From: Lentilactobacillus sp. Marseille-Q4993
Lineage (GTDB): Bacteria; Bacillota; Bacilli; Lactobacillales; Lactobacillaceae
Assembly (NCBI RefSeq): GCF_951230165.1
Contig: NZ_CATNVB010000008.1
Span: 1 to 64,000 of the forward strand
DNA: 64,000 nucleotides
Reading direction: 5' to 3'
This document shows positions 1 through 64,000 of the stretch, in pieces. The position numbers were made by a program, and so were the translations under genes. The notes under the pieces were generated by a model. The model had not been told where the DNA came from. It saw only the letters and a program-made list of their open reading frames with translations, and did not search any database. Every line of letters begins with the position of its first letter. Within the stretch, counting starts at the first letter, position 1.

Positions 1-27
1 CTTTGAACGCTTTTAGTAGGGTGGTTT

Positions 28-49
28 AAAACGGAAGGTCTCCGTTTTT
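28..49 (+). terminator. Probable terminator of an upstream gene outside the window
   Basis: An 8-bp stem (AAAACGGA at 28-35 with TCCGTTTT at 41-48) closes a 5-nt loop and runs into a short T tract. No coding sequence is visible in the first 27 bases, so this presumably ends transcription of a gene just left of the window. Confidence 0.6.
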
Positions 50-79
50 GTGTACCTTTAGAATATACAAAAAAATCTG

Positions 80-105
80 CTATCAGTGATAGAAAAATCT
101 ATCAC
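80..105. repeat. tetO-like palindrome and hairpin upstream of rpsJ
   Basis: CTATCA-G-TGATAG (80-92) is a perfect 6-1-6 palindrome. Its right half also forms a perfect 8-bp hairpin, GTGATAGA (86-93) with TCTATCAC (98-105) around AAAA. The core resembles the classical tet operator half-sites, but no TetR-type gene is in the window, so the binding partner is unknown. Confidence 0.5.
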
Positions 106-180
106 CAACAACAGATATTGTAGAACCTTTTTTGTTGGATAACAAAATTATTACAAATTCAAATTTATTGCCTGTTACCC

Positions 181-209
181 TTGCACCGAGATGCTTTTTC
201 TAGTAAACT
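181..209 (+). promoter_or_regulatory. Candidate promoter of the S10 ribosomal operon
   Basis: TTGCAC (181-186) and TAAACT (204-209) are separated by 17 bp. The hexamers fit the housekeeping sigma consensus only moderately. A start near 216 would give a leader of about 150 nt before rpsJ. The rest of 1-368 contains no supported gene. Confidence 0.4.
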
Positions 210-270
210 ATCCTAGTAATTGTTTTTAGGGGTAAGTATGCCCAAAAAATAATGCGCGAATAGCTTTGAT

Positions 271-326
271 GTGAAAGGTTGCGACACACCCGGATGCTTT
301 GCCATGGGGGCGGCGGTAATTTTCAC
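271..326 (+). ncRNA. Structured 5' leader of the S10 operon (candidate)
   Basis: GTGAAA (271-276) can pair with TTTCAC (321-326), enclosing a GC-rich stretch that stands out from the AT-rich surroundings. S10 operons of Firmicutes often carry leader RNAs for autogenous control by a ribosomal protein. That this leader binds such a protein is inference from position and GC-rich folding potential. The region is not a gene: the in-frame ATG at 279 lacks a ribosome binding site. Confidence 0.45.
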
Positions 327-368
327 GGAGTTAGTCATATTTTTAAAATAGACGAAGGAGGGAACACA

Positions 369-677
369 ATGGCAAACCAAAAAATTCGTATTCGCTTGAA
401 GGCGTATGAGCATCGTATTTTAGATCAATCAGCAGACAAGATCGTTGCAACTGCACAAAGAACTGGAGCTACTATCTCAGGTCCAATTCCTTTGCCAACA
501 GAACGTACTATCTATACTGTTTTAAGTTCACCACATAAGTTTAAAGATGCGCGTGAACAATTTGAAATCTTGACTCACAAGCGTTTAATCGACATTACAA
601 ATCCAACACCAAAGACAGTTGACTCATTAATGAAGCTCGACTTGCCAAGCGGTGTAGATATCGAAATCAAACTATAA
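369..677 (+). CDS. rpsJ: 30S ribosomal protein S10
   Basis: S10 (102 aa) is a small-subunit head protein that also acts as the transcription elongation factor NusE. The protein begins [20 protein letters not shown] and contains the typical [20 protein letters not shown] segment split by family-conserved residues. The start at 369 is chosen over an upstream in-frame ATG (279) because GAAGGAGGG lies at the right distance and the length then equals the family norm. It is the first gene of the S10-spc-alpha operon, 25 nt ahead of rplC. Confidence 0.98.
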
Positions 678-702
678 TTACAAATAAATTGGAGGTGTAC
701 TC

Positions 703-1338
703 ATGACCAAAAAAGGAATCTTAGGAAAAAAGGTTGGAATGACCCAAGTTTTTACTGATAACGGCGAATTAGTCCCTGTAACTGTAGTTGAAGTTACTCC
801 TAACGTTGTTATGCAAGTTAAGACGGTTGAAAGCGAAGGTTACGAAGCTGTTCAATTGGGTTATGCTGATAAGCGTGCTGTGCTTTCAAACAAGCCAGCC
901 GAAGGTCATGCAAAGAAAGCAAATACTAATCCTAAGCGCTTCATTAAAGAAATCAGAGATGTTGAGCTTGGAGATTACGAAGTATCAGGTGAAGTAAAAG
1001 CTGACGTCTTTGAACCAGGTGACATCGTAGATGTTACTGGTACAACTAAAGGTCATGGATACCAAGGTAATATCCACAAAGACGGTCAAAGTCGTGGACC
1101 AGAAACCCACGGTTCTCGTTATCACCGTCGTCCAGGTTCACTTGGTGTAATTATCAACCGGGTTGTTCCAGGTATGAAACTCCCAGGTCGTATGGGAAAC
1201 AAGACTGTAACTATTCAAAACCTTGAAATCGTTCGTGCCGATACAGAAAATAACGTAATCTTGATCAAAGGTAACGTTCCTGGTGCAAACAAATCATTCG
1301 TTACAATCAAAACCGCAGCTCGCGGTTCAAAAAAATAG
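703..1338 (+). CDS. rplC: 50S ribosomal protein L3
   Basis: L3 (211 aa) is an early-assembling large-subunit protein whose long loop reaches toward the peptidyl transferase centre. The sequence opens with [13 protein letters not shown], the family hallmark, and contains [11 protein letters not shown] and the loop PGSLG...GRMGN. A GGAGGTG site precedes the ATG. It lies 18 nt before rplD in the classical order S10-L3-L4-L23-L2. Confidence 0.98.
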
Positions 1339-1356
1339 AAGGGAGGCAACCATTAG

Positions 1357-1980
1357 ATGACTGATGTAGCATTATTTAAACAAGACGGAAACAAAAACGG
1401 TACGGTTTCATTGAACGATGAGATCTTTGCCATTGAACCTAACGAACATGTTGTGTTTGACGTAATTCTTATGCAACGTGCATCAATGCGTCAAGGTACT
1501 CATGCTGTTAAGAACCGTTCTGCTGTTCGCGGTGGTGGAAGAAAGCCATGGCGTCAAAAGGGAACTGGTAGAGCTCGTCAAGGCTCAATTCGTTCACCAC
1601 AATGGCGTGGCGGAGGAATTGTCTTCGGACCAACTCCTCGTTCATACGCATACCATTTGCCACGTAAGGTATCACGTTTGGCATTGAAGTCAGTATTATC
1701 ATCAAAAGTTTCAGAAGAAAACTTGTTGGTTGTTGACTCATTATCATTTGATCAACCAAAGACAAAAGACTTCGTGAACTTGCTTGATAAGTTAGACGCT
1801 TCAAAGAAGACATTGGTAGTTTTGGAAGACGGCAACGAAAACGCAAGTCGTTCTGCTCGTAACATCGAAAACGTTAAGGTATTACCTGCTAAAGGTATCA
1901 ACGTGTTAGATGTTGCTAACAGTCAAAAAGTTGTCATCACGAAAGCTGCTCTTTCTCAAGTAGAGGAGGTGCTCGCATAA
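1357..1980 (+). CDS. rplD: 50S ribosomal protein L4
   Basis: L4 (207 aa) lines the peptide exit tunnel and in several bacteria also represses its own S10 operon. Visible landmarks are [20 protein letters not shown] and [20 protein letters not shown], the extended tunnel loop. The stop codon overlaps the ATG of rplW (TAATG), indicating translational coupling. Whether L4 acts on the leader at 271-326 here is untested. Confidence 0.98.
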
Positions 1981-2267
1981 TGGAATCACGCGATATAGTT
2001 TTACGCCCAGTTATTACTGAAGAATCAACTAGTAAGATGGACGACAAAAGATATACATTCGATGTTGATCTACGAGCAACTAAGACTCAAGTGAAAAAAG
2101 CCATTGAAGATATCTTCGATGTTAAAGTAACTAAGGTTAACATTATGAATGTTAAGGGTAAGGAAAAGCGCCAAGGACGTTATGTTGGTTTTACTAAGAA
2201 ACGTCGTAAGGCTATCGTTACTCTAACAGAAGATTCAAAAGAAATTAAATTATTCGGTGAAGAATAA
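1980..2267 (+). CDS. rplW: 50S ribosomal protein L23
   Basis: L23 (95 aa) sits at the tunnel exit and is the docking site for trigger factor and the signal recognition particle. The protein begins [20 protein letters not shown] and has the conserved [20 protein letters not shown] stretch. The start overlaps the rplD stop by one base. The GAGGAGGTGC upstream within rplD serves as ribosome binding site. Confidence 0.97.
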
Positions 2268-2298
2268 TATTAAATTTGTGATGTAGGAGGGAAACATT

Positions 2299-3138
2299 GT
2301 GGCTATAAAGACATACAAGCCAACCAGTAATGGTAGACGTAACATGACTAGCCTTGACTACAGTGCAATTACTAAGTCAAAGCCAGAAAAGTCATTGCTT
2401 GAATCAAAGAGCAAGACAGCCGGCCGTAACAACTACGGTCATATGACTGTTCGTCACCGTGGTGGCGGTAACAAAAATCAATACCGTGTTATTGATTTCA
2501 AACGTATCAAAGATGATGTGCCAGCAATTGTTAAAGCTATCGAATACGATCCAAACAGAACTGCAAACATTGCACTTCTTGTTTATGCTGATGGTGTAAA
2601 AACTTACATTATCGCACCTAAGGGATTAAAGGTTGGCGATAAGGTTGAATCTGGTGTTAACGCTGATATTAAGACTGGTAACGCACTTCCATTAGAGAAG
2701 ATTCCAGTTGGTTCAATCATCCACAACATCGAATTGAAGCCTGGTAAAGGTGGACAACTTGCACGTTCAGCTGGTGCCTCAGCACAATTGCTTGGCCGTG
2801 ATGGTAAGTACGCTTTAGTTAGACTTGCATCTGGTGAAGTTAGAATGATTCTTTCAGTTAACCGTGCCACTATCGGTGCAGTTGGTAACGAAGAACATGA
2901 ACTTGTTAATGTTGGTAAAGCTGGTAGAACTCGTTATAAAGGTCAACGTCCTCATGTTCGTGGATCTGTAATGAACCCTAACGATCACCCTCATGGTGGT
3001 GGTGAAGGTAAAGCTCCAGTTGGTCTTCCATCACCATTATCACCATGGGGTAAGAAGACAGTTGGTAAGAAGACTCGTTCTAAGAAGGCACGTTCAGATA
3101 AGTTTATCGTTCGTCGTCGTAAAGGGTCAAAAATGTAG
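2299..3138 (+). CDS. rplB: 50S ribosomal protein L2
   Basis: L2 (279 aa) is needed for subunit association and peptidyl transfer. The sequence has the RNA-binding region around [18 protein letters not shown] and the C-terminal [19 protein letters not shown] segment with the conserved histidine. The start is GTG at 2299 behind a GGAGGG site. It lies 31 nt after rplW and 46 nt before rpsS. Confidence 0.98.
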
Positions 3139-3184
3139 TTAACTGATTAATTAAAATCACTACTCATAAAGAGGAGGTCAAATA

Positions 3185-3460
3185 ATGAGTCGAAGCTTAA
3201 AAAAGGGACCATTTGCTGACGAGTATCTGCTTAAAAAAGTAGACGCACAAAAAGATCAGGAAAAGAAGTCTGTTATCAAGACTTGGTCACGTAGATCGAC
3301 AATTTTCCCAAGTTTTATTGGATATACATTTGCAGTTTATGATGGACGTAAGCACGTCCCAGTATATGTCCAAGAAGACATGGTAGGTCACAAGCTTGGT
3401 GAATTCGTTCCAACTCGTACATTCCACGGACATGGTGGAGACGATAAGAAGACAAAGTAA
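3185..3460 (+). CDS. rpsS: 30S ribosomal protein S19
   Basis: S19 (91 aa) sits in the head of the 30S subunit near the tRNA sites and pairs with S13. It begins [20 protein letters not shown] and contains the family signature [19 protein letters not shown] and GHKLGEF. A GAGGAGGT site precedes the ATG. Length is normal for the family. Confidence 0.98.
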
Positions 3461-3479
3461 ACAAGGAGGATAACAACAT

Positions 3480-3836
3480 ATGGCTGAAGAAGTTACATCA
3501 GCAAAGGCAACAGCCAAAACTGTTCGTATCGCCGCTCGTAAGGTCCGCCTTGTAGTCGATCTTATCAGAGGCAAGAACGTTGCTGAAGCAGCTGCTATTT
3601 TGGACTTCACACCTCGTGGAGCTTCACCTGTAGTTGCCAAGGTTTTAAAATCTGCTGTTGCCAACGCAGAAAATAATTTTGATTTAGATAGTGAAAACTT
3701 ATATGTTAGTGAAGTTTTCGTAAACGAAGGCCCAACACTTAAGAGATTCCGTCCTAGAGCTAAGGGTTCTGCATCACCAATCAACAAACGAACAAGTCAC
3801 ATCACAATCGTTGTGTCTGAAAAAGAGGAGGGATAA
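3480..3836 (+). CDS. rplV: 50S ribosomal protein L22
   Basis: L22 (118 aa) forms, with L4, the narrow part of the exit tunnel and is a site of macrolide resistance mutations. The core runs from [20 protein letters not shown] to the beta-hairpin [20 protein letters not shown]. It starts 19 nt after rpsS behind AGGAGG and ends only 3 nt before rpsC. Confidence 0.98.
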
Positions 3837-3839
3837 CGC

Positions 3840-4505
3840 GTGGGACAAAAAATTAATCCTAATGGATTCCGTGTTGGTGTCATTCGTGACTGGGAAGCCA
3901 AGTGGTACGCAGACAAAGAATACGCTGCATACTTACGCGAAGACCTACAAATTCGGAAGTTCATCGAAAAGAATTTAGCTAGTGCCTCAGTTTCAACTGT
4001 TGAAATTGAACGTGCAGCAAATCGTGTTAACGTTTCTATCCACACTGCTAAGCCAGGTATGGTTATTGGTAAGGGTGGTTCTGAAGTTGAAAATCTTCGT
4101 AAGGAACTTAACAACTTAACTGGTAAGAGAGTTCACATCAACATCATCGAAATCAAGAAACCAGATTTGGATGCAAAATTAGTTGGTGAAAACATCGCTC
4201 GTCAACTTGAGGGTCGTGTTGCTTTCCGTCGTGCTATGAGACAATCTATGCAAAGAACTATGAGATCAGGTGCCAAGGGTATTAAGACTCAATCAGCTGG
4301 TCGTTTGAACGGTGCTGATATGGCTCGTATTGAAACATATTCTGATGGAACTGTTCCTTTGCATACTTTGAGAGCTGATATCGATTATGCTTGGGTAGAA
4401 GCACACACAACTTACGGTTCAATCGGAGTTAAAACTTGGATCTACCGTGGTGAGATTCTTCCTGAAAAAAAGAATGACGATAGCGCAGAAAAAGGAGGTA
4501 AATAA
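3840..4505 (+). CDS. rpsC: 30S ribosomal protein S3
   Basis: S3 (221 aa) lies at the mRNA entry channel and contributes helicase activity. It begins [20 protein letters not shown], has a KH type-2 domain with [13 protein letters not shown] and the C-terminal domain with [11 protein letters not shown]. The start is GTG after GAGGAGG. The last codons contain the AAGGAGG that serves rplP, 2 nt downstream. Confidence 0.98.
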
Positions 4506-4507
4506 AC

Positions 4508-4942
4508 ATGTTAGTACCAAAACGTGTTAAGCACCGCCGTGAACATCGTGGTAAGCTCCGTGGAGCTGCTAAGGGTGGCAAGACGGTAACCTTCGGTGAT
4601 TACGGTTTACAATCTCTTGATTCACATTGGATTTCAAACCGTCAAATCGAAGCTGCTCGTATTGCAATGACCCGTTTCATGAAGCGTGGTGGAAAAGTTT
4701 GGATCAAGATTTTCCCTCACAAATCATATACTGAAAAAGGTGTCGGAGTCCGAATGGGTAATGGTAAAGGTACACCAGCTGGATGGGTAGCACCCGTTAA
4801 GCGTGGTAAAGTATTGTTTGAAGTAGGCGGCGTTTCTGAAGAAGTTGCTACTGAAGCTTTACGCCTTGCATCAATGAAACTTCCCGTTAGAACTAAGATT
4901 TTAAAACGTGAGGAAGTAGGTGGCGAATCAAATGAAGGCTAA
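4508..4942 (+). CDS. rplP: 50S ribosomal protein L16
   Basis: L16 (144 aa) organises the tRNA elbow region of the A site on the large subunit. The protein shows [19 protein letters not shown], the [20 protein letters not shown] segment and [16 protein letters not shown]. Its 3' end overlaps the first 11 bases of rpmC, so the two are probably translationally coupled. Confidence 0.98.
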
Positions 4943-5126
4943 AGATATTAATGAATTAACCACTGATCAAATGCTTGAAAAAGAAAAAGATTACAAGGAT
5001 GAATTGTTCAATCTTCGTTTCCAACTAGCCACTGGTCAATTGGAAAACACCGCTCGTCTTAAGCAAGTTCGTAAGAACATCGCGCGGATCAAGACTGCAC
5101 TTCGTCAACAAGAACTTAACAAATAG
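4932..5126 (+). CDS. rpmC: 50S ribosomal protein L29
   Basis: L29 (64 aa) sits beside L23 at the tunnel exit. It begins [20 protein letters not shown] and continues with [20 protein letters not shown]. The ATG at 4932 is preferred over an in-frame GTG at 4920 because AGGTGG is suitably placed and the N-terminus then matches the family. The gene overlaps rplP by 11 nt. Confidence 0.96.
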
Positions 5127-5151
5127 AATACGATAAGGAGGTAACAAATTA

Positions 5152-5418
5152 ATGGCTGAAGAACGTAACCAGCGTAAAGTTTATCAAGGACGTGTTGTTT
5201 CAGATAAAGCTGACAAGACAATCACTGTCGTTGTTGAAACTTACAAAAACCATCCTGTATATGGTAAGCGTGTTAGGTATTCTAAAAAATACACTGCTCA
5301 TGATGAAAACAACGAAGCTAAAGTAAATGATATCGTTAAGATTATGGAAACTCGTCCAATGTCAAAGACAAAACGTTTCCGTTTACTCGAAGTTGTTGAA
5401 AAAGCGGTTATTATTTAA
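5152..5418 (+). CDS. rpsQ: 30S ribosomal protein S17
   Basis: S17 (88 aa) is an OB-fold primary binding protein of the 16S 5' domain. Typical features are [20 protein letters not shown] and the [20 protein letters not shown] stretch followed by [20 protein letters not shown] precedes the ATG. A 61-nt AT-rich gap follows before rplN, longer than most spacers in this operon. Confidence 0.98.
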
Positions 5419-5479
5419 TTTTACTTGATTATCATTTTTTATCGTATTCTGATCTAAAAAATGAAGGGAGGAAATACCT

Positions 5480-5848
5480 GTGATTCAACAAGAAAGTCGT
5501 TTAAAGGTTGCCGATAACTCAGGTGCAAGAGAAATACTTACAATTAAAGTTTTGGGTGGCTCAACTAGAAGATATGCCGGAATTGGTGATACAATCGTTG
5601 CTACTGTTAAACAAGCAACACCAGGTGGCGTTGTCAAAAAGGGTGACGTTGTAAAGGCCGTTGTTGTTAGAACTAAAGCAGTTACTCGCCGTAATGATGG
5701 TTCATACATCCGTTTCGATGAAAACGCAGCTGTTCTTATTCGTGATGATAAAAGCCCACAAGGCACTCGTATCTTTGGCCCGGTTGCTCGTGAATTGCGT
5801 GATAATAACTTCATGAAGATCGTTTCATTAGCCCCAGAAGTACTTTAA
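5480..5848 (+). CDS. rplN: 50S ribosomal protein L14
   Basis: L14 (122 aa) lies at the subunit interface and is the target of the silencing factor RsfS. It begins [20 protein letters not shown] and carries [14 protein letters not shown] and the [10 protein letters not shown] stretch. Start is GTG at 5480 behind GGGAGG. This marks the start of the spc-type segment of the operon. Confidence 0.98.
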
Positions 5849-5877
5849 TTCAACCAAAGATATAAGGAGGTGCCGTT

Positions 5878-6186
5878 ATGTTCATTAAAACTGGTGACAA
5901 AGTTCGTGTTATTAGTGGTAAGGACAAAGGTAAAGAAGGAACTGTCAAGAAGACAATTGCTTCAAAAGATCGTGTTGTCGTAGAAGGCGTAAACATGATT
6001 AAGAAGCATGCTAAGGCTAGCTCAACTAACCCACAAGGTGGAATTGTTGATACTGAAGCCCCAATTCATGTTTCAAACGTAATGCTCATTGATCCATCAA
6101 CCAACGAACCTACAAAGGTTTCTTTCAAAGTTGAAGATGGTAAAAAAGTACGTGTTGCTAAAAAGTCGCAAAAAGCGATTGATTAA
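5878..6186 (+). CDS. rplX: 50S ribosomal protein L24
   Basis: L24 (102 aa) starts large-subunit assembly by binding 23S rRNA domain I. The KOW motif is visible as [20 protein letters not shown], followed by [14 protein letters not shown] and [28 protein letters not shown] precedes the ATG. Length and order (L14-L24-L5) are normal. Confidence 0.98.
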
Positions 6187-6214
6187 TATTTAGCGAAAGG
6201 AGGAAACCTTTTAA

Positions 6215-6757
6215 ATGTCAAGTCGTTTACATGAAAAATTCGTTAGTGAAATTACTCCACACATGATTGATAAGTTTAGTTACTCATCAAGCATGCAAGC
6301 CCCAAAGATTGAAAAGATTGTTCTTAACATGGGTGTCGGTGATGCCGTAACCAACGCTAAGAACTTGGACGAAGCTGTTGCTGAATTAGCATTGATCTCT
6401 GGTCAAAAGCCATTGGTTACTAAAGCCAAGAAATCAATCGCCGGTTTCAGACTTCGTGAAGGTATGTCAATTGGTGCTAAAGTAACTCTTCGTGGTGACA
6501 GAATGTATGATTTCTTGGATAAATTGATCAACGTGTCACTTCCTCGAGTTCGTGACTTCCACGGTGTAAGTACTCGTGCCTTTGATGGCCGTGGTAACTA
6601 CACACTTGGTGTTAGAGAACAATTGATTTTCCCTGAAATTGATTATGATAATGTTAACCGTGTTAGAGGTTTGGACATTGTTATTGTAACTACCGCAAAT
6701 ACCGATGAAGAATCACGTGAGTTGTTGACTCAATTCGGTATGCCATTTGCTAGATAA
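6215..6757 (+). CDS. rplE: 50S ribosomal protein L5
   Basis: L5 (180 aa) binds 5S rRNA and contacts the P-site tRNA and the small subunit. It shows the motif [20 protein letters not shown], the segment [20 protein letters not shown] and the C-terminal [23 protein letters not shown] precedes the ATG. It is 15 nt upstream of rpsN. Confidence 0.98.
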
Positions 6758-6772
6758 TGAGGAGGTTTCACA

Positions 6773-6958
6773 TTGGCTAAAAAATCATTGATTGTTAAAA
6801 GTGAACGGCCAGCAAAGTTCTCAACCCAGGCTTACACCCGGTGCGAACGTTGCGGACGACCTCGTTCAGTATACAAGAAATTCCATTTATGCCGTCTTTG
6901 TGTCCGTGAACTTGCCCACAAGGGTCAAATTCCTGGTATGAAGAAAGCTAGTTGGTAA
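6773..6958 (+). CDS. rpsN: 30S ribosomal protein S14, type Z (zinc-ribbon form)
   Basis: S14 (61 aa) sits in the 30S head. This is the short zinc-binding form: [20 protein letters not shown] supplies four cysteines in two CxxC pairs. Many Firmicutes also carry a zinc-independent paralogue used when zinc is scarce; none is in this window. Start is TTG at 6773 behind GAGG. Confidence 0.97.
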
Positions 6959-6985
6959 TAAAAACAAAAAGGAGGTTGTGCGTTA

Positions 6986-7384
6986 ATGTCTATGACTGAC
7001 CCAATTGCAGACTTTTTAACTCGTATTCGTAATGCGAACATGGTTTACCATGAAACAGTTGAAGTACCTGCATCAAAAATCAAAAGAGACATTGCTGAAA
7101 TCTTGAAAAAAGAAGGTTTCGTACGCGATGTTGAATATATCGAAGATGACAAGCAAGGCGTTATCCGTGTTTTCTTGAAGTACGGTAAGGATAAGCAACG
7201 AGTAATTTCTGGTCTTAAGAGAATTTCTAAGCCAGGATTACGTTCTTATGTTAAAGCTGACGCTGTTCCTAAGGTCCTTAACGGTCTAGGAATTGCTATC
7301 ATTTCTACATCAAACGGTGTGATTACCGATAAAGAAGCTCGCGCCCAAAAAGTCGGCGGCGAAGTTTTGGCTTACGTTTGGTAA
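6986..7384 (+). CDS. rpsH: 30S ribosomal protein S8
   Basis: S8 (132 aa) organises the 16S central domain and in enterobacteria represses the spc operon. It begins [20 protein letters not shown] and ends with [20 protein letters not shown] plus VW, both conserved. AAAAGGAGG precedes. A second ATG at 6992 is possible, but family members commonly start one or two residues ahead of TDPIAD. Confidence 0.97.
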
Positions 7385-7412
7385 AAATTCAATAAAATTG
7401 GAGGTGTGATCC

Positions 7413-7952
7413 GTGAGTCGTATTGGTTATAAAAAAGTTACCTTGCCTGCAGGCGTTGAGGTTAAGGTAGACGGAAATGTTGTAACTGTAAAGGGTTCTA
7501 AAGGTTCTTTAACTCGTGAACTTTCATCAGATATTAAGATGAATGTTAACGGTAGTGAAGTTGATTTTGAGCCAATCGGTGACTACAACAACCGTGTCCG
7601 TGCATTGCATGGTACTACAAGAGCTAACTTCAACAACATGGTTGAAGGAGTTACAGACGGTTTCAAAAAGACACTTAAGCTTGTCGGTGTTGGATATCGT
7701 GCTCAATTGAAGGGCAAGACTCTTACATTGAACGTTGGTTATTCAAACCCAGTTGAAATCGCTGTTCCTGAAGATTTAACTGTTGAAGTTCCTGATAACA
7801 CTACTATTAACATTAGTGGTATCAGTAAACAAAGAGTTGGTGATCTTGCTGCTGATATTCGTGCAGTTCGTTCACCAGAACCATATAAGGGTAAAGGTAT
7901 TCGTTACGAAAACGAACACATTATCCGTAAGGAAGGTAAGACTGGTAAGTAA
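7413..7952 (+). CDS. rplF: 50S ribosomal protein L6
   Basis: L6 (179 aa) binds near the sarcin-ricin loop of 23S rRNA and is made of two duplicated domains. It begins [20 protein letters not shown] and ends with the signature [20 protein letters not shown]. The start codon is GTG behind GGAGGTG. It precedes rplR by 33 nt. Confidence 0.98.
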
Positions 7953-7985
7953 TATTGCCGGTTAATAAATATTGAGGTGACTATT

Positions 7986-8342
7986 GTGATTTCTAAACCA
8001 GATAAGAATAAAAGTCGGAAACGTCGTCATAACCGTGTCCGTTCAAAAATTTCTGGTACTGCCGAGCGCCCACGCTTGAATGTATATCGTTCTAATAAAA
8101 ACATCTACGCTCAAATTATTGATGACGTAGAGGGTGTAACGCTTGTTAGTGCCTCAACACTTGATACTGCGGTCAGTGGTGGAAACAAGACTGAACAAGC
8201 AGCTAGTGTTGGTAAATTAGTAGCTGAACGTGCTAGTGAAAAGAACATCAAGAATGTTGTTTTTGATCGTGGTGGATACATTTATCATGGTCGTGTTGAA
8301 GCTCTTGCAGCCGCTGCCCGTGAAAACGGATTAGAATTTTAA
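7986..8342 (+). CDS. rplR: 50S ribosomal protein L18
   Basis: L18 (118 aa) binds 5S rRNA together with L5. It starts [20 protein letters not shown] and has [20 protein letters not shown] and [16 protein letters not shown]. Two in-frame GTG codons compete (7977 and 7986). GTG 7986 is chosen because the first one is part of the GAGGTGA ribosome binding site. Confidence 0.96.
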
Positions 8343-8363
8343 AAGAAGGAGGAATAACCGCAC

Positions 8364-8867
8364 ATGAAGAAGTTTATTGATCCAGATAAATTAGAGCTTG
8401 AAGATACGGTAGTATCTATCAACCGGATCACTAAGGTTGTTAAAGGTGGTCGTCGTCTTCGTTTCGCAGCACTTGTTGTTGTTGGAGACAAGAACGGCCA
8501 CGTTGGTTTTGGAACTGGTAAAGCCCAAGAAGTTCCAGAAGCAATCCGTAAGGCTGTTGAAGCAGCTCACAAAAACTTGATTGAGGTTCCGATTGTTGGT
8601 ACTACAATTCCTCATGAAGTTGTTGGAACATTTGGTGGAGGCCGTATCTTACTTAAGCCTGCCGCTGAAGGTTCTGGAGTTGCCGCTGGTGGTGCCGTAC
8701 GTAACGTTATGGAACTTGCTGGTGTTGACGATATTACAAGTAAGAGGTTGGGTTCAAACACTCCAGTCAATGTTGTTAGAGCTACTTTTGAAGGCTTAAA
8801 AGCATTGAAGAATGCTGATGAAGTTTCAGCTCTTCGTGGTGTTTCTACACAACATCTAGCTGAATAA
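8364..8867 (+). CDS. rpsE: 30S ribosomal protein S5
   Basis: S5 (167 aa) contributes to decoding accuracy and is a site of spectinomycin resistance and ram mutations. The double-stranded RNA-binding-like N domain shows [20 protein letters not shown] and [15 protein letters not shown]; the C domain has [27 protein letters not shown] precedes the ATG. Confidence 0.98.
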
Positions 8868-8880
8868 GGAGGTAACTGTA

Positions 8881-9066
8881 ATGGCTCAATTAAAGATCAC
8901 TTTGAAACATAGTGCAGCACATCGCCTCCCAAAGCAACGCAAAATTGTGAAGGCTCTTGGATTAGGTCGAGTAAACAGTACAGTTGTTAAACCTGATAAC
9001 GAATCTATTCGGGGAGCACTTTTCCAAATTGCTCACTTGATCGAAGTAGAACAAGTTAAAGACTAA
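8881..9066 (+). CDS. rpmD: 50S ribosomal protein L30
   Basis: L30 (61 aa) is a small large-subunit protein. It contains [20 protein letters not shown] followed by [20 protein letters not shown], the usual family segments, in full length. It lies 13 nt after rpsE with AAGGAGGT upstream and precedes rplO in the normal S5-L30-L15-SecY order. Confidence 0.97.
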
Positions 9067-9092
9067 TAATATTGCAAGGAGGTGCCAATTTC

Positions 9093-9527
9093 ATGAAATT
9101 GAATGAATTGAAAGCTGCTGAAGGTTCTCGTTCATTACGTACACGTAAAGGTCGTGGTCGTTCAGCCGGTAAGGGTAAGACTGCCGGTCGTGGACAAAAG
9201 GGACAAAAAGCTCGTAGTAAAACTCGTGTAGGTTTCGAAGGTGGCCAAATGCCATTGTACCGTCGTATGCCAAAGCGTGGTTTTAACAACATTAACCGCA
9301 AAGAATACGCTGTTGTCAATGTTGAACGTCTTGAAGCGTTTGATAATGGTACAGAAGTAACTCCTGAATTACTTGTTGAATCAGGAATTGTTAAAAACGT
9401 TAAATCAGGCGTAAAGATTCTTGGTAACGGTAAGTTATCAAAGAAGTTGACTGTCAAAGCAAACAAATTTTCGAAGACAGCTCAATCTGTAATTGAAAAT
9501 GCAGGCGGTCAAATCGAGGTGATCTAA
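9093..9527 (+). CDS. rplO: 50S ribosomal protein L15
   Basis: L15 (144 aa) is a late-stage assembly protein. It begins [20 protein letters not shown], has a Gly/Lys/Arg-rich N-terminal tail ([20 protein letters not shown]) and a globular C domain. The ATG at 9093 has AAGGAGGTG ahead of it; an in-frame TTG at 9072 would add seven atypical residues. The stop overlaps the secY ATG (TAATG). Confidence 0.97.
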
Positions 9528-10843
9528 TGCTTTCCACTTTAAGAAGTGCGTTTAAAGTCAAAGAGATCAGAAATAAGATTTTATTTACTCTTGGAGTTCT
9601 TATTGTTTTCCGTTTGGGTGCCTACATTACGGTTCCAGGAATCAATGCGAAAGCACTTCAGTCCGTCGCTTCATCTGGACTGGTAAGCATTTTGAATACC
9701 TTTAGTGGTGGTGGATTGACGAACTATTCCATCTTTGCGATGGGGGTTTCACCTTACATCACTGCTCAAATTATTATCCAATTGTTGCAAATGGACATCG
9801 TTCCAAAGTATGTTGAATGGAGCAAACAAGGAGAAGTTGGTAGACGTAAGTTAAACCAACACACTCGTTATTTAACGGTTTTTCTTGGATTTGCCCAATC
9901 AATCGGTATCACTGCAGGTTTTAATCAGTTGAGTAGTTTGAATCTTGTTCAACATCCTAACTTAAAAACCTTTGCTATGATTGGTATTATTCTGACTGGT
10001 GGTACTATGTTGACCACTTGGATGGGTGATATGATCACTGAAAAGGGGATTGGTAATGGTATCTCAATGATTATCTTTGCGGGTATTATTGCTCGCCTCC
10101 CTGTTGGTGTTCAACACTTGTATCAAACATACTTTGTCGGTGTGAATGGTAAGAATATGTGGCAACCAATTTTGTTTGCTCTTGCTGTTCTTATCATCGT
10201 ACTGATGATCGTCACTTTTGTAACATGGGTTCAACAAGCGGAACGTCGAGTTCCAATTCAATATACGAGGCGAGTATCTGGAGCATCAGATAGCAGTTAC
10301 CTTCCATTGAAAGTTAACGTTGCCGGTGTTATTCCAGTTATTTTCGCAAGTTCGTTTATTGCAACCCCACAAACAATTTTAATGGCATTCACAAACAACT
10401 ATTCACAAGACACATGGTATCAAGTGCTTTCTGATATTTTTAATATGCAGACTCCTACTGGTGCCACGTTGTACACTGTGTTAATTGTTATGTTCACTTT
10501 CTTCTATGCATTTGTTCAGGTTAACCCTGAAAAATTATCAGAGAATTTGCAAAAGCAAGGAAGTTACATTCCAGGCGTTTGGCCAGGACATGAAACTCAA
10601 ACATATGTGTCTAATTTATTGATGCGTTTGAGTACTGTTGGTTCAATCTTCCTTGGTGTGGTTGCCCTAATTCCATTAATTGCCCAAAACGTATGGAATC
10701 TTGATGAGTCTATCGGTTTAGGTGGTACAAGTTTACTTATCGTTGTTGGTGTTGCTATTGAAACCATCCGTCAGATCCGTGGATTAATGATGAAGCGGCA
10801 ATACGTTGGTTTCATTAAAGGAACTCACCCAACTACTGACTAG
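9527..10843 (+). CDS. secY: Protein translocase subunit SecY
   Basis: SecY (438 aa) is the channel of the Sec translocon in the cytoplasmic membrane. About ten membrane segments can be seen. Conserved parts include FRLGAYITVPGIN in helix 1, SIFAMGVSPYITAQIIIQLL, the cytoplasmic loop with RRVPIQYTRR and NPEKLSENLQKQGSYIPGVW. It overlaps rplO by one base, a coupling usual in this operon. SecE and SecG are not in the window. Confidence 0.97.
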   Translation: MLSTLRSAFKVKEIRNKILFTLGVLIVFRLGAYITVPGINAKALQSVASSGLVSILNTFSGGGLTNYSIFAMGVSPYITAQIIIQLLQMDIVPKYVEWSKQGEVGRRKLNQHTRYLTVFLGFAQSIGITAGFNQLSSLNLVQHPNLKTFAMIGIILTGGTMLTTWMGDMITEKGIGNGISMIIFAGIIARLPVGVQHLYQTYFVGVNGKNMWQPILFALAVLIIVLMIVTFVTWVQQAERRVPIQYTRRVSGASDSSYLPLKVNVAGVIPVIFASSFIATPQTILMAFTNNYSQDTWYQVLSDIFNMQTPTGATLYTVLIVMFTFFYAFVQVNPEKLSENLQKQGSYIPGVWPGHETQTYVSNLLMRLSTVGSIFLGVVALIPLIAQNVWNLDESIGLGGTSLLIVVGVAIETIRQIRGLMMKRQYVGFIKGTHPTTD

Positions 10844-10880
10844 AAGACGCAGTACCTAAATAATTTTTGGAGGAATTTTA

Positions 10881-11537
10881 ATGTCATTAAATTTGATTTT
10901 AATGGGACTACCTGGTGCAGGTAAAGGAACTCAAGCACAATACATTGTAGAAAAATTCAATATCCCTCACATTTCAACGGGAGATATGTTCAGAGAAGCC
11001 ATCTCTAATGAAACACCAATGGGACTTAAGGCAAAAGAGTTTACCGACAAAGGGAACTTGGTGCCTGACGAAGTTACCAACGGGATTGTTAAGGATAGGC
11101 TAGGTAAGGACGACACTGATAGTGGTTATCTCTTGGATGGATATCCAAGAACTCTCGACCAAGCTAACGCACTTGGGGAGATGAGTGATGAGCTTGATAA
11201 ACCGCTTGATGCTGTTATTTATATCGATGTTGATCCTAATATTTTGACTGATCGTCTGACAGGACGCTTCATTTGCAAAAAGTGTGGAGCAACTTATCAC
11301 AAGCTTTATCACATGCCAAAAGTTGAAGGCACTTGTGATGTTTGTGGCGGTCATGAATTTTTCCAGCGTGAGGACGATAAGCCTGAAGCTGTAAAGAATA
11401 GACTAGACGTCAATATCAAAATGAATACTCCATTGATTTCTTACTATAAAGAAAGAAACTTGCTGTACAACGTTGATGGAAATAAGAACATTGATGATGT
11501 TTGGCAAGAGGTTGATAAGGTTTTATCAAACCTATAG
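10881..11537 (+). CDS. adk: Adenylate kinase
   Basis: Adk (218 aa) interconverts ATP plus AMP with two ADP in the cytoplasm. The P-loop is [10 protein letters not shown] near residue 8, followed by STGDMFR for AMP binding and DGYPRT. The lid carries CKKCGATYH and CDVCGG, four cysteines that bind zinc as in Gram-positive long-type enzymes. GGAGG precedes the ATG. It sits between secY and infA as in other Firmicutes. Confidence 0.98.
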
Positions 11538-11560
11538 TTTCTTAGGTAAGAATAATTAGA

Positions 11561-11589
11561 TTGAATTTTATACTCTCTTGTGGTACACT
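11561..11589 (+). promoter_or_regulatory. Internal promoter before infA
   Basis: TTGAAT (11561-11566) and TACACT (11584-11589) are separated by 17 bp, with a TGG just before the -10 element. It lies in the 113-nt gap between adk and infA and could boost infA-rpmJ-rpsM-rpsK-rpoA-rplQ separately from the long upstream transcript. Confidence 0.5.
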
Positions 11590-11650
11590 TTCGGGTGGCT
11601 ATCAATTGTAAGAGTTAATCAACCTAACTACACAGTTGGAGGTGTTTTTA

Positions 11651-11869
11651 TTGGCTAAAGATAATGTCATAGAAGTAGAAGGAAAAGTTGTTGAAACTTT
11701 GCCAAATGCCATGTTCCGAGTTGAATTGGAAAATGGTCATGAAATTTTGGCTCATGTTTCGGGGAAAATTCGGATGCATTACATTCGGATCCTACCTGGG
11801 GACAAAGTAACTGTTGAAATGTCGCCATACGACTTAAGTAAGGGAAGAATTACTTATCGGTTTAAATAA
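11651..11869 (+). CDS. infA: Translation initiation factor IF-1
   Basis: IF-1 (72 aa) occupies the ribosomal A site during initiation and supports IF-2 and IF-3. The whole protein is an S1-type OB fold: [20 protein letters not shown], then [20 protein letters not shown] and [17 protein letters not shown] at 11651 is taken as start because GGAGGTG precedes it by the correct distance and the length then matches the usual 72 residues; an in-frame TTG at 11636 overlaps the ribosome binding site. Confidence 0.97.
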
Positions 11870-11903
11870 TTCTTTATCTTCATCTTTTTGAGGAGGATTA
11901 AAA

Positions 11904-12023
11904 ATGAAAGTAAGACCATCAGTAAAACCAATGTGCGAACATTGTCGTGTTATCAAGCGAAAAGGTCGAGTTATGATTATTTGCTCTGCTAACCCTAAGC
12001 ACAAACAACGTCAAGGTAAATAA
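11904..12023 (+). CDS. rpmJ: 50S ribosomal protein L36
   Basis: L36 is a tiny zinc-ribbon protein of the large subunit, here 39 aa. It begins [20 protein letters not shown] and continues with a third cysteine ([10 protein letters not shown]) and histidine, so this is the zinc-binding C+ form. GAGGAGG precedes the ATG at 11904. It lies between infA and rpsM as expected. Confidence 0.97.
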
Positions 12024-12043
12024 TAAATAGGAGGTGCTGTTAA

Positions 12044-12409
12044 ATGGCTCGTATTGCCGGAATCGATTTACCTCGTGATAAGCGAATCGTTATCGGTCTC
12101 ACATACATCTTTGGGATCGGTGATACAACTGCACAAGAGATTTTGAAAAAGTCAGGAGTTTCAGAGGACGTTCGTGTCCGTGATTTAACGCCTGATCAAG
12201 AGGACAAAATTCGTTCAGTTGTTGACGACTACAAAATCGAAGGTGACTTACGTCGTGAAGTAAGTATGAACATCAAACGCCTTCAAGAAATTGGCTCATA
12301 CCGTGGTATGCGTCACCGTCGTGGTTTGCCTGTTCGTGGCCAACACACAAAGAACAATGCCCGTACTCGTAAGGGTAAGAAGACTGCTATTGCAGGTAAG
12401 AAAAAATAA
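12044..12409 (+). CDS. rpsM: 30S ribosomal protein S13
   Basis: S13 (121 aa) lies in the head of the small subunit, touches the P-site tRNA and bridges to the 50S. It shows [20 protein letters not shown], the helix-two-turn-helix region, and the basic tail [27 protein letters not shown] precedes the ATG. Confidence 0.98.
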
Positions 12410-12435
12410 TTAGTTAAAGGAGGTCGTCTACTTTT

Positions 12436-12825
12436 ATGGTAAACAAAAAGACAAGTCGGAAGCGTCGTGTCAAAAAGAATATTGAATCTGGTGTGGCTCA
12501 TATCCACTCAACTTTCAATAATACTTTGGTCATGATTACCGACGTTCAAGGAAATGCTATTTCATGGTCATCAGCCGGTGCATTAGGTTTTCGTGGTAGT
12601 AGAAAGTCAACACCATTTGCTGCCCAAATGGCTGCTGAAGCTGCTGCTAAAGCATCAATGGAACATGGTATGAAGTCTGTTGAAGTTGCTGTTAAGGGAC
12701 CAGGTTCTGGTCGTGAAGCTGCTATTCGTGCACTTCAAGCAACTGGGTTAGAAGTTACAGCAATTAGAGATGTTACTCCTGTCCCTCACAATGGATCTCG
12801 TCCTCCAAAGCGTCGTCGAGTTTAG
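12436..12825 (+). CDS. rpsK: 30S ribosomal protein S11
   Basis: S11 (129 aa) is on the platform of the small subunit near the exit-site mRNA. Conserved parts are [39 protein letters not shown] and the C-terminal [26 protein letters not shown] precedes the ATG. A 97-nt spacer with no clear structure separates it from rpoA. Confidence 0.98.
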
Positions 12826-12922
12826 TGAATGGAATGCCCAATTAGCAAACTAGAATATGTACCCGCATATTTATTTTCAAGATTTACAGACTCACACGTT
12901 TTGAAAGGGGTTAATGATAAGA

Positions 12923-13873
12923 ATGATTGAATTTGAAAAGCCTAACATTCATAAGATTGAAGAAACAGATAACTACGGTGAAGTTGTAGTTGAACCATTG
13001 GAAAGAGGATATGGAACTACTCTTGGTAATTCACTAAGAAGAACTCTTCTATCTTCGCTTCCTGGTGCTGCAGTTACAAGTATCCAAATCGATGATGTGC
13101 TTCACGAATTCTCGACCATCAAAGGGGTTGTAGAAGATGTGACTCAAATCATTTTGAATGTTAAGAAAATCTCTTTGAAGTTGGAAGGACCTGACGACGA
13201 AGAGGAAAACTTAGAAATTGATGTTATCGGACCGGCTGAGGTTACCGCAGGTGATATTGTTGGTGATAGTGACGTAACTGTGTTAAATCCTGATTTGCAC
13301 ATTGCTACAGTCGCTGAAGGCACTGATTTTCATATGCGCTTAACCGCAAACAAAGGTCGTGGTTATGTTTCTGCTGTTGAGAACAAGAAACGTAGTAGTG
13401 ACATGCCAATCGGTGTACTTCCCGTCGATTCTATTTATACCCCAATCGAACGTGTCAACTATCAAGTTGAAAGTACCCGGGTAGGCCAAAGAGATGACTT
13501 TGATAAGTTGACTCTTGATGTCTGGACAGATGGATCAATTACCCCTAGTGAAGCTGTTAGTTTAGCAGCAAAAATTCTAACTGAGCACCTTGAGATGTTC
13601 ATTGACTTAACTGCTGAAGTTAAGAACACTGAAATCATGGTGGAAAAGGAAGAATCCCACAAGGAAAAGATGCTTGAAATGACAATCGAAGAGCTTGACC
13701 TTTCGGTTAGATCATACAATTGTCTCAAGCGGGCTGGTATTAACACTGTTCAGGAATTAACTGAGAAGAGTGAACCAGATATGATGAAGGTTAGAAATCT
13801 TGGCCGGAAGTCATTGGAAGAAGTCAAAGAGAAACTTGCAGCTCTTGGACTATCACTTCGTAAAGAAGACTAA
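12923..13873 (+). CDS. rpoA: RNA polymerase subunit alpha
   Basis: The alpha subunit (316 aa) dimerises to nucleate RNA polymerase assembly. The N-terminal domain starts [20 protein letters not shown] and contains [20 protein letters not shown]; the C-terminal domain (from about residue 240) has the DNA- and activator-binding [20 protein letters not shown] and [19 protein letters not shown] 12923 is preferred over ATG 12914, which is too close to the AAAGGGG site and would add three atypical residues. Confidence 0.97.
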
Positions 13874-13901
13874 TTTTAGTTAAAAAGGAGGACAAACAAC
13901 T

Positions 13902-14285
13902 ATGCGTAATCGTAAATTACAACGTACAAGTGAACACCGTCGTTCATTGCTTCGTAACCTTACTACTGACTTGATTGTTCACGGTCAAATCATCACTACT
14001 GAAGCTAAGGCTAAGGAAGTTCGGTCAACTACTGACAAGATGATTTCACTTGGCAAACGTGGTGACTTACACGCTCGTCGTCAAGCTGCTGCTTACATCC
14101 GTGACGTTGTTGCAGATGTTAAGGAAGACGGAGACGATATCGAAGTAACAACCGCATTGCAAAAGTTATTCGGCGATTTAGCAACTAAGTATGCTGATCG
14201 TAATGGTGGATACACACGCATCTATAAGACTATGCCACGTCGTGGTGACGGTGCAGAAATGGTTATCCTTCAACTTGTTGACTAA
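13902..14285 (+). CDS. rplQ: 50S ribosomal protein L17
   Basis: L17 (127 aa) is near the tunnel exit. It begins [20 protein letters not shown] and ends with [20 protein letters not shown] before VILQLVD. The segment between holds the low-complexity [10 protein letters not shown] insertion typical of lactobacilli. AAAGGAGG precedes the ATG. It is the last gene of the long ribosomal operon. Confidence 0.98.
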
Positions 14286-14396
14286 TTTATTTTAGCCACG
14301 AACATAATTTCACGAGAATCACTCAGGTTTTTGGTATAGAACGTCATGATGGTGGATTTTTCCTAGTCTAGTTTGAATGTGGATTTTCCACGCGCC
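14286..14396 (+). ncRNA. Candidate L17 downstream element (3' UTR structure)
   Basis: A structured RNA named the L17 downstream element is described in Lactobacillales directly after rplQ. This 111-nt stretch is in exactly that position, is non-coding, and contains a clear hairpin (GTGGA 14379-14383, TCCAC 14387-14391). I cannot verify the family consensus by eye, so the identification rests on position plus folding potential. Confidence 0.45.
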
Positions 14397-14419
14397 AATT
14401 ACTTGTTAGTGATTTTTTT
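14397..14419 (+). terminator. Terminator of the ribosomal operon
   Basis: AATTACT (14397-14403) pairs with AGTGATT (14408-14414) around a 4-nt loop, with one G-U pair, and continues into seven Ts. The stem is weak, so some read-through into ecfA1 is plausible. Confidence 0.6.
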
Positions 14420-14456
14420 GTACATATATTTAAAATGAAGTCAGCGAGGTTGTATG

Positions 14457-15290
14457 ATGGATAACATTATTCGGGTGGATAATCTCACATTTGAATATCC
14501 AGAGCAAGAGCAGTTGTTCAAAAAGCTTTCGTTATCAATTGAGCGAGGCTCCTGGACAGCTATTATTGGTCAAAACGGTAGCGGAAAGAGTACATTAGCA
14601 AGACTGATTGATGGATTATTAGAGGCTGAAAGTGGGACTATTACTGTTGACGGTAAGGTCGTCAATGAGGATAATCTTGATTTTGTGAGAGAAAGTATTG
14701 GAATGGTTTTTCAAAATCCTGAAGATCAGTTTGTTGGAGCAACGGTAGAAGATGATGTCGCCTTTGGCTTGGAAAACAGACAAGTAAGTCGGCCTTCAAT
14801 GATTGAAACAGTTCAGAAAAGATTAAAGGACGTTGGAATGTGGGACTACCGTGAATCAGTTCCAGCTAATCTCTCGGGTGGTCAAAAACAAAGAGTAGCT
14901 ATTGCAGGGATTCTTGCCGTTAACCCTAAAATATTAATTCTTGATGAAGCTACAAGCATGCTTGATCCAAAAGGTAGGCAAGATGTTTTAAAGTTAGTTG
15001 CTGAACTAAAGGAGAAGAATAATTTAACTGTTATTTCAATTACCCATGATATTGATGAAGCAGCATTAGCTAGCCGAGTCTTAGTTTTGAACCGTGGCAA
15101 ACTGCTTGTGGATGATATTCCCTCGAATGTTTTTAACGACGAAGAGAAGTTAGTTGAGCTAGGACTAGACGCCCCCTTCACGACTAGGTTAGCTAACCGG
15201 TTGTCAGAAAGAAATGTTAGTATGCCAGACAAGTATTCGAATAAAGAGGAGCTAGTTCAATGGATAATGCAGTTGAATTCAAAGAGGTAA
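14457..15290 (+). CDS. ecfA1: ECF transporter ATPase EcfA1
   Basis: EcfA1 (277 aa) is one of two ATPases that power energy-coupling-factor vitamin transporters. Walker A is GQNGSGKSTLARL near residue 40, the signature is LSGGQKQRVAIAG and Walker B is ILILDEATSMLD, with the switch histidine in ITHD. ATG 14457 has GAGGT at better spacing than the ATG three bases upstream. It overlaps ecfA2 by 31 nt, so the pair should be co-translated. Confidence 0.96.
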   Translation: MDNIIRVDNLTFEYPEQEQLFKKLSLSIERGSWTAIIGQNGSGKSTLARLIDGLLEAESGTITVDGKVVNEDNLDFVRESIGMVFQNPEDQFVGATVEDDVAFGLENRQVSRPSMIETVQKRLKDVGMWDYRESVPANLSGGQKQRVAIAGILAVNPKILILDEATSMLDPKGRQDVLKLVAELKEKNNLTVISITHDIDEAALASRVLVLNRGKLLVDDIPSNVFNDEEKLVELGLDAPFTTRLANRLSERNVSMPDKYSNKEELVQWIMQLNSKR

Positions 15291-16120
15291 GCCATGTTTA
15301 TCAGGCCGATTCTCCAATGGCTGCCGATGCCTTATCAAACGTGAGTCTTAGCATTAAAGCAGGTTCTTTTACGGCGGTCATTGGCCACACTGGTAGTGGT
15401 AAGTCGACGTTAGTCCAACATATTAATGCCTTACTCAAACCGACCGCTGGCGAAGTTAAGGTCTTAGGAAAGGCTATTACGCCTGATACAAGCAATAAAA
15501 ATCTGAAGTCATTTAGAAAGCATATTGGAATGGTGTTTCAATTTCCTGAAAAGCAGTTATTCGAAGAAACCGTTTTGAAAGACGTGATGTTTGGACCGAA
15601 AAACTATGGTGAATCAGAGCAAAATGCTGAGTTATTAGCAAAAGAAGCATTGAATATGGTTAACTTACCGGCTGCAAATTTCAATAAATCACCCTTTGAT
15701 TTATCTGGTGGTCAGATGAGAAGAGTAGCGATTGCTGGAGTGCTTGCTATGAAACCGGAAATTTTAATCATGGACGAACCAACAGCCGGACTAGACCCAC
15801 GTGGCCATCACGAAATAATGAATCTTGCAAAACGGCTTAATGCTGAAGGGGTAACAATTATTCTTGTAACTCACCAGATGAATGATGTAACCAATTATGC
15901 AGATGATGTGTTGGTGATGGAACAGGGTAAACTGATAAAACATGATGGTCCACGAAAGGTATTCTCTGATCCAACATGGGTTGTTGACCATCAACTTAAT
16001 CTACCGGACAGTGCTAGTTTTGCCCTTGAACTGGCTAGCCAAGGATTCAACTTTAACGAATTACCGATGACAATCGATGAATTGGCGGATAGTATAGCGG
16101 GAGGATCCATGAATGAATAA
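15260..16120 (+). CDS. ecfA2: ECF transporter ATPase EcfA2
   Basis: EcfA2 (286 aa) forms the heterodimeric motor with EcfA1. Walker A is GHTGSGKSTLVQH, the signature is LSGGQMRRVAIAG, and Walker B with catalytic glutamate is ILIMDEPTAGLD, followed by the switch histidine in VTHQ. The Q-loop lies at FQFPEKQLFEETV. The first codons lie inside ecfA1 and the last eight bases overlap ecfT. Confidence 0.96.
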   Translation: MDNAVEFKEVSHVYQADSPMAADALSNVSLSIKAGSFTAVIGHTGSGKSTLVQHINALLKPTAGEVKVLGKAITPDTSNKNLKSFRKHIGMVFQFPEKQLFEETVLKDVMFGPKNYGESEQNAELLAKEALNMVNLPAANFNKSPFDLSGGQMRRVAIAGVLAMKPEILIMDEPTAGLDPRGHHEIMNLAKRLNAEGVTIILVTHQMNDVTNYADDVLVMEQGKLIKHDGPRKVFSDPTWVVDHQLNLPDSASFALELASQGFNFNELPMTIDELADSIAGGSMNE

Positions 16121-16907
16121 CTTTATTTTTGGAAGATACATTCCAGGTGAATCATTAATTCATAAAATGAGTCCTCAAGCAAAGTTACTTTTGTGTTTTG
16201 CGTTTGTGATTATTATTTTCTTTGCCAATAACTGGTTGACCTATGGGGTTCTTGCTCTTTCAATGATAATGATTGTTCTGCTGACTGGAATTTCCATCTT
16301 ATTTTTCATCAAGGGAATTCGACCATTAATTTGGTTAATTATTTTTACAGTAGTCATTCAGATTTTGTTTACTGAAAGCAGCAATCCCTGGTGGCAATGG
16401 GGACCATTGTCAATCTCTGCTCATAGTTTAATCACAGGTGGATATATTTTTATGAGATTTTTGCTGATTATCATGATTTCTACGGTATTAACTTTAACAA
16501 CAACCCCATTAGGAATAGCTGATGGAGTGCAGACGTTATTGAAACCGTTAAAGAAGCTTAGATTTCCAGTAGATACTTTAGCGCTCATGTTATCGATTGC
16601 TCTGAGATTTGTCCCGACTTTGATGGATGAGATGGAGTCGATTATGAATGCTCAGAGATCGCGAGGAGTAGATTTTGGCTCTGGTAGTATTAAACAGAGA
16701 ATTCAATCCGCAATTCCACTATTAGTACCACTATTTAGTGGGGCAATAACTCACGCAGAAAATCTGTCTACGGCAATGGATGCCAGAGGATTTGTCGATA
16801 GTGAGCACAGAACCAAATATCGTGTTTATGGTTGGAAAAAAATTGATGCACTTGCTGTGCTAGCTTTTGTTGCTATATTTGCTATCGTTTTACTGATCAG
16901 AAATTAA
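16113..16907 (+). CDS. ecfT: ECF transporter transmembrane subunit EcfT
   Basis: EcfT (264 aa) is the membrane scaffold that joins the ATPases to interchangeable substrate-binding S components. It starts MNNFIFGRYIPGESLIHKMS, a segment typical for the family, has about five to six hydrophobic helices, and shows coupling-helix motifs of the ARG type at NAQRSRGVDF and MDARGF. It overlaps ecfA2 and is followed by truA after 12 nt. Confidence 0.95.
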   Translation: MNNFIFGRYIPGESLIHKMSPQAKLLLCFAFVIIIFFANNWLTYGVLALSMIMIVLLTGISILFFIKGIRPLIWLIIFTVVIQILFTESSNPWWQWGPLSISAHSLITGGYIFMRFLLIIMISTVLTLTTTPLGIADGVQTLLKPLKKLRFPVDTLALMLSIALRFVPTLMDEMESIMNAQRSRGVDFGSGSIKQRIQSAIPLLVPLFSGAITHAENLSTAMDARGFVDSEHRTKYRVYGWKKIDALAVLAFVAIFAIVLLIRN

Positions 16908-16919
16908 TGAGGTGTAAAT

Positions 16920-17717
16920 ATTACTCGCTATAAATTAACATTTGCATATGACGGCACTTTGTTTAATGGGTTTCAAAGGCAACCTGGTAAACGGACGGTT
17001 GAAGGGGTTTTAACTGATAAGGTCAATTTGATGGCTAAGAACCCTGAAGAAAAAATTATTGTATATGGATCAGGCCGAACTGATTCGGGTGTTCATGCTT
17101 TAGCTCAGGTTGCTCATTTTGATTTTCCCTTTGAGTTACCCACTAATGCAGTGTATAAAGGATTGAATAGTATGTTGCCTCTTGATATGGAAATCTTAAA
17201 GGCTGAGAAAGTTGCCGATGATTTTCATGCAAGGTACGATGTCTCTGGGAAAAAATATCTGTATCGGCTTAGTTTGGGTGAGTTTGCAGATCCGTTTAAA
17301 CGTAACTATACAGGTCATTGGAAGTACCCCATTGATATTGATAAAGTAAATCGAGCGCTTGCTGATTTGATTGGTGAACATGATTTTTCAAGCTTTGTTG
17401 CTTCCGGTTCTACAGCTCGGTCGAATGTTAGAACGATTTATAATGCTCAGGCAAAATACATTCCTGAAGAGCGGGAAGTCCAAATTGAATTTTATGGTAA
17501 TGGCTTTTTATATAATATGGTTCGGATAATGGTAGGAGTAGTGGTCGAAATTGGTTCATCGTTTCGACCTGAAAACGATATTCCAAGACTGTTTGAGGTA
17601 GGGGATAGGGACCAGGCCAGACGAACAATGCCAGCATCTGGATTATATCTAAAGCATGTCTATTATATTGGTGAAGACAGCGAACACCCAACAAAGTTAC
17701 CAAAATATCAGCGATAA
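16920..17717 (+). CDS. truA: tRNA pseudouridine(38-40) synthase TruA, AUU start
   Basis: TruA isomerises uridines at positions 38-40 of tRNA anticodon arms. Read from ATT at 16920 the protein is 265 aa and begins (M)TRYKLTFAYDGTLFNGFQRQ, the conserved N-terminus; the catalytic Asp is in GSGRTDSGVHALAQV (about residue 55). Between the in-frame stop at 16908 and this motif there is no ATG, GTG or TTG. The next candidate, TTG 16959, lies inside the motif and would delete it. GAGGTG at 16909-16914 is correctly placed for the ATT. An AUU start is therefore the best reading. Confidence 0.9.
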   Translation: MTRYKLTFAYDGTLFNGFQRQPGKRTVEGVLTDKVNLMAKNPEEKIIVYGSGRTDSGVHALAQVAHFDFPFELPTNAVYKGLNSMLPLDMEILKAEKVADDFHARYDVSGKKYLYRLSLGEFADPFKRNYTGHWKYPIDIDKVNRALADLIGEHDFSSFVASGSTARSNVRTIYNAQAKYIPEEREVQIEFYGNGFLYNMVRIMVGVVVEIGSSFRPENDIPRLFEVGDRDQARRTMPASGLYLKHVYYIGEDSEHPTKLPKYQR

Positions 17718-17730
17718 TGCTTAAAATTTA

Positions 17731-17759
17731 TTGACTTTAGTCGGTATTATTTGTATTAT
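17731..17759 (+). promoter_or_regulatory. Promoter of rplM-rpsI
   Basis: TTGACT (17731-17736) and TATTAT (17754-17759) are 17 bp apart, a good match to the housekeeping consensus. A start near 17766 gives a leader of about 77 nt containing the paired element described next. Confidence 0.7.
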
Positions 17760-17770
17760 TGTAACTGGTA

Positions 17771-17820
17771 TTGTTTGCCCCACGATAAGCCCCGGAATCT
17801 TATTTGGTGTCGAACAAACA
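17771..17820 (+). ncRNA. L13-type ribosomal leader
   Basis: TGTTTG (17772-17777) pairs with CAAACA (17815-17820), and inside it ATAAG (17085 of the leader region, at 17785-17789) pairs with CTTAT (17799-17803) closing a GC-rich loop. L13 leaders of this size are known upstream of rplM in Firmicutes and are thought to mediate autogenous control. Assignment is by position and folding. Confidence 0.6.
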
Positions 17821-17842
17821 CAGAAACATGGAGGAAATTAAC

Positions 17843-18286
17843 GTGCGTACAACTTATATGGCAAAACCTGGTGAAGTAGATCGTAAATGGTACGTTATTG
17901 ACGCAACTGATGTTCCTTTGGGACGTCTCTCAACTGTAGTTGCATCTATTTTACGAGGAAAAAATAAGCCAACTTTCACCCCCAACGTAGATACTGGGGA
18001 TAACGTAATTGTAATTAATGCAAGTCAAGTAGCCTTAACTGGTAAGAAAGCTAGCGGTAAGATCTATTACCGTCACTCAAAATTCATCGGTGGTTTGAAG
18101 CAAAGAACAGCCGGCGATTTTCGTGAAAAAGATCCTGAGAAGTTGATTGAAACTTCAGTTAAGGGAATGCTTCCTCACAGTTCATTAGGTCACAAGATTG
18201 GTTTGAAGTTGCATGTCTATGCAGGTGCAGAACACAATCATGATGCTCAGAAACCAGAAGTTTTGGATATCACTAACCTAATTTAA
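17843..18286 (+). CDS. rplM: 50S ribosomal protein L13
   Basis: L13 (147 aa) is an early-binding large-subunit protein. It begins [20 protein letters not shown] and carries [20 protein letters not shown] and the signature [20 protein letters not shown]. The GTG at 17843 has GGAGG at good distance, and the length then matches the family; in-frame codons further upstream fall in the leader. Confidence 0.97.
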
Positions 18287-18299
18287 GGAGGAAATAGCA

Positions 18300-18692
18300 T
18301 TGGCTCAAGTACAATATCGCGGCACAGGCCGTCGTAAAGATTCAGTTGCTCGTGTACGTTTGGTACCAGGAACTGGTAAAATCGTAATGAATGATCGTCC
18401 TATTGAAGATTACATCCAAGCAGCTGATTTACGTGAAGTTGTTGTTCAACCATTCAACGTTACAGAAACTTTAGGTAACTATGATGTTTTGGTAAACGTT
18501 AATGGTGGTGGATATTCTGGACAAGCCGGAGCAACCCGTCATGGAATTGCCCGTGCATTGCTCGAAGTAGACCCAGATTTCCGTGGACCTTTGAAGCGCG
18601 CAGGTCTTTTGACTCGTGACGCTCGTATGAAGGAACGTAAGAAGCCAGGTCTTAAGAAAGCCCGTAAGGCATCACAATTCTCAAAGCGTTAA
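18300..18692 (+). CDS. rpsI: 30S ribosomal protein S9
   Basis: S9 (130 aa) reaches with its basic C-terminal tail to the P-site tRNA. It shows [20 protein letters not shown], the [20 protein letters not shown] core and the ending [11 protein letters not shown]. Start is TTG behind AAGGAGG, 13 nt after rplM; the two form a conserved pair. Confidence 0.98.
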
Positions 18693-18710
18693 TATTTATA
18701 TATTTTCGTC

Positions 18711-18740
18711 AAAAACACTTTCCTTGGAAGGTGTTTTTTT
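18711..18740 (+). terminator. Terminator after rpsI
   Basis: AACACTTTCC (18714-18723) pairs with GGAAGGTGTT (18726-18735) and is followed by a T tract to 18740. It separates the rplM-rpsI unit from the next gene. Confidence 0.85.
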
Positions 18741-18831
18741 AATTTTATTAAACTTTCTGCTTAGATTAGACAAACTACTTATTTCTGAGTGATAGATAGT
18801 ATATAATTATTCCAATTACGGAGGATTTGTA

Positions 18832-19434
18832 ATGAAACGAAAGAGAACAAACACTTTTCGATTCAGCATGTTAGCAATGTTCATTGCAATCATATTTTTA
18901 CAAACATCAATCCCAATGATTGGTTACATTCCAATTGGTCCACTTGAAATAACAATTATTCAAGTCACTGTTGTTGTTGCAACCATGCTGATGGGCATAA
19001 AAGACGGTGCTATCATTGGTGGAGTTTGGGGACTGATTACCTTTATTAGAGCTTTTGCTTGGCCAACTAGTCCAATGGCTGCTTTGGTATTTGTTAATCC
19101 AGTGGTTTCAATTCTACCTAGGATTTTAATTGCGGTTGTTGCTGGGTATACTTTTAAAGCAATGATTAATATGATCAAAAATGAGACAACCCGATTGGCG
19201 ATTGCCGCAATTCTTGGAAGCCTTACTAACACTGTGTTAGTTTTAGGATTAATCTATATTTTTTATCGGTCAAACGCTCCTCAACTGTACCAAGTTAACG
19301 TCAAGGAATTGCTTCCTTATTTACTTGGAGTTGTGGGTACTAATGGGATTCCAGAGGCAATTTTTAGTGGGGTGGTAACTCCGCTAATTGTTATTCCTTT
19401 GCAAAAAGCATTTAAGGCTAAATTGGCAAAATAA
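18832..19434 (+). CDS. ECF transporter S component, substrate unknown
   Basis: This 200-aa protein is almost entirely hydrophobic with about six membrane segments. Helix 1 carries the AMFIA pattern (AxxxA) with which S components dock on EcfT, and the segment IGYIPIGPLEITIIQVTVVV is characteristic of this family. The shape IPxGP...MGIKDGAIIGGVWGL recalls pantothenate-type S components, but I would not assign a vitamin. It has its own -10 element (TATAAT, 18802-18807) and a GGAGG site. It probably uses the EcfA1-A2-T motor encoded about 2 kb upstream. Confidence 0.85.
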   Translation: MKRKRTNTFRFSMLAMFIAIIFLQTSIPMIGYIPIGPLEITIIQVTVVVATMLMGIKDGAIIGGVWGLITFIRAFAWPTSPMAALVFVNPVVSILPRILIAVVAGYTFKAMINMIKNETTRLAIAAILGSLTNTVLVLGLIYIFYRSNAPQLYQVNVKELLPYLLGVVGTNGIPEAIFSGVVTPLIVIPLQKAFKAKLAK

Positions 19435-19465
19435 AAAAGCCATCCCAGTAATATGGAATGGCTTA
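19434..19465 (-). terminator. Terminator for the - strand DUF2187-like gene
   Basis: AAGCCATCCCA pairs with TGGAATGGCTT around a short loop with one mismatch. Read on the - strand it is followed by six Ts, so it mainly ends the gene at 19477-19752; it may also slow transcription from the S component gene. Confidence 0.75.
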
Positions 19466-19476
19466 AATATTAATCT

Positions 19477-19752
19477 TTATTTTTTGCTATCTTTTTCATC
19501 ATCATCTTCGTCATCGTCAGTTTCAACTTTTGGCGCTGCCTTGATCATTTTGAGGTGCTGGTTATTGATAACTACCTTATTGTGGTACTTATCGATAATC
19601 TCAGGATCATCTGACTCAAAGGTGATTAAAAATGAGTTGGTGTATCCTTTGTCGATAAATCCGTGAAAAGTTTTCTTTTCAATTTTGAAAGCAACTTCAT
19701 CACCAACGTTGAATTTAGCTTGAGCTTCTGAAATTTCAGTATTTTTTGCCAA
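19477..19752 (-). CDS. Small DUF2187-like protein
   Basis: This 91-aa soluble protein starts MAKNTEISEAQAKFNVGDEV and has a compact beta-rich core (VAFKIEKKTFHGFIDKGYTN, then FLITFESDDPEIIDKYHNKV) followed by an acidic tail rich in Asp and Glu ending DSKK. It resembles the small DUF2187 family of Firmicutes, whose function is unknown. The TTG at 19752 has GGAGA upstream. An in-frame ATG at 19782 coincides with the predicted transcription start and is rejected. Confidence 0.75.
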   Translation of the reverse strand: MAKNTEISEAQAKFNVGDEVAFKIEKKTFHGFIDKGYTNSFLITFESDDPEIIDKYHNKVVINNQHLKMIKAAPKVETDDDEDDDEKDSKK

Positions 19753-19787
19753 GTTTTTACATCTCCAGACTGTAAGTATCAAATGAT

Positions 19788-19816
19788 AAAATAACGGAAA
19801 ATAACCAATTTGTCAA
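19788..19816 (-). promoter_or_regulatory. Promoter of the DUF2187-like gene
   Basis: On the - strand a perfect TTGACA is followed after 17 bp by TATTTT. It would start transcription close to 19781, leaving about 29 nt before the TTG start. Confidence 0.6.
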
Positions 19817-19836
19817 ACATATTGATAGAAAACAAA

Positions 19837-19865
19837 TTGTTTTTCCCAATAATTCCATGTAGAAT
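19837..19865 (+). promoter_or_regulatory. Promoter of the glucosaminidase-xpt unit
   Basis: TTGTTT (19837-19842) and TAGAAT (19860-19865) are separated by 17 bp. The start would be about 25 nt before the TTG of the next gene. It is divergent from the DUF2187-like promoter. Confidence 0.5.
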
Positions 19866-19895
19866 TAATTTATTATAAGAAGGATTGAAATCTAT

Positions 19896-21118
<1,223 letters not shown>

Positions 21119-21160
21119 GTTTACAATTAATTGTAGATTATTAAGAAAGAAGTGAGTGGG

Positions 21161-22321
21161 TTGGCCAATAATAATTATCTATATCCAAACCAAGTAATTG
21201 GAATTATCGGGGAAAGTTTTAGCAACCTCTCACTTGTAAGTGCTGCTAAAAAAATGGGCTTCAAAGTAGCTTTGTATAGTAAGGACGATGAGTCCGACGT
21301 AGCTCAATTATCTGACTACAATTATGTTGGAAGTTATGCGGATGAGGAATCGTTAAAGATGTTTGCTGAACGATGCGACATTGTTATCTATAACAACGAC
21401 CAAATCAGTGCATCTGTAATTGACTATATTTCCCAGTACACTAACGTTCCGCAGCAATCGACCTTACTAGATATTAATCAAGATCGATTAATGGAACGGA
21501 GCTTTTTTGAAACGTTAAATATCAATATGGTCCCTTATTCAACTATCATCAACCTTGAGGACTTATATCAGTCCCTAAATTCGATTGGGTATCCAGCGAT
21601 TTTAAAGCCAATTCAAAAGGGAATCGCTGGCACTAGGGAGTTACTGATTCGTAACCAAACGGACGTGGTTGGAGCGTCAGGATTACTAGATTTAGGAACA
21701 TATATTTTGGAGTCGTACGTTAAGCACGACATTGACTACACGGTAGTTGCCACTAGAAGTGCTGATGGGAATCGAATCATCTTCCCAGTGGTTGAAGATA
21801 TGTATGATGAGAATCGATTGGTTACTTCTTTCACGCCTGCGAAAATTAATGGTAGTTTGGAAAAGGAAATAACCCGGATAACTAATGAAATTGCTAATAA
21901 TTTAGATTATGTTGGGACATTCGAAGTTTCGTTCTTTGTGTCTGAGGGTGGCTCAATTTACATCAACAAGATAGCACCTAACCTTGGAATGGCAGGTCTT
22001 GTCTTCGAGTATGCGTTAAGCATTGGTCAGTTTGAGCAACATTTAAGAGCAGTTGCTGGCTTACCACTTTCAAAACCAATCAAGGGAATTCCGACAGTTT
22101 TACAAGCAATTTTCAAAAATGATTATGCGCGAATCAAAACGCAGTGGGTAATTAAGGATAATTGGCATTTCAGTTTTTATGGAATTGATAGTGATACGAG
22201 TTCACCGATTGGTCATATTTTGATTCCAACAGAATCAATTCCTGATACTCTGATGCAACTTGAAGGAACCAATATTTGGAGCCAGGTTGATTTTAAATCG
22301 AAGTATGAAAAAATGAGATAG
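21161..22321 (+). CDS. PurK-like ATP-grasp protein with eroded motifs
   Basis: This protein of about 386 aa has the layout of N5-carboxyaminoimidazole ribonucleotide synthase (PurK): an N-terminal nucleotide-binding fold (QVIGIIGESFSNLSLVSAAK), an ATP-grasp middle, and the C-terminal SIGQFEQHLRAVAGLPL signature. The glycine-rich segment after the first ATP-grasp lysine is not conserved (KPIQKGIAGTRELLIRNQ), and NEIAPR has become NKIAPN. No other purine synthesis gene is nearby. It may be a paralogue with a changed role. The start is either TTG 21161 or GTG 21152; both have weak ribosome binding sites. Confidence 0.8.
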   Translation: MANNNYLYPNQVIGIIGESFSNLSLVSAAKKMGFKVALYSKDDESDVAQLSDYNYVGSYADEESLKMFAERCDIVIYNNDQISASVIDYISQYTNVPQQSTLLDINQDRLMERSFFETLNINMVPYSTIINLEDLYQSLNSIGYPAILKPIQKGIAGTRELLIRNQTDVVGASGLLDLGTYILESYVKHDIDYTVVATRSADGNRIIFPVVEDMYDENRLVTSFTPAKINGSLEKEITRITNEIANNLDYVGTFEVSFFVSEGGSIYINKIAPNLGMAGLVFEYALSIGQFEQHLRAVAGLPLSKPIKGIPTVLQAIFKNDYARIKTQWVIKDNWHFSFYGIDSDTSSPIGHILIPTESIPDTLMQLEGTNIWSQVDFKSKYEKMR

Positions 22322-22361
22322 CTTATAGTTATCGATAGATATAAATTTAATAACGACAACT

Positions 22362-22403
22362 AATGGGTAAATATTTTCTTGATGGAAATAGTTGCCCATT
22401 TTT
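22362..22403 (+). terminator. Terminator after the PurK-like gene
   Basis: AATGGGTAA (22362-22370) pairs with TTGCCCATT (22392-22400), with further pairing inside (TATTTTC/GGAAATA), and runs into a short T tract. It isolates the xpt unit from pcrA. Confidence 0.8.
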
Positions 22404-22472
22404 GCTGATTTATCAAGTGATTTGACCCTAATTCCGCTCGTGAATGGGCAAGCGAAGAACCACTATTTTTGA

Positions 22473-22478
22473 TATAAT
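22473..22478 (+). promoter_or_regulatory. -10 element of the pcrA-ligA-camS unit
   Basis: A perfect TATAAT lies 35 nt before the chosen pcrA start. No good -35 hexamer is visible at 16-18 bp, so the promoter is supported by its -10 only. Confidence 0.45.
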
Positions 22479-22512
22479 TGATTGGATAATTGACGAGAGG
22501 ATGAAACTTAAA

Positions 22513-26792
<4,280 letters not shown>

Positions 26793-26809
26793 TTCGGAGG
26801 ATAAATTTC

Positions 26810-27931
26810 GTGAAAAAAATAGTTCTATCCATCTCAATAATGTTGTGTGGAATTTTACTGGCAGCGTGTGGTAGTGCGGATAATCTTAAGTCTGATAATA
26901 CATCTGATACGAGCAAAAAGACTCAACTGACGGGACAAACTAACAAGGGATACTACCAAGGAGTCATTAAAAATGGCCATTATCAAACCAGTAAATCCCG
27001 TGGAGTTAGTGTTTCTCAAATTTCAAACCAGTTTAATATCAAAGGGTTTGAGAATGGTTTGCTAGATATTTCAAAGGATCAGTTTTCAACAAATAAATAT
27101 GTTTTCCAAGAAGGTCAGTATTTATCGACTGGCACGGTTACTAATTGGCTGGGAAGAAAGACCAAAAAGAATCCTACTGGTCTAAATCCAACTAGTAAGA
27201 ATTCAGCAACTCCTAGTTATTTGGCTCAAATCAATGAGATGGACTTTATGACCCAGCAGGGAAAGAAGTTATCCTTGTCGGGAATGACAATTGGGCTAGG
27301 TATTAATTCGGTTTATTATTACAAAAAAACTACTGATGGACCAACGTACTCTAAGGATTTAACTAATGCTCAAATTCAAAGCCAAGGTAAGGAAATTGCT
27401 AATAAAGTACTTCAACGGCTTAGAGCTAAGAAGTCACTGAAGAATATTCCAATTGTGATTGCGTTGTATAAACAAGCATCTGACGATAGTTTGGTTGGTG
27501 GAAATTTCTTCAGTTATTCAGTCAATAACTCTAATAGTAAAACCGTTTCTGATTGGAAGAAAATTAATCAGAAGAACTACGTCTTTCCAATCCAATCTGG
27601 AAAGAAAACTCCTAATAAAAATGATGAAGATGCATTTGAGAACTTTAAATCACAGATTCAATCATTTTTCCCTAATCTAAGTGGAGTAACAGCTCAAGCT
27701 CAGTACACTGATGGTACGCTATCAGGGATGAACGTGAATATTACAACTCAATTTTACAGCCAGACTGAGATTATTAGTTTTACCCAGTATGTACAGCAAG
27801 CAGCTCAGAAGTATTTGCCAGGAACAGCACCAATCGATATTCAGATTCAATCGACGAATGATATTCAAAGTTTCTTGAGTCGTGGTTCGGGCGAGAAGAG
27901 CTTCTCAGCCCACATCTTTAATAGTTATTGA
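26810..27931 (+). CDS. camS: CamS family lipoprotein
   Basis: This 373-aa protein has a lipoprotein signal peptide with lipobox LAAC (Cys about residue 20) followed by a Ser/Thr/Asp-rich linker. The body matches the CamS family, known from enterococci and staphylococci as precursors of sex pheromone peptides released from the signal sequence. Whether a peptide pheromone is made here is unknown. Start is GTG behind CGGAGG, 17 nt after ligA. A GGGCGAGAAG/CTTCTCAGCCC hairpin lies in the last codons, without a T tract. Confidence 0.92.
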   Translation: MKKIVLSISIMLCGILLAACGSADNLKSDNTSDTSKKTQLTGQTNKGYYQGVIKNGHYQTSKSRGVSVSQISNQFNIKGFENGLLDISKDQFSTNKYVFQEGQYLSTGTVTNWLGRKTKKNPTGLNPTSKNSATPSYLAQINEMDFMTQQGKKLSLSGMTIGLGINSVYYYKKTTDGPTYSKDLTNAQIQSQGKEIANKVLQRLRAKKSLKNIPIVIALYKQASDDSLVGGNFFSYSVNNSNSKTVSDWKKINQKNYVFPIQSGKKTPNKNDEDAFENFKSQIQSFFPNLSGVTAQAQYTDGTLSGMNVNITTQFYSQTEIISFTQYVQQAAQKYLPGTAPIDIQIQSTNDIQSFLSRGSGEKSFSAHIFNSY

Positions 27932-27958
27932 TTTAGAGCTTAGTTTATATGGTAAAAT
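27928..27958 (+). promoter_or_regulatory. Candidate promoter of gatCAB
   Basis: TTGATT (27928-27933) and TAAAAT (27953-27958) are 19 bp apart, slightly long, just after the camS stop. It would give a leader of about 25 nt. Confidence 0.4.
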
Positions 27959-27990
27959 GACAAATGTTATATAGGAAAGGACGATGAGCG

Positions 27991-28302
27991 ATGAGTGAAC
28001 AAATTTCTGAAGATCAAGTGAAGCACGTTGCGGAACTTGCAAAACTAAAAATCGATGATGATCAGCTGCCATACTTTACTACGCAGTTAGATAAGATTAT
28101 CGGTTTATTTGAAACACTGAGTGAGGTAGATACCGATGGGGTTGAGCCTACCAGCAGTGTGACTGATCAGCTTAACACAATGCGGGAGGACGTAGCTGAT
28201 AACTGGAATCAACGTGAAGAATTATTAGCTAATGCTCCCGATGCCGAGAAAGGCTATATTAAGGTGCCATCAATCATCGATGAAAGTGGGGATAACGAAT
28301 AA
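27991..28302 (+). CDS. gatC: Asp/Glu-tRNA amidotransferase subunit C
   Basis: GatC (103 aa) holds the A and B subunits of the amidotransferase together. The N-terminal part [20 protein letters not shown] and the central [15 protein letters not shown] and MREDV stretch are typical. AAAGGA precedes the ATG. The stop overlaps the gatA start by one base. Confidence 0.96.
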
Positions 28303-29765
28303 TGAACTATTTTGATCACTCACTAAGTGATATCCATGAACAATTAGTTAAAAAGGAAATCACATCCGAGGACCTAACTAAGGAAACATTGAGTAACATC
28401 CATGAAGTCGATAATGATATCAATGCCTTTATTACAATTGATGATGAAGGTGCTTTGGCAAAGGCTAAGAAGGCTGATGAAAAGGGAATCGACGCAGATA
28501 ACCTATTGTCAGGAATGCCAGTAGCAATCAAGGATAATCTTGTTACCAAAGGTTTAAAGACAACTGCCGCTTCAAAGATTCTTGAAAACTTCAAACCAAT
28601 CTATACTGCAACCGCAGTTGAAAAGTTGGAGGCATTGAACGCCGTAAACGTTGGTAAAACCAACATGGATGAGTTTGCCATGGGTGGATCAACTGAAAAT
28701 TCAGCTTTTAAGATTACTCACAACCCTTGGGATACTACTAAGGTTCCTGGTGGTTCATCAGGTGGATCAGCCGCGTCAGTTGCAGCTGGTGAAGTATTGG
28801 TAGCTCTTGGTTCGGATACTGGTGGTTCAATCAGACAACCAGCTTCATTTAACGGAGTTGTTGGAATGAAGCCTACATACGGCCGAGTTTCACGTTGGGG
28901 CCTAATTGCCTTTGGTTCATCTCTCGATCAAATTGGTCCGATTACTAGAAACGTGGCAGATAATGCAACTGTCCTTAACGCAATTTCAGGTCATGATACT
29001 CACGATATGACAAGTTCGACCAAAGATGTCCCAGACTTTACCAGCACTCTAAACAGTGGGGTAAAGGGGCTTAGAATTGGAATTCCTAAGGAGTTCATGG
29101 CTGCCGGAATTAACGACGATGTTAAAAAAGTTGTCTTAGATGCTGCTGAAACTTATAAAAAACTTGGCGCCACAGTTGAGGAAGTTTCGTTACCTCACAC
29201 AAAGTATGGGGTTGCGGCTTATTACATCATTTCTTCATCAGAAGCATCATCAAACTTGCAACGATTTGATGGAATTCGCTACGGCCATCGTTCACAAGAT
29301 GCTAAGAATCTTGAGGAACTTTACGTTAAATCTCGGTCTGAAGGCTTTGGTGATGAAGTTAAACGTCGGATCATGCTCGGAACCTTCTCATTGTCAGCTG
29401 GGTTTTACGATGCATACTTTAAGAAGGCAGCTCAAGTAAGAACGTTGATGATCAATGACTTTACAAATGCCTTTAAAGACTTTGATTTGATTTTAGCTCC
29501 AACTGCCCCAACTCCAGCTTATGGAATTGGTGAAGATGTGTCTGATCCAATGACGATGTACATGAATGATGTTTTGACATTACCAGTTAACCTTGCAGGA
29601 TTACCAGGAATGTCAATTCCAGCTGGATTCTCAAACGGATTACCAGTCGGTGTTCAATTGATTGGTCGACCATACGATGAACTTACAATTTACCAAGCCG
29701 GAAATGCATTCGAACAAAGCACCGACTTTCATAAGCAAACACCAAAGATGGGAGGAAACAACTAA
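28302..29765 (+). CDS. gatA: Asp/Glu-tRNA amidotransferase subunit A
   Basis: GatA (487 aa) is the glutaminase that releases ammonia for conversion of Glu-tRNA(Gln) to Gln-tRNA(Gln), and Asp-tRNA(Asn) to Asn-tRNA(Asn) where needed. It is an amidase-signature enzyme with the Ser-cisSer-Lys triad: Lys77 in AIKDNL, and the two serines in [16 protein letters not shown] and [11 protein letters not shown]. It overlaps gatC and gatB by one base each, so the three are translated together. Confidence 0.98.
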
Positions 29766-31186
29766 TGAATTTTGAAACAACGATTGGACTAGAAGTCCAC
29801 GTAGAGCTCAAAACAAATTCAAAGATTTTTAGTCCTTCTCCAGTAGAATTTGGTGATGATCCAAACTCAAACACTAACGTTATTGATTGGGGTTATCCTG
29901 GAGTTTTGCCTTCTACCAATAAGGGAGTTGTTGAATCAGGAATCAAGGCAGCCTTAGCTTTGCATGCTGATATCGAAAGACATCCTCATTTTGATCGGAA
30001 GAACTACTTTTACCCAGATAATCCAAAAGCTTACCAAATCACTGAATCAGAAACACCACTTGGCCACGATGGCTGGGTTGAAATTGACGTTGATGGTAAG
30101 AAGAAAAAAATCGGAATTGCCGAGATGCATATCGAAGAAGATGCCGGTAAAAACACCCACGGTGATGGCTATTCATACGTTGATTTAAACCGTCAGGGTA
30201 CGCCACTTGTTGAAATCGTTTCTAAGCCCGATATTGCTTCTCCCGATGAGGCATATGCCTACCTTGAAGAATTACGTCAACAGATTCAGTTTACTGGAAT
30301 CTCGGACGTTAAAATGGAAGAAGGATCAATGCGGGTTGACGTTAACATCTCGATTCGTCCAGTTGGCCAGAAGGAGTACGGTGTTAAGACTGAGTTGAAG
30401 AACTTAAACTCATTCAATTACGTTCGCAAAGGCCTTGCTTACGAAGAACAACGCCAACAACGAGTTTTAATGTCTGGTGGAACGATTCGTCAGGAAACAA
30501 GACGATTCGATGAAACTACTGGTCAAACGATTTTGATGCGGGTTAAGGAAGGTTCTGACGATTATCGTTACTTCCCAGAACCAGATTTACCCGTACTAGA
30601 TATTTCGCAAGATTGGATCGATTCAATTAATTCTGAAATGCCTGAAGCTCCTGGAAAACGTCGTGATCGTTACGTAAATGAATTAGGAATTACTGATTAC
30701 GATGCTATGGTTTTGACTCAGACTAAGGAAATGTCAGATTTCTATGACCAAATGATTGCTCAGGGGGCTGACGCTAAGTTAGCTGCCAATTACCTTCAGG
30801 GTGATGTAAATGCCTATCTGAATGATAATCAAGTCGATTTACAGAATACTGATATTACGCCAGAACACCTAGCTACTATGGTTAAGTTGATTACTGATGG
30901 AACGATTTCATCTAAGATGGCCAAAAAGGTCTTTAAGGCAGTTACTCAAGGCAAAGAGCCTAAGCAATTCGTTGAAGAAAAGGGAATGGTTCAACTGTCA
31001 GATCCTGCCAAACTTCAACCAATCGTTGATGAGGTAGTTGCTGCAAATCCTCAATCAGTTGAAGATTTCCATAATGGTAAGGATCGGGCCATTGGCTTCT
31101 TGGTTGGTCAAATTATGAAACAAACACAAGGTAAAGCCAACCCACAAGTGGTTAACAAATTACTAGTAGATACTATGAATAAGTAA
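29765..31186 (+). CDS. gatB: Asp/Glu-tRNA amidotransferase subunit B
   Basis: GatB (473 aa) binds the mischarged tRNA and performs the kinase and transamidation steps. It starts [20 protein letters not shown] and contains the catalytic-cradle segments [15 protein letters not shown] and [16 protein letters not shown], with a YqeY-like tail domain near the C-terminus. GGAGG inside the end of gatA serves as ribosome binding site. Confidence 0.98.
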
Positions 31187-31206
31187 AGAGAAACAGAGGT
31201 TTAGGG

Positions 31207-32205
31207 ATGCGAAAACGTGCCAGAATCATATATAATCCTACATCCGGAAGAGAGCTAGTTAAGCAAAAACTCGTTGATATTCTTAATGTTTTTGAACAAG
31301 CAGGATACGAAACGAGCGCTTTTGCTACGACTCCAGCAGAAAATTCGGCTAGGGATGAGGCACATCGAGCAGGTAAGGACGGTTTTGATTTAATCGTTGC
31401 TGCGGGTGGTGACGGAACCATCAATGAAGTTGTTAATGGAGTCGCTCCATTAAAGAAACGACCAAAGATGGCAATTATTCCCGCGGGAACAACTAATGAC
31501 TACGCTAGGGCGTTGCATATTCCACGCGAAGATCCGGTTGAAGCTGCCAAGGTTGTTTTGAAAAATCAGACTATTAATATGGATATTGGTAAGGCAGGAA
31601 AGAGTTATTTTATCAATATTGCAGCGGGCGGTCTGCTGACAGAACTTACCTACGATGTCCCTTCCAATCTTAAAACGGTTTTTGGGTATCTAGCATACCT
31701 GGTTAAGGGTGCTGAGTTATTACCAAGAATTAAGCTGATTGATATGGATATAAAGTATGATGATGGGGAATTTAAGGGAAAAGCCTCGATGTTCTTCCTG
31801 GCGTTAACCAATTCTGTTGGTGGGTTTGAACAGATTGTCCCAGATGCATCATTGGACGATGGCAAATTTACGCTGATCATTGTTAAGACTGCAAATCTAG
31901 TTGAAATTTTGCATCTAGTTTCTAAAGTCTTTAACGGTGGGAGCCATGTGAATGACCCTAGGATAATTTACAAAAAGACTCGTCAAGTTACCGCCAAACC
32001 GGTTCATGATCGGATGCAAATTAATCTTGATGGTGAATACGGTGGAGATGCACCAATGAAGTTTACTAATTTAAAGCAACATATTGCTATATTTGCGGAC
32101 ACGGATTCAATTCCAAACGAAGCATATGAGAACGATGAAGACCTGCTTTTTGCGGAAAAGAACTTTGTCGAGAATGTTGATCGTATCCCCGACGCAGATA
32201 AGTGA
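31207..32205 (+). CDS. dagK: Diacylglycerol kinase (DgkB type)
   Basis: This 332-aa soluble lipid kinase phosphorylates diacylglycerol, recycling it from lipoteichoic acid synthesis to phosphatidic acid. The N-terminal domain has the family motif VAAGGDGTINEVVNG, followed by IIPAGTTNDYARALHIP and the second-domain segment YFINIAAGG. It lies 20 nt behind gatB and likely shares its transcript, as in other lactobacilli. Confidence 0.93.
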   Translation: MRKRARIIYNPTSGRELVKQKLVDILNVFEQAGYETSAFATTPAENSARDEAHRAGKDGFDLIVAAGGDGTINEVVNGVAPLKKRPKMAIIPAGTTNDYARALHIPREDPVEAAKVVLKNQTINMDIGKAGKSYFINIAAGGLLTELTYDVPSNLKTVFGYLAYLVKGAELLPRIKLIDMDIKYDDGEFKGKASMFFLALTNSVGGFEQIVPDASLDDGKFTLIIVKTANLVEILHLVSKVFNGGSHVNDPRIIYKKTRQVTAKPVHDRMQINLDGEYGGDAPMKFTNLKQHIAIFADTDSIPNEAYENDEDLLFAEKNFVENVDRIPDADK

Positions 32206-32230
32206 TATAATTCAATAGGATTTTTAAAAT

Positions 32231-32269
32231 TGCGATTCGAAAAATTCGTTTCGCAGTTTTTGTTTTTTT
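32231..32269 (+). terminator. Terminator after dagK
   Basis: TGCGA (32231-32235) pairs with TCGCA (32251-32255), and inside CGAA (32238-32241) pairs with TTCG (32245-32248) across a TT/TT internal loop. Two T tracts follow. A TATAAT at 32206-32211 lies directly upstream, so the hairpin may also act within the rlmD leader. Confidence 0.7.
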
Positions 32270-32288
32270 AGAATGAAAAGGTGGATAA

Positions 32289-33656
32289 ATGAAAATAGAA
32301 GTACCAGTTGAAAAGAATGAACAGTATGAAGTAACTATCGATGACTTAACTTATGAAGGAATGGGAGTAGCCAAAATTGACGACTTCCCAATCTTTATTG
32401 AAAATACGCTGCCAACCGAAAAGGCGTTGATTCAAGTTATTAAAGTAAAGAAGAGCTTTGCTTATGGTCGACTTATCAAGTTGATCACTAAAAGCAAGGA
32501 TAGAGTGGAGCTTGTCAACAAGACATACACTCAAACTGGGATTGCCCCACTACAGCATTTGGCTTATGAATCACAACTAAAGTTTAAGCAGCATCAAATT
32601 GAAGTTGATTTTCAAAAGGCTAAGTATCCAGTGGAAGTAGACCCAACGATTGGGATGGAAAAGCCTTATCAATATCGAAACAAGGCTCAAATTCCTGTCC
32701 GCAACGTTGATGGCCAGCTTGAAACCGGATTCTATCGGCGCCATTCTCACGATTTGGTTCCAATTGAGGACTTTTATATTCAGGATCCTAAAATCGATGA
32801 GGCAATTATCATTGTTCGGGATATTCTTAGAAAATTTGAAGTACCAGCATATGATGAAATCAAACATACAGGCGTTATCAGAAACGTCATGGTTCGCCGT
32901 GGCCATTACTCTGGTGAAATGATGATTGTTTTGATCACAAGAACTAAGAAGTTGCCTAGTGGTGATCAGATTGTTGAAGAAATTCGCAAGCAATTGCCTG
33001 AAATCAATAGTATTGTCCAAAACATCAATGAAAAGAAAACTAACGCATTGATGGGTCGGAAAAATGTTGTCCTATTTGGTTCAGAGAAAATCATTGATAA
33101 GTTGATGGGGTTGATGTTTGAAATCTCACCAACCTCGTTTTATCAAGTTAATCCGGTTCAAACCGAAAAGCTTTATTCGTTAGCAATTGAAAAGGCTAAA
33201 CTTAATAAAGATGATGTTGTTATTGATGCCTACTGTGGTATTGGTACGATTTCGTTAGCCGTCGCAAAGAAAGTTAAGCAAGTTTACGGAGTCGAAGTGG
33301 TTGAAGATGCGGTTCGGGATGCTAAACGTAACGCTAAGCTTAATGGCCTTGATAACGTTAGATTTGTTGCCAATCGGGCAGAAACCCAGATGGCCGAATG
33401 GCAAAAGCAGGGAATCAAACCTGACGTTGTGATTGTTGACCCACCTCGTAAGGGATTAGATGCTTCGTTGATCGATAGTATCGATGAAATGAATCCTGAA
33501 CGTGTGGTTTACGTCTCTTGCAACCCAGCAACTCTTACTAGGGATGTTAAGTTATTTGCTGATAAGGGATATAAATTGAATCAACCAATCCAACCGGTCG
33601 ATCAGTTCCCACAAACTACTCATATCGAATCAATTTCAGTTCTTGAAAGAGTGTAA
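32289..33656 (+). CDS. rlmD: 23S rRNA (uracil-C5)-methyltransferase, RlmD/RlmCD type
   Basis: This 455-aa enzyme methylates uracil C5 in 23S rRNA (U1939, or U747 plus U1939 in the Gram-positive RlmCD type). An N-terminal TRAM domain (VTIDDLTYEGMGVAKIDD) is followed by a SAM-dependent domain with DAYCGIGTISLAV and VVIVDPPRKGLD and the catalytic cysteine in VYVSCNPATLTRD. The usual iron-sulfur cysteine cluster between the TRAM and methylase domains is absent (residues 77-90 contain none). Exact target position cannot be told by sequence. Confidence 0.93.
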   Translation: MKIEVPVEKNEQYEVTIDDLTYEGMGVAKIDDFPIFIENTLPTEKALIQVIKVKKSFAYGRLIKLITKSKDRVELVNKTYTQTGIAPLQHLAYESQLKFKQHQIEVDFQKAKYPVEVDPTIGMEKPYQYRNKAQIPVRNVDGQLETGFYRRHSHDLVPIEDFYIQDPKIDEAIIIVRDILRKFEVPAYDEIKHTGVIRNVMVRRGHYSGEMMIVLITRTKKLPSGDQIVEEIRKQLPEINSIVQNINEKKTNALMGRKNVVLFGSEKIIDKLMGLMFEISPTSFYQVNPVQTEKLYSLAIEKAKLNKDDVVIDAYCGIGTISLAVAKKVKQVYGVEVVEDAVRDAKRNAKLNGLDNVRFVANRAETQMAEWQKQGIKPDVVIVDPPRKGLDASLIDSIDEMNPERVVYVSCNPATLTRDVKLFADKGYKLNQPIQPVDQFPQTTHIESISVLERV

Positions 33657-33662
33657 TATAAT

Positions 33663-33704
33663 AAAAGAGTAATGACGCAAACGTGCGTCGTTGCTCTTTT
33701 TTTG
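33663..33704 (+). terminator. Terminator after rlmD
   Basis: AAAGAG-TAA-TGACGCA pairs with TGCGTCG-TTG-CTCTTT around a 3-4 nt loop and runs into seven Ts. It is a strong, well-formed terminator. Confidence 0.9.
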
Positions 33705-33731
33705 TTGAACTTTTTTAAAATTAGGAAACCC

Positions 33732-33770
33732 TTGACCTATAAGTAGTTAGCGCTTAAACATAAGTAGTTA
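33732..33770 (+). promoter_or_regulatory. Direct repeat and possible promoter upstream of the betaine transporter
   Basis: The 11-mer ATAAGTAGTTA occurs twice (33739-33749 and 33760-33770), exactly 21 bp apart, that is two helical turns, so a protein could bind both on the same DNA face. TTGACC (33732-33737) with TAAACA 17 bp later lies within them; a second weak -10, TATCAT, is at 33813-33818. Osmoregulated betaine transporters of lactic acid bacteria are often controlled by a BusR-type repressor; no such gene is in this window. Confidence 0.55.
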
Positions 33771-33857
33771 TTTATTATAATCATTTGAATTTAAAATAGA
33801 TATTTGTTACGGTATCATAGTTAACTTTTTTTACTATAGAAATGTAAGGAGGAGCAC

Positions 33858-35057
33858 ATGACAAAAAAACTTCAAGTGCAAAATCTTACCAAGATATTTG
33901 GAAGACGAATTCCCCGAGCACAAGAATTGCTCAAAGAGGGAAAGAAAAAAGCAGAAATTCTCGAACAAACCGGTGCAACAGTTGGGGTCAGTGACGCTAG
34001 CTTTGATGTCGATGAGGGAGAGATTTTTGTTATTATGGGACTTTCCGGAAGTGGAAAGTCAACCATGATTAGAATGATCAACAGATTGATTGAGCCAACT
34101 TCGGGGTCAATCAAAATTGACGGTCAAGATTTGACACAATTAAGTAAAAAGGAATTATTAGACGTTAGACGGACTAAGATGAGTATGGTTTTCCAGGGAT
34201 TTGCCTTATTCCCAAACAGAAGTATTTTAGACAACACTGCTTATGGCTTGGAAATCAAGGGTGTTGATAGAGATACCCGCCGGAAAAAGGCTCATGATGC
34301 CCTTGAACTAGTTGGTCTTCATGGCTATGATAATCAATTACCCACTCAACTTTCTGGTGGGATGCAACAACGGGTTGGGTTGGCGAGAGCATTAGCTAAC
34401 GATTCTGAAATCCTGTTAATGGACGAAGCTTTCTCAGCTCTTGATCCATTAAACCGAAAAGACATGCAGGATGAACTTCTTGATTTACAGGAAAATCTGC
34501 ATAAAACAATCGTTTTTATTTCTCATGATTTGAACGAAGCCTTACGAATTGGTGACAGAATCATGATTATGAAAGACGGTGAAGTTATTCAGACTGGAAC
34601 GCCAGAAGAAATTTTGACTCAACCAGCTGATGAATACGTTGAACGATTCATTGAGGATGTTGATAGAACTAAGGTCCTTACCGCTGAAAATGTCATGATT
34701 CGACCAAACACTGTCAACATTGAAAAAGATGGTCCGCGGATTGCAATTCGCCGGATGCAGGAAAATGAAATTTCTTCAGTCTATGTTGTTAACAATAAAC
34801 GTGAGTTTGTTGGTTTAGTTGACGCTCGTCACGCCATGGACCTAATTAAAAAAGGTGAAAAGAAGCTGGATTCAATCGTTGAGACTGATATTCCAACTAC
34901 ATCTCCAGACACACCAATTACTGAAATTATGGATCAGATTTCAAGTACACCATTTCCATATGCGGTTGTTGATGATAATAATCATTTACTTGGAATCATT
35001 ATTAGAGGTGCTGTTCTTGGAGCAATTTCAGGAAACGAGGTGACTGTAGATGAATAA
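33858..35057 (+). CDS. gbuA: Glycine betaine ABC transporter ATP-binding protein
   Basis: This 399-aa ATPase powers uptake of glycine betaine or related osmoprotectants (OpuAA/GbuA/ProV type). It has the long N-terminal stretch LTKIFGRRIPRAQELLKEG, Walker A GLSGSGKSTMIRM, signature LSGGMQQRVGLARAL, Walker B ILLMDEAFSALD and two C-terminal CBS domains from about residue 275 that sense ionic strength or c-di-AMP in relatives. AAGGAGG precedes the ATG. It overlaps gbuB by 8 nt. Confidence 0.95.
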   Translation: MTKKLQVQNLTKIFGRRIPRAQELLKEGKKKAEILEQTGATVGVSDASFDVDEGEIFVIMGLSGSGKSTMIRMINRLIEPTSGSIKIDGQDLTQLSKKELLDVRRTKMSMVFQGFALFPNRSILDNTAYGLEIKGVDRDTRRKKAHDALELVGLHGYDNQLPTQLSGGMQQRVGLARALANDSEILLMDEAFSALDPLNRKDMQDELLDLQENLHKTIVFISHDLNEALRIGDRIMIMKDGEVIQTGTPEEILTQPADEYVERFIEDVDRTKVLTAENVMIRPNTVNIEKDGPRIAIRRMQENEISSVYVVNNKREFVGLVDARHAMDLIKKGEKKLDSIVETDIPTTSPDTPITEIMDQISSTPFPYAVVDDNNHLLGIIIRGAVLGAISGNEVTVDE

Positions 35058-35898
35058 CATTCCGCAAATACCAATTTCAAAATGGATTGATAGTTTGGTT
35101 GACTGGCTTGCTAGTTTTGAAGGATTTTTCAACGCCATTACCAACTTTATCGGTGGAATTATCGATGGCTTTCAATGGGTCTTTGACTTAATTCCAGCTT
35201 GGCTGTTCATTATCTTAACGGTCGCCCTAACTTACTGGGTAACCAGAAAAATGAAGCACTGGCCATTGATCACGTTTGAAATTCTGGGCCTGCTTTACGT
35301 GTGGAACCAAGGATTTTGGCGCGATATGACTCAAACCCTAACTTTGGTGTTGACCTCAAGTATTATTGCGTTAGTCGTTGGAGTTCCACTAGGAATTTTG
35401 ATGGCAAAATCTGATATCTTCAGGACTATTAACATGCCAATCCTGGACTTCATGCAGACCATGCCCGCTTTCGTTTATTTAATTCCAGCCGTTGCTTTCT
35501 TCGGTATTGGAATGGTTCCTGGGGTAATCGCCTCAGTTATCTTCGCAATGCCACCAACAGTTCGGATGACAAACTTAGGAATCCGCCAAGTACCAACTGA
35601 TTTGATTGAAGCTGCTGACTCATATGGGTCGACTTCTTGGCAAAAACTGATTAAGGTTCAGTTACCGTTAGCTAAGTCAACCTTGATGGCAGGGGTTAAC
35701 CAAAGCTTGATGCTTTCCCTTTCTATGGTTGTTATTGCGTCAATGATTGGTGCAATGGGATTAGGAAACAAGGTCTACTTTGCTGTTGGTAGAAACGATG
35801 CTGGTGGCGGTTTTGCTGCCGGATTAGCAATCGTTATTTTGGCAATTATCCTTGATCGGGTTACTCAAGCACTGAATAAAGACAAAACAAAGTCGTAA
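35050..35898 (+). CDS. gbuB: Glycine betaine ABC transporter permease
   Basis: This 282-aa membrane protein forms the channel (OpuAB/GbuB/ProW type). It has about seven to eight hydrophobic segments and the permease loop EAADSYGSTSWQKLIKVQLP (EAA motif) that contacts the ATPase. In several lactic acid bacteria the permease is fused to the binding domain; here the binding protein is a separate gene 13 nt downstream, as in Listeria Gbu. Confidence 0.95.
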   Translation: MNNIPQIPISKWIDSLVDWLASFEGFFNAITNFIGGIIDGFQWVFDLIPAWLFIILTVALTYWVTRKMKHWPLITFEILGLLYVWNQGFWRDMTQTLTLVLTSSIIALVVGVPLGILMAKSDIFRTINMPILDFMQTMPAFVYLIPAVAFFGIGMVPGVIASVIFAMPPTVRMTNLGIRQVPTDLIEAADSYGSTSWQKLIKVQLPLAKSTLMAGVNQSLMLSLSMVVIASMIGAMGLGNKVYFAVGRNDAGGGFAAGLAIVILAIILDRVTQALNKDKTKS

Positions 35899-35911
35899 GG
35901 AGGGGATCGTT

Positions 35912-36814
35912 ATTTTAAAGAAGATCGCTAAATTATTGGCATTTGTTGGTGTAATAAGTTTTGTAGTAGTTTTGGCTGGCTGCACTTCTCAAGTTGCTAA
36001 GTACAATCCAAAGGAATCCGTTGGGAAACAAGTAGATTATACGATCACTGGTATTGATGCCGGTGCTGGTGAGATGGCTACTACCCAAAAGGCACTTAAA
36101 GTCTATGGGTTGGAACAGCATAAATGGCAGTTACAGGCCAGTTCAACGGCTGCAATGACCAGTACACTAGACAAGAAGTACAAGAAGAAGCAACCAATCG
36201 TGGTTACTGGCTGGCAACCCCATTGGATGTTCACTAAGTATAAGTTGAAATTCTTAAAGGATCCTAAAAACGTCTATGGTAGTTCAGAAAACATCATGAC
36301 GATTGCTCGTAAGGGACTAAAGAAGGACAAGCCAGAAGCTTACCAAATGCTATCTCGGTTCAAATGGACTCCAAAGCAGATGTCCTCCGTTATGATTAAG
36401 GTTAATAACGGAATGGCTCCTGAAAAGGCAGCTAAACAGTGGATCAAGGCTAATAAGAAGCAAGTTGATAGCTGGACTAAGGGAATCAAGCATGTTAAGA
36501 ATGTACCGTTTAAGATGACTTACGTTGCCTGGGATTCAGAAATTGCTTCTAACAATGTTGTTGCTCAAGTGTTGAAGTCGCTCGGATATAAAGTCACGAT
36601 TCAGGCGATGGAAATGCAACCAATGTGGGCATCAGTTGCAACCAATGCTGCTGACGCTATGGTAAGTGCTTGGCTTCCAAACACGGCCAAAACTTATTAC
36701 GAAGATTATAAGAGCAAAATCGACGTTGTGGGTACCAACCTTAAAGGTGCCAAAGTTGGGCTCGCAGTGCCAACCTATATGACTACGGTTAATTCGATTG
36801 AAGATTTAAAATAG
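35912..36814 (+). CDS. gbuC: Glycine betaine-binding lipoprotein, AUU start
   Basis: This 300-aa lipoprotein captures betaine for the transporter. Read from ATT at 35912 it starts (M)LKKIAKLLAFVGVISFVVV followed by the lipobox LAGC, a normal signal peptide. AGGAGG (35898-35903) is 8 nt before the ATT. The only alternative in frame, TTG 35936, has no ribosome binding site and gives a signal peptide without the positive N-terminus. The binding domain includes tryptophans such as in WQPHWMF and WDSE that would line an aromatic cage. Confidence 0.88.
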   Translation: MLKKIAKLLAFVGVISFVVVLAGCTSQVAKYNPKESVGKQVDYTITGIDAGAGEMATTQKALKVYGLEQHKWQLQASSTAAMTSTLDKKYKKKQPIVVTGWQPHWMFTKYKLKFLKDPKNVYGSSENIMTIARKGLKKDKPEAYQMLSRFKWTPKQMSSVMIKVNNGMAPEKAAKQWIKANKKQVDSWTKGIKHVKNVPFKMTYVAWDSEIASNNVVAQVLKSLGYKVTIQAMEMQPMWASVATNAADAMVSAWLPNTAKTYYEDYKSKIDVVGTNLKGAKVGLAVPTYMTTVNSIEDLK

Positions 36815-36843
36815 CTCAATAGAAAAATATTAACTTTAATAGT

Positions 36844-36893
36844 AGAAGCTGATCTTGATTAGAAGCATTAAGTCAAGTTCGGCTTCTTTTTTC
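36844..36893 (+). terminator. Terminator of the betaine transporter operon
   Basis: AGAAGCTGATCTTGA pairs with TCAAGTTCGGCTTCT over 15 positions with one wobble and one mismatch, followed by six Ts. Confidence 0.88.
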
Positions 36894-36928
36894 AGTCTCT
36901 GTGTCGCGATGATAGTGAATATTTGAGC

Positions 36929-36965
36929 AAACGTGAACATTTTTTCAACTAAAACGTTTACATTT
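36929..36965. promoter_or_regulatory. Tandem operator of the deo operon (DeoR or CcpA candidate)
   Basis: AAACGTGAACATTT (36929-36942) and AAACGTTTACATTT (36952-36965) match at 12 of 14 positions with a 23-bp period. The second overlaps the -35 element. Each, read on the - strand, also fits 13 of 15 positions of the catabolite-responsive element consensus. DeoR, encoded in the operon, and CcpA are the candidate ligands. Confidence 0.55.
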
Positions 36966-36985
36966 GTTCGCTGATTCGGTAAAAT
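36957..36985 (+). promoter_or_regulatory. Promoter of the deo operon
   Basis: TTTACA (36957-36962) and TAAAAT (36980-36985) are 17 bp apart, a good housekeeping promoter 36 nt before deoC, overlapped by the tandem repeat above. Confidence 0.7.
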
Positions 36986-37020
36986 GAACTTGTAAATAAA
37001 TGAAAGGGGTTACATTTACT

Positions 37021-37683
37021 ATGACACTTACTACTGAGGAACTCGCAAAATATTTGGATCACACTAATTTAAAACCTGATGCTACTGAGGAAGACATCAT
37101 TAATACTTGTAAGGAAGCGGTCAAATACAATACTGCATCCGTATGTGTTAACTCTCACTGGATTCCGTTGGTCACTGAACAATTAAAAGGCTCAACAGTC
37201 AATCCAATCACGGTAGTTGGTTTTCCGCTAGGGGAAACAAATACTGCAACAAAGGTATTTGAAGCGAAAACTTCTATTGATGAGGGTGCCGAAGAAGTTG
37301 ATATGGTTCTTAATATCGGGGAATTAATTGGAAACAATATCGATTTTGTAACTAAGGACATTAAGGAAGTGGCTGAAGCCGTTCATGAAAAGGGTAAATT
37401 ACTTAAAGTTATTTTGGAAACTTCATACCTTAATGATGATCAAATCGTTGCCGGCTGTGAAGCATCTGAAAAAGCTGGTGCTGATTACGTTAAGACATCA
37501 ACTGGATTTTCTTCAGCAGGGGCACAATTAGATGATGTAGCTCTCATGAGAAAGACAGTTGGGGACAGACTTGGCGTTAAGGCATCTGGCGGTATTCATT
37601 CTCGTGAAGAAGCCCTTGCAATGATTGATGCTGGTGCGAGTCGACTTGGAGTTAGTGCCACAGTTAAAATTCTTTCGGATTAA
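37021..37683 (+). CDS. deoC: Deoxyribose-phosphate aldolase
   Basis: DeoC (220 aa) splits 2-deoxyribose 5-phosphate into acetaldehyde and glyceraldehyde 3-phosphate. Class I aldolase motifs are LAKYLDHTNLKPDATEEDI, EVDMVLNIGELIGN, the Schiff-base lysine region ADYVKTSTGFSSAGA and VKASGGIHSREEAL. ATG 37021 has AAAGGGG upstream; the in-frame ATG at 37000 lies on that site and is rejected. First gene of the deo operon. Confidence 0.97.
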   Translation: MTLTTEELAKYLDHTNLKPDATEEDIINTCKEAVKYNTASVCVNSHWIPLVTEQLKGSTVNPITVVGFPLGETNTATKVFEAKTSIDEGAEEVDMVLNIGELIGNNIDFVTKDIKEVAEAVHEKGKLLKVILETSYLNDDQIVAGCEASEKAGADYVKTSTGFSSAGAQLDDVALMRKTVGDRLGVKASGGIHSREEALAMIDAGASRLGVSATVKILSD

Positions 37684-37707
37684 CAATGTTTTCTAGGGGG
37701 CAAAATT

Positions 37708-38904
37708 ATGAGTTACAAAAAGTATAAACGAATCTTTGGAATCGTTCTTGATTCCGTTGGAACTGGAAATGCTGCCGACGCAGATAAATACGGGGATGTT
37801 GGCTCAGATACGCTTGGCCACGTTGGTGAAGCGTATGAAGGAAAACTCAGGATACCTAACCTACAAAAATTAGGCATTTCTAATCTCAGAGAAGATGCAA
37901 TTCCTGGAGTGGATAAAGTTGATAAACCACTCGGCTACTATGGCAAGATGAAAGAAATTTCAGCTGGTAAGGATAGTATGGATGGCCACTGGGAAATGAT
38001 GGGATTACCAGTAAAAAAGGCTTTGGACACATTTCCAAATGGCTTTCCAGATGACATTATCAAAAAGTTAGAGGCCTTTTCTGGTCGTCACGTTATTGGT
38101 AATCGGCCAGAGTCAGGGACTAAAATTATCGCTGAATTAGGCGAACAACAAATGAAAACTGGGGACTTGATTGTTTATACATCTGGTGATTCAGTTTTGC
38201 AGATTGCTGCCCATGAGGACGTAATTCCGCTAGAAGAACTGTACAAAATCTGTGAGTATGCTCGCTCAATCGTAAACGGTCCAGAATACATGATTGGTCG
38301 AATTATCGCCCGACCATATGTTGGTCCTGATAAGGATAACTTCACTAGAACCGCTAATCGACATGACTTCACTTTGGAGCCAACAGGCGAAACTGATTTA
38401 GATAGATTGAGTAACGCAGGAGTTCACACAGTTGGAATTGGTAAAATCAATGATATTTTCTCTGGCCATGGAATTGATGAAGGTTACCATAATGAAAGCA
38501 ATATGGATGGAATGGACCATGTTGACCACGTTATGGCAGAGGACTTTGAAGGCTTTTGCTTTACAAATTTAGTTGATTTTGATGCTATGTATGGGCATAG
38601 AAGAAATCCAATTGGATTTGGTCAAGCGTTGATGGACTTTGACCAACGACTTGAAAAAGTATTGGCAAACCTTAAGGATGACGATTTGTTATTAATTACT
38701 GCTGATCACGGAAACGATCCTGGGTTCAAAGGAACTGATCATACTCGGGAGAACGTGCCAGTGATTGCTTATTCACCTTCGATGGTTGATAGCAATAGTT
38801 TGGGACTTAGAGACACATTCTCTGATTTCGGGGCAACTGTAATTGATAACTTTAACGTTGACGCTAATGGTGTTGGTAAGAGTTTTCTTGCTGACCTTAA
38901 GTAA
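37708..38904 (+). CDS. deoB: Phosphopentomutase
   Basis: DeoB (398 aa) moves phosphate between C1 and C5 of (deoxy)ribose, feeding DeoC. It belongs to the alkaline phosphatase superfamily: the metal-site regions are [39 protein letters not shown] and [19 protein letters not shown]. It lies 24 nt after deoC and 12 nt before deoD. Confidence 0.97.
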
Positions 38905-38916
38905 GAGGGGGATTTT

Positions 38917-39630
38917 ATGAGTACACATATTGGTGCAAATAAGGGTGATATTGCCGAAACGGTCTTAATGCCAGGCGACCCATTACGGGCAAAATTTATT
39001 GCTGAAAACTACTTGGAAGATGTTGTTCAATACAGTGATGTTAGGAATATGTTTGGATTTACTGGAACCTATAAGGGCAAAAAAATCTCCGTTCAGGGTT
39101 CTGGAATGGGAATCCCATCACTCGCAATTTATACTACTGAGTTGATCAAAGAATACGGAGTTAAGACGATTTATCGGGTTGGTAGTTGTGGCGGAATGAG
39201 CCCAGACGTTCATATGAAAGATGTTATTTTAGGCCAAGCGGGCACAACGGATTCATCAATTATCGCTAATACGTTTGGCTCTGGGATGTACTATTCTCCA
39301 ATCGCTGATTTTGGGTTACTAGACTCTGCTTACCACACTGCGGAAGAAATGGGAATTTCCACCAAGGTAGGTAATATTTTTGCGGCTGATCGATTCTATA
39401 ATGATGAGATTGACATGCAAAAATTGATTGACTACGGAGTGTTGGCAACCGAAATGGAAACTAGCGGCCTGTACTTACTTGCTGCTAAACACCACATCAG
39501 GGCACTGACTATTTTGACCGTGTCTGATCACTTATTGACAGGTGAGGCAATGTCGGCGAAGGACAGAGAGACTTCGTTTGATGAAATGATTCGGTTAGCC
39601 CTTAACACAGCGGTAAAAAACATTAAATAA
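38917..39630 (+). CDS. deoD: Purine-nucleoside phosphorylase DeoD
   Basis: DeoD (237 aa) releases purine bases from (deoxy)ribonucleosides with phosphate, producing (deoxy)ribose 1-phosphate. It is the small hexameric type: VLMPGDPLRAKFIAENYLED, TGTYKGKKISVQGSGMGIPS, YRVGSCGGM and ATEMETSGLYLLAA. GAGGGGG precedes the ATG. The regulator gene follows after 17 nt. Confidence 0.97.
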   Translation: MSTHIGANKGDIAETVLMPGDPLRAKFIAENYLEDVVQYSDVRNMFGFTGTYKGKKISVQGSGMGIPSLAIYTTELIKEYGVKTIYRVGSCGGMSPDVHMKDVILGQAGTTDSSIIANTFGSGMYYSPIADFGLLDSAYHTAEEMGISTKVGNIFAADRFYNDEIDMQKLIDYGVLATEMETSGLYLLAAKHHIRALTILTVSDHLLTGEAMSAKDRETSFDEMIRLALNTAVKNIK

Positions 39631-39647
39631 TAAATGAGGTGGCCGGG

Positions 39648-40595
39648 ATGGCAATCGGAAATGACGTTGAAAAACTAAAGCAGAGCTTGCGAGTCGCTGA
39701 GCTGTATTATTCAGAAAATTATAGCCAGCAGGAAATCGCAAAGACTCTAGGAATTTCACGGCCGACTGTTTCTCGGCTTCTTCAATATGCCAAGGATGAA
39801 GGGCTAGTCAGAATTCAAATAGTAAATCCAATCGTTGATTCTCAAGTGCTGGCTGATCAGTTAAGCGAAAAGTATGACATTGAGGTTCACGTTGTTCCCA
39901 GTAATTATGGTGGGCAGACAACGGCAATAAGAAGCGTTGGCAAGTTTGCTGCAGATTACTTAGCTCGGATCGTCAAACCCGGGGACACGATTGGAATTGG
40001 CTGGGGGAATACAATCCACGCATTGACTGAATCCATGGAACCTCAAAATGTTTCTGGCGTTCAGGTGGTTCAGCTAAAAGGAAGCGTTAGTTATTCCAGT
40101 GAGAAAACTTACGCATACGAGAGTGCAAATGAACTAGCAAGTGCTTATGGCGTAGTACCAGAATATTTACCCCTGCCAGTGATATTTGATAATGATGTAA
40201 CCAAACAAATGGTTGAAAAAGACAGGTACATTAAGCACATTTTAGAGCTTGGCAAACGAGCTAACGTTGCGTTGTTCACAGTTGGCACCGTCAGATCTGA
40301 AGCGTTGATTTTTCAACTAGGGTATTTTGACCATGACGAAATTGAAAGATTGCAGCAGTCAGCTGTCGGGGATATTGTTTCCAGATTTATTGATAAGAAC
40401 GGTCAGGTTGTTGATTCGGGAATTGATGCTAGGACGATTGGAATTGAGCTTGAAGATTTACGAAAAAAGGAACACGCTGTGTTGATTGCAAGTGGTAATC
40501 AAAAAGCAGCTGGAGTTCATGCGGCTATGACAGCTAAGTACGCCAATTGTGCGATTATTGACCAGAGCTTGGCTCAAGTGATATTAGATTATTAA
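39648..40595 (+). CDS. deoR: SorC-family deoxyribonucleoside regulator DeoR
   Basis: This 315-aa repressor is of the SorC type seen in Bacillus DeoR, which responds to deoxyribose 5-phosphate. The N-terminal helix-turn-helix is QQEIAKTLGISRPTVSRLLQ; the C-terminal sugar-phosphate domain shows GDTIGIGWGNTIHALTE and NVALFTVGTV. Location inside the deo operon suggests autoregulation through the repeats at 36929-36965. ATG 39648 has GAGGT at 7 nt; an upstream GTG (39639) is part of the binding site. Confidence 0.92.
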   Translation: MAIGNDVEKLKQSLRVAELYYSENYSQQEIAKTLGISRPTVSRLLQYAKDEGLVRIQIVNPIVDSQVLADQLSEKYDIEVHVVPSNYGGQTTAIRSVGKFAADYLARIVKPGDTIGIGWGNTIHALTESMEPQNVSGVQVVQLKGSVSYSSEKTYAYESANELASAYGVVPEYLPLPVIFDNDVTKQMVEKDRYIKHILELGKRANVALFTVGTVRSEALIFQLGYFDHDEIERLQQSAVGDIVSRFIDKNGQVVDSGIDARTIGIELEDLRKKEHAVLIASGNQKAAGVHAAMTAKYANCAIIDQSLAQVILDY

Positions 40596-40628
40596 CAAGA
40601 TACCAATAGGATAGGGGAAGTGATCCGA

Positions 40629-41930
40629 ATGAGAATGGTAGATATAATTCATGCAAAGCGGTCCGGGGAAGAATTGACCGACGAGCAGATTCAATTTTTT
40701 GTTGATGGGGTAGTTGATGGTAGTATTCCTGATTACCAAACTAGTGCGCTGTTGATGGCTATTTACTTTCAGGGGATGACCGAGAGAGAACAGTCAACAT
40801 TGACTATGAAAATGATGGAATCAGGGGACCATCTTGATTTGAGTGGAATTCCAGGCGTTAAGCTTGATAAGCATTCAACTGGTGGAGTTGGTGATAAAGT
40901 CAGCATTCCACTTGCCGCCGTGGTTGGTTCATTAGGAATTCCAGTGCCAATGATTTCCGGTAGGGGCTTAGGTCACACTGGTGGAACTCTTGATAAACTT
41001 GAGGCAATTCCTGGTTACCAAGTGGAAATTTCTGAACAGGAATTCATAAATCAAGTTAAGAAGGAAAAATGTGCAATCATTGGTGCGACCGGAAATATTG
41101 CACCAGCAGACAAAAAGATTTACGCATTAAGGGATGTAACTGACACGGTTGACTCAATTCCGTTGATTGCTGGATCGATAATGAGTAAGAAAATTGCTTC
41201 CGGGACCGATGCCCTAATTATTGATGTTAAAACCGGAGCTGGAGCATTCATGAAGACGCTCGATGATTCTAGAAATTTGGCTAAGGCATTGGTTGGAATC
41301 GGCAAAGGGGTTGGCATGCAGTGCATGGCGATGATTACTGACATGAACCAACCTCTAGGTAATGCGATTGGAAATGCCTTGGAAATCAAGGAATCAATTG
41401 AATTACTTAGGGGCGAGGGACCAGCTGACCTTGAAGAATTGACCACGACCATTGGTGGTTATATGGCCAAAATGGGCGGTAAGGCTTCAACTGTTGAAGA
41501 AGGAAAACAGCTTTGTGAGGCATCTCTTCATGACGGTTCTGCATTAGCAACCTTTAGGGGAATGATTGAGGCCCAAGGTGGCGATGGTAATGTTGTTGAT
41601 GATCCGGATGGTGTAATGCCCCAAGCTAAATATAAGATTGAATTTCCAGCCTCAAAAGCTGGGGTGATTTCAAAAATTGTTGCTGATGAAGTGGGTGTCG
41701 CAAGTATGCTCCTTGGTGGCGGTCGGCAAAAAGCAGATGATAAACTAGATTATGCCGTTGGAATTGTTCTCCACAAAAAGATTGGGGATAAGGTTGATGC
41801 CGGTGAATCATTATTAACGATTTACAGTAATCGTGAAGACGTTGATGACATCAAGAAAATTTTAGCAACTAATATCGAAATCTCTGAATCTGCTAAACCA
41901 ATGAAATTAATTTATGAAACAATTGAATAG
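40629..41930 (+). CDS. pdp: Pyrimidine-nucleoside phosphorylase
   Basis: Pdp (433 aa) cleaves thymidine, uridine and deoxyuridine with phosphate. Features are MRMVDIIHAKRSGEELTDEQ, the signature LDKHSTGGVGDKVSIPLAAV, SGRGLGHTGGTLDKLE and DVKTGAGAFM. The ATG at 40629 follows AGGGGA at 10 nt; a GTG at 40620 would add three residues unlike family members. It ends the deo operon before a terminator. Confidence 0.96.
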   Translation: MRMVDIIHAKRSGEELTDEQIQFFVDGVVDGSIPDYQTSALLMAIYFQGMTEREQSTLTMKMMESGDHLDLSGIPGVKLDKHSTGGVGDKVSIPLAAVVGSLGIPVPMISGRGLGHTGGTLDKLEAIPGYQVEISEQEFINQVKKEKCAIIGATGNIAPADKKIYALRDVTDTVDSIPLIAGSIMSKKIASGTDALIIDVKTGAGAFMKTLDDSRNLAKALVGIGKGVGMQCMAMITDMNQPLGNAIGNALEIKESIELLRGEGPADLEELTTTIGGYMAKMGGKASTVEEGKQLCEASLHDGSALATFRGMIEAQGGDGNVVDDPDGVMPQAKYKIEFPASKAGVISKIVADEVGVASMLLGGGRQKADDKLDYAVGIVLHKKIGDKVDAGESLLTIYSNREDVDDIKKILATNIEISESAKPMKLIYETIE

Positions 41931-41945
41931 ATTGATATAACTAGG

Positions 41946-41972
41946 GTGGCAACTTGTTTTGCCACTTTTTTT
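41946..41972 (+). terminator. Terminator of the deo operon
   Basis: GTGGCAA (41946-41952) pairs with TTGCCAC (41959-41965) around a 6-nt loop and is followed by seven Ts. Confidence 0.9.
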
Positions 41973-42066
41973 AGTGGTTTGAAAAACTTTTTTATTGATT
42001 CATAATACCTAGCAACTTCACGCGGGGTAAAGGGTTTAGCTGATGCTATCAAAAATTCACAAAAAA

Positions 42067-42087
42067 TTAGTTTGATATTCAAACTAA
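42067..42087. promoter_or_regulatory. FabT box 1
   Basis: Perfect 9-bp arms, TTAGTTTGA and TCAAACTAA, flank a 3-bp centre. This is the form of operator recognised by the MarR-type fatty acid repressor FabT, which is encoded as second gene of this operon. The box covers the -35 element. Confidence 0.85.
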
Positions 42088-42100
42088 TTTATATTATCAT
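42072..42100 (+). promoter_or_regulatory. Promoter of the fab-acc operon
   Basis: TTGATA (42072-42077), inside FabT box 1, and TATCAT (42095-42100) are 17 bp apart. Transcription would start near 42107, upstream of the second FabT box. Confidence 0.65.
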
Positions 42101-42136
42101 TGCTGTTGTCCGATACGGGCCTTTATTTTTACCAGA

Positions 42137-42157
42137 ATAGTTCGAAAATCAAACTAT
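42137..42157. promoter_or_regulatory. FabT box 2
   Basis: Arms ATAGTTCGA and TCAAACTAT match at 8 of 9 positions around AAA. The palindrome extends outward to ACCA/TGGT. It lies about 70 bp downstream of box 1, in the leader, so FabT may block elongation or bind both sites together. Confidence 0.75.
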
Positions 42158-42196
42158 TTTGGTCTTAATAAATTTTATCTTTAAGGAGAACCATAA

Positions 42197-42643
42197 ATGA
42201 GTGTATTAGATACTTCTGAAATTATGGATCTAATTCCTAACCGTTACCCAATCCTTTTTATGGATAAGGTTGATGAATTAAATCCAGGCGAGTCAATCGT
42301 GGTTACTAAAAACGTAACAATTAACGAAGAATTTTTCCAAGGCCATTTTCCTGGTAACCCAGTAATGCCTGGAGTTTTGATTATTGAATCGTTGGCTCAA
42401 GCTGCTTCAATTTTGATTTTGAAATCAGAAAAGTTCAAGGGTAAGACAGCTTATCTTGGTGCAATTGAAAATGCCAAGTTTAGAAAAGTTGTGCGTCCAG
42501 GTGATGTTCTAAAGCTTCATGTTGATATGGAGAAAGTTAGAACTAACATGGGAACAGTTAAGTGTGAGGTTAAGGTTGACGATAAAGTCGCTTGTTCATG
42601 TAAGTTGACATTTATCGTAGCTGATGCAGATAAGAAGTTGTAA
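42197..42643 (+). CDS. fabZ: 3-hydroxyacyl-ACP dehydratase FabZ (canonical copy)
   Basis: This 148-aa hotdog-fold enzyme dehydrates 3-hydroxyacyl-ACP in fatty acid elongation. The catalytic histidine is in FFQGHFPGNPVMPGVL and the catalytic glutamate in LIIESLAQAA. In some Lactobacillales the first dehydratase gene of this operon encodes a FabN/FabZ1 type that also isomerises the double bond and starts unsaturated fatty acid synthesis; sequence alone does not decide. AAGGAG precedes the ATG. Confidence 0.95.
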   Translation: MSVLDTSEIMDLIPNRYPILFMDKVDELNPGESIVVTKNVTINEEFFQGHFPGNPVMPGVLIIESLAQAASILILKSEKFKGKTAYLGAIENAKFRKVVRPGDVLKLHVDMEKVRTNMGTVKCEVKVDDKVACSCKLTFIVADADKKL

Positions 42644-42661
42644 TAGTTAGGGGGGCTGATC

Positions 42662-43135
42662 ATGGATCAATTACTTGATAGAGAAAACAAAAAGAATTCT
42701 GATTTCAAGCTAATTAGTGATTCAATGATTGATATCTATGACAGTATTATGCGAATTGAAGAAACTGAAATTCGTAAAAGTCGGTTTAAAGATGTCACCG
42801 CTAAGGAACTTCACTTAGTTCACGCGATTGGCCTTCACGAGCACAAGACAACTTCTGAAGTAGGCAACTACCTCAAGCTTAGTAAAGGCACGTTGACTGC
42901 TAATCTTAATACGCTTCAAAAGAAAGGATATATTCGTAGGGTTCAGAACCAAAGGGATCGGCGAATAATCAATTTGGAACTTACTGATAAGGGAAGATTG
43001 CTATTTCGGGCTCATGATGCGTTTCATCACGCACTTGTTAAACGAGTCCTGGATGATTTTTCTGATGACAGTATCGACATAATTGAGCAGGTTTTAGATA
43101 ATCTGCTGGGTTTTATTGATGAGGTATCTAAATAA
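42662..43135 (+). CDS. fabT: MarR-type fatty acid synthesis repressor FabT
   Basis: FabT (157 aa) represses fatty acid synthesis genes, with acyl-ACP as co-repressor in relatives. The winged helix is visible as LHLVHAIGLHEHKTTSEVGN and LKLSKGTLTANLNTLQKKGY with the wing RVQNQRDRRIINLELT. The gene is second in the operon behind two FabT boxes, giving negative autoregulation. Its stop overlaps the fabH start (TAATG). Confidence 0.93.
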   Translation: MDQLLDRENKKNSDFKLISDSMIDIYDSIMRIEETEIRKSRFKDVTAKELHLVHAIGLHEHKTTSEVGNYLKLSKGTLTANLNTLQKKGYIRRVQNQRDRRIINLELTDKGRLLFRAHDAFHHALVKRVLDDFSDDSIDIIEQVLDNLLGFIDEVSK

Positions 43136-44115
43136 TGAAATTTGAAAACATTTCCGTTCTTGAAACTGCTAAGGCGGTTCCAAGTAAAGTTGTTACTAAT
43201 GATGATTTAGCAACGATGATGGATACCTCTGATGAATGGATCACCCAACGAACGGGAATAAAACAACGGCACGTTGTTGACGAAGAAACGACGACAAGCT
43301 TAAGTACGGATGTTGCCAGTCAATTATTGACTAAATCGGGATTATCCGCAGATGAGATTGACTATATCATCGTGGCAACCATGTCACCAGATTTTCTCTC
43401 ACCTTCAGTTGCCGCAACGGTTCAAGGAAAAATCGGTGCCACTAAAGCAGTTGCTTTTGACTTGAGTGCGGCTTGTTCTGGCTTTTCATACGGGTTGTCG
43501 GTAGCAAGGCAAATGCTCATTGGTGATGAACCTAAAAGGGCAATTGTGATTGGTGCAGAGGTGCTATCCAAGCTCCTTGATTGGCACGATCGCAGTACCG
43601 CGGTTTTGTTTGGTGATGGAGCTGCGGGTGCACTAGTCGAGAGCGTTGAAGGTGATGGAGCAGTTCTTGGAACTGATTTGAGAACTCTTGGTGATCTTGG
43701 CAAGTACCTGACTGCCGGTCAGGTTGGCGAGAACACGCCGTTTCAAAGTGAGTCAACCGAGTTTAGTCGGTTCTTTACAATGAATGGTCGTCGGGTCTAC
43801 AACTTCGCTGTGAATAATGTCCCCCTTTCAATCGAGAGTGCGTTGGCAGATGCAAATTTAACTGTCAATGACGTTGACCATTTTGTGTTACATCAAGCAA
43901 ATATTCGCATTATTGAACGAATTGCTGACAAAATGGGGTTGCCTGAATCGAAATTCCACAGTAATATTGCTGAGTATGGAAATACGGCGGCAGCCAGTGA
44001 ACCAATCCTTCTAGATGAAAAAATCGAGGATGGAACAATCACCAGAGGCGACATTGTAGTACTATCTGGTTTTGGTGGTGGATTAACCATTGGAACTGTT
44101 GTATTAAAATACTAA
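43135..44115 (+). CDS. fabH: 3-oxoacyl-ACP synthase III FabH
   Basis: FabH (326 aa) condenses acetyl-CoA with malonyl-ACP to start fatty acid synthesis. The Cys-His-Asn triad is present: Cys114 in LSAACSGFSYG, His in VLHQANIRIIE and Asn in EYGNTAAAS. TSDEWITQRTGIKQRH is the typical N-terminal segment. It overlaps fabT by one base. Confidence 0.97.
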   Translation: MKFENISVLETAKAVPSKVVTNDDLATMMDTSDEWITQRTGIKQRHVVDEETTTSLSTDVASQLLTKSGLSADEIDYIIVATMSPDFLSPSVAATVQGKIGATKAVAFDLSAACSGFSYGLSVARQMLIGDEPKRAIVIGAEVLSKLLDWHDRSTAVLFGDGAAGALVESVEGDGAVLGTDLRTLGDLGKYLTAGQVGENTPFQSESTEFSRFFTMNGRRVYNFAVNNVPLSIESALADANLTVNDVDHFVLHQANIRIIERIADKMGLPESKFHSNIAEYGNTAAASEPILLDEKIEDGTITRGDIVVLSGFGGGLTIGTVVLKY

Positions 44116-44149
44116 TTAATTTATAAAAAATATTTGGAGGAAACAAATT

Positions 44150-44386
44150 ATGACTAAAGAAGAAGTATTCAACAAGGTAAAAGAAATCATCGTGGACCAA
44201 TTGGACGTAGAAGCAGACAAGGTTACTGAAACAACTAACTTTAAGAACGATTTGGATCTTGATAGCTTGGACATTTTTGAAGTTATCGACAAGATTGAAG
44301 ATACATACGACATCGAAATCGAAACTGATGATGGTATGGAAACTGTTGGCGAATTAGTAGATTACGTTGTTAAGAAAGCAGAATAG
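44150..44386 (+). CDS. acpP: Acyl carrier protein
   Basis: ACP (78 aa) carries growing acyl chains on a phosphopantetheine attached to Ser39 of the DLDSLDIFEVI motif. The protein is strongly acidic, as usual. TTGGAGG precedes the ATG. Placement between fabH and fabD is typical for Lactobacillales. Confidence 0.97.
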   Translation: MTKEEVFNKVKEIIVDQLDVEADKVTETTNFKNDLDLDSLDIFEVIDKIEDTYDIEIETDDGMETVGELVDYVVKKAE

Positions 44387-44398
44387 TAGGTAAATAAG

Positions 44399-45307
44399 TT
44401 GAAATTAGGATTTCTTTTTAGTGGTCAAGGTAGCCAGTTTAAAGAAATGGGACAAGACCTTTACCAAACCGAACCAATCTACAAACAAACTGTTGACGAG
44501 GCATCTACTGTCCTCGGAATAGATCTAACAAATGCCGATGTGTTTGATGATCCTGACAACGTTCAAGTTGCCATTGTGACCATGAGCACTGGAATCAACC
44601 GGATTTTGGCCACAGAGATTGGTCAACCAGTTGGTGCTACTGGCTTGAGTTTAGGTGAATACAGTGCCTTAGTTGCTGCCGGAGCCCTTGATTTGGAAAC
44701 AGCATTACCATTAGTGGCTGACCGAACTCGGTACATGGCAGAAGCTGGTGCCCAAAATCCAGGTAAAATGGCTGCCGTTATGAAGGCTGCCCCTGAAGTT
44801 TTGGAACAGGCGATTGATGAAGGCTCAAAACACGGTAAGGTTTATCCGGCTAATTACAACACTGCGAGTCAAGTTGTTATTGGTGGCGATGCTGATGGTG
44901 TCGCTGCCGCAAGTGAATATCTAAAGAGTAATGGGGTAAAGCGGGTCGTGCCACTTAATGTGGCGGTGGCTTCGCATACCCCATTAATGCAATTGGCATC
45001 TGAAAAGCTAAATGATCGACTTAAGACCGTAACTTTTTCAGAACCAAACTACCCAGTAATCAGTAACACTACTGCTGACCGGTTTGAAGCATCAGATATT
45101 CCATCAACGTTGACTAAGCAGTTAGTTAGCCCAACCCATTTTGATCAGTGTGCTGAAAAACTCGCGAGTCTTTCAGTTGACACGTTTGTTGAAATTGGCC
45201 CAGGTGCCACATTAACCAAATTAGTCAAAAAAAGCATTAAGGGTGTTGAAACCTATCACGTTGATAGTGTTGAAACCCTTGCTGAACTAAGAGAAAAATT
45301 GGGGTAA
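44399..45307 (+). CDS. fabD: Malonyl-CoA:ACP transacylase FabD
   Basis: FabD (302 aa) transfers malonyl groups from CoA to ACP. FLFSGQGSQFKEMGQDLY opens the protein, the nucleophilic serine is in GLSLGEYSALVAAG (Leu in place of the frequent His before it, as also seen in other lactic acid bacteria), and the catalytic His is in VASHTPLM. Start is TTG at 44399; the ribosome binding site (AGGTAA) is modest. Confidence 0.95.
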   Translation: MKLGFLFSGQGSQFKEMGQDLYQTEPIYKQTVDEASTVLGIDLTNADVFDDPDNVQVAIVTMSTGINRILATEIGQPVGATGLSLGEYSALVAAGALDLETALPLVADRTRYMAEAGAQNPGKMAAVMKAAPEVLEQAIDEGSKHGKVYPANYNTASQVVIGGDADGVAAASEYLKSNGVKRVVPLNVAVASHTPLMQLASEKLNDRLKTVTFSEPNYPVISNTTADRFEASDIPSTLTKQLVSPTHFDQCAEKLASLSVDTFVEIGPGATLTKLVKKSIKGVETYHVDSVETLAELREKLG

Positions 45308-45313
45308 TAATTA

Positions 45314-46045
45314 ATGGCAGAAGAAGCAAAAATTGCGTTAGTAACTGGTGCCGCCAAGGGAATTGGTTTGGCAACTGCAAAAAAGTTGAGCGATGAAGGT
45401 TATCAGGTAACAATCAACGTTCATTCTGATTTGAGTGATGATCAAAAGACAGCTCTTGAAAAAGAGGGTTACTCATTTGATGTTCTTAAGGGTGATGTTG
45501 CTAGTGATGATGACGCTAAGCAAATGATTGATTCCGTTGTTGAAAAGCACGGTCAAATTGATTTGCTAGTTAACAATGCTGGTATTACCCGTGATAAATT
45601 ACTAACTAGAATTAAAGAAGAAGATTTCAAGGCAGTGTTAGACACTAACTTGGTTGGAACCTTTAACATGACCAAATACGCTATGAAGTACATGCAAAAG
45701 AAGCGGACTGGTTCAATCGTCAACCTTGCAAGTATTTCTGGAACCCATGGAAATATTGGGCAGGCCAATTATTCAGCCAGTAAAGCTGGAGTTGTTGGTC
45801 TAACCAAGACGGCTGCCCGTGAAGGTGCATTAAGAAACATTCGGGTCAATGCAATTGCCCCAGGAATGGTTCGGACTGATATGGTTGATGCCATGAGTGA
45901 AAAGCGCCAACAAGAATTTGCTGATACAATTCCGCTTAAGCGGTTTGGTGACGTGGCTGAAATTGCCGAAACGGTTGCTTTTCTTGCAAAGAATGAGTAC
46001 ATCACTGGTCAAGTGATTACTGTTGATGGCGGATTAACGATTTAA
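45314..46045 (+). CDS. fabG: 3-oxoacyl-ACP reductase FabG
   Basis: FabG (243 aa) reduces 3-oxoacyl-ACP with NADPH. It is a short-chain dehydrogenase: cofactor motif VTGAAKGIGLATAKK, NNAGITRD, catalytic Ser in NLASISGTHGN and the YSASKAG Tyr-Lys pair. The tail VITVDGGLTI is typical. It follows fabD by 6 nt. Confidence 0.97.
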   Translation: MAEEAKIALVTGAAKGIGLATAKKLSDEGYQVTINVHSDLSDDQKTALEKEGYSFDVLKGDVASDDDAKQMIDSVVEKHGQIDLLVNNAGITRDKLLTRIKEEDFKAVLDTNLVGTFNMTKYAMKYMQKKRTGSIVNLASISGTHGNIGQANYSASKAGVVGLTKTAAREGALRNIRVNAIAPGMVRTDMVDAMSEKRQQEFADTIPLKRFGDVAEIAETVAFLAKNEYITGQVITVDGGLTI

Positions 46046-46061
46046 TTTAAGGAGTAAGTCT

Positions 46062-47291
46062 ATGAATAGAGTTGTAGTTACAGGTATGGGGGCAGTTACT
46101 CCATTAGGAAACGATGTTGACACATATTTAACTAACTTGTTTGGCTCCAAGCTTGGAATTAGTCCAATTACTAAGTTTGATGCTACTGAGACAGGAATTA
46201 CAGTTGCTGGTGAAGTAAAAGATTTTGATGCCACTGTTCGTTTGGACAAAAAGGCATCAAAGCGAAATGATTTATTCAGTAACTACGCCGTATACTCTGC
46301 GAAGGAAGCTATGGAAATGGCTAACTTTAAAGATGGTGAGTTGGATCCTTATAGCCTTGGCGTTATTTACGGTTCAGGGATTGGTGGATTAACCACGATT
46401 GAAGAACAAGTTATTAAGATGCACGACAAGGGACCTCGTCGGGTTTCACCTTTGTTTGTACCAAACTCAATCGTTAATATGGCGGCCGGTAACATCGCCA
46501 TTGAATTTGGCGCATTAAACACCAGCCAGGCAGTGGTTACCGCATGTTCATCAGCTACTAATGCCATTGGTAACGCGTTTGAATACATCAAGATGGGTAA
46601 AGCGGACGTTATGATCACTGGTGGAACCGAAGCTTCTGTTAACGAAATTGGAATTGCTGGTTTCGCTGCCCTTACTGCTTTATCGAAGAGTGAGAATCCA
46701 GAGGATGCTTCCATTCCGTTTGATAAGGACCGTCATGGTTTTGTACTAGGCGAGGGAGCTGCTACGCTTATTCTCGAAAGTTACGACCATGCGATTGCTC
46801 GTGGTGCTAACATTCTTGGCGAAGTGGTTGGATACGGAACTACTAGTGACGCATACCACATGACTGCTCCGGATCCAGAAGGTAAGGGAGCCGTTAGAGC
46901 AATGCAACAGGCCATTGATGAAGCTGGAATTGATGCTAAGGATGTTGATTACATCAATGCCCACGGTACTAGTACTAAGGCCAATGATAGTGCCGAAGCT
47001 AAGGCAATTAGCCAAGTGTTCAAGGATAATGACCACGTTAAGGTAAGTAGTACTAAGTCAATGACTGGTCATTTACTGGGTGCTGCCGGTGCAATCGAAG
47101 CCGTTGCTTCTATCGCCGCAATTAACAAGAATCAGATGCCAGTTAATATTGGCGTTAAGAATCAAGACGAAGAATGCCCAGTTGACCTTGTAACAGAGGA
47201 AAACAAGAATGCCCAAGTTAACGTTGCAATTAGCAACTCTTTCGGCTTTGGAGGGCATAACGCCGTAGTTGCATTTAAGGGAGTGGACTAG
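46062..47291 (+). CDS. fabF: 3-oxoacyl-ACP synthase II FabF
   Basis: FabF (409 aa) elongates acyl-ACP by condensation with malonyl-ACP. The Cys-His-His triad is present: Cys162 in VVTACSSATNAIG, His in INAHGTSTKANDS and His in KSMTGHLLGAAGA. It begins MNRVVVTGMGAVTPLGNDVD. No FabB-type second copy lies in the operon. Confidence 0.97.
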   Translation: MNRVVVTGMGAVTPLGNDVDTYLTNLFGSKLGISPITKFDATETGITVAGEVKDFDATVRLDKKASKRNDLFSNYAVYSAKEAMEMANFKDGELDPYSLGVIYGSGIGGLTTIEEQVIKMHDKGPRRVSPLFVPNSIVNMAAGNIAIEFGALNTSQAVVTACSSATNAIGNAFEYIKMGKADVMITGGTEASVNEIGIAGFAALTALSKSENPEDASIPFDKDRHGFVLGEGAATLILESYDHAIARGANILGEVVGYGTTSDAYHMTAPDPEGKGAVRAMQQAIDEAGIDAKDVDYINAHGTSTKANDSAEAKAISQVFKDNDHVKVSSTKSMTGHLLGAAGAIEAVASIAAINKNQMPVNIGVKNQDEECPVDLVTEENKNAQVNVAISNSFGFGGHNAVVAFKGVD

Positions 47292-47293
47292 GA

Positions 47294-47773
47294 ATGGATG
47301 AGAAGGAGATTGAACGATTACTAGATAAATTTGATAAATCATCTTTGCTGGACTTCAAGTTAGTTCAGGATGATTTTCAGTTGAATCTTAGTAAACGGGA
47401 ACAGGAGGCTCAGATTGTTCAGGCCCCTGTTGCCCAAAACAATCAAGCTGAATCCACCACAGTTTCAAACGAAGCACCAGCTAACGAGGCGGTTTCTACA
47501 TCAGATACCACTAACCAACCTGTGGTTAATGATAATCTAACTGATATCAAAGCACCGCTAGTTGGGGTTGTCTACTTTGCTGCCAGTCCTGATAAGCCAC
47601 CTTACAAAAAGGTTGGTGACCACGTTGCTAAAGGTGACGTGGTTTGTGTGATTGAGGCAATGAAGATGATCAATGAAGTTAAGAGTGACGTCGACGGGAC
47701 CATTAGAGAAGTGCTTCCCGAAGACGGATCGATGGTTGAATTTGACCAACCAATCTTTAGAGTGGAGGAATAG
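47294..47773 (+). CDS. accB: Biotin carboxyl carrier protein AccB
   Basis: AccB (159 aa) carries the biotin of acetyl-CoA carboxylase. An N-terminal helix is followed by a Gln/Thr/Asn-rich linker (about residues 35-80) and a biotinyl domain with Lys124 in VIEAMKMINEVKSD. The thumb loop is partly visible in ASPDKPPYKKVGD. It lies 2 nt after fabF and 2 nt before the second dehydratase gene. Confidence 0.96.
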   Translation: MDEKEIERLLDKFDKSSLLDFKLVQDDFQLNLSKREQEAQIVQAPVAQNNQAESTTVSNEAPANEAVSTSDTTNQPVVNDNLTDIKAPLVGVVYFAASPDKPPYKKVGDHVAKGDVVCVIEAMKMINEVKSDVDGTIREVLPEDGSMVEFDQPIFRVEE

Positions 47774-47775
47774 CA

Positions 47776-48192
47776 ATGGATTTAAACGTACAGGATGTTA
47801 TTCCTCAACGATATCCATTTCAAATGATTGATTACTTTAACGAAGTCGTTCCTGGCAAACGGGCTACGGCAACCAAGTTAGTAACAATCAATGAATGGTT
47901 CTTTACTAATCAAACGGGAAAGGATTTGACGATTCCCCGTCCAATCTTGATTGAGTCAATCGCCCAAACTGGCGTTGCGGCAATTTTAAGTATGGATGAG
48001 TATAAAGGTAAAAATGTATTTTTCGGTGGAATTAGATCAGCAACTTTTAAGGATGACTTTCGTCCGGGTGATAAGTTGGTTATGTCCGTGGAACTAGTTA
48101 AGCTCAAGCTAAACGTTGGGGTTGGTCACGGTGAAATTTCCCGCGACGGTGAGGTTATTACCGAGGCAGATTTAGTATTTGCCATTGAGTAA
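47776..48192 (+). CDS. FabZ-like protein lacking the catalytic histidine
   Basis: This 138-aa hotdog protein is a paralogue of the dehydratase at 42197. It starts MDLNVQDVIPQRYPFQMIDY and keeps the glutamate region LIESIAQTGVAAIL (Glu60), but the usual GHFPGxPxxPG loop is replaced by TNQTGKDLTIPRP, so no histidine is present at the active site. Such a copy between accB and accC is common in lactobacilli. It may be a structural partner, a binding protein, or a dehydratase using another residue. Annotating it as an active FabZ would be unsafe. Confidence 0.85.
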   Translation: MDLNVQDVIPQRYPFQMIDYFNEVVPGKRATATKLVTINEWFFTNQTGKDLTIPRPILIESIAQTGVAAILSMDEYKGKNVFFGGIRSATFKDDFRPGDKLVMSVELVKLKLNVGVGHGEISRDGEVITEADLVFAIE

Positions 48193-48211
48193 TCCAATTG
48201 AGGTGATTTAA

Positions 48212-49585
48212 ATGTTCAAGAAAGTATTAATTGCAAATCGGGGCGAGATTGCGGTTCAAATCATTCGGGCGCTTCATGATATGGATATTACTGCCGTTGC
48301 GGTTTACTCAAGTGCTGATAAGGACAGTTTGTTCGTTTCATTAGCTGATGAAGCAATTTGTATCGGTGGTCCGCAACCTAGTGATTCCTACCTAAATATG
48401 GCGGAAATCATCAGTGCTGCCAGTTTAACTGGGTGTGAGGCCATTCACCCCGGCTATGGTTTTTTATCTGAAAACGAAGAGTTTGCTGCATTGTGTGAGC
48501 AGTGTCATATTAAGTTCATTGGCCCTGATTCAGACATCATTTCTTTGATGGGTGATAAGGCTAATGCTAGGGATGCAATGAAGAAATATGGCGTCCCAGT
48601 AATTCCTGGTAGTGAAGGGGTCGTCAATCAAGTTAGTGACGCGAAGCAAATCGCTGATGAGATTGGTTATCCGGTCTTGCTTAAATCTGCAGCTGGTGGT
48701 GGTGGTAAGGGAATTCGAGAAATTGATGAACCAAGTCAACTAGAAGCAGCGTTCTTGGCAACTCAGCAGGAAGCTAGAATTTCGTACGGCGATGACAGTA
48801 TCTATGTTGAAAAACTATTGCGGGATGCTAAGCATATCGAGATGCAGGTGATTGCTGATAACAGTGGTCACGTGGTCTACCTTCCTGAACGGGATTGTTC
48901 ACTTCAACGAAGTCATCAGAAAGTAATCGAGGAGAGTCCTTCGATTCTAATCTCTGAGTCAGAACGGAAAGAATTGGGGAATATTGTTGCTACAGCTACT
49001 TCAAAATTGGGTTATACCAACACGGGAACTTACGAGTTCTTAATGGATAACGACCATCATTTCTACTTTATGGAAATGAATACTCGGTTACAGGTTGAGC
49101 ACACAGTTACTGAGGAAGTGACTGGCCTCGAACTAATTAAGGCTCAGATTTTGGTTGCTGCTGGTGAAGATTTACCATTTACTCAAGCGGATGCCGCCGT
49201 TAAGGGGCATGCACTTGAATGTCGGTTGAATGCTGAAGATCCTTATCACGGGTTTGCTCCTCGGCCTGGCAAAATTAATCACCTATACTTCCCTGTCGGA
49301 ACGATGGGGGTTCGATTTGATTCAGGAATCATTGCTGGTAGTTTTATTTCGCCATACTATGATTCAATGATTGCCAAGGTTATCGTTCACATGAATGATC
49401 GAGATGTCGCAATCACTAAGATGAAGCGAGTTTTAAGTGAACTTGAAATTGGCGGCGTTACAACTAATCAGGATTTCTTGAACGAAATTCTCCAAAGTGA
49501 TGGATTCAAGGAAGCCTCTTATAACACTAATTACATTGAACAAGTGATTTTGGCAGATCGGAGGGTTTTAGATGGAGCCAAGTAA
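48212..49585 (+). CDS. accC: Biotin carboxylase AccC
   Basis: AccC (457 aa) carboxylates biotin on AccB with ATP and bicarbonate. Motifs are KVLIANRGEIAVQIIRA, HPGYGFLSEN, the ATP-grasp loop LKSAAGGGGKGIREI and the active-site segment MEMNTRLQVEHTVTE. Its last 14 bases overlap accD, implying coupling. Confidence 0.97.
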   Translation: MFKKVLIANRGEIAVQIIRALHDMDITAVAVYSSADKDSLFVSLADEAICIGGPQPSDSYLNMAEIISAASLTGCEAIHPGYGFLSENEEFAALCEQCHIKFIGPDSDIISLMGDKANARDAMKKYGVPVIPGSEGVVNQVSDAKQIADEIGYPVLLKSAAGGGGKGIREIDEPSQLEAAFLATQQEARISYGDDSIYVEKLLRDAKHIEMQVIADNSGHVVYLPERDCSLQRSHQKVIEESPSILISESERKELGNIVATATSKLGYTNTGTYEFLMDNDHHFYFMEMNTRLQVEHTVTEEVTGLELIKAQILVAAGEDLPFTQADAAVKGHALECRLNAEDPYHGFAPRPGKINHLYFPVGTMGVRFDSGIIAGSFISPYYDSMIAKVIVHMNDRDVAITKMKRVLSELEIGGVTTNQDFLNEILQSDGFKEASYNTNYIEQVILADRRVLDGAK

Positions 49586-50396
49586 ATTTCATACTCCAAG
49601 CACTGATTTGCTGAAAAAGCGAATGAGTGACTTGCCCGATAATCTTTTAAAAGAATGCCCAGTTTGCCATAAAGTGTTTTTTAGCAATAAGATGGGTGAT
49701 TTGCATACGTGTCCAAATTGTGGCTACGGTTTTCGTATCACAGCAAAACGCCGGGCTTCAATTACGTTTGATAAATTTGAAGAAATCGATGCTGAGATTA
49801 CGATTCCAGACCGATACCAAGATATTAAGTACCGCCAAAAAATTGCTAAGGCCGAAAAAATCACTGGGATTAAGGAAAGTGTCCTAACTGGACCGGCAAC
49901 TATCGACGATGTTGATTTTGCTGCTGGAATCATGGATCCATATTTTATTATGGGTAGTTTAGGCACTTCAACCGGAGAAAAGATTTCTCGGTTGTTCAAA
50001 CGAGCAACGAAGGAATCCTTACCTGTTGTCATGTTTACGGCTTCTGGTGGGGCTAGAATGCAAGAGGGAATTCATTCTCTAATGCAAATGGCAAAGGTAT
50101 CTTCCGCGGTTAGCGAACACGCTAATGCGGGGCTCCTATATATCGTTGTTTTATGTGACCCTACTACCGGTGGGGTTACGGCAAGTTTCGCCATGGACGG
50201 CGATATTATTTTGGCTGAACCGCATGCATTGGTTGGGTTTGCTGGTCGGCGAGTTATTGAACAGACTATCAACCAAAAGCCACCCGTAGATTTTCAGCGG
50301 GCGGAAACAGTATTAGAGCACGGTTTCATTGATTCGATCGTTGCTCGTGCCGATATGAAGAAGACTTTGTACCGACTATTAAAGCTTCACCAGTAA
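49572..50396 (+). CDS. accD: Acetyl-CoA carboxylase carboxyltransferase subunit beta
   Basis: AccD (274 aa) with AccA transfers the carboxyl group from biotin to acetyl-CoA. A four-cysteine zinc ribbon (CPVCHKVFFSNKMG, then TCPNCGYGF) is at residues about 26-50, and the crotonase-like core has FTASGGARMQEG and DPTTGGVTASFAM. It starts inside accC and is followed by accA after 12 nt. Confidence 0.97.
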   Translation: MEPSKFHTPSTDLLKKRMSDLPDNLLKECPVCHKVFFSNKMGDLHTCPNCGYGFRITAKRRASITFDKFEEIDAEITIPDRYQDIKYRQKIAKAEKITGIKESVLTGPATIDDVDFAAGIMDPYFIMGSLGTSTGEKISRLFKRATKESLPVVMFTASGGARMQEGIHSLMQMAKVSSAVSEHANAGLLYIVVLCDPTTGGVTASFAMDGDIILAEPHALVGFAGRRVIEQTINQKPPVDFQRAETVLEHGFIDSIVARADMKKTLYRLLKLHQ

Positions 50397-50408
50397 AGGG
50401 AGATCAAC

Positions 50409-51179
50409 ATGGTTAAAAATACAGCATATGAAAAGGTTAAGGCAGCTCGTGATCAAGGAAAAATTCTAACGACTGATTTAGTTCATCAGTTGGTGGATGG
50501 CTTTTTTGAGTTGCATGGTGACCGACTTGACGCTGATGATCATGCAGTGATAGCTGGTATTGGTTATCTTAAAAATCAACCAGTCACAGTTGTTGGAATT
50601 TCCAAAGGAAACGACACAGAGTCAAATATTGACCGCCATTTTGGTAGTGCCACTCCATTTGGGTACCGAAAGGCTCTTCGGGTTATGCATCAGGCGGAGA
50701 AGTTTAACCGTCCTGTTTTAGCTATTATAAATACCCCTGGTGCATTTCCAGACGTTGAGTCGGAATACCATGGCCAAGGATCAGCGGTTGCCCAAAGTAT
50801 TTTGGAAGGTCTTCAATTAAAAGTCCCTTACATTAGCATTATTATCGGTGAGGGCGGTAGCGGTGGTGCGCTTGCATTAGCTAGCGGTGATGAAGTATAT
50901 ATGTTTGAAGACAGTATTTATTCAGTCTTGTCACCAGAAGGATATGCAAGTATCATGTGGAAGGACTCTAAAAAAGTTCCACAAGCTGCTGAGGAGCTAG
51001 GATTAACTCCCCAAAGTCTTCTTAAGGAAGAAATAATCGACGGAATTTTGCCGGAGGTTAAGGATGAAAGTGATGTTGCTAATCTCCGTGAATTCTTAAG
51101 TAGTCGATTTAGTGAGCTAAAAAAAATAACCGTAACTGATTTATTAGCAAAGAGACAGTTACGATACGAGAAATTCTAA
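50409..51179 (+). CDS. accA: Acetyl-CoA carboxylase carboxyltransferase subunit alpha
   Basis: AccA (256 aa) is the partner of AccD. It shows FFELHGDRLDADDHAVIAGI, KALRVMHQAEKFNRPVLAII, NTPGAFPDVESEYHGQG and IGEGGSGGALALA, the oxyanion-hole region. It is shorter at the N-terminus than enterobacterial AccA, as usual in lactobacilli. AAAGGGAG precedes the ATG. Confidence 0.96.
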   Translation: MVKNTAYEKVKAARDQGKILTTDLVHQLVDGFFELHGDRLDADDHAVIAGIGYLKNQPVTVVGISKGNDTESNIDRHFGSATPFGYRKALRVMHQAEKFNRPVLAIINTPGAFPDVESEYHGQGSAVAQSILEGLQLKVPYISIIIGEGGSGGALALASGDEVYMFEDSIYSVLSPEGYASIMWKDSKKVPQAAEELGLTPQSLLKEEIIDGILPEVKDESDVANLREFLSSRFSELKKITVTDLLAKRQLRYEKF

Positions 51180-51198
51180 TTCTTAGGAGGATGAATAA

Positions 51199-51957
51199 AT
51201 GGCAGGCTTTTTAGATGGTAAAACAATTGTTGTAATGGGCGTTGCTAACAAGCGTAGTATTGCCTGGGGCTGTACTAATGCTTTGATTGAGCAGGGTGCA
51301 AACGTTGTTTTGACCTACCAAAATGACAGAATCAAAACTAGTCTTGAACGATTTGTTCCAGAGGGAACCGATTTGATTGAGTGTGATGTTGCTGAGGATG
51401 CAAACATCGAAAAGGCATTCAAGGAAATTGGTGATAAATACAATAAAATCGATGGAGTGATTCATGCGATTGCCTTTGCGGACAAAGAGACATTAACCAA
51501 TGGAGTGATCAACACTGAAAAGGAAGGTTACGACCTTGCTCAAAACATCAGTGCATATTCACTAATTGCGGTTGCTCGTTATGCTCGACCATATCTTAAC
51601 AACCCAGGTAGTATTTTGACCCTTACATACTTCGGGTCAATTCGGGCAATTCCTAATTACAACATGATGGGAATTGCTAAGGCAGCCCTTGAATCAAGTG
51701 TTCGTTACCTTGCTTCTGATTTGGGTGAAGACCAAATTCGGGTTAACGCTATCTCCGCTGGGGCTGTAAAGACCCTTGCAGTTACTGGAATTAAAGGTCA
51801 TAGTGACTTGCTTAAAATGTCTCAAGGCTTCACGGTTGATAATGTTAGTGTTACGACCGAAGAGATTGGAAACGTTGCGGCTTTCTTAATGAGTGACTTG
51901 TCAACAGGGGTTACAGGTGATGTAATCTTCGTCGATAAGGGTGTTCATTTAATGTAA
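51199..51957 (+). CDS. fabI: Enoyl-ACP reductase FabI
   Basis: FabI (252 aa) performs the last reduction of each elongation cycle with NADH or NADPH. It is the triclosan-target type: VVMGVANKRSIAWGC for the cofactor, TLTYFGSIRAIPNYNMMGIA with the Y-x6-K catalytic pair (Tyr in NYNMMGIAK), and VRYLASDLGEDQIRVNAISA. No FabK is in the window. AGGAGG precedes the ATG. It ends the fab-acc operon. Confidence 0.96.
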   Translation: MAGFLDGKTIVVMGVANKRSIAWGCTNALIEQGANVVLTYQNDRIKTSLERFVPEGTDLIECDVAEDANIEKAFKEIGDKYNKIDGVIHAIAFADKETLTNGVINTEKEGYDLAQNISAYSLIAVARYARPYLNNPGSILTLTYFGSIRAIPNYNMMGIAKAALESSVRYLASDLGEDQIRVNAISAGAVKTLAVTGIKGHSDLLKMSQGFTVDNVSVTTEEIGNVAAFLMSDLSTGVTGDVIFVDKGVHLM

Positions 51958-51983
51958 TCAGCAATTATAAGATGATAATCAAA

Positions 51984-52022
51984 AGGATTGTGTCATAATT
52001 AATATAGACACAATCTTTTTTT
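51984..52022 (+). terminator. Terminator of the fab-acc operon
   Basis: GATTGTGTC (51986-51994) pairs perfectly with GACACAATC (52007-52015) around a 12-nt loop and continues into eight Ts. Confidence 0.92.
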
Positions 52023-52039
52023 GTAGGTGGAATTGTAAA

Positions 52040-52822
52040 ATGATTGATATTGAACGGATAGAAGAACAGATTGATCAGTCTATTGAAGTTGAATACTTTG
52101 ACGAAGTTACGTCGACCATGGATGTTGCTCACCAACTGATTTCCGATGGCCGAAGTACCGCCACGGTGATAATTGCTGAAAGTCAAACGGCCGGAAGGGG
52201 TAAACGCGCTCGCCCATTTTTTTCGCCCCGAGATAGTGGAATTTATTTAACGATATTATTGCCAGATAATCCAGTTGAACTTTCTAAAATTGGTCTCGTG
52301 ACAACTGGAACGGCGGTTGCTGTCGTTAAGGCATTAAAGCAGTTTTTTCCTAACACTCAGTTTCAAACTAAATGGGTCAATGACATTTTAGTGGATAATC
52401 ATAAAGTTGGTGGGATACTAACTGAGAGTACAATTAAACAGGGGGTCCCAAACAACGTTATTGTTGGAATTGGGTTGAATATGACCCCCAATAGTTTTCC
52501 CTTAGAGTTACGCTCTAAAGCTGGGTGGATAGCTGATGATTCTAACTTTAATCGGGAATCAATTATTAGTGCAATTGTAAATCAATTCTGGTTGATGATT
52601 CGTGGTGACCTTAATCAATACTTACTAGAATATGAGAAAATCAACCAAACAGTAGGTGAGCGGGTCGAGGTTACGCTTGGTAATGACAAAATTATTGGGC
52701 AAGCGACTAAAATAGCAGCTGATGCCTCATTGATCATAACTGATGATTTTGGCGTTCAGCATCATATCAATAGTGGTGAAGTTACCAAGGTAATGACGCC
52801 AGGAGGCAAATATTTAGGCTGA
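52040..52822 (+). CDS. birA: Biotin--[acetyl-CoA-carboxylase] ligase, no DNA-binding domain
   Basis: This 260-aa ligase activates biotin with ATP and attaches it to AccB. The catalytic domain begins within 25 residues of the start (DEVTSTMDVAHQL) and shows AESQTAGRGKRARPFFSPRD and KWVNDILVDNHKVGGILTES, followed by a small C-terminal SH3-like domain. The N-terminal helix-turn-helix of BirA-type repressors is missing, so it probably does not regulate transcription. It follows the operon containing its substrate AccB. Confidence 0.92.
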   Translation: MIDIERIEEQIDQSIEVEYFDEVTSTMDVAHQLISDGRSTATVIIAESQTAGRGKRARPFFSPRDSGIYLTILLPDNPVELSKIGLVTTGTAVAVVKALKQFFPNTQFQTKWVNDILVDNHKVGGILTESTIKQGVPNNVIVGIGLNMTPNSFPLELRSKAGWIADDSNFNRESIISAIVNQFWLMIRGDLNQYLLEYEKINQTVGERVEVTLGNDKIIGQATKIAADASLIITDDFGVQHHINSGEVTKVMTPGGKYLG

Positions 52823-52852
52823 GAGCCATTTTCTAGGGAGGAATGAACCGAG

Positions 52853-53572
52853 ATGGGGTTAACTAATAAAACGCCTGAGAGGGTTGTAAATAGACTGTTT
52901 GACGATATAGCGGATCATTATGATGAAATGAACGATGTGATGACGTTTAAGACGCAACGGAATTGGCGTCGCCAGGCAATGAGACTATTACATATCGAAA
53001 CCGGTGCGCGGGTGCTTGATGTTTGTTGTGGTACTGCTGATTGGACGATTGCACTGGCTCGAGCTGTTGGACCAACGGGACATGTTACTGGTTTAGATTT
53101 TAGTCGGAACATGCTGGCGATTGGTGATAAAAAGGTCACTCAGGCAAAGCAACAAAAACAGGTGTCATTAGTTGAAGGGGATGCCATGCATTTACCCTTT
53201 GCAGATAACACATTTGAGGCTGCCACAATTGGATTCGGTTTACGGAATGTCCCCGATGCGAACCAGGTTCTTCGTGAAATGGTCAGGGTCGTTAAACCCG
53301 GTGGTCTTGTTGCAAGTCTCGAAACATCAATTCCTGAGAATGTGATTATTAAGATAGGCTGGCGGGCGTACTTTAAGTTGGTGCCATATATTGCCAAGCT
53401 GAGAGTTCATAATTTTGATCAGTATAATTATTTACAAACGACAGCAAAACAGTTTGTATCGGCCACTAAGCTGCAACAAATGTTTGAAACAGCTGGGGTG
53501 TCAAATGTTGCTATCAAGAGATTTATGTTTGGAGCAGCTGCCCTACATTATGGTAGAACTATAAAAAAATAA
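52853..53572 (+). CDS. menG: Demethylmenaquinone/ubiquinone-type C-methyltransferase
   Basis: This 239-aa class I SAM-dependent methylase makes the last step of menaquinone synthesis (MenG/UbiE family). It contains FDDIADHYDEMNDVMTFKTQ, the SAM motif VLDVCCGTADWTIALARA, GLDFSRNMLAIG and GFGLRNVPD. No other menaquinone gene is nearby, so the substrate in this organism depends on genes outside the window. GGAGG precedes the ATG; the gap to the ligase gene is 30 nt. Confidence 0.9.
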   Translation: MGLTNKTPERVVNRLFDDIADHYDEMNDVMTFKTQRNWRRQAMRLLHIETGARVLDVCCGTADWTIALARAVGPTGHVTGLDFSRNMLAIGDKKVTQAKQQKQVSLVEGDAMHLPFADNTFEAATIGFGLRNVPDANQVLREMVRVVKPGGLVASLETSIPENVIIKIGWRAYFKLVPYIAKLRVHNFDQYNYLQTTAKQFVSATKLQQMFETAGVSNVAIKRFMFGAAALHYGRTIKK

Positions 53573-53605
53573 AGCAGTGCGAATTTCGCACTGCTTTATT
53601 TTTGG
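53571..53605. terminator. Bidirectional terminator between menG and gntP
   Basis: AAAGCAGTGCGA (53571-53582) pairs perfectly with TCGCACTGCTTT (53586-53597). T-rich tracts follow on both strands, fitting the convergent genes on either side. Confidence 0.92.
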
Positions 53606-53608
53606 TTA

Positions 53609-54964
53609 TTAATGGAATACTAGGTTTAGTAAGAGGACTAAGACTATTCCGACGACGGAGATTATCGTTTCAAGCACCGTCCATGTTAATAATGTTTGCT
53701 TAACAGTTAAATCGAAATATTCTCTGAACATCCAGAATCCGGCATCGTTAACGTGTGATGCGGCAAGTGAACCGGCACCGATGGCAAGAACCATCAGGGC
53801 AGGATCAACACCTGCTTGAGCCATCAATGGTGATACGATACCAGCTGCGGTTAGTGAGGCAACGGTCGCGGAACCAAGAGCGATTCGAAGCACAACGGCA
53901 ACTAACCAACCGAGAAGAAGTGGTGAAAGTGATGAGCCAAGGAAAATCTTGGCAACTTCCTTACCAACTCCTCCGTCGATAAGAACTTGCTTGAAGGCAC
54001 CACCACCACCAATAACTAAGAGTAGCATTGCGATGGACTTAACGGCGTTTTCAAGTGATTCCATAATCTGTGAGGTACTTCTCTTCCGGTTCCATCCCAT
54101 AGTCCACATTGCGAAGAATAATGAAATCAGCATTGCGATACTTGGTGAACCGATAAATTCGATAATTGAATCAATGGTGCTTGGATTCTTTGGTGTGTGA
54201 CCACCGTGAACCGCCATCGTGTAGATAGTGGTGATTGCTAATAAGATAACTGGGAATAAGGCAGTTAATACGGATACTCCAAATGAAGGTGATTCTTCAG
54301 GTGAGAACTGCTTGATCTCACCGATTGATGAGAGGTTACCTTTCCGGTTAAATGCGTCCGGAGCATACTTCTTAGCAATCTTTGAAAAGATTGGCCCTGC
54401 AACGTAAGCTGCAATAATGGCAATAAGAAGACCAAACAACAGAACGTGACCATCATTTGCGCCCAATACTTGAGCAATGGCAACTGGAGCAGGATGTGGT
54501 GGCAAGAACCCGTGGGTAACAGAAAGGGCTGCGGCCATTGGAATTCCTAAGAATAGGATTGGAACTCCAGCTTCAACCGCAATAGCAAATACGATTGGCA
54601 CTAACAGAACCATCCCAACCTCGAAGAACAAGGCAATACCCAGAATAAATGAGGCAACCATTACGGCAATTTGAAGCCGCTGTTTACCAAACCGTTGGAT
54701 CATGGTTTCAGCGATGATGTAAGCACCACCGGAATCTGAAACCAGCCTTCCCAGCATGGCCCCGAACCCGAAGACCATAGAGAGTTCACCAAGTTGACTT
54801 CCGATACCTTCTCCGACAGTGTCAGCGATTGTTCCGAGAGGCATTCCTAACATAATTGCAGTTATAACTGCGGTTAAAACTAATGATACAAAAGTGTTGA
54901 TCTTAAATTTGATAATCAGAACTAACAAAATAATTATTCCGATTAATAGGGCTATTAATTTCAT
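53609..54964 (-). CDS. gntP: Gluconate:H+ symporter GntP
   Basis: GntP (451 aa) imports gluconate by proton symport. It is hydrophobic throughout with about twelve to fourteen segments, and has family motifs such as GFGAMLGRLVSDSGGAYIIA, THGFLPPHPAPVAIA and VNDAGFWMFREYFDL near the C-terminus. GGAAAGGGG precedes the ATG. It follows gntK by 35 nt on the same strand; the order kinase then permease supports the substrate. Confidence 0.94.
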   Translation of the reverse strand: MKLIALLIGIIILLVLIIKFKINTFVSLVLTAVITAIMLGMPLGTIADTVGEGIGSQLGELSMVFGFGAMLGRLVSDSGGAYIIAETMIQRFGKQRLQIAVMVASFILGIALFFEVGMVLLVPIVFAIAVEAGVPILFLGIPMAAALSVTHGFLPPHPAPVAIAQVLGANDGHVLLFGLLIAIIAAYVAGPIFSKIAKKYAPDAFNRKGNLSSIGEIKQFSPEESPSFGVSVLTALFPVILLAITTIYTMAVHGGHTPKNPSTIDSIIEFIGSPSIAMLISLFFAMWTMGWNRKRSTSQIMESLENAVKSIAMLLLVIGGGGAFKQVLIDGGVGKEVAKIFLGSSLSPLLLGWLVAVVLRIALGSATVASLTAAGIVSPLMAQAGVDPALMVLAIGAGSLAASHVNDAGFWMFREYFDLTVKQTLLTWTVLETIISVVGIVLVLLLNLVFH

Positions 54965-54999
54965 AGTTTTCCCCTTTCCCCGTATAGGTATAAAAAATA

Positions 55000-56565
55000 T
55001 TAAGCGTGACTAGTGTTTGCACCGCTATCATCAGATTGATGACGACGTTGGTAATCAGCAACGTTCTTGTATTCAGGTTGAAGCGAACGACTCAACCGAA
55101 TATAGATTGGAATCAATTCACGGTATGCTTGGAAGTTCTTTGGATCTGGATGGTGAACATCTGTAGTTCCGACAAACTTAGAAACATCCTCTAAACTATC
55201 AATCAAGCCTAAACTGTACATTCCAAGAGTGGCAGCACCGAGAGCGGTACTTTCAAAACTCTCTGGAATGGAAACATCTTGTTCAAAGATATCCGTCAGC
55301 ATTTGACGCCAAAGGGCTGATCTAGCAAATCCACCACTAGCTTGAATACTTGTGGCTTCACCAACAACTTCTTCTAGTGCCAAACTAACGGTGTACAGGT
55401 TGTAAACAATTCCTTCAAGAGCAGCTCTGATCATGTGAGCTCTGGTGTGAGTTCTACTCAAACCAAAGAATGAACCACGAGCGTTAGCGTCCCAAATTGG
55501 AGCCCGCTCGCCACCCAAGAATGGGAAGAAAATCAAACCATCTGAACCGGCTGGAATTTTTGCTGCAATTTCAGTTAGTAAATCGTAAGGATCAATCTTC
55601 ATTTGCTCAGCAGTAACCTTTTCAGGGGCGCAAAGTTGGTCACGGACCCAACGGAAGACAACTCCACCGTTGTTAACTGGACCGCCGACAACCCACATTC
55701 CCTTTGAAAGATAGTAGCAGAATACCCGAGCCTTTGGATCAGTGACTGGTTTATCAGTTACAACTCTGACTGCACCCGAAGTTCCAATGGTAACAGCAAC
55801 GACACCAGGCTTGATGGCGTTAACTCCAAGGTTAGCCAAAGGACCGTCAGAAGCTCCGATAATAAATGGAACATCTTCTGAGATTCCAAGGACCTTAGAG
55901 TATTCTTCTTTAAGACCTTTGAGTTGGTAAGTGGTATCAACAAGCTCTGGTAATTGGTCAGGAGTAACGCCGGCAACCTTAAGTGCTTGGTCGTCCCAAT
56001 CCATGTTGAAAATGTTGAACATTCCAGTTGCGTTGGCGATTGAATAATCTTCCTTTAAAACCCCAAAGAGTTTGTAAAGAACATATTCTTTAATACCAAC
56101 GAAGTAACTAGCCTGCTTGAACAATTCTGGCTTGTCGTTACGTAACCAAATCAGCTTGGTTAATGGAGTCATTGGGTGAATTGGAGTACCGGTATGTTGG
56201 TATATCTCCATTCCTTGGTCACTAGCCTTCAATTCGTCAGCATAGTTAACCGCCCGGTTGTCCCCCCAAGTAATTGCTCGGGTTAGGGGCTTATAATTCT
56301 CATCGAGCAAAATCAAACTGTGCATTGCGCATGAGAAGGATACGCCCTTCAGTTCTCCATCATTAAGGTTTGCCTTACGAAGGACTTCTGAAATGCCGTC
56401 AGACATAGCAGAGAAGATTTCTTCTGGATCTTCCTCAGCCATATCAGGGGTGTCTTGGTAAAGAGGGTAGCCATTGTTAGAGTAGCCATGAACCTTACCT
56501 TTAACATCGAATAGAACGGTTTTGACACTGGTGGTTCCAATGTCAACGCCCAATGTGTAATCCAT
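55000..56565 (-). CDS. gntK: Gluconate kinase (FGGY family)
   Basis: This 521-aa sugar kinase phosphorylates D-gluconate to 6-phosphogluconate for the pentose phosphate or phosphoketolase route. The N-terminal lobe has LGVDIGTTSVKTVLFD and the C-terminal lobe has VAVTIGTSGAVRVVTD and IQASGGFARSALWRQMLTDI. It is of the long FGGY type used by Bacillus and lactobacilli, not the short shikimate-kinase-like GntK. AAGGAAG precedes the ATG. A cre-like site lies 107-121 bp upstream. Confidence 0.93.
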   Translation of the reverse strand: MDYTLGVDIGTTSVKTVLFDVKGKVHGYSNNGYPLYQDTPDMAEEDPEEIFSAMSDGISEVLRKANLNDGELKGVSFSCAMHSLILLDENYKPLTRAITWGDNRAVNYADELKASDQGMEIYQHTGTPIHPMTPLTKLIWLRNDKPELFKQASYFVGIKEYVLYKLFGVLKEDYSIANATGMFNIFNMDWDDQALKVAGVTPDQLPELVDTTYQLKGLKEEYSKVLGISEDVPFIIGASDGPLANLGVNAIKPGVVAVTIGTSGAVRVVTDKPVTDPKARVFCYYLSKGMWVVGGPVNNGGVVFRWVRDQLCAPEKVTAEQMKIDPYDLLTEIAAKIPAGSDGLIFFPFLGGERAPIWDANARGSFFGLSRTHTRAHMIRAALEGIVYNLYTVSLALEEVVGEATSIQASGGFARSALWRQMLTDIFEQDVSIPESFESTALGAATLGMYSLGLIDSLEDVSKFVGTTDVHHPDPKNFQAYRELIPIYIRLSRSLQPEYKNVADYQRRHQSDDSGANTSHA

Positions 56566-56671
56566 ATAAATAACTTCCTTTCTAAATAGTAAAAAGCGGA
56601 ATCCTGTCGAAATATACCTAATATTAATGATAGAATAGTCATACGTAATTAAAAAATAGCAGAAATTTTTA

Positions 56672-56686
56672 GGGTACCGCTTTCAA
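56672..56686 (-). promoter_or_regulatory. Catabolite-responsive element (cre) upstream of gntK
   Basis: On the - strand TTGAAAGCGGTACCC fits 14 of 15 positions of the CcpA-binding consensus WTGNAANCGNWNNCW. It is positioned between the divergent promoters of gntK-gntP and the RpiR gene, consistent with glucose repression of gluconate use. Confidence 0.7.
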
Positions 56687-56773
56687 TTTAATCTAGCATG
56701 TTAGACAAAATTCGGCAAATAATAGGCCTTGGTTCTCCTTACTTTTTACTATTAAGATTATATGGAAAATAGT

Positions 56774-56802
56774 TTCACAATGCAACTGTTTTGTTGTAAA
56801 AT
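56774..56802 (+). promoter_or_regulatory. Promoter of the RpiR-family regulator
   Basis: TTCACA (56774-56779) and TAAAAT (56797-56802) are 17 bp apart. The start would be near 56809, with a 25-nt leader. Confidence 0.6.
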
Positions 56803-56810
56803 ATTTACAA
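56794..56810. promoter_or_regulatory. Palindromic operator over the regulator promoter
   Basis: TTGTAAAATATTTACAA is a perfect 7-3-7 palindrome covering the -10 element and start site. It is the obvious candidate for autoregulation by the RpiR-family protein encoded 24 bp further on. Confidence 0.6.
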
Positions 56811-56833
56811 ATAGAAAATTTGGGGTGAATGAA

Positions 56834-57679
56834 ATGAGTACACCGGTTCAATTGCTTAAGCAGTACTACGATGACCTGAGCCGTACCAATAAAAAAATAG
56901 CTAAGTATGTGATTGCTAATCCACAACAGGCATCCGAAGCTAATATTGAAGAACTAGCGGAAGAGACAGAAACTTCTACTGCATCCGTTTCAAGGTTGGT
57001 AAAGACGTTAGGGTATGCTAACTATCGCGAGTTTACTCTGGCGTTGGCGTACACTCAACTTCGCCCACAGAACCTACCAATATTTAAAGATATTGATGCA
57101 AATGATACGTTATCAACGATTGCGGATAAGACGTTCAACAGTTCTCAGCGAGCACTTCAAGATACAAGAGCAGGAATTGATGAATCAGAGTTTGCCCGAA
57201 GTGTTCTTAGAATTATCAACTGTAATCGATTAGGATTTTTCGGACTTGGTGGTTCGTCTGTAGCCGCACTAGACGGGTACCATAAATTCTTACGGACATC
57301 AATTGACACTTTTTACTATCCTGATTTTGACGTTCAACTGATGGAAGCGGTAAAATTAGACTCAGATGACTGTGCAATTGTAATTTCGCATTCTGGGAAG
57401 AACCGTCAGACTTTAAAGATTATTGAAACGTTAAAGAAGAATGGAGTGACTGTAATTGGCATTACCAGTTATCGTGATTCTCCGTTAGCAACTCATAGTG
57501 ATGTCACTTTTATTTCTTCCAGTGATGAAGCAAATTACCGGTCAGAAGGGATGTATTCGTTAATTGCCCAGATGACGATTATTGATACTCTGTTCATGAT
57601 GGCGACTGTTAGAATGGGACCATCGACCGAAAAGGCAATTCAAAGTGTGCAAGATATTATTCAAAGCACCCGTAACTAA
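56834..57679 (+). CDS. RpiR-family transcriptional regulator of the gluconate locus
   Basis: This 281-aa regulator has an N-terminal RpiR-type helix-turn-helix (NIEELAEETETSTASVSRLV, residues about 38-57) and a C-terminal SIS domain that binds sugar phosphates (GLGGSSVAALDGYHKFLR, VISHSGKNRQTLKIIETLKK). It is divergent from gntK-gntP and likely senses 6-phosphogluconate or a similar ester; that is inference. ATG 56834 has GGGGTGA upstream and gives the usual length, better than ATG 56762, which precedes the promoter elements. Confidence 0.92.
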   Translation: MSTPVQLLKQYYDDLSRTNKKIAKYVIANPQQASEANIEELAEETETSTASVSRLVKTLGYANYREFTLALAYTQLRPQNLPIFKDIDANDTLSTIADKTFNSSQRALQDTRAGIDESEFARSVLRIINCNRLGFFGLGGSSVAALDGYHKFLRTSIDTFYYPDFDVQLMEAVKLDSDDCAIVISHSGKNRQTLKIIETLKKNGVTVIGITSYRDSPLATHSDVTFISSSDEANYRSEGMYSLIAQMTIIDTLFMMATVRMGPSTEKAIQSVQDIIQSTRN

Positions 57680-57712
57680 AGCCATCAAAAATTTGAGGAC
57701 TGAGATGATCAG

Positions 57713-58486
57713 ATGAAACGTGAAGATATCCAGCCAATCTATTCGCAACAGCGAAAATCAAGGCAAAAAACGGCCAAAATTTTGATAGGCTTTTTTGTTT
57801 TGGCTTTTTTGATTGCTGGCGGGTGGCTGATTTATCATCAACATCAACAAAAACTACTAAGAATGTACCCAGTCAAGGGAGTTAGTATTACTCAGTCGAA
57901 TGGATACATTGATTTTGAAGAGTTAAAAAATGATGGGTTTAGTTTTGTTTATCTTAGGGCGTCACAGGGCGCAATGTATTCAGATGATAGTTTTTCCTCA
58001 AACTTTCAGCGGAGTCAAGGATCCCAGTTGCCAATTGGGGTTTACCATGTTTTTAGCTTTAGTAGTTCCGTTTCAGATCAATTCAAAAATTTTTCGCGTG
58101 AGGTAGGTTACGACACGGGGAGTCTACCAATCGCGGTATCGATTCAGTATTACGGTGATTATAATAAAAGCACCCTAGAAAATGATAGGGTGCGAGATCG
58201 AATTATAAAATTTGTTAAGTTGCTAAGGCGCTACTATAAACGGCCAATTATGATTTGGACTAATTCTGAGATTTTGGGGGTACTGAACATTCACGTTTCT
58301 CGAAAATATCAAGTTTGGCTGACTGATGGTCGTTTGGGAAGACCAAACGCAGACGCTACTTTCATGTCTGCTGATGATCACTCGCCGGTGAAGATGGGAA
58401 ATCAAACAACCCTATTGCCAGAAACTGTCTTTAACGGGAGTAAACAAAAATGGCATCGTTATTTGAGTGCAAACACCAATAATTAA
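57713..58486 (+). CDS. Membrane-anchored GH25-fold protein with lost catalytic residues
   Basis: This 257-aa protein has a membrane anchor at about residues 21-41 and an extracellular domain clearly related to GH25 lysozymes (YIDFEELKNDGFSFVYLRAS, GVYHVFSF, YKRPIMIWTNSEI). In active enzymes GxDvS and the lDxE pair supply the acidic residues. Here they read GVSITQS (Ser58) and AVSIQYYG (Ser143, Gln145), so the catalytic acids are gone. It probably binds rather than cuts peptidoglycan. Its stop overlaps by 4 nt the stop of the convergent gene. Confidence 0.85.
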   Translation: MKREDIQPIYSQQRKSRQKTAKILIGFFVLAFLIAGGWLIYHQHQQKLLRMYPVKGVSITQSNGYIDFEELKNDGFSFVYLRASQGAMYSDDSFSSNFQRSQGSQLPIGVYHVFSFSSSVSDQFKNFSREVGYDTGSLPIAVSIQYYGDYNKSTLENDRVRDRIIKFVKLLRRYYKRPIMIWTNSEILGVLNIHVSRKYQVWLTDGRLGRPNADATFMSADDHSPVKMGNQTTLLPETVFNGSKQKWHRYLSANTNN

Positions 58487-58830
58487 GCAATCGATAACTG
58501 ATAAGTTTGGTCAGTCGATTCGTCATAGAATCTGACGGGCCGGCTTTCGTTTGCTTGGATTTTTAAATGATAGCCAAACGTGTCAACGTATGTGATGTTA
58601 TCGGCTGATACGTCCTTCACCTTGACCTCAAGATCATGGGTATCAATTTTTACGTTTAGAGTTGTATCAATTTGGATTTCGTGACGGTGATTATTTCTAT
58701 CTAAGTAACTATATTTGCCAGCATAAAATTCTGGATCAAAGTTAGTCGACTTTGACTCCCGTTTCTTGGGAGTGTGAAAAAAAGTGGCAAGAAATGAAAC
58801 TCCGAATAAAATGATGGCTTTTATAGTCAA
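58483..58830 (-). CDS. DUF4828-like small exported or membrane protein
   Basis: This 115-aa protein starts MTIKAIILFGVSFLATFF, a hydrophobic segment, and continues with a beta-rich domain (YAGKYSYLDRNNHRHEIQID, FGYHLKIQANESRPVRFYDE) resembling the DUF4828 family of lactobacilli, whose function is unknown. Start is TTG with GGAGGTA at good distance. Its 3' end overlaps the convergent GH25-like gene by 4 nt within the palindrome TTAA. Confidence 0.75.
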   Translation of the reverse strand: MTIKAIILFGVSFLATFFHTPKKRESKSTNFDPEFYAGKYSYLDRNNHRHEIQIDTTLNVKIDTHDLEVKVKDVSADNITYVDTFGYHLKIQANESRPVRFYDESTDQTYQLSIA

Positions 58831-58864
58831 GAAGATACCTCCAACGTTTATTAATTACGACCAT

Positions 58865-58887
58865 TGTAACGAAAGAATGTAACGAAA
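58865..58887. repeat. Short tandem repeat upstream of the Gfo/Idh gene
   Basis: TGTAACGAAA occurs at 58865-58874 and 58878-58887 (13-bp period), with the related inverse TTGTTACAAT at 58921-58930. These lie in the 112-nt divergent gap between the DUF4828-like and the oxidoreductase genes and could be operator half-sites. Confidence 0.35.
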
Positions 58888-58951
58888 TGACTAACTTAAA
58901 ATTTCAATGAGATAAAAGAATTGTTACAATTTAATGTAGAAGGTGAGATAT

Positions 58952-59950
58952 ATGATAAAACTTGGAACGATTGGAACTAATTGGATTACTGATAAATTTA
59001 TTGACGCAGCAAAGAATTCTAAAAAGTATGAACTAGCAGCAGTGTACTCTAGGTCTGAAACTAAAGCTGGAGAGTACGCTAAGAAGCATGGGGCTCAAGC
59101 CGCTTTTGCAAATATTGATGATTTTTTTGCGAGTGATAAGTTTGATACAGTCTATATTGCATCGCCCAACAGCGCGCATTTTGAACAGGCAAAGCAAGCA
59201 ATTATTGCCGGTAAGAATGTTATCGTTGAGAAACCAGCCTTTCTAAATCAAAAGGAAATGACTGATATTCAGACGCTACTGGCTGAGCACCCTGATGTGT
59301 TGCTTTTCGAAGCTGCAAGAAACGTCCACACCGAAAACTTTAAACTGGTTAAGCAACAAGTGAATAAGATGGCAGTGGTTACTGGAGCTGAATTCACATA
59401 TTCAAAGTATTCATCTCGATACGACAAGGTTTTGGCAGGCGAAACTCCCAACGTATTTTCGTTGCAGTATGGCGGCGGGGCACTCCAAGACCTAGGGGTT
59501 TACACAGTGTATGATGCGGTGGCGTTGTTTGGGGTCCCAGAAGAAGTTGCCTACTTCCCATCGATTATTGCTACTGGTGTTGATGGTAAGGGTACCGCAA
59601 TTTTGAAGTATCCGGATTTCAACGTTACGCTAAACTTTTCAAAAATTTCCAATTCACAAATGCCATCCGAGGTTTCTGGGTTGAAGGACTTTGTTGAAAT
59701 GGATGACGCTGGTGAATTAACAACGATTGCCTATTTTGATGGTGATACAAAGGAGACGTTAAGTACTCCGAGTGAAGACAACCCAATGTTAGGTGAAGTA
59801 CTTGACTTTGCGAGTGTGATTGAACAGCCAGATAGTGATGATAGTAAACGAGATTATACAAAGTGGACTCAAATGAGTATTGACGTAAATAAAGTGATGT
59901 ATAATTTGCGCCAAGATGCTAAGCTAGTATTCGTCGGTGAAACGGATTAA
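58952..59950 (+). CDS. Gfo/Idh/MocA family oxidoreductase
   Basis: This 332-aa enzyme has an N-terminal NAD(P)-binding fold (IKLGTIGTNWITDKFIDAAK), the typical YIASPNSAHFEQAKQAIIAG and VEKPAF segment whose lysine is catalytic in the family, and a C-terminal substrate domain with GGGALQDLGVYTVYDAVALF. The substrate is not predictable. ATG 58952 follows AAGGTGAG; GTG 58943 is part of that site. It is probably co-transcribed with the helicase gene 22 nt downstream. Confidence 0.9.
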   Translation: MIKLGTIGTNWITDKFIDAAKNSKKYELAAVYSRSETKAGEYAKKHGAQAAFANIDDFFASDKFDTVYIASPNSAHFEQAKQAIIAGKNVIVEKPAFLNQKEMTDIQTLLAEHPDVLLFEAARNVHTENFKLVKQQVNKMAVVTGAEFTYSKYSSRYDKVLAGETPNVFSLQYGGGALQDLGVYTVYDAVALFGVPEEVAYFPSIIATGVDGKGTAILKYPDFNVTLNFSKISNSQMPSEVSGLKDFVEMDDAGELTTIAYFDGDTKETLSTPSEDNPMLGEVLDFASVIEQPDSDDSKRDYTKWTQMSIDVNKVMYNLRQDAKLVFVGETD

Positions 59951-59972
59951 CGAAAAGTGAGGAAATTATATC

Positions 59973-61265
59973 GTGCTTCCTGAATTTAAAGAACATATGG
60001 ATAAGCTGGGGTACGAAAAATTATCCCCAATTCAAGAAAAGGTTTATAAGCCCCTTAGTCAAGGACGGAGCGTGGTTGGAATTAGTCCAACTGGATCCGG
60101 TAAAACAGTAGCCTTTACACTACCATTGCTTGAACGAATTGATCAAAACGGCGAAGTTTCGTTGTTGATTTTAGAACCTTCAGCGGAGTTAGCCATGCAG
60201 GTTTTTAATGTGGTATCCGAGTGGGGAAAATTAATTGGACTCAAGACGCAGTCCGCAATTGGTGGGGCAAACATCTCTCGTCAAATCGACAAACTGAAGG
60301 ATCATCCTAACATTGTTGTTGGAACAGTTGGTCGAGTTAGTGAGTTGATCAGTATGAGGAAACTTGCAATTGACCGGTTAGACTCAATCGTTATCGACGA
60401 AGCAGATGACTTGCTTAGTGATACCACCCTTGAATCAGTTCGCGACATTGTGGATAATGCCCCTGTGAACGTTATTCTTGGTTTCTTCTCAGCTACTAAA
60501 AGCGATATTGTTGAACACATTGACCGATGGTTTAATCAAGCAATTGAATTCATCGATACAACTAATATTGACGATACTCGGGGTAACGTCGCCCACCGGT
60601 TCCTTGAAGTTTCCAACCATAAAAAACCCGCAATGTTGATTAGGCTAATGGCTGATAAACACTTTTCAGCACTAGTTTTCTTTGACAAGATGGTTACGCT
60701 TCAAAAAGCATATAGTACTTTGACTCATCGGGGAATCAAAAACATTTCGAAACTAACTAGTGACCAGAGCAAAATGTCACGACAAAAAGCGGTTAAGGAT
60801 TTCCGAACAAAGAAATCTCAGCTGTTGTTATCCACTGATGTTTCTGCCCGGGGAATTGATATTATTGATCTTCCTGCTGTCGTTAACTACGAACTTCCAT
60901 CTGACGAAAGAACGTATATCCACAGAACCGGCCGGACTGGAAGAATGCATCATGATGGGATGATAATAAATCTCGGTGATGATCATGATTTCCGTGATTT
61001 AAAAAAATTAGTTGGCGCAGATTACGATCTCAAACCAATTTATTTTGATGGTAATGTTCTCAGTGAGACCAAGCCCAAGGTGAATAAGGCAGAGGTTAAA
61101 CAAGAGCCGAAAAGCCCAGAGCATAACGATGGTAATAAGTGGAATAGTCAAGAAAAGGCCACTTCTAAAAGTCATCAGTCGGTCGTAGCACCTAAGAAAC
61201 ACGTTAAAAAGAATAAGCATTCTAAGCGTAAGGGGATGCGTAGAAAGCACAATCCTGCCAATTAA
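59973..61265 (+). CDS. DEAD-box RNA helicase
   Basis: This 430-aa helicase likely unwinds RNA in ribosome assembly or mRNA decay. Motifs in order: Q-motif KLSPIQEKVYKP, motif I SPTGSGKTVAF, Ib region VGTVGRVSEL, motif II IDEADDL, motif III FSATKS, and motif VI YIHRTGRTGRMHHDG. From about residue 365 there is a low-complexity, very basic tail ending KKNKHSKRKGMRRKHNPAN, a probable RNA-binding extension. Start is GTG behind GAGG. Orthology within the CshA/CshB/YfmL group is not decided. Confidence 0.92.
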   Translation: MLPEFKEHMDKLGYEKLSPIQEKVYKPLSQGRSVVGISPTGSGKTVAFTLPLLERIDQNGEVSLLILEPSAELAMQVFNVVSEWGKLIGLKTQSAIGGANISRQIDKLKDHPNIVVGTVGRVSELISMRKLAIDRLDSIVIDEADDLLSDTTLESVRDIVDNAPVNVILGFFSATKSDIVEHIDRWFNQAIEFIDTTNIDDTRGNVAHRFLEVSNHKKPAMLIRLMADKHFSALVFFDKMVTLQKAYSTLTHRGIKNISKLTSDQSKMSRQKAVKDFRTKKSQLLLSTDVSARGIDIIDLPAVVNYELPSDERTYIHRTGRTGRMHHDGMIINLGDDHDFRDLKKLVGADYDLKPIYFDGNVLSETKPKVNKAEVKQEPKSPEHNDGNKWNSQEKATSKSHQSVVAPKKHVKKNKHSKRKGMRRKHNPAN

Positions 61266-61307
61266 CCTTTACAACCTACCTGAAAATTGAGATAATTGTA
61301 AAGGTTA
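61263..61307. repeat. 12-bp inverted repeat around the tRNA-Arg promoter
   Basis: TAACCTTTACAA (61263-61274) is the exact reverse complement of TTGTAAAGGTTA (61296-61307), with 21 nt between. It includes the stop codon of the helicase gene. There is no T tract, so it is not a normal terminator. Confidence 0.6.
61268..61296 (+). promoter_or_regulatory. Promoter of tRNA-Arg
   Basis: TTTACA (61268-61273) and GATAAT (61291-61296) are 17 bp apart, placing the start within 10 nt of the tRNA 5' end. Confidence 0.65.
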
Positions 61308-61310
61308 TCT

Positions 61311-61383
61311 GGCCTCATAGCACAACTGGATAGGGCACCCGCCTCCTAAGCGGTTGATCCCGGTTCGAGTCCGGGTGAGGTCA
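61311..61383 (+). tRNA. tRNA-Arg (anticodon CCU)
   Basis: A 73-nt cloverleaf fits: acceptor GGCCTCA/TGAGGTC (one G-U), D loop with AACTGGATA, anticodon loop CTCCTAA giving CCU for the AGG codon, T arm CCCGG-TTCGAGT-CCGGG and discriminator A. CCA is not encoded. Two pairs look imperfect (A12-G23 in the D stem and C27-U43 in the anticodon stem). It is a single tRNA gene with its own promoter and a strong terminator. Confidence 0.93.
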
Positions 61384-61396
61384 TTGCAAATAAGAA

Positions 61397-61446
61397 GCTC
61401 CAACGATTGGTTATCTGAATGATAATCAATTGTTGGAGCCTTTTTG
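61397..61446 (+). terminator. Terminator after tRNA-Arg
   Basis: GCTCCAACGATTGGTTATC (61397-61415) pairs with GATAATCAATTGTTGGAGC (61421-61439) over 19 positions with few wobbles or mismatches, then Ts. It also stands before the convergent - strand gene end. Confidence 0.9.
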
Positions 61447-61464
61447 TTAATCCGCAATTTAAGT

Positions 61465-62085
61465 TTAGTTAGTTACCACGGCCAGGTTGTTTCCAATGGA
61501 TTCCTTGGCGATTTGAACCCGCAAAAGAACCCGGAGCTTCTCAATGGGAGTTGTCAACAGGTTATCTAAGAATAGCTCCCGGTGACCGGAACCCATAACT
61601 TTAAGACCATTAGTGGCAATAAAGTTTGTTATCTTTTCAAAGGTGTCCTCATCTGGCTGTCCGAACGAAATTAGCTGGACTTCAGCACCTTCTTCTTCAC
61701 GTGTGAAGTGAATCTGGTCAAGGACATCTGGTGAAAATTCGGACTTGAGCTTGTCCTTAGCTTCCGATAATAATTCTGGAATTGTGAAATTTGGTTGTTT
61801 GATCATTAGAGTGAAACTGCCATCAGCATCCCAGTAGCTATTAAGGGGATATGGTTCATAGTCTCTAAACCACTCTAGTTTTGAACTGGTTGAAGCTGCT
61901 TCCTTAATCCCATTGGCAAGAGCGTACATTGCAGCAATAACTTCTTTGAAGTGACTATCGCTAAGGTCAAATTTTCCTTTGCCATGGTATGTGATATAGT
62001 TTCGCTCATTAAGCTCAACGATTGAGGGGGTTAAGCTAGTTGAATATTCTGCAGTTTCAACTTCTCGGTAGTCAAATTTATCCAT
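61465..62085 (-). CDS. GyrI-like small-molecule-binding domain protein
   Basis: This 206-aa soluble protein resembles stand-alone GyrI-like/AraC effector-binding domain proteins (RNYITYHGKGKFDLSDSHFK near the N-terminus, YEPYPLNSYWDADG, and LRVLLRVQIAKE near the end). Such domains bind small hydrophobic ligands; no DNA-binding part is present. It starts 12 nt after the Tag-like gene on the same strand with TAGGAGGA upstream, so the two form an operon. Confidence 0.75.
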   Translation of the reverse strand: MDKFDYREVETAEYSTSLTPSIVELNERNYITYHGKGKFDLSDSHFKEVIAAMYALANGIKEAASTSSKLEWFRDYEPYPLNSYWDADGSFTLMIKQPNFTIPELLSEAKDKLKSEFSPDVLDQIHFTREEEGAEVQLISFGQPDEDTFEKITNFIATNGLKVMGSGHRELFLDNLLTTPIEKLRVLLRVQIAKESIGNNLAVVTN

Positions 62086-62097
62086 AATAATATCCTC

Positions 62098-62583
62098 CTA
62101 TGGTCGATATTTGCGATCAACGATCCCTTGACCAATTAGTAGTAGTTGAATTGTGGTGGGGCCAACAAATTTGAAACCCCGTTTTTTCATATCCTTTGCG
62201 ACAACGGAGCCAATTTGGCTTGGGTCTAGCTCTGGTCGCTTTTTAGGATCGAATGACCAAAAGTATTCAGCAAGGTTACCGAACTCAGGTTCAAGTGAAA
62301 CGGCCGCCTGCGCGTTGTTCAGTACCGCTCTAATCTTACGGCCGTTTTGAATCATATCGGAATTCGATTCAATTTCCTCCAGTTCAGGATCATCAAACTG
62401 AGCCACTTTGTGGTAGTCAAAGTTAGCGAACACCTGCTTAAAAACTGGAATCTTTGATGCCGCAACTTTCCAACTCATTCCTGGTTGAAACACTGCTACG
62501 ACTAGAAATTCAAATGAAATGATGGGGTCATTATTGACTTTACCAAATAGGCCATGATATTCATCCACACCAATTGAACTCAT
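62098..62583 (-). CDS. Tag-like (3-methyladenine glycosylase I fold) protein, divergent
   Basis: This 161-aa protein aligns with DNA-3-methyladenine glycosylase I from VFQPGMSWKVAASKIPVFKQ through YFWSF to the conserved MKKRGFKFVGPTTIQLLLIG. Compared with the family, the N-terminal cysteine and WG/histidine zinc ligands, the catalytic Glu before the GxSW motif and the C-terminal His/Cys are not seen. It may be inactive or changed in function. ATG 62583 is chosen for its GGAGGTGG; an in-frame TTG 62694 gives an atypical extension. Confidence 0.75.
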   Translation of the reverse strand: MSSIGVDEYHGLFGKVNNDPIISFEFLVVAVFQPGMSWKVAASKIPVFKQVFANFDYHKVAQFDDPELEEIESNSDMIQNGRKIRAVLNNAQAAVSLEPEFGNLAEYFWSFDPKKRPELDPSQIGSVVAKDMKKRGFKFVGPTTIQLLLIGQGIVDRKYRP

Positions 62584-62747
62584 TTGGGACCACCTCCATG
62601 CAGGTAAGATAACATTTTTAGAGGCAAAAGGGGCTAATAATGATTTGCTGGCAAAAATAAAAAGACCAGCATTGCCATTCAAGGCAAACGCCAATCCTTT
62701 CGGTGATAAGTTGCCGAACCCGAATTCGGTTCTAATGTAGGAGGCGA

Positions 62748-62885
62748 TTACATAAGTAACTTTGCTACGATTGCTAGCAATGCGATAATCACTACCGAAA
62801 TAGCTAACAACGTGTATCCAGTTGACTTAGTTGCGTGCCCCATTGAAAATTCTGCTTGTTGCTTTCTCATATCTTGACGTCCCAT
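62748..62885 (-). CDS. 45-residue single-span membrane protein
   Basis: A short protein starting MGRQDMRKQQAEFSMGHATK and ending in one hydrophobic helix (YTLLAISVVIIALLAIVAKL). AGGGGAATTAAT precedes the ATG at 62885, and only 1 nt separates it from the gtrA stop, so it is translationally coupled. I do not recognise a family. A role alongside GtrA and the glycosyltransferase is suggested by position only. The 164-nt gap downstream of it (62584-62747) holds no further gene. Confidence 0.6.
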   Translation of the reverse strand: MGRQDMRKQQAEFSMGHATKSTGYTLLAISVVIIALLAIVAKLLM

Positions 62886-62886
62886 A

Positions 62887-63309
62887 TTAATTCCCCTTTG
62901 ATTTCTTGAATACAGCCCATTTGGACCAGAAATAATTAATAACGACAATTACCACATTATCAATTAGTTTTACGAGCATTTCGTTCCCAGATAATAATGT
63001 GATTCCTACGTATAGAATAACGTATTCGACACCTAGTGAGCCAATTCTACCTGTAAAAAAGAAGAAAATTTCTTTAATTATGTCTAGCCTGGTGGTGCTT
63101 GCGGAGTGGAAGACGTAGGCTTTATTAGTGATGTAAGCAAATAGAACGCTGACAAACCAAGCGATGGTATTATTTACTAACCACCCGATGCTGGTAAAAT
63201 GATGGATCAACCAAAAAGTCCCCAAATTAACAGCTGTAGTCAATACGCCCCAAAAAAGGTAGGAAATAACTTCCCGGTATCGATCAAATAAATCCGCAAT
63301 TTTTCTCAT
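62887..63309 (-). CDS. GtrA-family membrane protein
   Basis: This 140-aa protein has four hydrophobic helices (YLFWGVLTTAVNLGTFWLIH, NTIAWFVSVLFAYITNKAYV, then two near the C-terminus) and the GtrA signature NKAYVFHS. GtrA proteins are thought to flip lipid-linked sugars used for cell wall glycosylation. It starts 8 nt after the upstream glycosyltransferase gene, which fits this partnership. The ribosome binding site AGGAG is about 17 nt from the ATG, unusually far. Confidence 0.9.
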   Translation of the reverse strand: MRKIADLFDRYREVISYLFWGVLTTAVNLGTFWLIHHFTSIGWLVNNTIAWFVSVLFAYITNKAYVFHSASTTRLDIIKEIFFFFTGRIGSLGVEYVILYVGITLLSGNEMLVKLIDNVVIVVINYFWSKWAVFKKSKGN

Positions 63310-63317
63310 AGCAAATA

Positions 63318-64000
63318 TTATCGCTTCTCCTGAATAATGAATTGTGGTCGGTGTTTCGACTCTAGGTAGATCTTGCCAATATACTTACCGACTATTCCAA
63401 GGCAGAACAGTTGCACCCCACCAAAAAACAGGATAATTGAAACTAGTGAAGCCCAACCGGCTACGGAACCACCGAAGAATAGGGCACGGACGACAACAAA
63501 AATCAAAGCAAGAATCGATAGGAAACACATGAAACTGCCGACAATTGTTGCAAATCTGAGTGGCACATCAGAAAAGTCAACGATTGCCTCCAACGAGTAT
63601 TCAAACAGTTGGAAAATTGACCAAGAGGTTTCGCCAGCTGCTCGGGGAACCCCTTCGTACTCTAAGTACTTAGTGTTGAATCCAACCCAAGAGAAGATTC
63701 CCTTACTGAACCGATTGTACTCATTTAGTTCAAGGACAGCATCAACGTATTTTCTGGTCATTAGCCGGTAATCCCGAACATTTTGCTTAATTTCTACTTT
63801 GGCCATTTTGTTAATTACTTTGTAAAACGATGCTGATAGGAAAGCCCTGATTGGGTTTTGCTTTCGTGATTTTTGCACACAACCGACAACGTCATATTCA
63901 GAATCTTCGCGGTCCAAGATATCGAGCATTTGAATTAGCAACTCTGGTGGATCTTGTAAATCAACGTCCATGACAGCAATGAAGTCACCGCTTGCGTTTG
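63318..64000 (-). CDS. GT2 glycosyltransferase (GtrB/DPM1-like), cut by the window edge
   Basis: The reading frame runs to the right edge, so the N-terminus is missing. What remains begins GDFIAVMDVDLQDPPELLIQ, which includes the DxD metal site region, and ends with two membrane helices (about 63340-63560), the layout of polyprenyl-phosphate sugar transferases such as GtrB/YkoT. KQNVRDYRLMTRKYVDAVLE and FSKGIFSWVGF are typical. With GtrA and the small membrane protein it forms a probable cell-envelope glycosylation unit. Confidence 0.9.
   Translation of the reverse strand, partial: NASGDFIAVMDVDLQDPPELLIQMLDILDREDSEYDVVGCVQKSRKQNPIRAFLSASFYKVINKMAKVEIKQNVRDYRLMTRKYVDAVLELNEYNRFSKGIFSWVGFNTKYLEYEGVPRAAGETSWSIFQLFEYSLEAIVDFSDVPLRFATIVGSFMCFLSILALIFVVVRALFFGGSVAGWASLVSIILFFGGVQLFCLGIVGKYIGKIYLESKHRPQFIIQEKR

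What the first reader, a model, noticed from the sequence alone, without database searches (positions are those of the whole stretch)
35912..35914. The betaine-binding lipoprotein gene also appears to start at AUU
From ATT 35912 the protein has a normal lipoprotein signal (LKKIAKLL...LAGC), and AGGAGG is 8 nt upstream. TTG 35936 lacks a ribosome binding site and gives a signal peptide without positive charge. It is the second AUU start in one 64-kb window, so this organism may use AUU starts more than expected. Gene callers will truncate or miss both starts.
Basis: partly seen in the sequence, partly recalled or inferred. Interest (0 to 1): 0.7.

Follow-up and report, generated by a model that had tools for sequence, protein, structure and literature searches.

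The report
Betaine transporter gene starting at AUU
A bacterial betaine-uptake gene appears to begin at the rare start codon AUU instead of AUG; two related species share this and several other genes of the same genus seem to begin at AUU-like codons too, so ordinary gene prediction may misplace their first amino acids.

Summary
In a Lentilactobacillus genome, the OpuAC-type betaine-binding lipoprotein gene has ATT 35912 at its start, 8 nt below TAAGGAGG, which overlaps the permease stop codon. The nearest standard start, TTG 35936, has no ribosome-binding site, gives a signal peptide without positive charge, and reads ACG in the three nearest relatives. Two of these (G001, L. kosonis) also have ATT here, with a stop codon five codons upstream closing the frame; the third (G017) has ATG at exactly this codon. 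That makes a sequencing slip very unlikely.

The wider guess, that such starts are unusually common here, gains support. infC appears to start at AUA in 23 of 24 genus loci. A Cof-type HAD phosphatase gene has ATT or ATC in 22 of 23 congeneric loci (own included), while 14 of 15 genomes of other genera have ATG or TTG. truA (ATT 16920, the window's other AUU start) scores best at ATT or ATC in 20 of 24 congeners, with a standard neighbour codon in some. An M29 peptidase starts at ATC in two species.

AUU starts are a known kind (infC, pcnB, S. aureus cvfC1), so this is a new member; the genus-wide set is the novel part. Translation was not measured.

The parts
35896..35903 (+). Shine-Dalgarno sequence TAAGGAGG, overlapping the permease stop codon TAA 35896-35898
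   Evidence: computed SD energy -12.2 kcal/mol
35912..35914 (+). ATT (AUU) start codon of the opuAC-type gene
   Evidence: ATT at the aligned codon in G001 and L. kosonis, ATG in G017
35912..36814 (+). betaine-type substrate-binding lipoprotein gene (300 codons plus stop)
   Evidence: Pfam OpuAC E 1.6e-64
35981..35983 (+). codon of the lipobox cysteine (LAGC), residue 24 counted from ATT
   Evidence: read by eye; no signal-peptide predictor was run
35936..35938 (+). rival start TTG, judged not used
   Evidence: SD energy -2.2; ACG at this place in G001, L. kosonis and G017
35902..35929 (+). possible RNA hairpin with the AUU in a 14-nt loop; inconclusive
35050..35898 (+). permease gene of the same operon
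   Evidence: ORF; Pfam BPD_transp_1
33858..35057 (+). ABC ATPase gene with CBS domains, same operon
   Evidence: ORF; Pfam ABC_tran and CBS
16920..17717 (+). truA, the window's other gene with an AUU start (ATT 16920-16922, SD GAGGTG)
   Evidence: TruA by NCBIfam TIGR00071

Best explanation
The gene starts at AUU 35912. A 30S subunit is placed by an extended Shine-Dalgarno helix (TAAGGAGG) that overlaps the permease stop codon, so that ribosomes finishing the permease could be recaptured there. Initiator fMet-tRNA is accepted on AUU with a third-position mismatch, which the strong SD compensates and IF3 disfavours. The protein starts fMet-LKKIAKLL..., a lipoprotein signal to be cut before Cys24. 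The weak codon should give less binding protein than AUG would and could make the yield respond to IF3. Shown here: the sequence, the SD, the same codon in two other species and ATG at this codon in a close relative. Inferred: use of the initiator tRNA, coupling to the permease, lower yield, response to IF3.
For: SD -12.2 against -2.2 for TTG; 6 of 7,384 internal AUH codons have an SD this strong. ATT at the aligned codon in G001 and L. kosonis, where a TAG five codons above closes the frame and the only standard codon between is a GTG within the SD; ATG in G017; ATG in 14 and GTG in 3 further congeners. TTG 35936 is not conserved. In a tree of four proteins the order is (own ATT, (G001 ATT, (G017 ATG, L. 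kosonis ATT))), so one gain and one return to ATG is the shortest history. AUU and AUA starts with extended SDs work at about 10% of AUG in S. aureus, up to 30% for ccpN in rich medium (PMC13009471, passages).
Against: No translation or protein data. The codon is standard in 18 of 21 congeners with the gene, and of 74 distinct start regions from all loci 70 score best at ATG, GTG or TTG and 4 at ATT, one of these an artefact. The node that joins the own genome to the other three carries no support value in the printed tree, and three separate gains are not excluded. An ATC (35906) and an ATA (35876) lie in frame upstream; ATC scores -4.4.
Confidence: 0.9

Rival explanations
1. Translation starts at TTG 35936, giving a protein eight residues shorter.
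For: It is the first standard start codon of the frame and what a caller restricted to ATG/GTG/TTG could choose.
Against: SD energy -2.2; the n-region then has no K or R, whereas 68 of 71 orthologous start regions counted have two or more; the codon is ACG in the three nearest relatives.
Confidence: 0.04
2. Translation starts upstream of ATT, at ATC 35906, ATA 35876, or, in the relatives, at the GTG inside the SD.
For: The own frame is open 12 codons above ATT.
Against: ATC 35906 lies 2 nt behind AGGAGG and scores -4.4; in G001 the GTG scores -1.3; a TAG closes the frame five codons above ATT in G001 and L. kosonis, and G017 has ATG at the ATT position.
Confidence: 0.03
3. The gene has lost its start and is a decaying or barely translated gene.
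For: Loss of ATG is a usual first step of decay (general knowledge).
Against: The 300-codon frame is free of stops in the own genome, G001 and G023 at 76-77% identity to the own protein, and the SD is stronger in G001 and G023 (-15.0) than in the own genome. Selection on the protein was not computed.
Confidence: 0.03
4. ATT is an assembly or sequencing error for ATG.
For: None found.
Against: Separate genomes G001 and L. kosonis (two copies of the latter in two collections) have the same codon.
Confidence: 0.01
5. AUU is the start but has no regulatory meaning: it drifted in and is tolerated because the SD is strong. This rival concerns the meaning of the AUU, not the start site.
For: G017 has ATG, 15 of 21 congeners have ATG and 3 GTG, so AUU is not required for this gene.
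Against: ATT is found in three species at 76-77% identity to the own protein; other genes keep AUH through the genus, for example Cof-HAD in 22 of 23 loci.
Confidence: 0.45

Closest known systems
infC (IF3) with AUU, AUA or AUC start in E. coli, B. subtilis, S. aureus and Streptomyces (passages of PMC1805508, PMC6097659, PMC13009471, PMC5472188)
   Same: An AUH start; in S. aureus also with an extended SD. infC of this genus itself seems to start at AUA.
   Different: infC regulates itself through IF3; the product here is a transport lipoprotein and no regulation has been tested.
S. aureus cvfC1 (AUU) and ccpN, citZ (AUA) (PMC13009471, passages)
   Same: AUH start; for cvfC1 and ccpN an extended SD and conservation in related species are reported.
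   Different: Mapped by ribosome profiling and reporter assays there; sequence and homology only here. Different genes.
E. coli pcnB AUU start (cited in PMC1780047 and PMC13009471; the original paper was not seen)
   Same: AUU start said to limit expression.
   Different: Different gene and phylum.
Streptomyces sigR GTC start under IF3 control (PMC5472188, passages)
   Same: A non-standard start that restrains one product of a gene set.
   Different: GTC, not AUH; IF3 control was shown there.

Membership tests
AUU-initiated bacterial genes | AUU in frame at the head of the coding region, with no better standard start | tested here: met
AUU-initiated bacterial genes | SD at proper spacing, strong enough to exceed chance | tested here: met
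   8-nt spacer, -12.2 kcal/mol, 6 of 7,384 internal AUH codons as strong
AUU-initiated bacterial genes | Orthologues start at the same codon | tested here: met
   ATT 3, ATG 15, GTG 3 of 21 congeners at the aligned codon
AUU-initiated bacterial genes | Initiation at AUU shown by protein or ribosome data | not testable with these tools
   no such data on hand
IF3-regulated non-standard starts (infC-like) | Output falls with more IF3 | not testable with these tools
   needs a reporter assay
OpuAC-type betaine-binding lipoproteins | OpuAC domain | tested here: met
   PF04069 218.4 bits, cut-off 21.2; no NCBIfam model reached its cut-off
OpuAC-type betaine-binding lipoproteins | ABC operon with ATPase and permease | tested here: met
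OpuAC-type betaine-binding lipoproteins | Lipoprotein signal: charged n-region, hydrophobic core, lipobox cysteine | tested here: met
   read by eye, only if ATT is the start; no predictor was run

The most novel reading that the evidence does not exclude
Lentilactobacillus keeps a genus-wide set of genes, about 1% of those compared, that start at AUU, AUC or AUA behind strong SDs (infC, truA, a Cof-type HAD phosphatase, an M29 peptidase, opuAC); because infC itself starts at AUA, they form one group tuned by IF3.
Probability: 0.25. Interest if true: 0.78.

Novelty: new member of a known kind. Interest (0 to 1): 0.55.

Why it matters
AUU starts outside infC and pcnB are seldom documented; one published reconstruction counted 1 switch to AUU among 61,358 ancestral AUG starts (PMC5622118, passages). 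A genus with several conserved AUH-started genes would be a natural system for asking whether weak start codons are kept for regulation, and a warning that callers limited to ATG/GTG/TTG can give wrong N-termini, here that of a signal peptide. The Cof-HAD gene, AUH-started in 22 of 23 congeneric loci and ATG- or TTG-started in 14 of 15 genomes of other genera, makes the question directly testable.

Tried and rejected
Altered decoding machinery: the genome's IF3 matches a solved IF3 over residues 3-172 of 172 (5me0_Y, E 5.4e-76), so nothing odd was seen; fidelity residues were not analysed one by one. No tRNA with a CAT anticodon was found in the 20 stretches scanned, so the initiator tRNA was not tested.

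Start-codon hairpin: own and G001 can fold with AUU in a 14-nt loop (own z -2.13, 7 of 200 shuffles as good; G001 z -0.69, 51 of 200), G017 folds otherwise. By eye in the alignment, one pair is kept between own and G001 by changes on both sides and one is broken. Four sequences of one clade decide nothing; left open.

Window census: 13 of 101 frames had a non-standard top score. Ten are weak and lie antisense over longer frames; 62887-63384 is gene-like with ATA at -7.4, but both relatives have ATG there, so it was rejected; truA and opuAC remain.

Wider census (frames with a scored start). Own: 15 of 446 non-standard, 12 of them with SD -7 or stronger, of which I judge 7 plausible by eye (opuAC, truA, infC, M29 peptidase, Cof-HAD, TagA/WecG-like C1 8003 ATC, GDSL lipase-like C5 36830 ATT). 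G001: 12 of 452, 8 strong, of which 4 judged plausible (opuAC, truA, infC, M29 peptidase). G006: 9 of 426, 6 strong: truA, two I could not settle (79150 ATC, 47695 ATT), three judged internal or with a competing standard start. G071, another genus of the family: 6 of 315, 4 strong, all lying 27-138 codons inside open frames and judged internal. Against a clean reading: the raw counts differ little between genomes; the contrast rests on judgement and on conservation. Other flags dropped: mreB (ATG next), rarA-like (TTG next), a frame at C3 37204, internal sites at C1 54749, C1 81136, C1 82439, C1 43808, C4 4131, C6 14973 and C8 62781, and uvrA in G001 (its orthologue in G006 starts at a TTG six codons on).

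Own-only candidates, unproven: TagA/WecG-like ATC (ATG scores best in 23 of 23 congeneric loci examined) and GDSL ATT (a standard codon scores best in 21 of 22).

Literature: searches listed no report of AUU starts in Lentilactobacillus or in opuAC, but one search showed 10 of 1,791 papers and none of those ten names the genus, and the library holds open-licence papers only. Hecht 2017 is not held and its numbers are not used.

Full report
What is there. The window is bases 1-64000 of contig C8 of a 2.28-Mb genome. The genus is Lentilactobacillus: its genus-mate G023 carries the gene on a contig of 422,355 bases, the length of the named L. kosonis record that carries the same gene. At 33858-36814 lie an ABC ATPase with CBS domains, a permease and an OpuAC-type binding lipoprotein. 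The first standard start of the lipoprotein frame is TTG 35936. ATT 35912 lies eight codons above it, 8 nt behind TAAGGAGG.

Is it chance? Of 7,384 internal in-frame AUH codons from 365 coding frames, 6 reach -12.2. In a comparison of the window with 80 kb from each of five relatives, 13 of 101 frames had a non-standard top score and only two of these, truA and opuAC, had an SD stronger than -9.

Evidence from relatives. Of 24 genomes of the genus 21 have the gene. At the aligned codon 3 have ATT (own, G001, G023), 15 ATG and 3 GTG. In G001 and G023 a TAG lies five codons above ATT and overlaps the SD; the only standard codon between is a GTG within the SD. G017, equally close (76% identity), has ATG at this codon. 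TTG 35936 corresponds to ACG in these three relatives. Over all loci, 74 distinct start regions (17 duplicates dropped, one locus, L078, without a candidate) score best at ATG 38, TTG 21, GTG 11, ATT 4; the fourth ATT is an artefact of a locus with stop codons in the frame, L080, and L088 is badly aligned too. A tree of four joined proteins (27 genomes, some lacking genes) gives (own ATT, (G001 ATT, (G017 ATG, G023 ATT))); the two inner nodes have 100% ultrafast bootstrap, the node joining own shows no value. One gain and one return to ATG is the shortest account; separate gains are not excluded.

Is the organism unusual? I scanned 459,576 bp of the genome (449 frames), 480 kb of G001, 480 kb of G006 and 400 kb of G071, and later 80 kb more of the own genome. 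Of 302 reciprocal own-G001 pairs, 4 have AUH as best start at aligned places in both: opuAC, truA, an M29 peptidase (ATC) and infC (ATA). Across the genus: infC scores best at ATA in 23 of 24 loci, the 24th giving no candidate. truA scores best at ATT 18, ATC 2, ATG 4 of 24; of the 20, five have an ATG or TTG one or two codons away, three have a weaker SD and a TTG right after the upstream stop, and 12 have no standard codon in reach with an SD stronger than -6. In 28 loci of other genera truA scores best at ATG 23, TTG 3, GTG 2. The Cof-type HAD gene has ATT 19 and ATC 3 of 23 congeneric loci, the last, L258, being shifted by one base and not readable; most of them have a GTG three codons upstream that is part of the SD and scores poorly. 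In 15 genomes of other genera it scores best at ATG 9, TTG 5, ATC 1, and in 13 of the 14 with ATG or TTG this stands at exactly the aligned codon, which fixes the start by homology. The other 14 other-genus genomes of that search had no match at 1e-50. The M29 peptidase is in 6 of 24 genomes: ATC in own and G001, ATG in three, and in G015 CTG scores best with only a poor GTG as standard choice. Related species are not independent events, and the raw counts of flagged starts differ little between genomes (see Tried and rejected), so the excess rests on conservation, not on the raw counts.

How it probably works. A 30S subunit, perhaps one that has just ended the permease, is held by an eight-base SD helix with AUU in the P site, and initiator fMet-tRNA is accepted despite the third-base mismatch. 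That AUU and AUA starts with extended SDs work at about 10% of AUG, up to 30% for ccpN in rich medium, is reported for S. aureus (PMC13009471, passages). IF3 represses non-standard starts (PMC5472188, passages), and excess IF3 lowers re-initiation, less so with an SD (PMC2268962, passages). Transfer to this gene is inference. Why a binding protein should be held down is not known: setting its ratio to the permease is a guess, and drift in a lineage tolerant of AUU fits about as well.

Comparison with what is known. infC starts at AUU in E. coli and B. subtilis (PMC1805508, PMC6097659, passages) and at AUA in S. aureus. [quoted passage not shown] PMC13245402 (passages) reports ribE products from ATT codons in E. 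coli. The kind is known; this gene and the set in this genus were not met in the searches named in Tried and rejected.

Limits. No translation data; no annotation of these genomes was seen; about a quarter of the genome was examined; plausibility calls in the census were made by eye; SD energies ignore the rest of the ribosome.

Noticed in passing
window 16911-17717: truA also appears to start at AUU (ATT 16920, SD GAGGTG), and most congeners score best at ATT or ATC there.
   Followed up: yes
L159 5968-6792 (G000:C5:25968-26792): A Cof-type HAD phosphatase gene has ATT or ATC as start in 22 of 23 congeneric loci, where other genera mostly have ATG or TTG at the same codon.
   Followed up: yes
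L094 (G000:C2, about 98240 on the minus strand): infC appears to start at AUA behind GGAGGTGA in 23 of 24 loci of the genus.
   Followed up: partly
L142 287-1515 minus strand (G000:C8:64286-65515): An M29-type peptidase gene with an ATC start in the own genome and in G001, patchily present in the genus, 6 of 24.
   Followed up: partly
L143 7287-8003 minus strand; L159 15940-16830 minus strand: A TagA/WecG-like gene (ATC) and a GDSL lipase-like gene (ATT) look AUH-started in the own genome only.
   Followed up: partly
window 35902-35929: Possible hairpin that puts the AUU in a 14-nt loop; own and G001 share the shape, G017 does not.
   Followed up: partly
L258: The Cof-HAD gene of L. kosonis (G023) is shifted by one base near its start, in a run of A; a real frameshift or an assembly error.
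   Followed up: no
L075, L076, L077: Three records under three genus names show identical opuAC start regions and equal identity to the query, which may mean misnaming, contamination or transfer.
   Followed up: no
L080: The opuAC frame of the Latilactobacillus fuchuensis record is interrupted near its start as assembled.
   Followed up: no
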